A model generated the notes under the pieces. The model made no database searches. It was not told the origin of the DNA and saw only the letters and a list, made by a program, of their open reading frames with translations. DNA of 46,242 bases, taken from Salinisphaeraceae bacterium (GTDB lineage: Bacteria; Pseudomonadota; Gammaproteobacteria; Nevskiales; Salinisphaeraceae). Location of the stretch: positions 1-46,242 of the forward strand of contig NYTH01000011.1 of NCBI GenBank assembly GCA_002683405.1. The letters run 5' to 3'. Position 1 is the first letter of the stretch. Each line of letters begins with the position of its first letter. Of this stretch, positions 1 through 46,242 are shown one piece after another. A program made the translations under genes and the position numbers.

Positions 1-22
1 CGAGCGCAGCGAGTCCGGAGGA

Positions 23-43
23 CCGGGCCCAGGACGGGCCCGG
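23..43. other. GC-rich hairpin at left edge
   Basis: A perfect 8-bp inverted repeat (CCGGGCCC / GGGCCCGG) with a 5-nt loop. There is no T-run on either side, so it is not a convincing intrinsic terminator. It may be a 3'-end structure of tRNA-Arg transcripts, which run leftward into it, or belong to a gene beyond the edge. The rest of 1-91 shows no gene. Confidence 0.3.
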
Positions 44-91
44 CAACCTGCGACGGCGGCATTCCGGCTGACTGCATAGGCTTGAGAATGT

Positions 92-168
92 TGGTGGGGC
101 TAGCAGGAGTCGAACCTGCGACCTGCCGCTTAGGAGGCGGCTGCTCTATCCTGCTGAGCTATAGCCCC
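92..168 (-). tRNA. tRNA-Arg (anticodon CCU)
   Basis: Read on the minus strand, this 77-nt segment folds as a standard cloverleaf. The acceptor arm GGGGCTA pairs with TAGCCCC. The D-arm is GCTC...GAGC, the anticodon stem GCCGC/GCGGC encloses the loop CTCCTAA, and the T-arm is GCAGG/CCTGC with TTCGACT. The anticodon is CCU (complement of 132-134), which reads AGG arginine codons. The 3' CCA is encoded (complement of 92-94). The first 19 nt of the gene and its upstream region are repeated at 325-399. Such minor-Arg tRNA genes are frequent integration sites for mobile elements, although those normally duplicate the 3' end. Confidence 0.97.
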
Positions 169-224
169 GCGTGGCGATCAGCGTTGCTGGACGCGAACTA
201 TAGCGAGGGTAGCGGCGCTGGTTC
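150..224. repeat. 75-bp direct repeat, copy 1 (tRNA 5' end plus promoter)
   Basis: Identical to 325-399, at a constant offset of 175 bp, with weaker similarity continuing about 11 bp further. This copy contains the first 19 nt of tRNA-Arg and the sequence immediately upstream, including the -10-like TATAGT. Confidence 0.95.
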
Positions 225-226
225 TA
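197..226 (-). promoter_or_regulatory. Probable tRNA-Arg promoter
   Basis: On the minus strand a -10-like hexamer TATAGT (complement of 197-202, 5/6 match) lies 28 nt upstream of the mature tRNA 5' end. A weak -35 (TAGAAC, complement of 221-226) follows at 18-bp spacing. The whole element apart from the outermost -35 bases is copied at 372-399. Confidence 0.5.
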
Positions 227-260
227 GGTTCGGCCTTCCTGGCCTCTCCAAGAACCCCGG

Positions 261-314
261 CCCGAGGCTTCCTGCCTCGGGCGCTCAGCCGGCGCGAGCG
301 ATGCTCGCGCTTTT
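261..314. other. Two hairpins between the direct repeats
   Basis: Two perfect 8-bp inverted repeats sit inside the 100-bp spacer: CCCGAGGC/GCCTCGGG (261-268 and 274-281, 5-nt loop) and GCGCGAGC/GCTCGCGC (292-299 and 303-310, 3-nt loop). The second is followed on the plus strand by TTTT, so it resembles a short intrinsic terminator for rightward transcription. On the minus strand both could form the 3' part of a small RNA driven from the second promoter copy. No gene was seen in 225-324 or in 400-459. Confidence 0.5.
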
Positions 315-324
315 CCGGCTTCGC

Positions 325-399
325 CCTGCTGAGCTATAGCCCCGCGTGGCGATCAGCGTTGCTGGACGCGAACTATAGCGAGGGTAGCGGCGCTGGTTC
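325..399. repeat. 75-bp direct repeat, copy 2 (tRNA 5' fragment plus promoter)
   Basis: Perfect copy of 150-224. Only the 5' 19 nt of the tRNA (complement of 325-343) is present, so this is not a functional tRNA. The -10-like hexamer is at 372-377. Transcription from this copy would read leftward through the tRNA fragment and into the hairpin-rich spacer 225-324. Confidence 0.95.
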
Positions 400-459
400 C
401 AGGCCCGGCCCTGTGTGGCATCCACCCGGAGCGACCAACTGCCGGCGGGCGCCGCCCGG

Positions 460-1347
460 CTAGCTGGCCAATTCCTGGCGGTACCGGCCGGGCGTACAGC
501 CCACTGAACGCTGGAACACCCGCGTCATGTGGCTCTGATCGGTGAAGCCGCATCGATAGGCGATCTTCTTGAGCGGCAGACGACCCGCGCGCACCAGCTG
601 ACAGGCCAGTTCGAGCCGCTTTCGCATGACGTACTGGTGTGGCGGCTGACCGAAGCTTCGCCGAAATTTCCGTGCGAAGCAGTACACGCTCAACCCCGAC
701 ATATCCGCCATGGCCTCAAGCGTGATGTTTTCGCTCAGGCGCTCCTGAACAAACGCCTCCAGGCGCCGCATCTGGGCGCGGCACAAGCCACCGCCGGCGG
801 CCGGCTCTCGATACCGCACGTTGGCGTAGTTGCGCAGAATGTGAACGCAGGCCTGGTTAAGCAGGGATTCGGCATACATTTGCCCGCCGAGCCCAGGTCC
901 GGCGGCCTCGCGGCTCAGACTCCAGACCATGTTCGCCAGCACCGGATCGTCGGCGCGCAACACATCGTCGAGTTCCACCTTGTCGACATCGCGATCAAAG
1001 ACCGATTCGGCCACACCCGCCAGATGCCTGGGCGAGAGATAGAAGTGCGTGACATCGATGGGGTCGGCCCAGCGCCAATGCGAGCGCGTGCAGTGCGTCA
1101 GCAGGGAAACGACGCCTGGCGCCACGATTTCCCTGGACCATCGAGCTTCGCAGCGCCGCGCCATGGGTGTCGCGCCGCGACCGTAGACGACAATCATGTA
1201 ATCCGACATTTCCGGCACTTCGACGTCCAGCGCAGCATAGCGGTAGCCACGCAGCCGCATGCCTCGCCAGCCCAGCGACTTGCTGTCCAGCGTCAGCTTA
1301 CCCGGCACCCAACGGGGTAACTGTTCGGGTGATATTGCCTCGCCCAT
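460..1347 (-). CDS. AraC-family transcriptional regulator
   Basis: Encodes about 295 residues. The last ~100 residues are a typical AraC/XylS DNA-binding domain with two helix-turn-helix units. The first includes ITLEAMADMSGLSVYCFARK and the second has the family signature IAYRCGFTDQSHMTRVF followed by GCTPGRYR. The N-terminal ~190 residues have no recognisable sub-family signature and probably sense a ligand. An upstream in-frame TTG at 1470 would extend the ORF, but a good sigma70-like promoter (1428-1457) lies inside that extension, so the ATG at 1347 is preferred. The Shine-Dalgarno for this start is weak. The gene lies downstream of acxABC on the same strand, behind a terminator and with its own promoter. 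It is the only regulator near the acetone carboxylase genes, so it may control them or the thiolase; that is inference. Confidence 0.88.
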   Translation of the reverse strand: MGEAISPEQLPRWVPGKLTLDSKSLGWRGMRLRGYRYAALDVEVPEMSDYMIVVYGRGATPMARRCEARWSREIVAPGVVSLLTHCTRSHWRWADPIDVTHFYLSPRHLAGVAESVFDRDVDKVELDDVLRADDPVLANMVWSLSREAAGPGLGGQMYAESLLNQACVHILRNYANVRYREPAAGGGLCRAQMRRLEAFVQERLSENITLEAMADMSGLSVYCFARKFRRSFGQPPHQYVMRKRLELACQLVRAGRLPLKKIAYRCGFTDQSHMTRVFQRSVGCTPGRYRQELAS

Positions 1348-1427
1348 ATCGCTTTGCGCCGGCCCGGGTCTCCTGTAGCCGGAGTTATGAGGGCCCGCAC
1401 ACTCCTCCGCAGACGAATGTCGAATTG

Positions 1428-1457
1428 AATATACGCCGGCGGTGCTTGCTCTGTCAC
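1428..1457 (-). promoter_or_regulatory. Probable sigma70 promoter of the AraC-type gene
   Basis: On the minus strand GTGACA (complement of 1452-1457, 5/6 to the -35 consensus), an 18-bp spacer and TATATT (complement of 1428-1433, 5/6 to the -10 consensus). Predicted transcription starts near 1421, giving a leader of roughly 75 nt before the ATG at 1347. The 358-bp gap 1348-1705 holds this promoter and the acx terminator; nothing else was seen there. Confidence 0.6.
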
Positions 1458-1650
1458 CCGCCGCATCCAACGCCCAACCGTCGATGCGCTGGCGGCGTGC
1501 CCTGCCAGGTGATGCGACCGCTTTTCAGCTGCTGCATCCCGAATCTTCTGCAAGACGGCTGACCGCTCACCGACGCTGTCATTCGGGTTTCATCAAAAAG
1601 CGTGTTGGACAGGGCTTCCAAACGGCGCGCAGAGGGCGACTCACGACAAA

Positions 1651-1672
1651 GCGGGCGGCCGCTGCCGCCCGC
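1651..1672 (-). terminator. Hairpin terminator after acxC
   Basis: Perfect 9-bp stem GCGGGCGGC/GCCGCCCGC with a 4-nt loop, starting 34 nt beyond the acxC stop codon. On the minus strand it is followed by TTTGTC, a short T-run; on the plus strand by TTCTT. It probably ends the acxABC transcript and separates it from the AraC-type gene. Confidence 0.65.
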
Positions 1673-1705
1673 TTCTTCAAGGGCCCTCAATAGACCGAGA
1701 GAGCC

Positions 1706-2197
1706 CTACTGCAGCGGCTGGCCCAGCCACTCGTTGTAGAAGGTGTCGATGTCCGGCTGGAAGTCGTGGATGGCCGGATAGCCGGGCGGCACGGCCTCGA
1801 CCTCCAGCAACGTGCCGTCATTCGGATCGTAGTACTCGCGAATTTCCATCCAGTCCGGATGACAGGCCATCTTGCGCGGATAGAGCTCGTCAAACTGCTC
1901 TTCGGTATTGCGCAGGAACACCCGGGCGTGCAGTTTCCAGTTCTCGTGCACCTCGCAGAATTCGTAACCCGACCGCGACTTGATGATGCGCTTGCCGTCT
2001 TCCTTGAGCACCACGAACAGGTTTTCTGCCAGCGGCAGGATGATGCGGTCATCCCAATCCACATGCTCCTGCCAGACCTCGAGAATCTTGTGGAAGCGAT
2101 CGGGGTCCTTGAACTGGGACTGCATGTCGTGAAGCGTGTACTTGTCGACCGTCCCGTTGACGAGCTGCTTGAGCTGGTCTTTCGTATAGGTAGCCAT
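1706..2197 (-). CDS. acxC: Acetone carboxylase, gamma subunit
   Basis: A 163-residue protein matching the small gamma subunit of acetone/acetophenone-type carboxylases (usual length about 165-170), e.g. YEFCEVHENWKLHARVFLR at 78-96 and the C-terminal IHDFQPDIDTFYNEWLG. The ATG at 2197 has a strong AGGAGG 10 nt upstream, so the longer upstream reading is rejected. The enzyme converts acetone plus bicarbonate plus ATP to acetoacetate in the cytoplasm, and gamma is part of the alpha2beta2gamma2 complex. Oddity: residues 124-127 are DPND, where as I recall many family members carry a CPxC pair thought to help bind zinc. Cys81 and Cys112 remain. It is the third gene of acxABC, 20 nt after acxB. 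Confidence 0.9.
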   Translation of the reverse strand: MATYTKDQLKQLVNGTVDKYTLHDMQSQFKDPDRFHKILEVWQEHVDWDDRIILPLAENLFVVLKEDGKRIIKSRSGYEFCEVHENWKLHARVFLRNTEEQFDELYPRKMACHPDWMEIREYYDPNDGTLLEVEAVPPGYPAIHDFQPDIDTFYNEWLGQPLQ

Positions 2198-2217
2198 AAT
2201 TCGAATGCCTCCTCGGC

Positions 2218-4428
2218 TCAGAGCGACCAGTCGGCCGGCAGATTCCAGAACTTGCGGAATTTCTCGTTCCACTCCGACGACAGATCCATGGACGAGGCGT
2301 ACATGTCGCGCACGGGCCGGATGAAGTCCTTGTTGATGACCCGCTGACGCTGCTGGTCAAAGAACTCCTTCGCGTCGACCGACTGCTCCAGCCGTTTCTT
2401 GCGCATGGAATCGCGCAGTTTTTGCGTGGCGGCCTCATCCAGGACGAAGGATTCGCCCTCCCGGGTCATTTCAACGCCGTAGAGCGACTTGGCGAATCGT
2501 TCCAGCACATGACCGATATTCACGTCGTGCACTACGGACCGCGGATCACGCTCGAGCGGGTCTCCCAGCCCCGGACCGCCGCGGTTCATGGACAGGTACA
2601 GATCGTATTCGCCGAAATGCTTCGGGCCCTGGATGGCCTTCATGTCGAAGTTTTCTTCCTCGGCCTCGCACAGCGCGCTGATCTGGCTGTCCTCCGGATC
2701 GCCGTCGAGGCGCGGGAAAGGCTCGCCATTCTCGATCCGCTTCTTCATGTCCGAGCCGTGCATGTTGTGGCGGTAGCCGGAACAGCCCGGGTAGCCGCCG
2801 TACACGCCATAGCTCGAGAAGCAGTGCCCTTCGCCGCCGTTGAACAGCGTCTGGGCATGCGTGTTGTAGACCATCCGCAGCGCCTCGGAGCCCGTGCCGC
2901 CGCGGTATTTTCCGGGCCCGCCGCTGCTGGGTTTCACGCCGCGGCCAAGGTAGAGCAGCGGCTCCATCGACTCCCAGGATTCCACTTCACCCATGTCGCC
3001 TTCCGGGTTCCACATGGCCGCGCAGGCGGTTTCGCCATCCTTGACGTAAAGCGCGCCGGTACCGCCGCAGGAGACCTCGAAGTTGGTGAAGGCGCCATCC
3101 ACCCCGTACTGATTGGGGCCGCCGCCCTGCATCAGGTTCCACGAGGTGCAGTAGCTGGCCGAAATATCCTCGAGAAAACCTCGGGCGAAGTAGCTGCGAC
3201 CCACCGAGCGGATCATCCCCGACCAGCCCGGGATCAGGAAGAACCAGGTGAGCGTGGTGGATACCTTCTCCCAGTCGGGATTCGCCCAGGAGCCGTAGGG
3301 CAGCTTCAGATCGGTGGCGAAATAGGCGCCATCATTGATCTTGTCGGAGTTCCACAGCGTCTGCGTAAGCTGGACCCACATGGCCCCCTGCATGGGGGAC
3401 GGAGCGCAGTTGAAGCTGTGGTAGTCCCACTTGTTGGCGCCCTCGAACGACATTTCAACCTGGCCGTCCCCCTTCACCGTCATGGACAGCGGCGCGTGCA
3501 TCATCATGTCCTTGCGGGCCTGGCCGTGCACATTCACGTCGTCCGCCCAGGGCAGATCGGTGAAACTCGGCGCCTCGTACCGGCCGGGCACCAGCATTGT
3601 CTTGGAGCGCTGCAGGAAGGTCCGCCGGCCCTCTTCGATGGCCTCGCGCATGAACTTCTTGTAGGTATCCAGACCGACCTCGCTGATCGTGCGCAAGACC
3701 TGTCGGCGGGCCATCTGGGCGCCCGTGAGACGTGTCTTCTCATCCAGCACCCAGTACATTTCGGCGCGCACGCATTCGCGGCAGCGCTGCAGGTAGTGCT
3801 CGTAGAACTCGTCGTTCTCGCCGACCAGTTCGGAGGAGACGAGGATGCCGTCGCCATACCGGTCGGCGTGGCCGTAGCACATGGACCCGGGGTTGATGCC
3901 GCCCACGTCCACTTCGTGCGTCACGCCGGCCGCCCAGCCCACGAGCTCGTCCTCGTGAAAGATGGGAATGATGGTGTGCACGTCTGCCGTATGCACATCC
4001 CCGATCATCGAGTTGTTGTTGCAGAAGATGAAGCCGTCCCGGATGCCCGGCGTCTGCTCGTAGTTGTGCTTGATCATGTACTTGATCGCGTCCGACATCG
4101 TGTGCACGTGCACGATGATGCCGGTCGACAGGGCGATCGAATCGCCCTCGGGCGTGTAGATGGCAAACGACAGCTCACCCAGTTCCCGTACGATCGGCGA
4201 CGCGGAAATGTTGAGCGCCGTGGACCGGGCGTTCACCAGACCGCCGCGAAGCCGGGAGAAGATCTTCTCGTACAGGATGGGCTGATCACGCAGCAGCGTG
4301 AGGTCCTCCACCCCGTAGTAGCGGCCGGTTTCCTCGAAGAGCCGTTTCGACTCTTCGGTCATCTCGATCAGCGTCTTGCCGTCCCAGCCGATCGGTTTGC
4401 TCTGAAGCTGCTCTGCAGGTGCGCTCAT
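2218..4428 (-). CDS. acxB: Acetone carboxylase, alpha subunit (HyuB family)
   Basis: A 736-residue member of the hydantoinase B/oxoprolinase family, close in length to acetone carboxylase alpha (about 770). The N-terminal half carries GDVHTADVH (143-151) and THEVDVGG (170-177). His146, Asp149 and His171 match, with a constant offset of four, the Mn-binding His/Asp/His that I recall for the characterised Xanthobacter enzyme. Glycine-rich stretches such as SSGGPGKYRGGTGSE and MNRGGPGLGDP are typical of HyuB proteins. In the complex, alpha carboxylates the phosphorylated acetone enol with CO2 at the Mn site. The start ATG is preceded by AGGAGGAG. It lies 23 nt downstream of acxA and 20 nt upstream of acxC, so the three are surely one operon. 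Acetophenone carboxylase is a relative, but the three-subunit layout favours acetone or a small ketone. Confidence 0.93.
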   Translation of the reverse strand: MSAPAEQLQSKPIGWDGKTLIEMTEESKRLFEETGRYYGVEDLTLLRDQPILYEKIFSRLRGGLVNARSTALNISASPIVRELGELSFAIYTPEGDSIALSTGIIVHVHTMSDAIKYMIKHNYEQTPGIRDGFIFCNNNSMIGDVHTADVHTIIPIFHEDELVGWAAGVTHEVDVGGINPGSMCYGHADRYGDGILVSSELVGENDEFYEHYLQRCRECVRAEMYWVLDEKTRLTGAQMARRQVLRTISEVGLDTYKKFMREAIEEGRRTFLQRSKTMLVPGRYEAPSFTDLPWADDVNVHGQARKDMMMHAPLSMTVKGDGQVEMSFEGANKWDYHSFNCAPSPMQGAMWVQLTQTLWNSDKINDGAYFATDLKLPYGSWANPDWEKVSTTLTWFFLIPGWSGMIRSVGRSYFARGFLEDISASYCTSWNLMQGGGPNQYGVDGAFTNFEVSCGGTGALYVKDGETACAAMWNPEGDMGEVESWESMEPLLYLGRGVKPSSGGPGKYRGGTGSEALRMVYNTHAQTLFNGGEGHCFSSYGVYGGYPGCSGYRHNMHGSDMKKRIENGEPFPRLDGDPEDSQISALCEAEEENFDMKAIQGPKHFGEYDLYLSMNRGGPGLGDPLERDPRSVVHDVNIGHVLERFAKSLYGVEMTREGESFVLDEAATQKLRDSMRKKRLEQSVDAKEFFDQQRQRVINKDFIRPVRDMYASSMDLSSEWNEKFRKFWNLPADWSL

Positions 4429-4451
4429 GACACTCTCCTCCTGGGGCCCTA

Positions 4452-6605
4452 TCAGCCCTTGATCTCTTTGATGTGGAACAGGCGATGCTCGTCCAGCCGG
4501 GCCTCGAAGCCCGGCGGAATGACCAGCGTGGTCGCCGGCGACTCAAGCACCGAGACGCCCTTGAACACGTTGCCCGGGAGCACCTTGTCCATGTCGTAAA
4601 TGTCTGCCTCATGCCATTGCCCGCCGCGGTAGACCTTCCGGCCTTCCTTGCGCGCCGACTCCGGCGGAGTTTCGCTGCTGACCGTCTCCACCGGCAGCGC
4701 CGGCTTTTCCACCGGCACGGTGCCGGTCACGACCACATTGGTGGTCTGATAGCCGAGTTCGGGCGAGCGGGCGGCCCGCGAGTAGGCCTTCGAGTAAGCA
4801 TCCTCGAACCGGTCAATGATCTGCTGCAGGTGCTCGGCAGATTCAACGCGCTCGAAATCGACCGTCACCTCGACATCGTTCAGCTGCCCCGCGTACTGCA
4901 CGCGCACGATGTGCTTGTATTCCACCTGATCGGATGAAATGCCGGATTTGTCGAACTCTTCGGCAACGCGGGTTTCGAGGCTGGCCCATGCCGAGTTGAT
5001 GGCCTCTGCGTAACCGCTGACGGCGCCCTTGAACCCCTCGGGATCCATGTCGGAGGCGGGAAAGGCCGCGTTCACCGTACGATCAAGGCGGTACTCGAAA
5101 TCCGCGCAGGCGCAGCCGAAGGCCGAAAAGCCGGCCGCCCAGGCCGGCACGACCACGTCGGCGAACTTCAGACCCGCCGTGTAGCCGCAGACATGCAGCG
5201 GGCCACCACCACCGTAGCTGTAGATCACGTAGTCATCCGGCGAATACCCCTTGCCAAAGATGCGTGCGAAGACTTCGTTGCGCAGGTGATCCTCGAACAG
5301 TTCCAGCACGCCTTCGGCGGCTTCGTGAACGCCCAGGCCCAGCGGGTCGGCAATGTGCTCCTTCACGCCCCTGTAGGCGGCATCCGGATCGAGCACCACG
5401 TCGCCGCCAAGAAAGTTGTAGGGGTTGAGATTACCCAGCAGCACGTTGCAGTCGGACAGGGTCGGTGTGGTCTCGCTGGCCTGGGGATTGCACATGCCCA
5501 CCTTGGAGCCAGCCGAGTCGGGCCCGATTTCGATACGGTTCGAAATGGGGTTGACGCGGGCATAGGAACCGGTGCCTGCCCCGACCGAGTCGATTTCGAT
5601 GAGCGGCAGCTTCAGCATGAACTTCGCCATGTCGGGCTGCGCCTTCATGGTGAATTCGCCGTCGGTAATCAGCCCCAGGTCAAACGACGTGCCGCCGATA
5701 TCCGAGCAGACGATATTCTTTTCGCCCAGCTTCTCGGCGATGTAGCGCGCCCCGACCATGCCACCGATCGGACCCGAGATAAGCGTCCGGGCCAGCTCCT
5801 TGGCGTCCATCGAGATGGTCCCGCCGTGCGACGCCATGACGCGTAGCTGCGTATCGCCGCCGTATCCGCTCACCCGGTCGGCAATCCGCTTGAACTGACC
5901 GCGGGAAGGCTCGGCTGCGTAGGCTTCCACGGTAACCGTGTTCAGACGGGCAAAATCCTGCATGACGGGATACAGGTCAGACGACAGATACAGCGGGATA
6001 TCGGCGCCCGCCTCCGCCATGACCTCGTTCGCAACCGCCTTGACCCGCTGCTCATGATCGCTGTTCGCGAAGGAGTACAGCAGATTGACGACGATGCCCT
6101 TCACGTCCATGCCGACCAGCTGGCGGACCGCGTCCCGCACCTCGTCTTCGTACAGCGGAATGGCTTGCTTGCCGAAGCAGTCGATACGGCCGCGCACACC
6201 GAACATCTGCTTGCGCGGCACGATCGGTTCGTTGTGTCGGTGCGTCACAACCTTCAGCCGATCCTGATAGGAATAACCCAGATAGGTCTGGATGCCGCGC
6301 TCCAGCTGGAAATAGTCCTCCTGCCCGGCGGTCACGATGACGCCCAGATTCTGGCCCTTGCGTTCCAGCAGGCGATTGAGCATGGAGGTGCCCGAGTAGA
6401 TGCCGGTAATCACTTCGGGGAAGACGTCGTCGGGTTTCATGTCCCACTGCTTGAGCGCGTCCACGCAGGAGGCGGCAAATCCTTCGGATTCGTCATGCGG
6501 CGTCGTCTGCGCCTTCCCCACCACGAATTTGCCGTCACGATCAACGAAGAACACGTCCGTCATGGTGCCTCCGGCATCCATGGACATGATGTACGACTTT
6601 TCCAT
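4452..6605 (-). CDS. acxA: Acetone carboxylase, beta subunit (HyuA family)
   Basis: A 717-residue hydantoinase A-type ATPase subunit. It phosphorylates acetone and bicarbonate at the expense of ATP and passes the products to the alpha subunit. Two phosphate-binding signatures of the actin/ASKHA-like fold are visible: DAGGTMTD (10-17) and SDIGGTSFD (301-309). LISGPIGGM (275-283) and YSYGGGGPLHVCG further on are also family hallmarks. Start at ATG 6605 with GGAGGAGGG just upstream. It is the first gene of acxABC, facing a thiolase gene across a 314-bp control region. The sigma54 activator gene acxR that precedes acxABC in Xanthobacter is absent here. Confidence 0.93.
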   Translation of the reverse strand: MEKSYIMSMDAGGTMTDVFFVDRDGKFVVGKAQTTPHDESEGFAASCVDALKQWDMKPDDVFPEVITGIYSGTSMLNRLLERKGQNLGVIVTAGQEDYFQLERGIQTYLGYSYQDRLKVVTHRHNEPIVPRKQMFGVRGRIDCFGKQAIPLYEDEVRDAVRQLVGMDVKGIVVNLLYSFANSDHEQRVKAVANEVMAEAGADIPLYLSSDLYPVMQDFARLNTVTVEAYAAEPSRGQFKRIADRVSGYGGDTQLRVMASHGGTISMDAKELARTLISGPIGGMVGARYIAEKLGEKNIVCSDIGGTSFDLGLITDGEFTMKAQPDMAKFMLKLPLIEIDSVGAGTGSYARVNPISNRIEIGPDSAGSKVGMCNPQASETTPTLSDCNVLLGNLNPYNFLGGDVVLDPDAAYRGVKEHIADPLGLGVHEAAEGVLELFEDHLRNEVFARIFGKGYSPDDYVIYSYGGGGPLHVCGYTAGLKFADVVVPAWAAGFSAFGCACADFEYRLDRTVNAAFPASDMDPEGFKGAVSGYAEAINSAWASLETRVAEEFDKSGISSDQVEYKHIVRVQYAGQLNDVEVTVDFERVESAEHLQQIIDRFEDAYSKAYSRAARSPELGYQTTNVVVTGTVPVEKPALPVETVSSETPPESARKEGRKVYRGGQWHEADIYDMDKVLPGNVFKGVSVLESPATTLVIPPGFEARLDEHRLFHIKEIKG

Positions 6606-6919
6606 AACCCTCCTCCAGTATCGCGAACGACTCGTAGTTTGTTTTCAGCGACTTGCGGCTGGCCACGGGCCGCCACTTCCGGACATTCGCACAGGCGTGA
6701 TTCGGTCGTCTTGGATTTTCTTGTACTATTTGTTGGACGTTCTTGCTTGTCTGGCCGCTACTCTTGCGGGTGGGTTTGCGCCCGCGGCATACGCGCACAG
6801 TAGCCCGCCTGCGCTTGCGAGCAGCTGCGTCAAAGATTCATTGCGTCCGCGCCGCCGCCTCCTGCGGGACACGGCGGCAGCGCCCGACGCAGGCGTTATC
6901 AACACAAGAGGGAAACCTT
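6606..6919. promoter_or_regulatory. Divergent control region acxABC / thiolase
   Basis: A 314-bp gap between two divergent genes whose core (about 6701-6750) is clearly more AT-rich than its surroundings. It contains a direct repeat TTGGA at 6711-6715 and 6733-6737, 22 bp apart, i.e. about two helical turns, a spacing typical of AraC-type sites. A possible -10 TACTAT (6724-6729) lies between the repeats for rightward transcription, with a poor -35. No sigma54 site with correct GG/GC spacing was found on either strand. Confidence 0.4.
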
Positions 6920-8110
6920 ATGGGAGACACGACCAAGACGATTGTGGCGGGCGTCGGCATGGTGCCGTTCGCCAAACCCGGCAAGTCCGATCCGTACCAC
7001 GTGATGGCCGCCGCCGCGACGCGCGAGGCGCTCGAGGACACCGGCATCGACTTCAAGGACGTGCAGCAGGCCTATGCCGGCTACGTTTATGGCGATTCCA
7101 CCTGCGGCCAGCGCGCCATCTACGACGTCGGCATGACCGGTATCCCTGTCCTCAACGTGAACAACAATTGCTCAACCGGCTCGAGCGCCCTCTTCCTGGC
7201 CCGGCAGGCGGTCGAGAATGGCGCAGCCGACTGCGTGCTGGCCCTGGGCTTCGAGCAGATGAAGCCGGGCGCGCTCGGCAGCGTCTACACCGACCGACCC
7301 TCGCCATTCGACCGTTTTGACGAAACCACCGAAGAGCTGGTCGGCAACAGCGAAATCCCGCTCGCGCTGCGCTATTTCGGCGGCGCCGGCAAGTTCCACA
7401 TGGACAAGTACGGCACGACCATGGAGGACTTCGCCCGGATTCGCGCCAAGGCCAGCCGTCATGCGGCCTACAACCCGCACGCGCTGTTCCGCAACGTGGT
7501 CAGCACGGAGGACGTCATGAACTCGCCTGTGCTGTGGCCGGGCATCATGACCAAGCTGATGGCCTGTCCGCCCACCTGCGGCGCTGCCGCGGCGATCGTG
7601 GTCTCCGAGGCCTATGCCAAGAAGCACGGACTTAATGGCACCGTGGCCATCATTGGCCAGTCCATGACCACCGACTTCCCCAGCACCTTCGAGGACCACG
7701 ACATGATGAAGCTCGTGGGCTATGACATGGCCCGGGAAGCCGCGGAGAACGTCTACGAGTCCACTGGCGTTGGCGCGGACGATGTGGACGTCGTCGAACT
7801 GCACGACTGCTTTGCTCAAAACGAGATGATCACCTACGAGGCGCTGGGACTGTGCGGCGAAGGCGAAGGCGCCAAATTCGTGTCTGATGGCGACAACACC
7901 TATGGCGGCAAGGTAGTGACCAACCCGTCAGGCGGGCTGCTGTCCAAGGGTCATCCGCTGGGCGCCACGGGCCTGGCCCAGTGCTACGAGCTGACCCACC
8001 AGCTGCGCGGCACGGCCGGCGACCGTCAGGTCAAAGGTGCGCGAACGGCACTTCAGCATAATCTGGGTATCGGTGGCGCTTGCGTGGTCACCATGTACCA
8101 GACGCAGTAG
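6920..8110 (+). CDS. SCP-x-type thiolase (acetyl-CoA acyltransferase family)
   Basis: A 396-residue thiolase strongly resembling the thiolase domain of sterol carrier protein x. It shares the segments YGDSTCGQRAIYDVGMTGIP, NVNNNCSTGSSALF with nucleophile Cys84, VVELHDCFAQNE, NPSGGLLSKGHPLGATGLAQ with the catalytic His, and the C-terminal LQHNLGIGGACVV. No SCP2 domain is attached; a separate SCP2 protein lies at 32240. ATG 6920 with GAGGGA upstream is chosen over the longer upstream reading. The gene faces acxABC, which suggests a step after acetoacetate formation, i.e. thiolysis of acetoacetyl-CoA or another 3-ketoacyl-CoA. Substrate cannot be read from sequence: SCP-x thiolases often act on branched or steroid side-chain ketoacyl-CoAs. 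Confidence 0.88.
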   Translation: MGDTTKTIVAGVGMVPFAKPGKSDPYHVMAAAATREALEDTGIDFKDVQQAYAGYVYGDSTCGQRAIYDVGMTGIPVLNVNNNCSTGSSALFLARQAVENGAADCVLALGFEQMKPGALGSVYTDRPSPFDRFDETTEELVGNSEIPLALRYFGGAGKFHMDKYGTTMEDFARIRAKASRHAAYNPHALFRNVVSTEDVMNSPVLWPGIMTKLMACPPTCGAAAAIVVSEAYAKKHGLNGTVAIIGQSMTTDFPSTFEDHDMMKLVGYDMAREAAENVYESTGVGADDVDVVELHDCFAQNEMITYEALGLCGEGEGAKFVSDGDNTYGGKVVTNPSGGLLSKGHPLGATGLAQCYELTHQLRGTAGDRQVKGARTALQHNLGIGGACVVTMYQTQ

Positions 8111-8146
8111 CGCCGCGGCGGCGGGCCAGACCCGGCATGCATTGAA

Positions 8147-8181
8147 AAAGCCACGCCTTCCTGGGGGCGCGGCTTTCTTTT
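8147..8181. terminator. Bidirectional intrinsic terminator
   Basis: An 11-bp stem AAAGCCACGCC (8147-8157) / GGCGCGGCTTT (8166-8176) with one mismatch, followed by CTTTT on the plus strand and TTTTTC on the minus strand. It sits between the convergent thiolase and rraA genes and should stop both transcripts. Confidence 0.85.
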
Positions 8182-8208
8182 GTCGGCGCGTTGCAACCGG
8201 TCGCGCTG

Positions 8209-8691
8209 TCAGAGCGTAAGTTCCTTTTCGGACACGATGACACCATCGGCATCGGCATACAGCCACTGACCGGGCCTGAAATCCACGCCCGCGAAACGCA
8301 CCGGCACATCGCGATCACCCAGGTTGCGCTTGTTCGACTTGAGCGGATGAGTCCCCAGCGCCTTGACCGCCATGTCCAGGCCGGCAATCTCCTCGGAGTC
8401 GCGGATGAAGCCATAGATCAGCGCGCCGGCCCAGCCGTTGTCGATGACCAGCTGCGCCACGTTGTCGCCCATGAGCGCGCAGCGATCAGATCCGCCGCCA
8501 TCCACGACCAGCACGCGCCCCTCGCCCGGCTCCTCGAGCGCGCCGCGAACCAGCGAGTTGTCTTCGAAGCACTTGACGGTGCTAACGGGGCCCGAAAACG
8601 CCAGTCTGCCGCCAAAATCGGCGAAGATCGGATCGGCAATCTGCAGCTCATCGCTGTACTTGTCGCAAAGATCGGTGGTGGGGAGACTCAT
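8209..8691 (-). CDS. rraA: RraA family protein
   Basis: A 160-residue protein, full length for the family (E. coli RraA is 161). Hallmarks are the N-terminal [40 protein letters not shown] (residues ~57-77) and [16 protein letters not shown] with the conserved Arg-Asp pair. In E. coli RraA binds RNase E and restrains RNA decay. Related proteins are 4-hydroxy-4-methyl-2-oxoglutarate/oxaloacetate aldolases, and the same Arg/Asp residues could support that activity. The start codon overlaps the stop codon of the upstream acetyltransferase gene by 4 bp, suggesting coupled translation. It is the last gene of the fumC-dsbB-GNAT-rraA cluster. Confidence 0.92.
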
Positions 8692-9239
8692 TGCTCGGGT
8701 GTCCTGTCGGTTCTGTAAATGAAGTCGGACGCGGAGCGCGGCGTCTGCCGAACCTCCAGCGCGCGATACGAAAATTGCCGGAATGGCTGATACCCCAGCG
8801 CGGCCCAGGCCTCGGCGGTGCCCTGACTGCCCGGCACGAAGGACAGCTCAATGAACTTCAGGCCCTTTTCGGCAAACCAGGTTTCGGCGGCCTGAACCAG
8901 TTCACGGGCGTAACCGCGCTGGCGCTCGGCGGGATCCGTGAAACAGGCCTCGATGCGCCCGGCCTTGACCGCCTCGACGTTGGGCTGGGAGCAGGCGGCC
9001 ACACAGCCCAGCAGGCAGGCTCGGGCCCGCCCCGTCGAATCGGCGCGCACCAGGGCGAGCAAATCCGGCTTGCCGCTGAGGTATTCACGCACGAAGCGAA
9101 TGGTTCCCGGGTTGGCGCTGGTGGGCAGCGCCCGTGCGTAGGGGTCATCCACACTCTTTCGAACGTGTGAAGAAATCGACAGAAGTGCTTGAACCAGAAA
9201 AGGTTCGTCTTCGCGGCCGGCCTGTCTTATCACCGCCAT
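8688..9239 (-). CDS. GNAT-family N-acetyltransferase
   Basis: A 183-residue protein of the GNAT fold. The acetyl-CoA-binding motif A is visible as [20 protein letters not shown] (about 118-137, RxxGxA core), followed by [14 protein letters not shown] and a C-terminal [12 protein letters not shown] typical of strand 6-7. The acceptor substrate is unknown. The ATG at 9239 has AAGGA upstream and lies inside the 3' end of dsbB (10-bp overlap). The gene overlaps rraA by 4 bp. Translational coupling across the cluster is likely. Confidence 0.85.
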
Positions 9240-9733
9240 TCATCCTTTTGGGTTGCCAAACTCACGGCCAGCACCCAGAGCAGCAGACCGACGAAGACCA
9301 CCAGCGTCCATCCCGGCAGGCTCAGACCGAGAAAGCTGGCGTCGATCTTGGCGCAGCTGGCATCACCGCGAAGCACCTTGGCCATGGCCTGCTGCCAGGG
9401 CATGATCTCGAGCAGGTAATCCAGCCCCGGGCCGCAGGCCGGAACCTGATCCTCCGGAATGGATTGCAGCCAGACGTGACGCCCCGCTATGGCCGCACCG
9501 GCGCCAGCGGCCAGCGCCGCCAGCACGCCGTACGACCAGCGCCCCGCCCGCGTGACCGGCCCGTGCAGTCCGGCGACCAGGCAGATCAGGCCGGTGGCGG
9601 CCATGGCGATACGCTGGAATATGCACATGGGACAGGGCTCGAGACCCTGTGCGTACTGCAGATAGTAGGCAAAGCCCAGTCCCGCAACGCAGACCGCGAA
9701 GCCCGTCAGAAATCCGGCACGTACCCCCGGCAT
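9230..9733 (-). CDS. dsbB: Disulfide bond formation protein DsbB
   Basis: A 167-residue inner-membrane quinone reductase that reoxidises DsbA. Four hydrophobic segments are apparent. The first periplasmic loop has the CPMC pair (Cys34, Cys37) followed by Arg41, the position linked to quinone binding. The second loop has Cys100 (ACGPGLDYL) and Cys127 (DASC). The length agrees with the family (~165-176). The gene starts 25 nt downstream of fumC and overlaps the acetyltransferase gene by 10 bp. No dsbA is in the window. Confidence 0.94.
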   Translation of the reverse strand: MPGVRAGFLTGFAVCVAGLGFAYYLQYAQGLEPCPMCIFQRIAMAATGLICLVAGLHGPVTRAGRWSYGVLAALAAGAGAAIAGRHVWLQSIPEDQVPACGPGLDYLLEIMPWQQAMAKVLRGDASCAKIDASFLGLSLPGWTLVVFVGLLLWVLAVSLATQKDEWR

Positions 9734-9758
9734 GATCGTTTCCCGCCCCCTGGCCAGC

Positions 9759-11162
9759 CTACTTCTTGATCCCGCCGGTGGTCAGGTCGGCCGGGTCCAG
9801 CAGGCGTTTGAGCTCCGACTCTTCCAGACCGCTCTGCTCTCGGGCTATATCGAGAATCGGCCGGCCTTCCTTGTAGGCCTGCTTGGCAATGGCGGCCCCC
9901 TTGTCATAGCCGATCACCGCGTTGAGCGCCGTGACCAGAATCGGGTTCTTGGCCAACGCCTCGTCGAGGTTCGCCTCGTTCACGGTAAATCCGGCAATGG
10001 CGTCGTCAGCGAGCACACGCGCCGTGTTGCCCAGTATTTCAATACTCTGCAGCAGGTTGTAGGCCACGACCGGCAGCATGACATTCAGCTGGAAATTGCC
10101 GGACTGGCCAGCGACGGTAATAGTGGCATCGTTGCCGATCACCTGGGCCGACACCATGGCGGCCGCCTCGGGGATAACCGGATTGACCTTGCCCGGCATG
10201 ATCGACGATCCCGGCTGAAGTGCGGGCAGCGCAATCTCGCCGAGCCCCGCCAGCGGCCCGCTGTTCATCCAGCGCAGATCATTGGCGATCTTCATGATGG
10301 ACACCGCCACCGTTTTGAGCTGACCCGACATCTCGACGGCCGCGTCCTGCGAGGACAGGCTTTCGAAATAGTTGTCACTGGCGTGGAAGTCGACACCCGT
10401 CTGCGCCGACAGCGCCCGGGCAAATGCTGCGCCGAATTCCGGGTGGGCGTTGATGCCCGTGCCCACAGCGGTCCCGCCCTGGGCCAGCTTTCTCAGCCGT
10501 GGCAGGGCTGCTTTCAGGCGGTCGATACCCGAATCGATCTGCGCCGCCCAGCCGCCGAGCTCCTGATCGAACCTCACGGGCATGGCGTCCATCAGATGGG
10601 TGCGGCCGGTCTTGGTCACCGACGACAGATCCTCCCCCTTGGCCCGCAGCGTATCGCGCAGATGTTCCAGCGACGGAATCAGATGCCGCACGACCCGCAG
10701 GACGGCCGACACGTGAATGGCCGTGGGAATCACGTCGTTGCTGGACTGGCCCATGTTGACGTGATCGTTGGGGTGCACGCGCGACGCCGACGAGCGCGAT
10801 GCCAGGTTGGCCACCACTTCGTTCGTGTTCATGTTGGTCGACGTGCCCGACCCGGTCTGAAAAATGTCCACCGGAAACTGGTCGTCATGCTTGCCTTCGG
10901 CGACCGCCGAGGCAGCCTCCACGATGGCTGCCGCTACGTCTGCGTCCAGCAGCCCGAGGTCACGATTCACCGTGGCGGCGCAGCTCTTGATGAGCCCCAG
11001 CGCCTCGATGAAGGCCCGCGGCGCGCGCAGATCGGAGATGGGAAAGTTTTCGACCGCGCGCTGGGTCTGCGCGGCCCACAGCGCCGTCTGTGGCACCTGC
11101 AGTTCGCCCATGCTGTCCTTTTCGACACGAAAACCTTCGCGCGCCGATTCGTCTGCGGCCAT
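9759..11162 (-). CDS. fumC: Fumarate hydratase, class II
   Basis: A 467-residue cytoplasmic TCA-cycle enzyme interconverting fumarate and malate without an iron-sulfur cluster. The superfamily signature GSSIMPGKVNPVIPE contains the catalytic Ser loop. TGSGTSTNMNTNEV, HVNMGQSSNDVIPTAIH and KTGRTHLMDAMPV provide the other active-site regions. The start ATG at 11162 has AGGAG six nt upstream. It is transcribed divergently from purB, an enzyme of the same fold superfamily that also yields fumarate. The downstream genes dsbB, GNAT and rraA follow closely on the same strand. Confidence 0.97.
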   Translation of the reverse strand: MAADESAREGFRVEKDSMGELQVPQTALWAAQTQRAVENFPISDLRAPRAFIEALGLIKSCAATVNRDLGLLDADVAAAIVEAASAVAEGKHDDQFPVDIFQTGSGTSTNMNTNEVVANLASRSSASRVHPNDHVNMGQSSNDVIPTAIHVSAVLRVVRHLIPSLEHLRDTLRAKGEDLSSVTKTGRTHLMDAMPVRFDQELGGWAAQIDSGIDRLKAALPRLRKLAQGGTAVGTGINAHPEFGAAFARALSAQTGVDFHASDNYFESLSSQDAAVEMSGQLKTVAVSIMKIANDLRWMNSGPLAGLGEIALPALQPGSSIMPGKVNPVIPEAAAMVSAQVIGNDATITVAGQSGNFQLNVMLPVVAYNLLQSIEILGNTARVLADDAIAGFTVNEANLDEALAKNPILVTALNAVIGYDKGAAIAKQAYKEGRPILDIAREQSGLEESELKRLLDPADLTTGGIKK

Positions 11163-11168
11163 TGATGA

Positions 11169-13185
<2,017 letters not shown>

Positions 13186-13225
13186 GCCACCACCCCGCCA
13201 CCGGGCATTACTCGTTCTCCCCCAC

Positions 13226-13254
13226 TGTGCAGTGCAGCATGGGCTTGCGATAAT
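13226..13254 (+). promoter_or_regulatory. Candidate typA promoter
   Basis: GATAAT (13249-13254, 5/6 to the -10 consensus) with a weak -35 TGTGCA (13226-13231) at 17-bp spacing. It lies about 45 bp upstream of the typA ATG, in the 114-bp gap after the DUF7931-like gene. Confidence 0.45.
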
Positions 13255-13299
13255 GCGCGCCATTTTTCGCCCCGCTATGGGGTTACCACACGAACCGAC

Positions 13300-15120
13300 A
13301 TGATCGAACAGCTCAGAAACATCGCCATTATCGCCCACGTCGACCACGGCAAGACGACGCTGGTCGACTGCCTGCTCCGACAGTCCGGCACGCTTGCCGA
13401 GCGCGAGGAAATCGCCGACCGCGCGATGGACTCGAACGATCTCGAGCGCGAACGCGGCATTACCATCACCTCCAAGAACACCGCCATCAAGTGGCGTGAC
13501 TACCGCATCAACATTGTCGACACCCCGGGACACGCCGATTTCGGCGGCGAGGTCGAGCGCGTGTTGTCCATGGTGGATTCCGTACTGCTGCTGGTAGACG
13601 CGGTGGATGGGCCGATGCCTCAGACCCGGTTTGTCACCGAAAAGGCGTTCGCCCTGGGTCTGCAGCCGGTGGTCGTGATCAACAAGATTGATAGACCGGG
13701 CGCGCGACCCGACTGGGTGCTCAATCAGACGTTCGACCTGTTCGACAACCTGGGCGCAACCGACGACCAACTGGACTTTCCGGTTGTCTACACCTCGGCG
13801 CTGCAGGGCTACGCCGGACTGGAAGACACCGTGCGCGAAGGCGACATGACGCCGCTGTTCACCACCATTGTCGACTCCGTCTCGCCGCCCCCCGTGGATG
13901 TGGACGGCGCGTTTCGCATGCAGGTCAGCACCCTGGACTACGACAAGTACCTGGGGCAGATCGGCATTGGCCGGGTCCAGCGCGGCCACATTGATGGCCC
14001 CATGGATGTCTACATCGTGGATCGTGACGGCGACCGCCGCCGCGGCCGAATCCAGGGCATCCTGGGTTTTCTGGGCCTGCACCGGATGGAAACCGACGCC
14101 GCCGGCGCCGGCGATATCGTGGGCCTGGTCGGTATGGACGATCTGGATATCTCCGACACCATCTGCCATATCGATACTGTCGAGGCCCTGCCGCCGCTGA
14201 CCGTCGACGAGCCGACCATGAGCATGACCTTCGAGGTCAACAAGTCGCCCTTTGCCGGCAAGGAAGGCAAGTATCTGACGTCCCGGCAGATTCGCGAGCG
14301 GCTGGAGCGCGAGCTCAAGTCGAACGTGGCGCTGCGGGTCAAGCCCACGAACGATCCGGACCGATTCGAGGTCTCCGGCCGCGGCCTGCTCCACCTGTCC
14401 ATCCTGCTTGAGAACATGCGCCGCGAGGGTTACGAGCTGGCGGTTTCCAGGCCGCGGGTCATTCTGCGGGATATCGACGGCGAGAAGCACGAGCCCTATG
14501 AAATGCTGCTGGCTGATATCGAGGATGAGCATCAGGGCGCCGTCATCGATAGCCTGAACCAGCGCCGGGGCGAACTACGCAACATGCAACCGGACGGAAA
14601 AGGCCGGACCCGGCTTGAATACCGCATCCCCTCTCGAGGACTCATCGGGTATCAGACCCAGTTCATGAGCCTGACCTCCGGGACCGGCATCCTCACCCAC
14701 GTCTTCGACAGCTACGACAAGGCAGGTACGGGTGATGTAGGCCAGCGTCACAACGGCGTGCTCATCGCCAATGCACCCGGTAAATCCCTGGCCTATGCCC
14801 TGTTCAACCTACAGGATCGCGGCCGGCTCATGATCAAGCCGGGCACCGAAGTGTATGAAGGAATGGTCGTGGGAATTCACTCCCGCGAAAACGACCTGAC
14901 CGTCAACCCGCTCAAGGCCAAGCAGCTCACCAATATCCGCGCCGCCGGCAGCGATGAGAACATCATCCTCACGCCGCCCATACAGCTGAGCCTTGAGGAA
15001 GCCCTGGAATTCGTGAACGACGACGAGCTGGTGGAAATTACGCCCGAAACCATTCGCGTGAGAAAGCGTTTTCTCAAGGAACATGAACGCAAGAAGGCTT
15101 CACGCGAGGCCACCGCCTGA
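13300..15120 (+). CDS. typA: Translational GTPase TypA/BipA
   Basis: A 606-residue ribosome-associated GTPase involved in ribosome assembly and stress adaptation. G-domain motifs are [10 protein letters not shown] (G1), [10 protein letters not shown] (G2), [12 protein letters not shown] (G3) and NKIDRPGAR (G4). They are followed by an EF-G-like domain II, domain III and the TypA-specific C-terminal domain with [19 protein letters not shown]. Length matches the family (~605). Its own promoter seems to lie in the gap after purB. Confidence 0.97.
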
Positions 15121-15200
15121 CAACTACCCGTCGCAGTGGTCGACAGGCTGACGTTTGCTGAGTAGGTTAAGCGCTCTCGCCACAATAATCGGAGGAGCGC

Positions 15201-15659
15201 ATGAAACTGACGCCATTGATGACCTACTCGGCCAGCCTGAACCCGCCACAGGAAGTGGGCCGCGGCCCGTACGGCACGCGGATGATCTTCGAGGTCACGG
15301 GAGGTCATTTCGAGGGCCAGAAGCTCAAGGGTGAATTTCTGAGCTGCGGCGGCGACTGGCTGCTGGTGGACGACAACGGCGTGGGCCATCTCGACGTGCG
15401 CGCCACCATGAAGACCGACGATGGAGAACTCATATACATGCAGTACAACGGCGTACTGCATCTGAACGAGAAAGTGCAGGCCGCCCTCGGCGCCGGCGGC
15501 ACCACCGAATACGGGGATACGGAATTCTTCACTGCGCCTCGATTCGAGACCGGATCCGATAAATATCAGTGGATCAACGGGATACAGGCGGTTTCTGAAG
15601 GCCGCATTACCCCCGGACCCACGGTGGAATACAGCGTATACATGCTGGAGAACGACTGA
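15201..15659 (+). CDS. DUF3237 family protein
   Basis: A 152-residue protein preceded by a strong GGAGGAG. Its beta-rich sequence fits the DUF3237 family: IFEVTGGHFEGQKLKGE, GGDWLLVDDNGVGHLDVRAT with a conserved Asp/Arg region, and YMQYNGVL. The family is widespread in proteobacteria, often beside aromatic or ketone catabolism genes, and has no proven reaction that I know of. No signal peptide, so probably cytoplasmic. The sirtuin gene follows after 7 nt, so the two are likely co-transcribed. Confidence 0.88.
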   Translation: MKLTPLMTYSASLNPPQEVGRGPYGTRMIFEVTGGHFEGQKLKGEFLSCGGDWLLVDDNGVGHLDVRATMKTDDGELIYMQYNGVLHLNEKVQAALGAGGTTEYGDTEFFTAPRFETGSDKYQWINGIQAVSEGRITPGPTVEYSVYMLEND

Positions 15660-15666
15660 TTGATCG

Positions 15667-16449
15667 ATGCAGGCGGCGGACCGGCAACGGTTCGCCGCCG
15701 TCAGCATGATGATTGACGACAGGCTCGCAGAACTTATCCGGCGTCGTCCGAGAACGCTCGTGCTCACTGGCGCAGGTCTGTCTGCCGAATCCGGCATTCC
15801 CACTTTCAGGGACGCGCAGACCGGTCTCTGGTCCCGGTATTCGCCCGCTGAGCTGGCGTCACCCGAAGCCTTCGAGGCCGACCCCGAGCGCGTGCTCGAC
15901 TGGTATGACTGGCGCCGCGAACTCATAGCTAGATCCCGACCCAACGCGGGGCACACGGCCGTCAAACGCCTGCTGGACGCCCTGCCCGGCGCCCGGCTTG
16001 TAACCCAGAACGTGGATGGCCTGCATCAGCTGGCCGGCGCGCGGGACGCGATCGAGCTGCACGGCAACATCTGGCGGCTGCGCTGCGCCGCGCCGGGCTG
16101 CCGACATGAACGCTACTGGTCCGATCGCACTGCGCCGGCGCCGCGCAGCTGTCCGGATTGCGGCAAGATCTTGCGGCCGGGCGTCGTCTGGTTCGGCGAA
16201 TCACTCCCTGCCCAGGCGCTCGCCAGCGCCTGGCAGCTGGCTGAGGTGGCCGAATTCGTGATCGTCGCGGGTACCTCCGGACTGGTCCATCCGGCAGCGG
16301 CGCTGCCCTTCCACGCGCTCGAACAAGGCGCTCGAGTGGTCGAGATCAACCCCGACCGCACGGCGCTCAGCCAGGCAGCGCACTGGCACCTGGCGTGCAG
16401 CAGCGGCACGGCCCTGCCCGCGCTGGCCGACTTACTCGACGCTCCCTGA
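15667..16449 (+). CDS. cobB: Sir2-type NAD-dependent deacylase (SIRT5/CobB-like)
   Basis: A 260-residue sirtuin that removes acyl groups from lysines using NAD. The Rossmann signature GAGLSAESGIPTFR is at 35-48. QNVDGLHQLAG starts at 114 and the catalytic His is 132 (ELHGN). Four Cys (140, 145, 162, 165) form the structural zinc site. Tyr80 and Arg83 (WYDWRR) match the Tyr-x-x-Arg pair that confers preference for succinyl/malonyl lysine in SIRT5 and E. coli CobB. The start is uncertain: ATG 15667 or the MM pair at 15706/15709, none with a clear ribosome site. It follows the DUF3237 gene by 7 nt. Confidence 0.92.
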   Translation: MQAADRQRFAAVSMMIDDRLAELIRRRPRTLVLTGAGLSAESGIPTFRDAQTGLWSRYSPAELASPEAFEADPERVLDWYDWRRELIARSRPNAGHTAVKRLLDALPGARLVTQNVDGLHQLAGARDAIELHGNIWRLRCAAPGCRHERYWSDRTAPAPRSCPDCGKILRPGVVWFGESLPAQALASAWQLAEVAEFVIVAGTSGLVHPAAALPFHALEQGARVVEINPDRTALSQAAHWHLACSSGTALPALADLLDAP

Positions 16450-16501
16450 AGCACGGGTTAAGCTGGCGCCCGGTCACCGTAATCGCGAGGAGACAGACTT
16501 G

Positions 16502-17287
16502 ATGCGTCGGGTAGTGTTCAACCAGAAAGGCGGCGTCGGCAAGACAACCATTCTCTGCAATCTGGCCGCCATTTCAGCCAGCCGTGGCCTGAAAACGCTG
16601 GTAGTGGACCTGGACGCCCAATGCAATGCCAGCCAGTATCTGCTGAGTTCGGGCGATCTCCAGGCCGCCGCCGGAACGGCGGATTTTTTCGAGGATTCAC
16701 TGGCTCGCGGCAAGAGCAAGCGCACGCTGGACGAGTTCATTACCCCGAGCCCGTTCGAAAATCTTTCGGTCATGGCGGCCCACCCCGATCTGGAAGAAAT
16801 CCGGGTCAAGCTGGAAGCGCGCCAGAAAATCTACAAGCTGGCGGGCGCACTCGAGAAGCTGGAAGGGTTCGACGCGATGTATATCGACACGCCGCCGGCA
16901 CTGAATTTCTACAGCCGCTCCGCGCTGATCGCGGCGACGAACTGTCTGATCCCGTTCGACTGCGACGATTTCGCTCGCCAGGCGCTCTACACGCTCTTCG
17001 ATAATATCGAGGAGATACGCGAGGACCATAACGAGGGGCTGATCATCGACGGCATCGTCGTGAATCAGTTCCAGACCCAGGCCAAACTGCCGGCCCGGGT
17101 GATCACCGAGCTTCGCGAGGAAGGTTTCCCGCTGATCGACACGCAGATCACCAGTTCGGTTCGGGTCAAGGAATCACATGACGCGTCCGTGCCGCTGATT
17201 CATGGCGCGGGCTCGCACAAGCTCACGCAGCAGTTCGTCGCGCTTTACGATGAACTGGCCAAAGCCGCAACGCGCAAGAAAAAATAA
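16502..17287 (+). CDS. ParA/MinD-family ATPase
   Basis: A 261-residue protein with the deviant Walker A motif KGGVGKTT near the N-terminus, VVDLDAQCNASQYL (Walker A') and YIDTPPAL (Walker B). ATG 16502 sits 9 nt after AGGAG; the preceding TTG at 16499 is an alternative. There is no parB or replication gene nearby, so a chromosome-partition role is not supported. Such orphan ParA proteins often position other cargoes. It converges with the end of the cellulose operon, with only 14 bp between the stop codons. It is much more conventional in sequence than BcsQ and is not simply its duplicate. Confidence 0.85.
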   Translation: MRRVVFNQKGGVGKTTILCNLAAISASRGLKTLVVDLDAQCNASQYLLSSGDLQAAAGTADFFEDSLARGKSKRTLDEFITPSPFENLSVMAAHPDLEEIRVKLEARQKIYKLAGALEKLEGFDAMYIDTPPALNFYSRSALIAATNCLIPFDCDDFARQALYTLFDNIEEIREDHNEGLIIDGIVVNQFQTQAKLPARVITELREEGFPLIDTQITSSVRVKESHDASVPLIHGAGSHKLTQQFVALYDELAKAATRKKK

Positions 17288-17301
17288 CCCTCGCGTTCAG
17301 A

Positions 17302-17748
17302 TCAGCGGCCGACCCACGGCCGTGGCGGCTCCGGAAGCTGCTCGCCGGCCGGCGGTTGTTCGAGTTCGTAACCCAGCACCGGCCGGTAGTCGGACGACCG
17401 AATCTGATGCCAGTGCCGCAGCCGCTCCAGATTGGCCGACAGTACCGGATCATCGGGCGCAATTTTCAGCGCGCGCTGCAGCAACTGCTCGGCCACACCG
17501 AGCCAGCCCTGCTCTGCCATATCGATGGCGTGATTGTTCAGCCACACCGGGTCGAAAGGATTCGCGTCGGCCGGCAGGCTGACGCTGCGCTCGCCATTAC
17601 GCTCGCCGCGATTGGTGAAGGGGTTCTCCGCAAATCGCGCCTGAGCCGCCGGGTCCGGCACCGCCTGCGCCCTGGCCGCGCCCACCGTGCCGGCCAGGGT
17701 TAGCGCCAGGAGGTAGGGGACCACGCTGTGCCGGCCGATCGCTACCAC
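17302..17748 (-). CDS. Small secreted protein with TPR-like segment, end of bcs operon
   Basis: A 148-residue protein with an N-terminal signal peptide (hydrophobic stretch about 9-24, cleavage after AARAQA or nearby). The mature part has a single TPR-like unit (WLNNHAIDMAEQGWLGVAEQLLQRALKIAPDDPVL, ~68-103). The GTG start at 17748 overlaps the bcsC stop by 7 bp, with GGGGA upstream. I do not recognise it as a named Bcs subunit. Its position as the last gene of the cluster, and its TPR resemblance to the BcsC periplasmic region, suggest a periplasmic accessory factor for cellulose export. It converges with the ParA gene, with no visible terminator between. Confidence 0.7.
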   Translation of the reverse strand: MVAIGRHSVVPYLLALTLAGTVGAARAQAVPDPAAQARFAENPFTNRGERNGERSVSLPADANPFDPVWLNNHAIDMAEQGWLGVAEQLLQRALKIAPDDPVLSANLERLRHWHQIRSSDYRPVLGYELEQPPAGEQLPEPPRPWVGR

Positions 17749-20700
17749 GAGGGATCCCCGGTGTAGAACGGGGCGAGGAAGCGCGGCGCCGGCATGCTCG
17801 CGGGTGCCTGCGGCCGGAACCAGTAGCGGATATAGGCGCCCACGCCCATCTCGTCGTAGTCACGCGCATTGCTGAAGGTCGACTTGCCGCCCACCGAGAA
17901 ATGCGGCGTGAGCATGTACTCGGCCGCGGCGTGGAAGCCGATGTTGGCGCCGGTTTCGTCGGTGCCTTCGTAGGTCGTTCGGCCGTCGATGCCGCCCGCA
18001 ACCTCCAGCCGATCCTGGAGCCCGCCGAAGTTGCCGGGGAAGATATCGGCGTCGTCTTCGTCGAAGGCCTGGATGCCCAGGCTGCCGCCGATCCGGTAGG
18101 CCAGCCGCTCGTGACGACCGGTCCACTCGATGGGAATACTCACTGCGGTATAGAACTGCGGGCTGAAGTAACCGCCGTGACCCACCGTGAACTCACCCAG
18201 ATTCTCCTCGTAGAACAGGGTGGTCAGGTTGACGCCAACGGTCAGCTCGCTGTTTCTGCGCTGCATCAGACGATGATAGTAGCCGCCGCCCAATTCGAAA
18301 TTGAGGTTGTCCTCGACCTTTTCGCCTTCGAGAAAGTAACCCCCGAAGTTGGCATAGACGCCGTTCACGCCGAAGTCGCGGGCAATATCGACCCGAGCGC
18401 CGTTGCGGGTCACGCCGCCGAAGCTCGCTTCCTGTCCGGCCAATCCGTCCAGATAGGGATCATGCGTACCGGCATAGGACAGCAGACTGTCGGTGACCGA
18501 CCGGCGGGCAATGTCCACGCTCAGGAGCACGTCGTCGAAGGTCGGCGTCCAGCGGATGCCGCCCACGAGATTCTCTTCCTCGAAGCCCAGCGGAGTCGAG
18601 CCGATATCCAGCCGAAGATTGTTCAGCTCGTAGACCACACCAAGCGCGACGCCGTTGTCGGATTGGTCATAGGCGCTGTTGGACGCGGCAATGGAGGCGG
18701 CCGAGCCCGTGCCGTTTTCGGCCTCCGCCAGCGGCAGCGCGCCAAATGCCAGAGAGTTGAAGCCCGACACCCGGCCGGAATCAAGCGCGACCGGGATAAC
18801 GCGGAAACGCAGACGTCCCGGCCCGGCTTCGCCCAGACTGAACTCCAGCGGAGTCTCAACGTCGGTCAATTCCCCCAGACCGTCCTGACCATCGCGATAG
18901 CGCAGGTTCAGGCCCGCCGCCAGCCAGCTGCTGCGCTGAGACTGAATCGTGGCGATCTCGTCTATCAGCTCGCCGCGCGGGTTGCTCGTCCGGCCAGGCG
19001 GCGCGTCCGCGGTGGGGCTGTAGGGGCCGTCGTTGTATCGCTGGGCAAGCCGCATCCGCCGCTGCGGCTGATACATGGCCTCGTTGACGGTCTGGCGGGA
19101 CATCATGTCCGAGTTGTTCTGATACGCCGTACCCGGCACCTGCCGACCCTGGTAGCCGCCGCCATGTGCCGCCGGATAACGCTGTTCCGCCGCCTGCTGG
19201 TACTGCCGCGCCTGTTCGGCATAGGCTCGCGCCTCAGGTCCGGACCGTGCTGTCTCGCGCCGGAACGCATAGGCCTGCGCCGGTTCGGCCTGCGCCCGTG
19301 ACTGGGTGGGCTGACCGAAAGGATTCTGATTGTCCTCCCGACGGTATTCCGCCGGCGTGCCGACCGGCCCGAGGCCGTCGTTCACACGGATCGAATCGAG
19401 CGCGAGCGCCTGCTTGAATAGCGACACCGCCTCCTGATCGTTGCCCTGGGCCCGCTCCATGCGACCGGCCAGGACATACAGACGAGGATTCTTCGGATCG
19501 CGCTCAAGCGCGCGCTTGACCAGCCACTCCGCTTCGTCGTACTTGCCGGACGCCGTCGCGGCGCTGATGGCGCCCTCGTAGGCCTTGACGTCATCAGGAT
19601 TGCGTTCCAGCACGTCGTAGTAGAGGTCGAGCGCGTCCAGCGGCTCGTCAAAATCCATGTAAAGCCGGGCCAACGCCATATTCAGCGCCGCGTCTTCCGG
19701 ATCGGCCGCCAGATGCGGACGCAGATGTTCATAGGCATCCGCCAGCAGACCCTGTTCCCGAAGTGCATCGGCCTTCTGGACGGCAAAACCGGCTTCCAGC
19801 TGGGCGAGCCCCTGCCGCTCACTAACCGACAGACTGTCGTACTGGCCGCGCAGGGCTCTGAGCTGGCCGCGGAACTCGGCCTCCATGCCCTGCTGCGACA
19901 GCAGGGAAGCATACTGCAGACGCAGCGCCGGGCTCGGCCTGGCGGTCGAGTTCATTGCCTTGCGCAGCATGGCCAACGCGCGATCGGACTGACCGATCTG
20001 GGCGTAGCCTTCCGCCAGCGCACCCAGGGTTTCAATGTCCTTGTCCGGCAGGCTGTTGATCCGTTCCAGCGCGGCTTCCGCGCCTTGCAGATCGCCATTG
20101 CGCGCCATCACGGAGGCGCGGTTGGCTTCGTAGCGCATCCACATGCGGCGCTGCAGTGCCTGCATGTCGGCGGTTCTTGCATTCGCCGGTACCCGTTCGA
20201 GGGTGCGCAGCCCTTCCAGCCAGCGCTCTTCTTCCGCGAGGATCAGCGCACGGATGAAAAGCGCTTCCGGCGTGGCGTCGCTGCCAGCCGTCAACTGCTC
20301 AAGCATGGCGTTCGCCCGACCAGTCTGGCCCGTTTGCCGATACAGATCGGCCAGCAGCAGCCGCGAGTACGGGCTGTCCGGATCGGCTTCAATGGACTGA
20401 TTGAGCAGCTGCTCGGCACGGCGCGCATCGCCGTCACGCATTGCCTGGGCACCGGCTTCACGCAGTGCGGTGGCCTGCAGGCTGTCCAGGCCGGCAATCT
20501 GCTGACGCTGCTCGGCCGGAATACTCTCGGCAAATCGCAACGCCTCGTCGCTGCGACCCAGTCGGCTCAGGGCGTAGATCTTGCCGCGTGCTGCGCCTGC
20601 GTTGCCCGCATCGGAAGAAAGCACCCGGTTGTACTGGGCCAGCGCGTCCTGATTCCGTCCGGCTTCGGCCAGGGTATCGGCATAGCTCACGCGCACCGCG

Positions 20701-21914
20701 GTTTCACCCGGGCGGGCCTGCAGCGCATTTTCGAACAGGCTGATCGCTTCGGCCCGATCACCATTCTGACGCGCCTGCTCTGCCGCTTGAACACGGGACC
20801 ATACCCGCGCGCTCGATAGCGAATCCTGCCAGCGACTTGCGGTGGAGGGCTGCTGGCGGGAGGCCTGCTGTAGCAGCGCCTCCGCCTGGCCGAACTGTTG
20901 TCGCTTGAGCGCGATGATGCCCAGGCCACCCAGCGCATTCGCGTTGTTCGGTTCGCGGCTGCGCAGGTCCGAAAAGATATTCTCGGCCTCGCCCAGGCGG
21001 TTGTTGTTGAGCGCGTCGAAACCATCGCGCGCCTGCTTGTCGGAGCGTGAAAGCGTGTACGGAGCAGGACTCGTGGTCCGTGGCCCGCCACGAGGGAAAT
21101 CACGCTTGACCTGGGCATAGCGCGACTTGATGGCGCCGTCCTGCGGGTGGTCCTCCAGATAGCCCTGGTACAGGCCGTAGTCCCCGCTGCGCGCGTCCAG
21201 CCATATCAACGCCTGACGGCGAGCCGCCTGAGCGCGACTGGCGACAGACTGGCGGCCCTCCAGGTCGGCAAGAATGCCTATGCCGTCGCGGCGAGTAGCT
21301 TCCCGATAGGTCAGATGCTCGGCATACGCCAGACGATAGCGCGGATCATTGGGATTCTCCTCGCTCAGGCGCTTGAGGCCGGCGCGGGCCTCCTCCCAGC
21401 CATCAGAGGTGCCGCCGAGAGTCTGGTAGAACTCCAGGCCCAGCTCACCACTCGGCTGGCGGTTGCCGAAATGCTCGCGGTACTTGCTTATGGCCTGAGC
21501 TTTCTGGTCATTTTGCCCCAGTTCCCGGGCGCGAGTCAGCGCCTGAGTGTCGTTCGGCTCGGGATCCCTGGCTTGCGGCGCCGGTTTCGTTCCCGCGGTT
21601 TTGATGGCCCCCAGACCGGGGTGATCGGGGTTAACCGCGCGCAGCCGGTCACGATAGCTCTGGGCCAGGGATTCGTCGCCCGCGTAGGCGGCGGCCGTGC
21701 CCAGCGCCGCCAGCGCGTCGGTATTGTCCGGATCGGCAATCAGGACCTTTTCCCAGGCTGTATTTGCCAGATCCTGACGCCCGCGTTTTTCCCAGAAACG
21801 GGCCTGTTCGACCACCTGGGACACGCTTGCTTCTGCTGCGGTGCCGAGCGAGGGAAATGGCAGCGCCACCACGAATGTGAATGCAATGGCACTCAGTGAA
21901 ATAGCTCGCAACAC
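17742..21914 (-). CDS. bcsC: Cellulose synthase outer-membrane export protein BcsC
   Basis: A 1390-residue protein in the upper range for BcsC. It has a signal peptide (1-27), then a long TPR superhelix (about 30-860) with repeated A-x-x-G/PDNPxA patterns that bridges the periplasm. Next comes a linker rich in Gln, Tyr, Arg and Pro (about 880-980), and last a C-terminal BCSC_C outer-membrane beta-barrel (about 1000-1390). It conducts the glucan across the periplasm and outer membrane. The GTG start at 21914 is supported by GGAG at 6-nt spacing and overlaps bcsZ by 22 bp. The Gln/Tyr-rich linker between scaffold and barrel is unusually long and low in complexity. Confidence 0.95.
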   Translation of the reverse strand: MLRAISLSAIAFTFVVALPFPSLGTAAEASVSQVVEQARFWEKRGRQDLANTAWEKVLIADPDNTDALAALGTAAAYAGDESLAQSYRDRLRAVNPDHPGLGAIKTAGTKPAPQARDPEPNDTQALTRARELGQNDQKAQAISKYREHFGNRQPSGELGLEFYQTLGGTSDGWEEARAGLKRLSEENPNDPRYRLAYAEHLTYREATRRDGIGILADLEGRQSVASRAQAARRQALIWLDARSGDYGLYQGYLEDHPQDGAIKSRYAQVKRDFPRGGPRTTSPAPYTLSRSDKQARDGFDALNNNRLGEAENIFSDLRSREPNNANALGGLGIIALKRQQFGQAEALLQQASRQQPSTASRWQDSLSSARVWSRVQAAEQARQNGDRAEAISLFENALQARPGETAVRVSYADTLAEAGRNQDALAQYNRVLSSDAGNAGAARGKIYALSRLGRSDEALRFAESIPAEQRQQIAGLDSLQATALREAGAQAMRDGDARRAEQLLNQSIEADPDSPYSRLLLADLYRQTGQTGRANAMLEQLTAGSDATPEALFIRALILAEEERWLEGLRTLERVPANARTADMQALQRRMWMRYEANRASVMARNGDLQGAEAALERINSLPDKDIETLGALAEGYAQIGQSDRALAMLRKAMNSTARPSPALRLQYASLLSQQGMEAEFRGQLRALRGQYDSLSVSERQGLAQLEAGFAVQKADALREQGLLADAYEHLRPHLAADPEDAALNMALARLYMDFDEPLDALDLYYDVLERNPDDVKAYEGAISAATASGKYDEAEWLVKRALERDPKNPRLYVLAGRMERAQGNDQEAVSLFKQALALDSIRVNDGLGPVGTPAEYRREDNQNPFGQPTQSRAQAEPAQAYAFRRETARSGPEARAYAEQARQYQQAAEQRYPAAHGGGYQGRQVPGTAYQNNSDMMSRQTVNEAMYQPQRRMRLAQRYNDGPYSPTADAPPGRTSNPRGELIDEIATIQSQRSSWLAAGLNLRYRDGQDGLGELTDVETPLEFSLGEAGPGRLRFRVIPVALDSGRVSGFNSLAFGALPLAEAENGTGSAASIAASNSAYDQSDNGVALGVVYELNNLRLDIGSTPLGFEEENLVGGIRWTPTFDDVLLSVDIARRSVTDSLLSYAGTHDPYLDGLAGQEASFGGVTRNGARVDIARDFGVNGVYANFGGYFLEGEKVEDNLNFELGGGYYHRLMQRRNSELTVGVNLTTLFYEENLGEFTVGHGGYFSPQFYTAVSIPIEWTGRHERLAYRIGGSLGIQAFDEDDADIFPGNFGGLQDRLEVAGGIDGRTTYEGTDETGANIGFHAAAEYMLTPHFSVGGKSTFSNARDYDEMGVGAYIRYWFRPQAPASMPAPRFLAPFYTGDPSW

Positions 21915-23035
21915 GTTCGGCTCCAGAGTGGTTCTAACTGTCCGTCATCAATAATCTTGTAGCGATCCGTCAGCCAGCCCTGACCAAAAAGCAGGAGGAC
22001 GTAATCGTAATACTGAGCGTCATCGCCCCTTGACTCGTCGACGCCGGCTTCGGAGAGCGCCTCTGGGTCAAGCATTCCGGCTTCGAGGGCATGCAGGTAG
22101 GGCAGCAGCGCCCAGCTGAACCCGGGCGGGCCGAGCCCGCTCGTTTCCCCGCTGCGCGTATCCACTGTTTCCGGCACGCTCTGGCGATCTACCAGCAGGT
22201 CGCGCATGCCATCCAGCGCCTCGGGTGCCGGCGCTCGATCCGACCACAAACCGGACCAGAGGTAGGTGCGGATGGCATCATAACTGCCGATCCAGCCGGT
22301 TTCCGGATCTTCGATCACACCCTCGCCGTCGCGAAAGGTCAGCCAGTCCGGCGCCAGACCGCGCTCGTTGTGCTCGGCCAGCAGTTCCGCGTGATTCGAG
22401 GCAATCTCGCGCCACGGCCCCGCCGGCTGATACTTGGCCAGGCGCGCCATCAGAAACGCCGGCACATAGCTGGGATTGAGGCGCCATACGCCCTCTTCCG
22501 GCGTGAACCCCCGGGGCGCAGGCAGCAGGACACGGCCCACGCCGGGAATGGTGTCGGTCGATTGCTCGAGCGTCATCTCCAGCAGTGCGTTGGCCAGCTC
22601 GAGATAGTCGTCTCCGCCCCACAGACGATAGGCCTCTATCAGACTGTAGGCCATCCACAGATCCGCGTCGCTGGCCGGATTATCGTCCAGCACACGCCAC
22701 TCGCCGTTATCGGCCTGACCCCACAGCCAGGCGGGCAGCTTGCGCTTCATGCTGCCGCCCGAGAGGTTGTTCTCGGCCCATTTCAGTATGGCGTCAAAGC
22801 GCTTCTGATCGTCCGCCACCAGCGCAAAGAACATGGCGTAAGCCTGCCCCTCCGAAGTCGACCGACTACCGGAGAGATAATCGATCACGCGCCCGTCCTC
22901 CTGGACGAAACGCTCGGTAAAGGTTTTCCAGGATGTCCAGTCACGCTGGCACTGCCACCAGGTCCAGAACGCCGCGCTCGCCCCCAGCGAGGCGAGCACG
23001 GCAATTCCGATAGCAGCAGTACGCGCATGCCGCAT
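21893..23035 (-). CDS. bcsZ: Cellulase BcsZ, glycoside hydrolase family 8
   Basis: A 380-residue endo-beta-1,4-glucanase of the cellulose operon that trims the nascent glucan in the periplasm. The signal or anchor segment is at about 8-27. Conserved GH8 features are Glu62 in STSEGQAYAMFFAL (general acid), NPASDADLWMAY (119-130) and GSYDAIRTYLW with Asp253. The gene starts 4 nt after bcsAB stops and overlaps bcsC by 22 bp, so it is tightly coupled to both. Slightly longer than E. coli BcsZ (368). Confidence 0.95.
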   Translation of the reverse strand: MRHARTAAIGIAVLASLGASAAFWTWWQCQRDWTSWKTFTERFVQEDGRVIDYLSGSRSTSEGQAYAMFFALVADDQKRFDAILKWAENNLSGGSMKRKLPAWLWGQADNGEWRVLDDNPASDADLWMAYSLIEAYRLWGGDDYLELANALLEMTLEQSTDTIPGVGRVLLPAPRGFTPEEGVWRLNPSYVPAFLMARLAKYQPAGPWREIASNHAELLAEHNERGLAPDWLTFRDGEGVIEDPETGWIGSYDAIRTYLWSGLWSDRAPAPEALDGMRDLLVDRQSVPETVDTRSGETSGLGPPGFSWALLPYLHALEAGMLDPEALSEAGVDESRGDDAQYYDYVLLLFGQGWLTDRYKIIDDGQLEPLWSRTCCELFH

Positions 23036-23039
23036 GCAG

Positions 23040-26000
23040 TTAGCTCGCGCTCACTCTTGCGCGCGAAGCCGACCGCAGGGCGCGGTATACGACGATCGCC
23101 AGGACCAGGACGATGCCCAGCGCCAGCACCAGCAGCAACAGCGGCTGCTGGGAGAACCACCAGTGGATACGAGTGGTCAGCGGCAGCGAACCGCGATAGT
23201 GGATATCGCCCAGCCGGTAGTAGTTCACTGCGCCCTCGCTGACCAGCGTTACATCGCCCTGCACGAACTGAGAACGTGACGGGTTCTGCAGCAGATCGGC
23301 CAGCTCCGGCAGGCGGCTTTCGTCACGCGCGAAAACCGCGACCACGTCGCGATCAGAGGACAACGGTGACTCGAACCCGACGATGGCGCCCAGATCACCG
23401 CTGCTTTCGGTGATCACCCGCCCGGCATGCTGCTGGGCGGCCTCGATATCCCGATTGGCGATCAGCGAGGTCACACGATCAATCCAGCCCAGCGTCCGCA
23501 GGCTGACCTGCCCGGACTCCAGCGACAGCGGCATGTGCTCGCTCCACTGCGCCAGCAGGGGCTGGGTTTCCGGCGTGCCGAGCACCAGCACGTCGTGGCC
23601 CGCCATGGCCGCCGTATCGGCGCCCAGCACCGTCTTCACGCGAATCGCGGGATAGCCGGTATTCCGACCCACGTGGCCCATGATCATCAGGTAGGCCTCG
23701 ATGGCCTGATTCGACGGGTTGGACGGCAACGCCACGATACTCTGACGCAGGTCGGCCAGGCGGCTGAACGGGAAGCCCGAATTGGCCAGCTTGGCCAGGT
23801 CCGGCATGCGCGAGTAATGGGAGAGGCCGCTCAGGTCGATGGTGGACGACGGGTCGATGATGCCCACCATGTTGTCCAGAGAGCTTCGGCACTCCGTCGG
23901 CGTTCTTTCGAAGAAGAAGCGGAACGACATGCGGCTCGTGCCGGCCAGCTCGTAGCCCGGCAGAAACACGGTGGCCTCGTCGTGCAGCATCTCGCGGCCA
24001 CCGACCGCCTTCTCCAGCATGTTCGGCTCCATCTTGCGCGCGCTCAGTTCCAGGCCGCGAACGAAGGTGTCGTTGATGCTGACATTCATCGTCGAGTTGC
24101 CGACGTAATACGGAGGGGTATAGCGGTACTTGAGATCAACCGGCACGCCATCGGAGCGCCAGGTGAACAGGTCCGGCGGCGTCGCAAAGTCGAAGGACAC
24201 CGGCGGCGGCTCGTAGCCTTCCGACTGGAGCCGCTGCCGATTCTCCAGAATCTGGGCGAACTCGACCGGCTTGTCCGTCGGAATCCAGCGCGGCGCATCG
24301 TAGGGCTTGCGGGGCTCGGGCTGGATGACTTCGCGAATCAGCGCGTAATCACCGGACATCGCCGGGCTGCCGATGGTGACGGCACGCGCAGCGTTGTTCA
24401 GGGACTCGGCATCGCTGCCTGCCACCACGAGCAGCTTACCGCCCTGCGGGTTTTCCTGAATCGCCACTCTGGCGCCCTGGCCTTCGGGCACACTCACACC
24501 GGCCGGCGCCTGGTTGCCGTTGACGAACACAACCGCGTTGCCCGGCGGCAGATTGCCCTTGAGGGCAGGAAAGGTCGCGCCGCGATAGCTGGCAAGACCA
24601 CCGAACCAGGACGCAACAATACCGGCCGCATTGAGCGTGCCGGCCGACGGCTCCGCCGGAAACACGAAAGGCAACTGCAGCCGCGCCGCATCACGCTTGT
24701 CGAAAAACGGCCTCGGCAGATTCGCCAGATCGTTCACGGCGTTCAGCGGCCTGGCATTGATATTCAGCGTACTGCGGTTGCTGATCAACCCCCACAGCGA
24801 GCTGTGGAAATCATCCTCGCACTCCAGCGTGTAGTGGGCGATGAACTCGAACGTGATCTCGTTATAGTCCACGAACAGGCGCGGATCGAGCTCGACCTGG
24901 CGCTCGGCGCCGTCGGCCGTGTCGTCATCCAGCGCCAGCGACTGAGCCAACTCGCCATTGACCAGGATATTCAGGTGGCTCAGCTCGTAAATGAGTGCGT
25001 TGGAGTGGGCGATGTTCAGCGTGAGACTCGCCGAGTTGATGACTTCGTCGGTGCGCACCGAAAATGGCACTTCGAAGCGATCATCCGTGCCGCGCAGGCG
25101 AATCGGCTCCCCCACGCCCAGCTGGCGGAAGGTAATGCGGCGCGTGGCCGCCTGGCTGTCCGGACGCTCGAGTTCGCCGCTGTTGGCGGACGCCTTGATG
25201 CCGACCGACTGCTGGGCACGCACCTCCGGCGAGGCCATCAGGCCGGCGCCGACCATGAGCGCCACGACCGCAGCCGTAGCCCGCGGGGCGCGTCGCAGCC
25301 AGGAGAAGCTCAACGCCGTCTTGACCCCGCCAAAGCCGTAGCGAATGACTTCGCCCGCCGACTTGAGCGGATGATCCACGTCGCGCTCCTCGCGCCAGCC
25401 CACCCAGGCGTCGGCGCGGCCGAACATCACGTAAACCAGATGGCGCCTTTCCGCCAGCGTTAGGTCCCCAAAGCGCAGGCGTATGTTCTTGTCGTCCACT
25501 GTCACTACCTCTGCTGGCAAGTAGGTTTCATTATCGGTTTCGGGCAGGATCGCCAACTGCACGCTGTCGCCGGCCTTCACGCCGGGGACCGCGCGCCACT
25601 TCAGCGAGCTGCCTCCCAAGGAAATGTCGTCGGTGGTCACCGACAGGAGCTGATTGTCCGGCAGGCGAAGAAACGCCGGGAGCTTGTGCTCGACGCGGGT
25701 CGAGCGGCGCCCCTGGCGCGCCTCGCGCGCCACGGCCACGCCGGCGCCGAGAAGAATGATGTTGTACAGCGCCCAGACCATGTTGAGGATCACGGTATCG
25801 ACCTCGTATGTGTTCCAGAACAGCAGGCGGCCAATGCCCACCAGAAAGCCGATGATGTTGGCAAAGAGCATCAGGAAGAACGGCCAGGCGATGTCCGTAT
25901 CGATATAACTCTTCTCGATGATGCCGCCCTTGTCGGTCACGTTGAACTTGCCCAGCTTGGGGTTGATCAGCGCGAGCCACGTGGGGCGCATGATGTGCCA

Positions 26001-27494
26001 CGCCAGCACGGTTTCGTAGGCCTCGGCCCAGAAGGAGTGGCGATACGGTCCCTGCATGCGCGACGTGGCCACGTTGGAAATGACCAGATGCGGTAGCACG
26101 TAAACGGCGATGAGCAGCGCCCAGGCCTGGAAAATATGGGCTTCGAGGAAAAGATAGCTCAGCGGCGCAATCAGGAAGATGACGCGCGGCACGCCGTAGA
26201 AGAAATGCAGCATGGAGTTGGCGTAGCACAACCGCTGCCCCCACTTCAGGCCCTTGCCCAGGAACGGGTTGTCCACCCGGAAGATCTGCGCCATGCCGCG
26301 CGCCCAGCGAATACGCTGGCCCACGTGGCCCGACAGCGACTCGGTGGCCAGACCGGCCGCCTGCGGGATATTGATGTAGGCGCTTTTCCAGCCCGCCCGG
26401 TGCATCTTGAGCGACGAGTGGGCATCCTCGGTGACGGTTTCCACCGCGACGCCACCGATTTCCTCCAGCGCTTCCCGGCGCATGACGGCGCAGGAGCCAC
26501 AGAAGAACGAAGCGTTCCAGAAGTCGTTGCCGTCCTGCAGCAGCCCGTAGAACAACTCGCCCTCGTTGGGCACCTTGCGAAAGATGTTCAGGTTCCGCTC
26601 GAACGGATCCGGCGAGAAGAAATGGTGCGGCGTCTGGACAATCGCCAGGTCCTCGTCTTTCAGAAAGCCGCCGACGGTGACCTGCAGGAACGACCGCGTG
26701 GGAATGTGGTCGGCGTCGAATATGGCAACCAGATCGGCGTTGGTGCGCGCCAGGGCGTAATTGATGTTGCCGGCTTTCGCGTGTTCCGAGGTCGGCCGCG
26801 CGATATAGCCAATACCGGCCTCCTCCGCCAGCACCCGGCAATCCTCCCGAGCGCCATCGTCCAGCACGAAAATGTTGATCTTGTCGGCCGGCCAGTCCAG
26901 ATCACTGGCGGCAAGAATGGTCGGGCGAATCACGTCCAGCGGCTCGTTGTAGGTCGGAATGAACACATCGACCGTGGGCCACTCGCCGGTATCGGGCGGC
27001 AGCACCGTGGGCTTTCGCTTGAGCGGCCAGAGCACCTGGAAATAGCCCATCACCAGCACGACCAGGGCGTAGATTTCCGCGCCGAGCAGCGCCATCGTGA
27101 AGATCAGATCGAGCGTACTGACCAGCGGATCACCAATGCCCAGCGTGTCCGTCACGCGCCAGTACATGTACCGGAAGCTGCTGATCAGTGAGAACAGGAT
27201 CAGGATTACGGAAACCAGATGGCCTTCGTACTGCCTGATCCAGAAGGCGACGATGAGACTGCCCAGCGCAAAAAGCGCCTGCCATTTAAGATCCAGCGGG
27301 GTGGTCACCAGCACGTAGACCGCGAACGCGGACACGATAGCGATCAGCCATATGACCAGGCGATTGCCCCACAGCCCGGATTCGCTCATCCGGTTGAGTC
27401 GAGGCACGAACCAGCCGCTCCGCCGCCAGGAGGCGCCGGGCGTATGCTGCTCGTCATTGATTACGGCCTGCTGCCGTCTTTCATCGTTCGTCAT
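23040..27494 (-). CDS. bcsAB: Fused cellulose synthase BcsA-BcsB
   Basis: A single 1484-residue ORF joins catalytic BcsA and the periplasmic subunit BcsB. BcsA part (1-~730): membrane helices around the GT2 domain, with DDG (212-214), DAD (260-262), TED (355-357) and QRIRW (393-397), all needed for UDP-glucose binding and processive transfer. The PilZ domain has Arg596/Arg600 (RxxxR) and DISLGG (623-628), so c-di-GMP activation is expected. At 734-760 a hydrophobic stretch ending PEVRAQ looks like an internal signal peptide, and BcsB follows to a C-terminal anchor helix (~1450-1475). Start: ATG 27494 with AGGGGGG upstream; an in-frame GTG 27566 is less likely. The fusion recalls AcsAB of Komagataeibacter. 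Confidence 0.95.
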   Translation of the reverse strand: MTNDERRQQAVINDEQHTPGASWRRSGWFVPRLNRMSESGLWGNRLVIWLIAIVSAFAVYVLVTTPLDLKWQALFALGSLIVAFWIRQYEGHLVSVILILFSLISSFRYMYWRVTDTLGIGDPLVSTLDLIFTMALLGAEIYALVVLVMGYFQVLWPLKRKPTVLPPDTGEWPTVDVFIPTYNEPLDVIRPTILAASDLDWPADKINIFVLDDGAREDCRVLAEEAGIGYIARPTSEHAKAGNINYALARTNADLVAIFDADHIPTRSFLQVTVGGFLKDEDLAIVQTPHHFFSPDPFERNLNIFRKVPNEGELFYGLLQDGNDFWNASFFCGSCAVMRREALEEIGGVAVETVTEDAHSSLKMHRAGWKSAYINIPQAAGLATESLSGHVGQRIRWARGMAQIFRVDNPFLGKGLKWGQRLCYANSMLHFFYGVPRVIFLIAPLSYLFLEAHIFQAWALLIAVYVLPHLVISNVATSRMQGPYRHSFWAEAYETVLAWHIMRPTWLALINPKLGKFNVTDKGGIIEKSYIDTDIAWPFFLMLFANIIGFLVGIGRLLFWNTYEVDTVILNMVWALYNIILLGAGVAVAREARQGRRSTRVEHKLPAFLRLPDNQLLSVTTDDISLGGSSLKWRAVPGVKAGDSVQLAILPETDNETYLPAEVVTVDDKNIRLRFGDLTLAERRHLVYVMFGRADAWVGWREERDVDHPLKSAGEVIRYGFGGVKTALSFSWLRRAPRATAAVVALMVGAGLMASPEVRAQQSVGIKASANSGELERPDSQAATRRITFRQLGVGEPIRLRGTDDRFEVPFSVRTDEVINSASLTLNIAHSNALIYELSHLNILVNGELAQSLALDDDTADGAERQVELDPRLFVDYNEITFEFIAHYTLECEDDFHSSLWGLISNRSTLNINARPLNAVNDLANLPRPFFDKRDAARLQLPFVFPAEPSAGTLNAAGIVASWFGGLASYRGATFPALKGNLPPGNAVVFVNGNQAPAGVSVPEGQGARVAIQENPQGGKLLVVAGSDAESLNNAARAVTIGSPAMSGDYALIREVIQPEPRKPYDAPRWIPTDKPVEFAQILENRQRLQSEGYEPPPVSFDFATPPDLFTWRSDGVPVDLKYRYTPPYYVGNSTMNVSINDTFVRGLELSARKMEPNMLEKAVGGREMLHDEATVFLPGYELAGTSRMSFRFFFERTPTECRSSLDNMVGIIDPSSTIDLSGLSHYSRMPDLAKLANSGFPFSRLADLRQSIVALPSNPSNQAIEAYLMIMGHVGRNTGYPAIRVKTVLGADTAAMAGHDVLVLGTPETQPLLAQWSEHMPLSLESGQVSLRTLGWIDRVTSLIANRDIEAAQQHAGRVITESSGDLGAIVGFESPLSSDRDVVAVFARDESRLPELADLLQNPSRSQFVQGDVTLVSEGAVNYYRLGDIHYRGSLPLTTRIHWWFSQQPLLLLVLALGIVLVLAIVVYRALRSASRARVSAS

Positions 27495-27679
27495 TGGCGG
27501 AGCGATCCCCCCTGTCAAGATCGCGGCGAAGTTCGACGTGTAGCGGCTCCTCAGGCACGCCGCCACCGCTCTTCGCGCTTCTTTATTCTATGTTCACGCT
27601 TTCCGTGCTTCCCGACTATTATTGTGCAGCCACAAAGCTCCGGCGTCGCGACGCGCAGTATACAACACTGATTTGCCTT

Positions 27680-27729
27680 CCGGTTCAAGTTCTTGTCGTA
27701 TATAAAAAGAAATTGTCTGAACCGGGTTC
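27680..27729 (-). promoter_or_regulatory. Inverted repeat flanking an AT-rich tract upstream of bcsAB
   Basis: The 250-bp gap between bcsQ and bcsAB contains CCGGTTCA (27680-27687) and its exact complement TGAACCGG (27718-27725), separated by 30 nt with a conspicuous AT-rich run at about 27696-27715. The right arm is itself nested in GAACCGGGTTC (27719-27729). A possible -10 TATACT (complement of 27657-27662) lies downstream on the minus strand, with TTGAAC (27683-27688) 20 bp before it, longer than ideal. This may be an operator, an internal promoter for bcsAB or an mRNA switch. Confidence 0.4.
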
Positions 27730-27744
27730 GCGCCGACTGACGCG

Positions 27745-28503
27745 CTACAGAAGCGTTCTGAGCCAGGCGGCGATTCCTCGAATATCCCTGGCGGCCACCG
27801 ATCGGCTGTTGTAAACGGTCACGGGCTGCCGGCAGGCAAAGGCTTCCTGGACCGACATGTCCGAATGAATCTGCCATAGCGGCGTGCGGCTGCCCAGCGT
27901 TCGCTTCATCACCTGCACCACGTCGCGGGTCAGCGGTTTGTCCCAATCCGTCTGGTTGGCCACATAGTGCACACCCGGCCAGCGATCGCGTTCGCCGCAG
28001 TATTCGCTCAGATAACCATTGACGGCGTCCAGCGTCGCAAACGAAGCGGCGTCGGCGAGCAGTACCACCATGATGATGTCGGCCGCCCGCATGACCTGCC
28101 GCAGATACACGCTGGGCCCGGGCGGCGTGTCAATGAGGATCAGCCCGTGATCAAAGCCGTCGAGCTGCGTGTTCAGCCAGTCCGGATCGTCCTGAAGCAT
28201 GCGCTCGAAGGCTTGCCGCTGGCGATCGCTGCTCGCGCCGTAACCCAGACACTCCACCCCGGCAGGGCTTCGGTGACAGGCCGCCTGGAATGATCCACCG
28301 TTCAAGGCGGCCGGCAGCAGCCCACGCCCGTCCACTACACCGGCGCCATGGTGCAGACGCAACATGTTCTGCGGATCGAGATCGACCGTGAGCACGCCGT
28401 TGCTCTTGCCGCCGCCCGCAAGCAGCAGCGCCGCGGCCAGATTCGCCGTCAGCGTTGTTTTTCCCACGCCACCTTTCGGCGACACCATCGCAATTCGAGC
28501 CAA
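27745..28503 (-). CDS. bcsQ: Cellulose biosynthesis ATPase BcsQ
   Basis: A 252-residue ParA/MinD-like ATPase. It has SPKGGVGKTTLTANLAAALL at 8-27 (deviant Walker A), VDLDPQNMLRLHHG (Walker A'), LILIDTPPGPSVYL (Walker B) and a C-terminal SVQEAFACRQPVTVY, which aligns with the corresponding part of E. coli BcsQ (YhjQ). E. coli BcsQ helps localise and assemble the synthase. Unlike some E. coli proteins, this one has the full lysine-containing Walker motif. The TTG start at 28503 is supported by GGGGGG six nt upstream. It lies 33 nt after the BcsP-like gene and 250 nt before bcsAB. Confidence 0.9.
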   Translation of the reverse strand: MARIAMVSPKGGVGKTTLTANLAAALLLAGGGKSNGVLTVDLDPQNMLRLHHGAGVVDGRGLLPAALNGGSFQAACHRSPAGVECLGYGASSDRQRQAFERMLQDDPDWLNTQLDGFDHGLILIDTPPGPSVYLRQVMRAADIIMVVLLADAASFATLDAVNGYLSEYCGERDRWPGVHYVANQTDWDKPLTRDVVQVMKRTLGSRTPLWQIHSDMSVQEAFACRQPVTVYNSRSVAARDIRGIAAWLRTLL

Positions 28504-28536
28504 CAGCTTCCCCCCGAAACCGTGTTGCCGCCCCGG

Positions 28537-29436
28537 TCAGTCGCGGCGCTTGCCTTCCTTCCTGAACTTACTGTTGAGCCGCTTCAGACTGTTCCTGAAT
28601 TCGCCGTCAGCCGGTGACGCGCTATTCTTGGACCCGGTTGCCAAACGATCGCCGCTGCGCAGCCGAGTGAGCGTTGCCTCCAGACTGCCGCGAGCCGGGT
28701 TCGACGGCTCGCCTCCTGGAGATTCGGCGCTCGGCGCGCCGCGCGGGGCCGATTGAATCCGCCTTGGCGTCGCGGCGCGCTTTCCGACCGGGCCATCCGA
28801 GCGGCGCCGACGCGGCTGATCAAGCTCGTCCTCGGTCATCCCGAACGCCTCGGCGAGCGACGGCCCCTCGCCCTCATCCTCATCATCCTCGGCTATCGTC
28901 GATGCCCGAGAAGGGCGGTCATCGCGCGCGTCATCCGCGCCATGCGTCGCGCCGCGAATCTTGCGGCCACCGGCAGCGTCTCCGAAAATTTCGTAGAGAT
29001 CGGGTGGAGAAGAATCGCCAGGCTGATCCTCTCCGGAGTCCTGCTCGTCGTCGCCCACCGGCTTTTCGGCCTTGGCGGGCTTACTCTCAGCCGGGAGCGA
29101 GGTGGACGCCGAAGCTGGCCCCGAAGCCCGACCGGCGCGGTCCGCACCGCGTTTCGCCTTCGTCTGGGCCACCGGCTCTTCCCGTTTCGGGGGCTGTCGC
29201 CGTCGCGGTGGTTCGGCAGGCAAATCGTTTTGACTGCCCTGGTCCTGGCCGCCCGGCGCCTCCCCCTCTTCAGCCGATTGGTAGCGTGCCCGCAGCTCAC
29301 CCAGCAGCGGCCAACGGTCCGCCAGGTCGGGCTCTTCAGGGCGCTGACGACGGTCGCTGTAGCCGCCAGCGTCGAGACCGTATCGACCGAACAGCCGATC
29401 GACATCCTTGCTGACGGGCTTATTGCTATCAGTCAT
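28537..29436 (-). CDS. BcsP/BcsR-like disordered cellulose synthesis protein
   Basis: A 299-residue, highly charged protein. The first ~52 residues match the short module of BcsR/BcsP proteins: DVDRLFGRYG (11-20), Gly-Gly-Tyr, then ADRWPLLGEL (39-48); E. coli BcsR ends in a similar RWPLLAEF. The remaining ~245 residues are low-complexity (Pro, Glu, Asp, Arg, Ser) and probably disordered. Two more short hydrophobic motifs of similar form are embedded: DLYEIFGDA (146-154) and SLAEAFGM (193-200). The C-terminus has basic helices (251-259 and 280-298). It is translationally coupled to bcsD (ATGA overlap) and followed by bcsQ. In E. coli BcsR stabilises BcsQ, so a scaffold linking BcsQ, BcsD and the synthase is plausible. 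Much longer than BcsR (~62 aa). Confidence 0.7.
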   Translation of the reverse strand: MTDSNKPVSKDVDRLFGRYGLDAGGYSDRRQRPEEPDLADRWPLLGELRARYQSAEEGEAPGGQDQGSQNDLPAEPPRRRQPPKREEPVAQTKAKRGADRAGRASGPASASTSLPAESKPAKAEKPVGDDEQDSGEDQPGDSSPPDLYEIFGDAAGGRKIRGATHGADDARDDRPSRASTIAEDDEDEGEGPSLAEAFGMTEDELDQPRRRRSDGPVGKRAATPRRIQSAPRGAPSAESPGGEPSNPARGSLEATLTRLRSGDRLATGSKNSASPADGEFRNSLKRLNSKFRKEGKRRD

Positions 29437-29951
29437 CGGCTTTTCTCGAATACGAGGTCGGCCGCTGCCGGACCAACCACATGCATCTGGCCCAGCCGGA
29501 ACTCCACGGCGTCATCCAGCCCATCGGGCTCCGTGACCTGCTTGAGAATCAATTCGTTGCCGGCGCCGACCACGTCGAACCACTGGCCATAGGCGCCTTC
29601 CAGAACGGCCGTGCTCCAGGCCAGCGCGCCGCTGCCAAAGGCGGCGCGCAGCGGCGCACAGCGGTGAATCACCGACAAGTAGTCATCCGTTTCTCTGACT
29701 TCCGCCACGCCCCACTCCAGCCGCGACCAAAGCGCATTGAAGCACGTTTCAAGACCCTTGAGGCTGTCGCCATCCGCCGGCGGATTTTCCTCGGCCAGGC
29801 GCGCGCCGGCTTCCGACATCAGCCGGCGTAGTTCCTCGATGCTCATCCGCGCTTCCAGAGAAGCGGCCAGACACGGCAGGAACGCCCGCCATTGTGCAGC
29901 GCAGAGGTGCTGTCGGATGTAGCCTTCACTGGCCGAGTCGAGCCTGGCCAT
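29433..29951 (-). CDS. bcsD: Cellulose synthase subunit BcsD
   Basis: A 172-residue protein (Komagataeibacter AcsD about 156). The aligned core is WSRLEWGVAEVRETDDYLSVIHR followed by AWSTAVLEGAYGQWFDVVGAG, which corresponds to WGYVKLDLL... and LAPVLEGLYGRW of AcsD. BcsD forms octamers that guide several glucan chains into ordered fibrils, and is the hallmark of type I cellulose operons. No signal peptide is visible, so it is probably cytoplasmic. It is the first gene of the operon, with a possible promoter just upstream, and overlaps the BcsP-like gene by 4 bp. Confidence 0.88.
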   Translation of the reverse strand: MARLDSASEGYIRQHLCAAQWRAFLPCLAASLEARMSIEELRRLMSEAGARLAEENPPADGDSLKGLETCFNALWSRLEWGVAEVRETDDYLSVIHRCAPLRAAFGSGALAWSTAVLEGAYGQWFDVVGAGNELILKQVTEPDGLDDAVEFRLGQMHVVGPAAADLVFEKSR

Positions 29952-29985
29952 TAATTCCCGTTATCCTGCATATCAAGTGGTCGCG

Positions 29986-30016
29986 GTTATAGCATAGCCG
30001 CCCTGCGCGCAGCCAA
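29986..30016 (-). promoter_or_regulatory. Candidate bcs operon promoter
   Basis: On the minus strand TATAAC (complement of 29986-29991) and TTGGCT (complement of 30011-30016) are separated by 19 bp, about 40 nt upstream of the bcsD ATG. The spacing is longer than ideal. An overlapping CCCGC/GCGGG hairpin (30018-30031) lies between nudL and this site. Confidence 0.35.
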
Positions 30017-30042
30017 GCCCGCACGCGCGGGGGCCTGGCGGA

Positions 30043-30669
30043 TCAGCCCGCATGCCCTTCCAGCCGCTCCTGCAGATGTTTGAGCATGGCTGCGGTGGCG
30101 CCCCAGATGTAGCGCTCGCCAAAGGGCACAGCATGGTACGGCACTTCCATGCCATCGCGTTTGAAGACCTCGCGCTGGTAGTTGGCCTTGTCGAGCACGA
30201 ACTGCAGCGGCACTTCGAAGACCTCCACGACTTCCTGCCCGTCCGGGGCGTAGTGCGCATCCGGCGACAGCAGCCCCACCACCGGCGTCACCCGGAAGCC
30301 CGTGACGGTGGGATAGTCATCCAGATAGCCGATCACCTCGACCTGTCCGCGCGCCACGCCGATCTCCTCTTCGGTCTCCCGCAGCGCCGTATCCCGCGGC
30401 CCACGATCATCCGGGTCGGCCCGTCCGCCCGGAAAGGCAATCTGACCGGCGTGTCGACGAAGCCTGTCGCTGCGCTGCGTCAGCAGCAGTGTGGGTTCGG
30501 GCAGTCGCGCGACAATAGGCACCAGTACGGCGGCGGCCTGCAGTCGCGACAGATCCTGTAGCGCCAGCGCTTCGCGCGCCTGTTCCGGCAAGCCCAGATC
30601 CACCATGCGGCGTTCCGATTCGCGGGTATGGCGCAGCTCGCTGCGCAACCGGTCGATCAATGCGGTCAT
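30043..30669 (-). CDS. nudL: NudL-type CoA pyrophosphatase (Nudix hydrolase)
   Basis: A 208-residue Nudix hydrolase. It shows the CoA-pyrophosphatase pattern: LLLTQRSDRLRRHAGQIAFP ahead of the Nudix box, then GGRADPDDRGPRDTALRETE running into EEIG (GX5EX7REUXEEXGU form). Members cleave coenzyme A to phosphopantetheine and 3',5'-ADP. The length fits E. coli NudL (YeaB, ~192). It is transcribed toward the cellulose operon but is separated from it by 91 bp with a candidate promoter. It diverges from the small 30879 gene. Confidence 0.92.
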   Translation of the reverse strand: MTALIDRLRSELRHTRESERRMVDLGLPEQAREALALQDLSRLQAAAVLVPIVARLPEPTLLLTQRSDRLRRHAGQIAFPGGRADPDDRGPRDTALRETEEEIGVARGQVEVIGYLDDYPTVTGFRVTPVVGLLSPDAHYAPDGQEVVEVFEVPLQFVLDKANYQREVFKRDGMEVPYHAVPFGERYIWGATAAMLKHLQERLEGHAG

Positions 30670-30822
30670 CCCGCCTCCGCGGCGGCGCGCCCGTCGTTCG
30701 GAATGGCGGGACTCACCGCCATCAACGCGCCGGCCGACGCGGGCCAGCCGCCGTTTTCGGCGAGCCGGCGACCGGTGAAAAAGCAGCCCTGCAGAGCACC
30801 GCCGGCATCCCCGGAATTCTTG

Positions 30823-30851
30823 TTGACCCCCCCTGTACCCGATGCTAGCTT
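30823..30851 (+). promoter_or_regulatory. Candidate promoter of the small 30879 gene
   Basis: TTGACC (30823-30828, 5/6 to the -35 consensus), exactly 17 bp, then TAGCTT (30846-30851). The latter is preceded by TGC, forming an extended -10. Predicted transcription starts near 30858, leaving a leader of only about 20 nt. Confidence 0.5.
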
Positions 30852-30878
30852 GGCGGCGCCGTCGTTCATGTCAAAGTG

Positions 30879-31139
30879 ATGAGCAAGCAAGAGAATCTCT
30901 GGAGTCTGAAGGAGGCCGACCAGGCCCATGGTGCCGCCAAGGGCGCCGCGTTTCGTGCCTTCAAGCAACTGAAGGACGGCCTGGATGAGGGACGTGATTA
31001 TTTCTATCTCCGTGCGGGTCAGGATGATTCGGAAATCGAGACGCTGAAGAACCGCGGCAGAATCTACGAAAACAGCGTCAATGCCATTCTGCTGACCGAT
31101 ACCGGCTACGCGGCGCTCATGGATTTTCTCGAAGACTGA
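30879..31139 (+). CDS. Unrecognised small protein (86 residues)
   Basis: A short ORF with coding-like composition: balanced charged residues and a helical N-terminus LWSLKEADQAHGAAKGAAF with FRAFKQLKDGL after it. This resembles a helix-turn-helix, followed by RDYFYL and a C-terminal VNAILLTDTGYAALMDFLED reminiscent of small phage-type or wHTH DNA-binding proteins. No signal peptide or Cys. A GTG at 30876 directly precedes the ATG. No strong ribosome site, but a reasonable promoter stands upstream. It converges with transaldolase across 20 bp. I cannot assign a family; a small DNA-binding regulator is one possibility. Confidence 0.65.
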   Translation: MSKQENLWSLKEADQAHGAAKGAAFRAFKQLKDGLDEGRDYFYLRAGQDDSEIETLKNRGRIYENSVNAILLTDTGYAALMDFLED

Positions 31140-31159
31140 GGCCCTACCACGTTCGCCGC

Positions 31160-32146
31160 TCAGCCCATGGCGTCCGCCAGCAGGACTTCAAGCCGATCCT
31201 GATCCGCCGCGAACCGGCGAATGCCTTCCGCCAGCTTGTCGGTAGCCATGGCGTCCTCATTCATCGCCCAACGGAAATCCCGCTCGTTCAAACGCAGGCG
31301 ACTGACCGTATCCTCGCCGCTCCGCTCGATTGCGTGGCTGACGGACCCGGCCGACATGCCCTGCAGTTCGTCAAGCAGTGCTGGCGATATGGTAAGCAGG
31401 TCGCAGCCTGCCAGCGCGCGAATCTGATCGCAGTTGCGGAAGCTGGCCCCCATCACATCCGTGCGATAGCCAAAGCGGCGCGCGTAGGCATGAATGCGGC
31501 GCACCGATTGCACACCGGGATCATCCTCGGCCTCGAAATGGGCCACGCCCTGCGCCTGCTTGTACCAGTCGGTGATCCGCCCGACGAACGGGGAAATCAG
31601 CGTGACGCCGGCATCAAAACAGGCGGCCGCCTGCGCCAGACTGAAGATCAGCGTCATGTTGCAGCGAACACCTTCGGCTTCCAGCACGGCCGCGGCGCGA
31701 ATCCCTTCCCAGGTCGAGGCGATCTTGATCAGAATGCGGTCGCTGGCCACGCCCAGGTCGGCATACAGCGCATGCAGCGCCCGCCCCTTCTCGATGGTGG
31801 CTGCCGTGTCGAACGACAGCCGGGCCGCCACTTCGGTGGACACATAGCGCGGAATATGCCGCGTGATTTCCCGGCCAAACAGGCACATGAGCCGGTCCAC
31901 GGCCATTGCGGCCGCTGCGCACCGATCCGAGCCGTTCTGCTGCCCGTAGGCGGCCGCCTCGTCAAACAGCGCCCGATACTCGGGTAGCTGCGCGGCGGCC
32001 AGCACCAGGCTGGGGTTGGTGGTGGCGTCGGTCGGCGCAAATTTGCGGATGGCGCTAATCTCTCCCGTATCCGCCACCACGGTGCCCAGCGCGCGCAGGG
32101 CGTCGAGGGCGTTCGCGGGATCGGGCCGGGCGGCTGTATCTGCCAT
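31160..32146 (-). CDS. tal: Transaldolase
   Basis: A 328-residue enzyme of the non-oxidative pentose phosphate pathway that moves a dihydroxyacetone unit between sugar phosphates. Seen: ATTDATTNPSLV-type N-terminus (FAPTDATTNPSLVLAAAQ), the Schiff-base lysine in RILIKIASTWEGIRAA, CNMTLIFSLAQAAACFDAGV and SPFVGRITDWYK. This is the classical TalB-type length. ATG 32146 with AGGA five nt upstream is preferred over a start seven codons earlier. It diverges from the SCP2 protein gene across 93 bp. Confidence 0.95.
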   Translation of the reverse strand: MADTAARPDPANALDALRALGTVVADTGEISAIRKFAPTDATTNPSLVLAAAQLPEYRALFDEAAAYGQQNGSDRCAAAAMAVDRLMCLFGREITRHIPRYVSTEVAARLSFDTAATIEKGRALHALYADLGVASDRILIKIASTWEGIRAAAVLEAEGVRCNMTLIFSLAQAAACFDAGVTLISPFVGRITDWYKQAQGVAHFEAEDDPGVQSVRRIHAYARRFGYRTDVMGASFRNCDQIRALAGCDLLTISPALLDELQGMSAGSVSHAIERSGEDTVSRLRLNERDFRWAMNEDAMATDKLAEGIRRFAADQDRLEVLLADAMG

Positions 32147-32239
32147 GTCTTTCCTGCACACTGTCAAAGCTGAATACCGGCAGCCGGTCTGGCTGCTGCG
32201 TGAGCGGCATCATAAATCATTGCACCCTTGGAGACGCCC

Positions 32240-32563
32240 GTGAGCCACGCCGTCGCGCTCATCCAGCGCATGCCTGACGCCTTCGACCCGAAGGCCGCAC
32301 CCGGCCTCGACGCCACCGTTCAGTACCGGATCAGCCAGCCGGTTTACGCCCGCATCGCGAACAATCAGTGCACCGTTCACAACGGCGAGGCGGAGTCGCC
32401 GGACGTCACGCTCGACATCAGCGATGACGACCTGATCGCGCTGCTCGCCGGGCAGCTCAACGGCACCACGGCCTTCATGACCGGCCGGCTGCGTATTCAG
32501 GGCGACCTCATGCTGGTCCAGAAACTCCTGGGCCTGTTCGACAAATCCGCTTTCCGGGACTGA
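32240..32563 (+). CDS. SCP2 sterol-binding domain protein
   Basis: A 107-residue stand-alone SCP2 domain. The signature is at the C-terminal half: DVTLDISDDDLIALLAGQLN and TAFMTGRLRIQGDLMLVQKL, forming the lipid-binding pocket. Such proteins bind hydrophobic ligands and occur in fatty-acid, sterol and ubiquinone (UbiJ/UbiT-like) metabolism. The GTG at 32240 has GGAG 7 nt upstream and is preferred over TTG 32228. The next gene rsmJ starts 31 nt downstream. The SCP-x-type thiolase gene is 24 kb away, so a functional link to it is only speculative. Confidence 0.85.
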   Translation: MSHAVALIQRMPDAFDPKAAPGLDATVQYRISQPVYARIANNQCTVHNGEAESPDVTLDISDDDLIALLAGQLNGTTAFMTGRLRIQGDLMLVQKLLGLFDKSAFRD

Positions 32564-32594
32564 GCCCCTACCGCGTCTGTCGCCCGTTCGACCC

Positions 32595-33317
32595 ATGCGT
32601 CCTCCGCATCTGCGCGTGGCCGGCGAAGCGCCGCTCGACTCGGACTGGCCTGTCATTGACCAGGCGCCGGAGGCCGGGCTGTACCTGGTCCGCGAGGATG
32701 GCCGGCTGACGCTGCGTGATGCCGGTCGCCCCGAAGCGCGTGGGGTCCACGCAGATGCGCGCAGCGAGGCGATTCGCAAGCGACTTGAATCCGGCCGGCG
32801 ATCCCCGCTCGCGCGCGCGGTAGGCCTGCACAAACAGCCCGACCTGCGGGTGCTGGACGCTACCTTCGGCCTGGGCCGGGACGGCTTCGTGCTGCTGCAT
32901 CTGGGCGCCCGGATCATGGGCTGCGAACGCAACACCGTGCTGCAGCAGCTGCTCGGCGATGCACTGACGCGCGCCGGCGCGCTGTCCGATCGCTGGCTGG
33001 GTCTGCAGGGGCAGGACGCCGCCTCGTGGCTGCAGGCGCACCCGGAAGCCGACTTCGATGTGGTGTACATCGACCCGATGTTCGACGCCCCGGCGCGCAA
33101 GGCCCTGCCCAAGCTCGAGCTGCAGCTGCTGCGGGACGTGGTGGGCGACGATGCGGATGTGGATCAGATGTTCGCGGTCGCCCGAGGCGTTGCGCGGCAG
33201 CGGGTGGTGGTCAAGCAGCATCCGCGCGGGCCGTCGCTTGCACGGCCGGATTTCAGCGTCGCGAGCGGCAAGACCCGTTTCGACGTCTATCTGACCAGCG
33301 ACAGATCCTTCAGGTAG
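32595..33317 (+). CDS. rsmJ: 16S rRNA (guanine1516-N2)-methyltransferase RsmJ
   Basis: A 240-residue class I SAM-dependent methyltransferase of the RsmJ (YhiQ) family that methylates G1516 of 16S rRNA. Motif I is [19 protein letters not shown], motif II ends in CERN, and the catalytic region is DVVYIDPMF, all as in E. coli RsmJ. The C-terminal [13 protein letters not shown] and TRFDVY also match. Its last 31 bp overlap the 3' end of the convergent gamma carbonic anhydrase gene. Confidence 0.93.
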
Positions 33318-33814
33318 CGCTGAAAGTTCTCGACGTAATGATGGGCGGACCAGGTGATCATTTTCACCTGCTCGTCGGTGAGTTCCCTCACGATGCGCCC
33401 GGGTGATCCGAGCACCATGCTGTTGTCGGGGATTTCCTTGCCCTCGGGAATGAGGGTGTTCGCGCCGATCAGGCAGTTGCGCCCGATGCGCGCGCCGTTG
33501 AGCACGACCGCATTGATACCGATCAGGCTGTTGTCGCCAATGGTACAGCCGTGCAGCATGACCATATGCCCCACGGTAACATCCGCCCCGACGGTCAGCT
33601 GTATGCCTTCGTCGGTATGCAGCACCGAACTGTCCTGAATATTGCTGCCGCGCCCGATGTGAATCCGGTCCGTATCGCCCCGCACCACCGTGTTGAACCA
33701 CACGCTGGCGTTGCGTTCGAGCACCACGTTGCCGATCACCGTGGCGTTGTCGGCAATGAAATACTCACCTTCATCCGGGAGCTGCGGTGACTTGTCTTCC
33801 AACTGGTAAATCAT
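33287..33814 (-). CDS. Gamma carbonic anhydrase-like hexapeptide protein
   Basis: A 175-residue left-handed beta-helix protein. Hexapeptide repeats run from about residue 20 to 140, and the three metal-ligand His are recognisable in SSVLHTDEG and [13 protein letters not shown]. The C-terminal helix carries [18 protein letters not shown]. This is the YrdA/PaaY-like branch, for which carbonic anhydrase or thioesterase activity has been reported in some members. ATG 33814 is chosen at the family N-terminus; the upstream extension is Ala/Pro-rich and lacks similarity. Only 32 bp separate it from the divergent esterase gene. Confidence 0.9.
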
Positions 33815-33846
33815 GGTGGCGCCACTATCCACGGGCGTACCGGGCA

Positions 33847-34461
33847 ATGCAAGCGTTCGCCCTGGCGCTGGCGGCGGGGCTGCTGCTGGCCGGCTGCGGC
33901 GATTCGCCGGCCGACCGCCCCCTGCCGCCACTGGCGACCGACGACGTCATTCTGGCCTTTGGCGATTCACTGACCCACGGTACCGGAGCCCGGTCGAGCG
34001 AAAGCTACCCGGCGGTCCTGCAACGCCTGATCGACCGGCGCGTCGTCAACGCGGGCGTGCCGGGTGAGACCACCGCCGAGGGCCGCGAGAGGCTGCCCGA
34101 ACTGCTCGACAGACACCGGCCGTCGCTGGTGATTCTCTGCCTGGGCGGCAACGATTTCCTGCGCCGCCAGCCTGTATCAGCCACGCGCGACAATCTCGAC
34201 GCCATGATCCGGGAAATCAGCCAACGCGATGTGCCCTTGCTGCTATTGGCCGTTCCCGAGCTCAAGCTGGGATTTCAGCCTGCGCCGCTGTATTCGTCGC
34301 TGGCCGAAGACAGCGGCGTGGCGCTGATGCCTGACATCCTGGCAGACATTCTTGGCGACCGGAGCCTGAAGGCCGATCCCATCCATCCCAACGCCCGCGG
34401 CTATGAACGGCTGGCCACGGGCATTGCCGATCATCTGCGCGCCGCCGGGGCCATCCCCTAG
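33847..34461 (+). CDS. SGNH-type arylesterase/lysophospholipase (TesA-like) lipoprotein
   Basis: A 204-residue SGNH hydrolase. Block I is [11 protein letters not shown] with the nucleophile Ser, block II is [10 protein letters not shown], block III is LGGNDFLRR and block V is [10 protein letters not shown] with the Asp/His of the triad. ATG 33847 gives a lipoprotein signal: hydrophobic stretch then LLLAGCGD, so the mature protein is probably lipidated and membrane-bound. The Asp after the +1 Cys-Gly is not strictly at +2, so outer-membrane sorting is likely. Substrates are probably short acyl esters or lysophospholipids. Confidence 0.9.
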
Positions 34462-34482
34462 CCCGACCACTTCGCGTAGGCG

Positions 34483-35175
34483 CTAGCGCCGCTGGCCAGG
34501 CTTGAACGCCACCTGATCACGCACGTAGGCGGGTTCAAGCTCGGCCGCATCGACCCAGCGGCCCGCGCGAAACTCGACCGCCGCCAGCCGGGCAACGTCG
34601 CCCGCCCGCGGCTGATCGATCAGGATATCGGCCGGCTGCCGGCCGGTGCGCGCCAGCAGCGCCGGGTAAGCGTCCCATCCGTCGCCGGCCAGCAGGCAGT
34701 CCGCGGAGGGCGCCGCGGCCAACGCCTGATCCGGCGCGCCGACCCGGTCCGGCACGACCGGCGCGATCACGCCGTCATGACGTCGATAAACGCCCAAGTA
34801 GACTTCGCGCATCCGCGCGTCCTGAACCACCTGGCAGTACTCGGCCGTGCCGGCGGCCAACCGGAAGGCGCCCGCTGCCAGGCAGGCCAGACTGGAGACG
34901 CCGATTACCGGCAGCCCGCCGGCAAATGCCAGGCCCTGCGCCATGCCGAGCACGGCACGCAACCCGGTAAATGCGCCCGGCCCCCGTGCCACGGCCAGCG
35001 CGTCCAGATCCGACAGCGCCCAGCGCGCGCGGGCCAGCAGATCATGCGCCATGGGCAGCAGAATATCTGCCTGCCGCCGCGGCGCCAGTTCAAAGCACTC
35101 GTCGATCAGGCGCTCGTCATCCCAGAGCGCCACCGACGCCGCAAGACTCCCGCCTTCCAGTGCCAGTAGTCTCAT
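34483..35175 (-). CDS. tsaB: tRNA t6A synthesis protein TsaB
   Basis: A 230-residue ASKHA-fold protein that partners TsaD and TsaE to make threonylcarbamoyladenosine at position 37 of ANN-reading tRNAs. Recognised by the N-terminal LLALEGGSLAASVAL and by VARGPGAFTGLRAVLGMAQG. Overlaps the yoaA-like helicase gene by 4 bp (ATGA). The tsaB/yoaA adjacency is also found in E. coli. Confidence 0.93.
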   Translation of the reverse strand: MRLLALEGGSLAASVALWDDERLIDECFELAPRRQADILLPMAHDLLARARWALSDLDALAVARGPGAFTGLRAVLGMAQGLAFAGGLPVIGVSSLACLAAGAFRLAAGTAEYCQVVQDARMREVYLGVYRRHDGVIAPVVPDRVGAPDQALAAAPSADCLLAGDGWDAYPALLARTGRQPADILIDQPRAGDVARLAAVEFRAGRWVDAAELEPAYVRDQVAFKPGQRR

Positions 35176-37094
35176 GGTGCCTCGTCGAGCCGCTTCAGAA
35201 AATCCGTGGCGTCCGCCAGAATGGACGTGACCGGCAGCGGTGGCAGACTCTTGAGAAAGGTTCTGCCATACCCCTTGGTCCGCAGCCGCGGATCACAGAC
35301 CGCCAGCACGCCCCGATCACTGGCGTCGCGGATCAGCCGGCCCACCCCCTGCTTGAAGGCAATGACCGCCTGGGGCAGCTGGAGTGACTTGAAGGGCGAG
35401 CCGCCCTCATCCCGGATGGCCTCAATCCGGGCGTTGAGCACCGGGTCGGAGGGCGAAGCGAAGGGCAACCGGTCGATAATGACCAGCCGCAGCGCCGGCC
35501 CGCGCACATCCACACCCTCCCAGAAGCTGCTGGTGCCGACCAGCACGGCGTTGCCGTCAGCGCGAAAACGGGCGAGCAGATCGGCCCGCCCGCTGCTGCC
35601 CTGTACCAGCAAGCGGTCACCGAAACGCTCGCGCAGCCGCTGCGCCCAGATGGAGACGGCGCGGTAGCTGGTGCACAGCACGAAAGCCCCGCCGTCGCTG
35701 GCATCGAGCAGCGGCCACATGGCGTCCACGGCCCGGTCGTCAAACTGGGGCGCCCCCGGCGCGGGCAGCTCGGGCGGCAGGTACAGCAGGCTGTTGCGGG
35801 CGTAGTCGAACGGGCTTTGCAGCAGCAGTTGTTCGGCTTCCGGCAAGCCGAGCCGTTCGGCAAAGTAATCAAGCCTGTCATCGACGCTGAGCGTGGCGGA
35901 GGTCAGAATCCAGGCGCGCCGGCCCTGCTCTACCGCCCGGGCGAAGGGCGCGGACGCGTCCAGCGGGGTCTGATGCAGAAACCATCCAGCGCCGCGCCAT
36001 TCCAGCCAGCGCACCGTATCGGGCACGCCGTCACGCAGCGTGTCGAACCGCTCCAGTGTCTGCGCGGCCCGACGCATCACGGCGGCGAGCCCCTCGGTCC
36101 GGTCGGCCGCGGCACGGCCCAGCTCAATGGCCTGCGCCACCGCCTGTCGCGCATCCGCCAGCGCATCGGCTGCCCCGGCCGACTGCGTCAGCGCGTCCCA
36201 GGGAAAATGACCGCCGCCGGAGGGCAGCGCGGTATCCAGCGCGCGTTGCGCGTCGGCGATAACCTGAAATGCTTCGGCCAGCGCGGGCATGTCGCCGCCG
36301 GCGGCATCCAGCTCGGTCAGTCCGTCGCGCGCCAGGTCCTTGAGTTGCCGCGCGCTCACGGTCATGCCGAAGAATCGGCCGGCCAGATCCGGCAGCTTGT
36401 GCGCCTCGTCCAGCACGATGGCGTCCGCACCGGGCAGCACTTCACCAAAGCCCTCTTCCCGCAGCGCCAGATCGGCAAAGAACAGATGATGATTCGCCAC
36501 CACGATGTCGGCGGCCTGGGCTTCGCGCCGGGCCATAAGCACCCAGCAGTCGTCATAGAACGGGCAGTCCTGGCCCAGGCAGTTTTCCACCGTGGACGTC
36601 ACCCGGGGCCAGAGCGGCGACGGCTCGGCCGGATCGCCAATCTCGCTGATGTCGCCGGTGCGCGTGGTCGCGGCCCACTCACGCACGCGACGGAGCTGGC
36701 CGTGCAGCCGCGCATCCAGGCCGGCCGAAGATTCAGCCGTATCAAGCCGGTACAGGCATAGATAGTTGGCGCGTCCCTTGAGCAGGCTGATCCGGGGCCT
36801 GGATTCGCAAGCGGACAAGGCCAGCGGCAGGTCCTTGCTGAAAATCTGATCCTGGAGGTGGCGCGTGGCGGTAGCCACGATGGCCTTGTAGCCACTGTTC
36901 ACCAGCGGCAGCAGATAAGCCAGCGTCTTGCCGGTGCCGGTGGGTGCTTCCACGAGCAGCTGACCTGCTGCGTCCAGGGTATCGGACACGCGGGCGGCCA
37001 TTTGCGACTGCGCCTCGCGCGGCGCGAAGCCTTCCACATGCCGCGCCAGTGGCCCGTCTGCGGCGAACCACTGCCGCACGGAGCGGGCGCTCAC
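35172..37094 (-). CDS. yoaA: YoaA/DinG-type ATP-dependent DNA helicase
   Basis: A 640-residue XPD-like superfamily 2 helicase. Walker A is APTGTGKTLAYLLP and the DEAH box is VLDEAHKL. Four Cys typical of the iron-sulfur cluster lie in YLCLYR and ENCLGQDCPFYDDCW. Motif VI is QGVGRLIRD. E. coli YoaA works with the polymerase III chi subunit in repair of stalled replication. GTG start at 37094 overlaps the lpoP stop as GTGA, and the ORF overlaps tsaB by 4 bp. The length and tsaB neighbour favour YoaA over DinG. Confidence 0.92.
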   Translation of the reverse strand: MSARSVRQWFAADGPLARHVEGFAPREAQSQMAARVSDTLDAAGQLLVEAPTGTGKTLAYLLPLVNSGYKAIVATATRHLQDQIFSKDLPLALSACESRPRISLLKGRANYLCLYRLDTAESSAGLDARLHGQLRRVREWAATTRTGDISEIGDPAEPSPLWPRVTSTVENCLGQDCPFYDDCWVLMARREAQAADIVVANHHLFFADLALREEGFGEVLPGADAIVLDEAHKLPDLAGRFFGMTVSARQLKDLARDGLTELDAAGGDMPALAEAFQVIADAQRALDTALPSGGGHFPWDALTQSAGAADALADARQAVAQAIELGRAAADRTEGLAAVMRRAAQTLERFDTLRDGVPDTVRWLEWRGAGWFLHQTPLDASAPFARAVEQGRRAWILTSATLSVDDRLDYFAERLGLPEAEQLLLQSPFDYARNSLLYLPPELPAPGAPQFDDRAVDAMWPLLDASDGGAFVLCTSYRAVSIWAQRLRERFGDRLLVQGSSGRADLLARFRADGNAVLVGTSSFWEGVDVRGPALRLVIIDRLPFASPSDPVLNARIEAIRDEGGSPFKSLQLPQAVIAFKQGVGRLIRDASDRGVLAVCDPRLRTKGYGRTFLKSLPPLPVTSILADATDFLKRLDEAP

Positions 37095-37669
37095 CGTCCC
37101 CGGGTTTGCGACAGGTACACCTGTGAACGCGAACGGGCCTCGGCCGCACCGGCGGCATCGCCGCGCATCTGGCGGGCTTCGGCAATCAGCTTCCAGTTGC
37201 CGGCTCTCACGTAGGGATTGTCACCGGCCAGGCTGTTGGACTTGCGCGCCATGGCCTCGGCCTGCTCCGGCTCGCCCTGGTCCAGCCTGAGCGCGGCCAG
37301 CCGCTGGAAGATGAAGGGATTGCGCGGCTCCACCGCCACGGCCCGCTCCACGTAGGCGGCAGCCTGCTCCGGCTGGCCTTCGCGGGCCTTGGTATCGGCC
37401 TGCCCCAGCAGCGCCACCACTGCTGGGCCGCTGGCCTCGGCGACAGTGCGTGGGGGTGGCGGACCCTCGGGCTCGGGTTCGGGGGCGACGCTGCCGGCGC
37501 CGGGCTCTGCATCGGGCCGGCTCTCGCCCGACGCCGGCCACGGCGCCGGCGCGCCGGAGCTGTCACTCGGCGGCGGCATGCGCTGCGGCGGCGGATAGCG
37601 TGAGGGCGTCGCGCAGGCCGCCAGCATGGCCAGCAGCAGCGACGCCGAAACTAATCTGAGCAGGTTCAT
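37091..37669 (-). CDS. lpoP: TPR lipoprotein, probable PBP1b activator (LpoP-like)
   Basis: A 192-residue lipoprotein: signal peptide with lipobox LLAMLAAC (Cys at 19), a Pro/Glu-rich linker (~25-75) and a TPR region (~83-185) containing GQPEQAAAYVERAVAVEPRN and GEPEQAEAMARKSNSLAGDN. This architecture, and the immediate coupling to mrcB (ATGA overlap), match LpoP of Pseudomonas aeruginosa. LpoP is the outer-membrane activator of PBP1b and the functional counterpart of the unrelated E. coli LpoB. The Pro-rich linker would let the TPR domain reach through the periplasm. Activation of this PBP1b is inferred. Confidence 0.8.
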   Translation of the reverse strand: MNLLRLVSASLLLAMLAACATPSRYPPPQRMPPPSDSSGAPAPWPASGESRPDAEPGAGSVAPEPEPEGPPPPRTVAEASGPAVVALLGQADTKAREGQPEQAAAYVERAVAVEPRNPFIFQRLAALRLDQGEPEQAEAMARKSNSLAGDNPYVRAGNWKLIAEARQMRGDAAGAAEARSRSQVYLSQTRGR

Positions 37670-40047
37670 CTGAACAGGTCCCGGAGCCAGTTGGAGTCAT
37701 CCTCGTCCCGGCGCTCTTCCGGCGAGGTAACGGATTCATCATACGCGCCGCGCTCTTCCTGTTCGGAGCAGTCAATAAGACCGTCCGGCACGTAATCCTC
37801 AACAAACGGCACCTTCACGGCGCGGCTGCAGTCACGCCCGCCCACACTGTTCGGCCCGCGGCTGCCTCGGAAACGATCGTCGCCGAGCAGCAGCTCACGC
37901 ACTTCCAGACCTTCCGGTCGCGGCGGATCGAAGGACCGCGGCCCGATCTCCGCCATGATCCCGGACCACAGCGGCAGCGCCCCGCTGGCTCCGGCCAGCT
38001 TGCCAGGCTTGTTGTCGTCACGCCCCACCCAGACCACGGCCACGGCGTCGCCGCTGTAGCCGGCAAACCAGCTGTCGCGCAAGTCATTGGAGGTGCCCGT
38101 CTTGCCTGCAAGATTCAGCTGCGAGGGCAAACGGCTGTAGGCCGAACGCGCCGTGCCCTCGCGTACGACGCGCCGCATGGCCCAGTTGAGCAGGTAGACC
38201 GACTGCTCGTTGACGGCACGGCGGGTCTTGAGCGAATAGCGCGACAGCGGCTCGCCCTCGCGAGTCGTGACCGCCTGAATGGCCAACAGCGGCGTCTGGT
38301 AGCCTCCGCCGGCCAGCGTGTTGTAGATCTGGGCGACCTCAAGCGGACTCATCTCCACGGCGCCCAGCGCGAGCGACGGCACCGCCATCGGCTCACCCGG
38401 ATAGCCCAGCGCCTTCAGATTCTCGACCACACGGGGCAGCCCGACCTCGAGCGCCAGCCGGCTGGTTGCCAGGTTATAGCTGTGCACCAGCGCCTGATAC
38501 AGCGGCACATGGGTACCGTGGCTCCGATGGTCATAGTTTTCCGGCTCCCAGATATCGCCGTTGGGCTGGCGCACCTGCAGCGGGCTGTCGTCCACCGGCG
38601 TGACCAGACTGTATTTCGACGGGTCTTCCAGCGCGGTCAGATACACCACGGGCTTCATCAGCGACCCGATCTGGCGCTGCGCATCCAGGGCGCGGTTGAA
38701 ACCGGCGTAGCTGGCGTCCCGCCCGCCCACCAGGCCCAGAACGCGGCCGTTCTCGATACTGGTCACCACGGCGGCGGCCTGAAGGCTCTTCTTCTCAACA
38801 TCGCCGCGGCGTTCCAGCTGCTCGACACCCGAGGACACCTGTTCTTCGAGGGTCTCCTGCACGAACGGGTCCAGCGTGGTGAAGACGCGCAGCCCCTCTT
38901 CGGTCAGATCGGAATCGCGGTAATGCCCCTTGAGCTGCTTTTTCACCAGATCAATGAAGGCGGGATACTGCGTGGTGCTGCGGCTACTGCCGCGGGAAAC
39001 TCCCAGCGGTTCGTTCTGGGCGCGCGTCGTTTCCGCGTCGTTCAGGAAGCCGGCGTCGCGGAACATCTCCAGCACGAGATTGCGGCGCTTGCGAGCCCGG
39101 TCGGGAAACCGTCGCGGATTGTAGTAGCTCGGACCCTTGACCATGCCAACCAGCAGCGCAAGCTCCTCGGGCTGCAGCTCTTCCAGCGGCTTGCGGAAGT
39201 AGAAGTAGCTGCCCAGCCCGAAGCCGTGAATGGCGCGACCGCCGTCCTGCCCCAGGTACACCTCGTTCAGGTAAGCCTCAAGAATGTTTTCCTTGGCGTA
39301 ATGGGCATCGAGCAGGATGGCCATGATGGCCTCCTTGCCCTTGCGTACGAGCGTCTGGTCATTATTCAGGTAGAAGTTCTTGACCAGCTGCTGCGTGATG
39401 GTGGAGCCGCCCTGCACCACCCGGCCTGCCTTGGCGTTGGCAATCGCGGCTCGCAAAATGCCTTTGGGGGATACGCCGTGGTGCTCCATGAACTGGCGGT
39501 CTTCGACGATGATCAGCCCGGCAGGCAGCATCGGCGGCACGTCCCCCAGCTTGACCAGGATGCGGTCTTCGCCCTGCGTGGGATAGATACTGCCGATGAG
39601 CATCGGTTCGAGACGCTGCAGCGGGATGTCCGTCTCCCGGTCCAGCGAACGCATGCCGCTGATCCGGTCGCCGTTGAAACTCACCCGGAAACGCTCGGCT
39701 GCTTGCGCCCCGTCCCAGAACGTGAAGGCGCGGGAGTGAATATTCACACTGCTACCCTGACGCGAGAAACTGCCGGGCCGCGGGGTGTTGGCGAGCTGGC
39801 GGTAGCCCTGACGCTCGAGCGAATCCGTCAGGCGGTGCCGGCTGATCGACTGGCCCACGTAAAGCTCAATCGGCTGCGCATAGACCTTGGCCGGCAGAGT
39901 CCAGCGGGCACCCTCGAAGCGCTCGCGCACCTGAAAATCCAGAAAAACCGTGTACACCGCCCCCACGGCCAGCAGGGCGCAGGCCAGCACCAGAAGATAG
40001 GGCAGCAGGCGGCGATAAAGCGGCTTTTTCTTCTTCTTTCGAGGCAC
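37666..40047 (-). CDS. mrcB: Penicillin-binding protein 1b
   Basis: A 793-residue bifunctional peptidoglycan synthase. It has a short basic cytoplasmic tail, one membrane helix (about 12-33) and a UB2H-like domain (~50-140). The GT51 glycosyltransferase follows, with VEDRQFMEHHG (catalytic Glu) and GGSTITQQLVKNFYL. The transpeptidase has IGSLMKPVVYL (SxxK), HSYNLAT (SxN) and KTGTS. GTG start at 40047, since no closer ATG precedes the basic KKKKK tail. First gene of mrcB-lpoP-yoaA-tsaB, with a candidate promoter about 100 nt upstream. The acidic C-terminal tail ends in NWLRDLFR. Confidence 0.96.
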   Translation of the reverse strand: MPRKKKKKPLYRRLLPYLLVLACALLAVGAVYTVFLDFQVRERFEGARWTLPAKVYAQPIELYVGQSISRHRLTDSLERQGYRQLANTPRPGSFSRQGSSVNIHSRAFTFWDGAQAAERFRVSFNGDRISGMRSLDRETDIPLQRLEPMLIGSIYPTQGEDRILVKLGDVPPMLPAGLIIVEDRQFMEHHGVSPKGILRAAIANAKAGRVVQGGSTITQQLVKNFYLNNDQTLVRKGKEAIMAILLDAHYAKENILEAYLNEVYLGQDGGRAIHGFGLGSYFYFRKPLEELQPEELALLVGMVKGPSYYNPRRFPDRARKRRNLVLEMFRDAGFLNDAETTRAQNEPLGVSRGSSRSTTQYPAFIDLVKKQLKGHYRDSDLTEEGLRVFTTLDPFVQETLEEQVSSGVEQLERRGDVEKKSLQAAAVVTSIENGRVLGLVGGRDASYAGFNRALDAQRQIGSLMKPVVYLTALEDPSKYSLVTPVDDSPLQVRQPNGDIWEPENYDHRSHGTHVPLYQALVHSYNLATSRLALEVGLPRVVENLKALGYPGEPMAVPSLALGAVEMSPLEVAQIYNTLAGGGYQTPLLAIQAVTTREGEPLSRYSLKTRRAVNEQSVYLLNWAMRRVVREGTARSAYSRLPSQLNLAGKTGTSNDLRDSWFAGYSGDAVAVVWVGRDDNKPGKLAGASGALPLWSGIMAEIGPRSFDPPRPEGLEVRELLLGDDRFRGSRGPNSVGGRDCSRAVKVPFVEDYVPDGLIDCSEQEERGAYDESVTSPEERRDEDDSNWLRDLFR

Positions 40048-40148
40048 GAAACCTACACAGGGCGGGTAGCGGGCGTGGGCCGGGGACCGTCCGGTCGGCC
40101 CCGACGGTAGATACCCTGCACGGCAGACCGCGCGGGCTCACGCGGCAG

Positions 40149-40177
40149 AGTATAGGGTCGCGGCGCCGGACTTGAAA
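40149..40177 (-). promoter_or_regulatory. Candidate mrcB promoter
   Basis: On the minus strand TATACT (complement of 40149-40154, 5/6) with TTTCAA (complement of 40172-40177, 3/6) at 17-bp spacing. It would give a leader of about 95 nt before the GTG at 40047. Confidence 0.45.
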
Positions 40178-40193
40178 CCTGCCGACGGAGAAA

Positions 40194-40208
40194 ACGGGCC
40201 TGCCCCGT
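40194..40208 (-). terminator. Short terminator after phoU
   Basis: On the minus strand ACGGG-5 nt-CCCGT followed by TTTC, beginning 14 nt beyond the phoU stop. The 5-bp stem is short, but position and T-run suit a terminator of the pst-phoU transcript. Confidence 0.5.
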
Positions 40209-40221
40209 CGGGTCGGCGCGC

Positions 40222-40956
40222 CTAACCGCGGTCGACCGAGCTGCCTTCCCTGAGCTCGCGCTCCATGTCCTCGATGCTGATGTGACGCACATCCTTGCCC
40301 TCGACGAAATACACGATGTATTCGCCGATATTGGTGGCGTGATCGCCAATACGCTCGAGCGCCTTGACCGCCCAGACTAGATCAATGTGCTGACGAATGG
40401 TGCGTGGATCTTCCATCATGTAGGTGATGCACTGGCGCATTACGCCCTCGAATTCGCGATCGACTTCCCGGTCCGCCTGCGCCACGTGCACCGCGGCGCT
40501 CGGATCCATCCGGGCGAAGGCATCCAGCGCGTCCCGCACCATTTGCCGCACGTGCCGGCCCAGCGTTTCGATCTGCCTGAACACGCTTGACGGCTTTTCC
40601 TTGCTCGCCAGGTTGGCGGCCATGCGCCCCACCTTCTCGGCCTCGTCGCCGATGCGCTCCAGATCGGTAATCGTCTTGGTGATGGCCATCACCAGCCGCA
40701 GATCGCCGGCCTGCGGGTGGCGCCGCGCAAGAATACGGGTGATGTGTTCGTCGACATCCACCTCCATGCGGTTGACCTTGTAGTCCGCCCGGGCCACTTC
40801 CTCGCCCAGCGCACCGTCGCCTTCGGTGAGCGCACGTACGGCATCCGCGATCTGCTGCTCGACCAGGCCGCCCATGTTGAGCACCTGTTCGCGAATATCT
40901 TCCAGTTCGATGTCGAACTGCTTGGAAGTGTGTTTTTCCAGACCTACCTTGTCCAT
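40222..40956 (-). CDS. phoU: Phosphate signalling protein PhoU
   Basis: A 244-residue, all-helical cytoplasmic protein with two PhoU repeats. The metal-binding type motifs are ITKTITDLERIGDEAEKVG in the first repeat and LVWAVKALERIGDHATNIG in the second (E/DxxxD patterns). It relays PstSCAB status to PhoR and restrains the Pho regulon when phosphate is plentiful. Last gene of pstC-pstA-pstB-phoU, 40 nt after pstB. Confidence 0.97.
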   Translation of the reverse strand: MDKVGLEKHTSKQFDIELEDIREQVLNMGGLVEQQIADAVRALTEGDGALGEEVARADYKVNRMEVDVDEHITRILARRHPQAGDLRLVMAITKTITDLERIGDEAEKVGRMAANLASKEKPSSVFRQIETLGRHVRQMVRDALDAFARMDPSAAVHVAQADREVDREFEGVMRQCITYMMEDPRTIRQHIDLVWAVKALERIGDHATNIGEYIVYFVEGKDVRHISIEDMERELREGSSVDRG

Positions 40957-40996
40957 GTCGGTATCCGTCCCAGTTGGCTATCGAGCCCTGCCGTGA

Positions 40997-41842
40997 TCAG
41001 CCGTAACGGCCGGTGATGTAGTCCTCGGTCTTCTTCATGGCCGGGTTGGTGAACAACGTGTCCGTATCGTTGTATTCAACAATCTTGCCAAGGTGGAAGA
41101 ACGCGGTGTAGCCCGCCACGCGCGCCGCTTGCTGCAGGTTATGCGTGACGATCACGATGGTGTAGTTCTCCTTGAGCTCGTCGATCAGCTCCTCGATGGT
41201 GGCCGTGGCCACCGGGTCCAGAGCCGAACAGGGCTCGTCCATGAGCACCACCGACGGGCTCCCCGCAATGGCGCGGGCAATACACAAACGCTGCTGCTGA
41301 CCGCCCGACAGCGACAGGCCGGGCGAACTCAGGCGATCCTTGACCTCGCCCCACAGGCCGGCGCGCTTGAGCGAATTCTCGACCAGCTCGTCCATTTCAA
41401 CGCGCTTCTGCGCCAGGCCGAGAATTTTCGGCGCATAGGCGATGTTGTCGTAAATGCTCTTCGGAAACGGGTTCGGTTTCTGGAACACCATGCCGATGTG
41501 CGAGCGAAGCTCCACCACATCCACTTTGGGGGCGTAGATATCCTGATCGTCCAGGGTAATGCTGCCGCTGATGCGCACGCCGGGCACCAGGTCGTTCATG
41601 CGATTGATGCAGCGCAGGAAGGTGGACTTGCCGCAGCCCGACGGGCCGATCAGGGCGGTCACCTCGTTTTCCTCAACGTCAAGGTTCACGTCGTGCAGCG
41701 CCTGCTTGTCGCCGTACCAGACGCACAGGTCCTTCACGCTGATCTTGGGCTCGGTCACATGGTCAGGTGTGGCCGCAGGATCGGTATCCACATCAGGCAT
41801 GGGCTTCAAATCACTATCCATATTGAGATTGCGCGACTGCAT
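40997..41842 (-). CDS. pstB: Phosphate ABC transporter ATPase PstB
   Basis: A 281-residue ABC ATPase. Walker [20 protein letters not shown], the PstB-specific [14 protein letters not shown] (Q-loop), signature [14 protein letters not shown] and Walker [14 protein letters not shown] are all present. ATG 41842 with GGGAG six nt upstream is preferred over TTG 41869; a further ATG at 41821 is possible. The N-terminal ~35 residues (acidic, Pro-rich) extend beyond the usual family start. Cytoplasmic face of the high-affinity phosphate importer. Confidence 0.97.
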
Positions 41843-41873
41843 CCTGTACTCCCGGGTATCGATTGACAAGCGG

Positions 41874-43043
41874 CTACCAGCGGCGCTCGAAGCGCTGCCG
41901 CAGAAAGACCGCTGCTGCGTTGAGGCTGATGAGCAGGCTCAGCAGCACGAGTATGCCGGCTGCCGTGCGCTCCACATAGGCGCGTTCGGGCATGCCTGCC
42001 CAGGTGAATATCTGTGCAGGCAGAACGGTGGCGGCTTGCGTCACGCCGGTGGGGGCATCCGGTATGTAGGCGATCATGCCGATGATCAGCAGCGGCGCCG
42101 TCTCACCCATGGCCTGGGCAATACCGATGATGGTGCCGGTAAGAATGCCGGGCAGCGAGGCCGGCAACACGTGATCACGCACCGCCTGCCAGCGCGATGC
42201 GCCCACCGCCAGTGCGCCATGCCGGATGTTCTGCGGCACGGCCCGCAGCGCGGCGCGCGTGCTGATGATGATCACCGGCAGCGTCATCAGCGACAGCGTC
42301 AGACCGCCCGCCAGCGCGGAGGATCGCGGTACGCCGAAGAAATTGATGAAAATCGCCAGACCCAGCAAACCGAACAGGATCGACGGCACCGCCGCCAGAT
42401 TGTTGATGTTGATCTCGATGCCCTGCGTGAAACGATTGTCGGGCGCGAATTCCTCGAGGTAGATGGCGGTCATGACGCCAATCGGGAACGACACCACCAG
42501 CGTCACGAGCATGACGAACAGCGAGCCGATGAACGCGGACTTCAGACCCGCCAGTACCGGAATCTTGGAGTCGCCGTTGGTAAAGAAGTAGGTATTGAAG
42601 TGGGTGTCGAGGCGACCTTCGTCCTGCAGCTGGCGGACCCAGCGGAGTTCGTCCTCGCTCAGCTTCTCGCTATGGCCCTTGAGAAACTGGTCCACCTCGG
42701 TTCGCGCCACCGCCCAGGTGGTCACGGTCTGGCCTTCCAGTTCGGGGTTGTCGCGCAGCTCGCGCGGCAGCCCGCGGTACCAGCCCCGGCTGATCAGGCT
42801 GGCTTCCGCCTGCGGCAATGCCTCGGTCGGAAAATCCACGTTTTCCTGCGTGTAGGTAAATTCGACCTGAATCTCCGCCTGCACGAAGGCCGAGTATCCC
42901 TTCTGGATCATGTCGTAGAAGAAGAACATGAGGAAGGCAATGGCCATGCAGAGCGCTCCCACGCAGTAGGCCTTGAACCGGGCCTCGGCGCGGTAGCGCT
43001 GCTTCATGCGGCTGGCGACCGCGCGTTTGACGTCCTGACTCAT
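41874..43043 (-). CDS. pstA: Phosphate ABC transporter permease PstA, long form
   Basis: A 389-residue permease. The C-terminal ~250 residues are the standard binding-protein-dependent transport domain with the EAA loop ([24 protein letters not shown]). The N-terminal ~150 residues have one membrane helix (~25-47) and a soluble, probably periplasmic, insert ([17 protein letters not shown]... to ...FFTNGD). This is the DUF3333-type extension found in long PstA proteins, absent from E. coli PstA (~296). 27 nt downstream of pstC. Confidence 0.95.
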
Positions 43044-43070
43044 GAAAGTCTGCCCTGCGTCGAATACCGT

Positions 43071-44300
43071 CTATTCGTAGTTCTGGCGGAACTTGCGAAT
43101 GACGATAATGGATATCAGATTGAGGATAAGCGTGACCACGAACAGCACCAGACCCAGAGCAAAGGCGGCCAGGGTCTCGGGGCTGTCGAAGGCCTGATCG
43201 CCGGTTAGCGCATCCACAATACGCACGGTCACCGTGGTCATGTCCTCCAGCGGATTCAGCGTGAGATTGGGCCGCAGGCCGGCCGCCATCACCACGATCA
43301 TGGTTTCGCCCAGCGCCCGCGAGATGCCCAGCAGCGCGGCCGCCATGATGCCGGGAAACGCGGCCGGCAGGATGACCTGCTTGATGGTTTCCGACTTGGT
43401 GGCGCCCAGGCCGTAGGAACCCTCGCGCAGGCTATTGGGCACCGAATTGATCACATCGTCCGACAGCGACGAGATGAACGGAATGATCATGATGCCCATG
43501 ACCAGACCGGGCGCCAATGCGTTCGTGTAGGCGGCGTCCAGGCCCACCGAATTGGCGACCTGCACCACGAACGGACTGACGGTCACGGCGGCGAAGAAGC
43601 CGTAGACCACGGTGGGAATGCCCGCCAGAATCTCGAGCAGCGGCTTGGCCACCGTGCGCACCTTGTAGCTGGCGTACTCCGACATGAACACTGCCGAAAG
43701 CAGGCCGATCGGCAAAGCCACCGCCATCGCGATGGCCGTAATCATGAAGGTGCCGGCAAACAGCGGAATCGAGCCGAACTGGGAATCGGCCGTTTCCTGG
43801 CCCGGACGATAATGCGCCACGGGCGACCAGTTGGTGCCGGTAATGAAGTCCCAGACGCTGACGATATTGAAAAAGCGGATGGCCTCGAAAAGGATCGACA
43901 CCACGATGCCGAGCGTCGTGAGGATCGACACCATCGAGGCCGTCAGCAACGCCCACTCCGTGTACCGCTCCAGCGCGCCGCGGGCCCGCATATCCGGCTG
44001 CACGCGGCGCAGGGCCGTGTAGCAGCCGATGGCGGCACCGGCCAGGCACAACGCAAAGATGTAGGGTGCGGCCGGCAGGCGCAGTCCGAGCAGGCCACCC
44101 GCACCGGCCACCGCGCCAATCGCGATCGCCGGGAGCGCCATCCAAGCGGCGACATAGGCGCCATACTGTTGCGGCCGGGAATGCATGCGCGCCCCGCCCG
44201 CCGTAATCAGCAACGCCCGGCGACGACCCAGATAGAAGGCGGCGGCGGCCAGCGGCACCATGCCGCCGATGAAGCTGAGCAAAATCTGCCCGGTATCCAA
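43071..44300 (-). CDS. pstC: Phosphate ABC transporter permease PstC, long form
   Basis: A 409-residue permease, about 90 residues longer than E. coli PstC because of extra N-terminal helices (about 5-25, 47-70, 78-98) ahead of the standard permease domain. The EAA loop reads GLGATKSETIKQVILPAAFP. TTG at 44300 is the start: an in-frame TAA stands two codons upstream, AGGAG lies 9 nt before the TTG, and no ATG occurs until codon 14. A long leader (~240 nt) runs from the Pho box at 44539. First gene of pstCAB-phoU. Confidence 0.94.
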   Translation of the reverse strand: MDTGQILLSFIGGMVPLAAAAFYLGRRRALLITAGGARMHSRPQQYGAYVAAWMALPAIAIGAVAGAGGLLGLRLPAAPYIFALCLAGAAIGCYTALRRVQPDMRARGALERYTEWALLTASMVSILTTLGIVVSILFEAIRFFNIVSVWDFITGTNWSPVAHYRPGQETADSQFGSIPLFAGTFMITAIAMAVALPIGLLSAVFMSEYASYKVRTVAKPLLEILAGIPTVVYGFFAAVTVSPFVVQVANSVGLDAAYTNALAPGLVMGIMIIPFISSLSDDVINSVPNSLREGSYGLGATKSETIKQVILPAAFPGIMAAALLGISRALGETMIVVMAAGLRPNLTLNPLEDMTTVTVRIVDALTGDQAFDSPETLAAFALGLVLFVVTLILNLISIIVIRKFRQNYE

Positions 44301-44538
44301 AGCTTAAGACTCCTGCATCGCTGAGTATTCCGTTCGGCGGGCTGGCGTAGGGCCCGGGATGGCGGACGCCGCCGTCAGCGGCGCGAATTCTACCCCGACA
44401 CGCTGCCGCTGCCGAACCTGCCGGGGCGACTGGCGCTGTCCGGGCCCGTCGTCGTACCGCTGCATGCCGCCATCCGTGCGGCACTGTCCGCCGGACGCCA
44501 CAGATGCTGCCTGCCCGACGACACGGTATGCCGAGCGC

Positions 44539-44556
44539 ATCACAGATTTATGACAG
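44539..44556 (-). promoter_or_regulatory. Pho box upstream of pstC
   Basis: On the minus strand CTGTCATAAATCTGTGAT: two 7-bp half-sites separated by AAAT, differing from the consensus CTGTCATAWAWCTGTCAY by only one or two bases. PhoB should bind here and activate pstCAB-phoU under phosphate limitation. The 326-bp gap 44301-44626 also contains TAGAAT (complement of 44387-44392), a possible extra -10 nearer to pstC. Confidence 0.8.
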
Positions 44557-44626
44557 CGCGACCGGCAGGCCGCCGATCGCGCCGTATTGGTGAAGCCCGG
44601 CACAGGCAAACACCTCGGGCAAGCCC

Positions 44627-45838
44627 TCAGGGAAACGCGATGACGATGTCGGCCTGGAGCAGATTCTCGTCCACGCCCGTCGCCTTGCTTTCGACTGCGT
44701 AGAAATCCAGCCCCAGTTCGACGTTGTCGGTCAGCGCGTACTCACCCGCGATTTCGTGACCCTTGATGTCGGTGCCACCGCCGAATCGGTCGGAATCGGG
44801 AAAGATATCGGGCACGGCATTGGCGTCGAGATCCACGTAGATGTACTTGAAGCCCCACTTGCCGTGGCCCAGCTTGCCGCCGATACCGTAGCCGGTATCG
44901 TCGCTGGTGTCGGTTTCGGTGTTGACCATGTAGTCACCGATGAAGGCCAACTTCGTGGCGCCGACTCGGGTGCCTATTTCGGCGGAGAGCTGCAGCGCAT
45001 CGAATTCGTCATCGGTGTTGGTGCCTTCGGAGAATTCGAAGGTGTTCGGCTCATCGGTGTTCTGATAGCCGTAGTAGGTGCCTGCCACGGTGCCGAATAG
45101 CGAGCCACTGCTGAATCCCTGACCCAGCTGCAGGTAGTACATGAACGGGTCGTCTTCGTTGCGGCTGAATTCGTTCAGCACCCAGTAGCCGGTGTTCGCG
45201 AATGCCGCGCCCAGCCCGGTATCGAAGGCAAAATTGAAGGACACGCCCTCGGGATTGATGTCGCTGTCCCAGAACGCGTCGGTCGGCTGCCAGAGGTAGT
45301 TCTTGCGGGCGAACTTGCCGCCGATGACCTTTGCCCAGTCGTTGAACGCGTATTCCGCGAAGGCGTAGTCGAGCTGAATCGGCTTGGTGCTGAAATTCGA
45401 GTCCAGCGTCTGGTTTGTCGATCGCGGATCGTCGCCGCCACTGGCCAGGCCGCCGCCCACCCTGAGTTGATCACTCAGCTCGGCGAAAGCGCCCAGACGA
45501 AAACGGATGCGCTGACGGTTACGGTCCACCTGATCGCCGTCGTCGGTAAGATTGGCGTCGTTGTCGGTGTATTCGTGGCGGAGCCGCAAATCACCCTTCA
45601 GCTTGATCTTCGAGGTCCAGTCGGCCGCCGTGCTGCCGGGTGCGGCCGGTTGCTCTGCCGCCTGTGCCTGTTCTTCCTCGGCGGCCTGCTTGAGCTGTCG
45701 ATACTGGGCATCGGTAAGCGAGCCGTTTTCGTGCATGAACTCGATGAGCTGCTCGGTCGTCTGGCCTGCATGGGCGGTGCCGAACATTGCGCCTGCCGCC
45801 ACGAGGGCTGCGAGCGCCGAACCACGATAGTCACACAT
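44627..45838 (-). CDS. Putative outer-membrane porin (Porin_5 family)
   Basis: A 403-residue protein with a signal peptide (1-24, cleavage after TAHA) and a short coiled-coil-like segment (LIEFMHENGSLTDAQYRQLK then EEEQAQA, ~31-62). A beta-barrel of alternating strands follows, ending in a C-terminal Phe-Pro. KLKGDLRLRHEYTD, RNRQRIRFRLGAFAEL and LASGGDDPRSTNQTLDS match the family labelled 'putative porin' (Porin_5), distinct from OprO/OprP. ATG 45838 has GGGAG upstream. A tandem Pho box at 45923-45962 and the downstream pstCAB-phoU imply phosphate-starvation expression and a role in phosphate or phosphoester entry. Substrate is inferred from regulation only. Confidence 0.87.
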   Translation of the reverse strand: MCDYRGSALAALVAAGAMFGTAHAGQTTEQLIEFMHENGSLTDAQYRQLKQAAEEEQAQAAEQPAAPGSTAADWTSKIKLKGDLRLRHEYTDNDANLTDDGDQVDRNRQRIRFRLGAFAELSDQLRVGGGLASGGDDPRSTNQTLDSNFSTKPIQLDYAFAEYAFNDWAKVIGGKFARKNYLWQPTDAFWDSDINPEGVSFNFAFDTGLGAAFANTGYWVLNEFSRNEDDPFMYYLQLGQGFSSGSLFGTVAGTYYGYQNTDEPNTFEFSEGTNTDDEFDALQLSAEIGTRVGATKLAFIGDYMVNTETDTSDDTGYGIGGKLGHGKWGFKYIYVDLDANAVPDIFPDSDRFGGGTDIKGHEIAGEYALTDNVELGLDFYAVESKATGVDENLLQADIVIAFP

Positions 45839-45922
45839 AGTCTCTGCTCCCTGAGAGATGAGTTGCGAACGACCCGGTCAGGTCGGTGGAACCCCCACTG
45901 GCGTAGCAGACTATTGGGAAGA

Positions 45923-45962
45923 TATGACGGTAATGTGACTCCTGTATGACGTTATTGTTACA
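45923..45962 (-). promoter_or_regulatory. Tandem Pho box upstream of the porin gene
   Basis: On the minus strand four 7-bp units recur at exactly 11-bp intervals (starting at 45956, 45945, 45934 and 45923 in plus coordinates): TGTAACA, CGTCATA, AGTCACA and CGTCATA, with 4-nt spacers ATAA, CAGG and TTAC. This is the phased double PhoB-binding arrangement known from E. coli pstS. A -10-like AATAGT lies just downstream. The porin ATG is 84 nt away. Confidence 0.75.
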
Positions 45963-45974
45963 TTCTGAGAAAGC

Positions 45975-46242
45975 TCAACGGGCTTCGGTATATTTCTTTG
46001 AAGTCAGCAACTTGTCGCTATCGACTTCGCGCCACCCCCAATCCTCGAGCAGCCAGCTGTAGCGAAAGATGACAGACTCGTGACGTCCGGGCGCGCCCGG
46101 CTCGTAGGCGCCGCGTTGCTCGCCGCAGAGCGAACCGGACAGCTGCCACTCCAGTCGGCCCGCCAGCATCTGCCGGCCCGTACGCGGTACGGGCGACAGC
46201 GCCTGGTCGCGCTGTGTGGCGCCAAGTTGCGACAGCAGCCCG
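45975..46242 (-). CDS. Unidentified protein, C-terminal part (runs off right edge)
   Basis: The minus-strand frame ending at the TGA at 45975-45977 stays open to the window edge, giving at least 88 residues without a start that must be used. The visible tail includes LAGRLEWQLSGSLCGEQRGA, HESVIFRYSWLLEDWGWREV and DSDKLLTSKKYTEAR. Regular aromatic and charged residues look like real coding sequence. I do not recognise the family. It ends just upstream of the Pho box of the porin gene. Confidence 0.5.
   Translation of the reverse strand, partial: GLLSQLGATQRDQALSPVPRTGRQMLAGRLEWQLSGSLCGEQRGAYEPGAPGRHESVIFRYSWLLEDWGWREVDSDKLLTSKKYTEAR

Follow-up and report, generated by a model that had tools for sequence, protein, structure and literature searches.

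Where BcsA and BcsB are encoded by separate genes, as in Escherichia coli and Rhodobacter sphaeroides, BcsB carries a signal peptide at its N-terminus. A fused membrane-protein precursor that is cut at an internal signal of its second half is known from the FbcH cytochrome b/c1 protein of Bradyrhizobium, which belongs to a respiratory complex and, unlike the protein studied here, is unrelated to cellulose synthase. The closest described system is AcsAB of Gluconacetobacter hansenii ATCC 23769, stated in an excerpt of PMC4877109, citing another paper, to be proteolytically processed into separate AcsA and AcsB. A preliminary description of the window (the whole 46,242-nt stretch analysed) had noted that Komagataeibacter AcsAB is reported to be processed into two polypeptides; this is in print for strain ATCC 23769, and processing of the window's own protein is a prediction.

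The fused reading frame and its joint

The window encodes BcsA, comprising glycosyltransferase and PilZ domains, joined to BcsB (Table 1), with an alternative GTG start upstream that would extend the product to 1,508 aa. GT2, PilZ and BcsB lie in a single frame, as in AcsAB-type fused precursors, and the fusion scored above the cut-off of NCBIfam TIGR03030 (852.3 vs. 699.1 bits) and slightly below that of the BcsB model NF008323 (747.8 vs. 750 bits). Its two halves match chains A and B of E. coli 7LBY, where they are the products of two genes, and the BcsA half matches chain A of 4HG6, the R. sphaeroides BcsA, which comes from a separate-gene system. AcsAB (BcsAB) of Novacetimonas (Gluconacetobacter/Komagataeibacter) hansenii has the same single-frame arrangement of BcsA, PilZ, signal and BcsB, but its joint sequence is different and the linker after the signal is longer; gene order also differs, with bcsQ preceding and bcsZ and bcsC following the fusion in the window.

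At the joint, the basic residues K725, R734, R735 and R738 precede a 17-residue hydrophobic core (A739–S755), which is followed by a c-region (P756–A760) and Q761 Q762, such that the candidate site reads SPEVRA/QQ (slash, candidate cut). The preliminary description had placed these elements, with VRA then QQ, at residues 734–760, and the translation bears it out. A positive n-region followed by a hydrophobic core is characteristic of Sec signal peptides, and the segment sits between PilZ and BcsB as in AcsAB-type proteins. Its position is internal (residues 725–760) instead of N-terminal, and the joint would therefore function like a signal peptide rather than be a classical one.

Table 1 Features of the fused BcsA-BcsB locus in the window (coordinates are positions of the window)
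Feature	Coordinates	Strand	Basis
bcsC, TPR and outer-membrane subunit	17742..21914	-	PF05420 8.6e-94; NF008520 under cut-off
bcsZ, GH8 endoglucanase, downstream neighbour of fusion	21893..23035	-	PF01270; NF008305 over cut-off
Fused BcsA-BcsB frame, 1,484 aa, ATG (possible GTG at 27566)	23040..27494	-	Translation, Pfam, NCBIfam
Predicted mature BcsB, residues 761-1484, hydrophobic C-terminal segment	23043..25214	-	PF03170 1.6e-200 over 784-1387; translation
c-region P-E-V-R-A, residues 756-760, putative signal peptidase I cut after A760	25215..25229	-	-3/-1/+1 conserved, 17/17 distinct relatives
Hydrophobic core of internal signal, residues 739-755	25230..25280	-	Sequence; hydrophobic window
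Basic n-region of internal signal, residues 725-738	25281..25322	-	Sequence
PilZ domain, residues 595-691, cytoplasmic end of BcsA	25422..25712	-	PF07238 2.5e-11
GT2 catalytic domain, residues 177-347	26454..26966	-	PF00535 7.5e-26
bcsQ, upstream neighbour of fusion	27745..28503	-	TIGR03371 3.7e-58, over cut-off

Conservation of the joint across fused loci

A hydrophobic segment marks the joint in every one of the 103 fused BcsA-BcsB loci that we collected, of which L009 and L199 are identical in sequence. Among 99 distinct joints, 95 carry a net positive charge ahead of the core. The motif [AVST]xA occurred within a fixed search interval in 93/103 joints, some matches falling inside the core; in the remaining 10, inspection by eye showed -1 to be A or G, followed by Q or E. 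In aligned columns of the window's clade (17 distinct sequences), -3 was A, S or V (10, 4 and 3 sequences), -1 was always A and +1 always Q, while -2 and +2 varied (entropies 2.58 and 2.68 vs. a linker mean of 2.17). The small -3 and -1 residues expected at a signal peptidase I site are thus kept in 17/17 distinct relatives. The Roseomonas-type clade (n = 23; -3 A22/T1, -1 A16/G4/S2/Q1, +1 Q22/A1) and the Gluconacetobacter-type clade (n = 24; -3 A19/S3/G1/V1, -1 A21/G3, +1 Q21/A3) were similar, such that all three aligned clades conserve -3, -1 and +1 and vary at -2 and +2. The site column was chosen per clade by a script requiring smallness and low entropy, and in the Gluconacetobacter-type clade 14 of 88 linker placements were as conserved as the chosen one. 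Judged from the alignment of the window's clade, conservation of -3, -1 and +1 exceeds chance. As a negative control, BcsZ N-terminal anchors from 14 loci of this clade contained no column pair that was small in all 14; the best pair reached 10/14 ungapped and 12/14 gapped, and lay inside the core.

Models of the cleavage site were less informative. The von Heijne weight matrix is too permissive for deciding single sites; in the window it gave 7.2 at VRA/QQ and preferred LMA/SP (9.9), and scores of at least 3.5 were also reached in 408/427 BcsA control stretches. Its AUCs for fused joints were 0.905 against BcsA stretches, 0.792 against linker shuffles and 0.677 against c-region shuffles, with scores close to those of unfused N-termini (0.415). 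An EM-trained motif model built on unfused BcsB N-termini drifted off the site and was dropped as a predictor: the window scored at chance level (58th percentile of TM ends, with 54% of its own shuffles equally high), and fused joints scored above BcsA TM ends (AUC 0.83) and shuffles (0.69) and below the unfused training set (0.24). Since these models were too unspecific or failed, the case for a signal rests on comparison. In the N. hansenii fusion the joint reads KMVSLLALLTFASSAQA/A, a match to the signal at the N-terminus of the separately encoded Komagataeibacter xylinus BcsB, MKMVSLIALLVFATGAQA/A, and it is well supported by sequence comparison that the joint is a retained former BcsB signal peptide.

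Predicted cleavage and alternative readings

The fusion is probably a precursor of two proteins with an internal signal at the joint, cut by signal peptidase I after A760. The BcsA part would insert so that the PilZ end stays cytoplasmic, as suggested by the known topology of the family, and residues 725–760 would then serve as an internal N-in/C-out signal for the Sec translocon, directing the BcsB half to the periplasm. Cleavage, presumably by signal peptidase I, would split the 164.4-kDa fusion into BcsA retaining the signal as a C-terminal membrane segment (85.3 kDa) and BcsB from Q761 (79.1 kDa). The genome encodes one PF10502 signal peptidase of the signal peptidase I family (6.5e-57). 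Masses given for hansenii AcsAB point both ways: cutting the N. hansenii JCM 7643 protein at the joint predicts an AcsA of 83.6 kDa, compared to 83 kDa for another strain in the excerpt of PMC4877109, whereas the predicted AcsB of 84.6 kDa does not match the 93–95 kDa given there, which counts against cleavage at the joint. A further point against it is that the hydrophobic core is slightly longer at fused joints than in unfused proteins (median 17 vs. 14.5 residues).

The joint could alternatively be an uncleaved transmembrane helix tethering BcsB to BcsA, which we consider unlikely. Core length is compatible with a helix, at 17 residues in the window and a median of 17 over 103 fused joints, compared to 19 in the 87 BcsB C-terminal segments measured. 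An uncleaved helix would, however, not require conserved -3, -1 and +1 positions, and leaves unexplained why these stay small or Gln while -2 and +2 vary; the BcsZ anchors from the same loci lack the pattern, and processing is stated for the relative's AcsAB in the excerpt of PMC4877109. Because signal peptidase positions are kept in addition to hydrophobicity, a signal peptidase I cut is the best reading. Of the two outcomes considered in the preliminary description, an old BcsB signal peptide that is cleaved or one that links both halves, the shared premise of a retained signal peptide thus held up, and cleavage is favoured.

Production of BcsB mainly from an internal TTG or GTG start upstream of the core, with an ordinary N-terminal signal peptide, is about equally improbable. 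In the window, a TTG lies 13 codons and a GTG 35 codons ahead of the best hydrophobic segment (anti-SD energies -6.3 and -8.1), and no ATG occurs within 35 codons. Across fused genes, anti-SD energies of -6 or better were found at 23.8% of 252 internal start-type codons compared to 10.0% of 2,826 in BcsA, a mild enrichment; among 3,312 other codons in the same stretches the share was 13.7%. Internal initiation could supply the BcsB hexamer described for the E. coli complex in an excerpt of PMC11379886, which a 1:1 fusion would not. However, ATG, GTG and TTG are all absent from the 35 codons preceding the core segment in 12 of 99 distinct fused genes, and therefore an internal start cannot be general. 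A sequencing or assembly error joining genes that are really separate is very improbable, as no stop interrupts the frame from PilZ across the joint into BcsB and the same fusion recurs in other genomes of the window's clade, even though fused and non-fused forms coexist in the window's order (29 vs. 27 among 56 fetched loci).

Gene fusion, splitting and subunit supply

We lean slightly towards the broader view that BcsA-BcsB fusions in general are polyproteins matured by signal peptidase. If the joint functions as a signal peptide, joining or separating the genes would have almost no effect on the proteins; this would account for the alternation of fused and separate forms across the BcsB tree alongside a retained cut site. 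The fused form would also mean synthesis of BcsA and BcsB in equal amounts, with the 1:1 ratio applying to synthesis only, unlike the BcsB-rich E. coli complex, and raises the question of how equal subunits relate to its hexamer. This kind of system is already known, and the useful part is the breadth of conservation, which turns the one published case (AcsAB of hansenii) into a rule that can be tested on the collected fused bacterial cellulose synthases, and names the residue after which a cut is likely and the enzyme likely to make it.

In members of the K. xylinus group, the stretch of the bcsB frame that precedes the ATG resembled the fused linker (RKER) and was considered as a trace of gene splitting. 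This candidate was rejected: local alignments scored no better than codon shuffles in five loci (279–878 of 1000 as high) or in L026 and L028 (802 and 294 of 1000), and an anchored DNA test was likewise at chance level (1322–1632 of 2000 as high, ten comparisons). Gln at +1 was also discarded as a mark of fusion; [AVSTGLI]x[AGS]-Q occurred in 86/102 fused joints and 28/68 unfused BcsB, and it is not specific to fusions because the pattern was also present in 32/46 BcsC proteins of loci with fused BcsAB.

The joint of the fused gene and its relatives

The window carries bcsA and bcsB as one reading frame, with bcsQ and a BcsR/BcsP-like gene upstream and bcsZ and bcsC downstream on the same strand, and its genome contains a single BcsB copy. 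The preliminary description had noted what looks like an old BcsB signal peptide at the joint (residues ~734-760, VRA then QQ), and translation bears out that sequence: residues 725-762 comprise K-T-A-L-S-F-S-W-L-R-R-A-P-R, then A-T-A-A-V-V-A-L-M-V-G-A-G-L-M-A-S, and end with P-E-V-R-A before Q-Q. In this protein family the C-terminal end of BcsA is cytoplasmic and BcsB lies in the periplasm, so the joint of the fusion would have to span the membrane a single time, N-in/C-out, an orientation that its charges also suggest. We propose that this single crossing would be followed by cleavage after A760, probably the correct reading. The genome carries a gene of the signal peptidase I family.

Features of the window discussed in the text
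Feature	Position	Strand	Remarks
bcsZ	21893-23035	minus	hydrophobic start near catalytic domain
Fused bcsA-bcsB	27494-23040	minus	ATG frame, 1,484 residues
GT2 domain	residues 177-347 of fusion	minus	
PilZ domain	residues 595-691 of fusion	minus	
BcsB domain	residues 784-1387 of fusion	minus	
299-residue protein	28537-29436	minus	marginal BcsR match at N-terminal residues 9-48

Relatives were sought with the Pfam BcsB model (E 0.001), which matched in 1 of the 17 family-level genomes, 50 of the 85 order-level ones, 26 of 369 in the class sample (23 over the cut-off) and 86 of 398 in the phylum sample (83 over the cut-off). At order level, 56 of 59 listed places were taken and read as 29 fused and 27 not fused, part of the latter perhaps being broken frames (e.g. 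L041, with a stop inside); one of the order's loci, L009, was identical over 4830/4830 bases to L199 from a MAG named Stagnimonas sp., a Nevskiales member per NCBI. Genome contigs were also scanned with a Komagataeibacter fragment; 413 stretches were related to it, and the best 80, which were kept, bore mostly the names Komagataeibacter, Novacetimonas, Gluconacetobacter, Roseomonas and relatives. Named carriers of plasmid-borne fused genes are Sphingobium, Croceicoccus and Novosphingobium. The plasmid-borne fused bcsAB of four sphingomonads (L115-L118) adjoin bcsC and, in three by annotation, also bcsQ.

Conservation about the candidate cleavage site

A charge-free hydrophobic window separated BcsA from BcsB at all 103 fused loci (lowest mean hydropathy 1.8; at L195 an earlier stretch was chosen), and 95 of 99 distinct joints carried a net positive charge ahead of the core. 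[AVST]xA occurred in a fixed window about the hydrophobic end at 93/103 loci, in part inside the core; by eye, the other ten have SRA/Q (2), VSA/E, LRA/E, LRA/Q, GWA/Q, AAA/Q and ALG/Q (3). Since fused joints are Ala-rich, AxA alone is weak proof of a signal. A von Heijne matrix passed 99/99 joints but also 408/427 BcsA stretches, and an EM motif model failed as a site predictor.

At the sequence level, column conservation is the telling test of the joint as a signal peptide. Fused proteins were split into clades by the BcsB tree, and linkers were aligned within each of the three larger clades. In the window's clade (18 loci, 17 distinct), position -3 was A10/S4/V3, -1 A17 and +1 Q17, while entropies at -2 and +2 were 2.58 and 2.68 (linker mean 2.17), and 0 of 30 linker placements were equally conserved. 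The Roseomonas-type clade (23) had A22/T1, A16/G4/S2/Q1 and Q22/A1 at the same positions (1/57 placements), and the Gluconacetobacter/Komagataeibacter clade (24) A19/S3/G1/V1, A21/G3 and Q21/A3 (14/88), with a second conserved stretch in its alignment. The site column's rank is flattered because the script, working clade by clade, selected for small residues and low entropy, a rule that does not account for conserved positions alternating with the variable -2 and +2. BcsZ served as the negative control: at 14 loci from the window's clade (L012, L015 and L025 excluded for a lipobox-like Cys) it has an N-terminal hydrophobic stretch near the catalytic domain, but no column pair two apart had small residues in 14/14; the best pair reached 10/14 ungapped and 12/14 gapped, within the core.

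It is possible that internal initiation yields BcsB in the window, where TTG and GTG candidate starts occur, and internal start codons are preceded by anti-SD-like sequence somewhat more often than other nearby codons (23.8% vs 13.7%); however, 12 of 99 fused genes lack any candidate start within the 35 codons that precede the core window. Such initiation could also operate alongside cleavage. That the joint is an uncleaved tether is improbable, as a tether would not need the conserved small positions.

Comparison with AcsAB and recurrence of fusion

Processing of AcsAB, the fused BcsA-BcsB of Gluconacetobacter/Novacetimonas hansenii, is already stated in the literature found, and is reportedly the subject of Iyer 2013, titled "Processing of cellulose synthase (AcsAB)". 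In the literature searched, with most subscription papers outside its scope, an internal signal peptidase site was not seen treated comparatively, which is weak evidence of newness. In N. hansenii JCM 7643 (L133) the fused joint reads V-K-M-V-S-L-L-A-L-L-T-F-A-S-S-A-Q-A before A, and the separate bcsB of five aligned loci (K. xylinus, nataicola, rhaeticus, oboediens, europaeus) starts M-K-M-V-S-L-I-A-L-L-V-F-A-T-G-A-Q-A before A, one base past the bcsA stop; four fused relatives in this alignment have GTG in place of the separate genes' ATG. Cleavage at the L133 joint would give 83.6 + 84.6 kDa from 168.2. Passages of PMC4877109 describe, citing another paper, one fused G. hansenii polypeptide that is proteolytically processed, with AcsA of 83 kDa, AcsB of 93 kDa and bands of ~80 and ~95 kDa; strains differ, and the prediction fits for AcsA but falls below the AcsB mass. 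The passages of PMC9693552 on fused bcsAB report varying linker size, hold several independent fusions likely and make no mention of a signal peptide.

On the BcsB tree (128 rows, 76 fused and 52 not), the fused label undergoes a minimum of 10 changes, of which starred branches force 9; the figure falls to 6 without four masked or apparently frame-broken not-fused rows (L105, L142, L163, L175) and to 5 when long-branch rows were also dropped (111 left). Fusion and/or splitting therefore seems to have happened repeatedly. Among the fused rows stand L026/L028 and the K. xylinus group, which gave negative results when tested for remnants of an earlier fusion. The bcsAB frames of L142 (K. europaeus) and L163 (Acetobacter syzygii) are apparently broken by a shift of frame in the linker or early BcsB, from either recent loss or sequencing error.

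Neighbouring genes

The BcsR match of the 299-residue protein (PF10945, 26.4 bits vs a cut-off of 25.2) is to a 41-position model, which the protein far exceeds in length. At 14 of the 17 fused loci examined in the window's clade, BcsZ begins with a hydrophobic stretch only a short way from the catalytic domain, and this cellulase may therefore be membrane-bound, not free in the periplasm.
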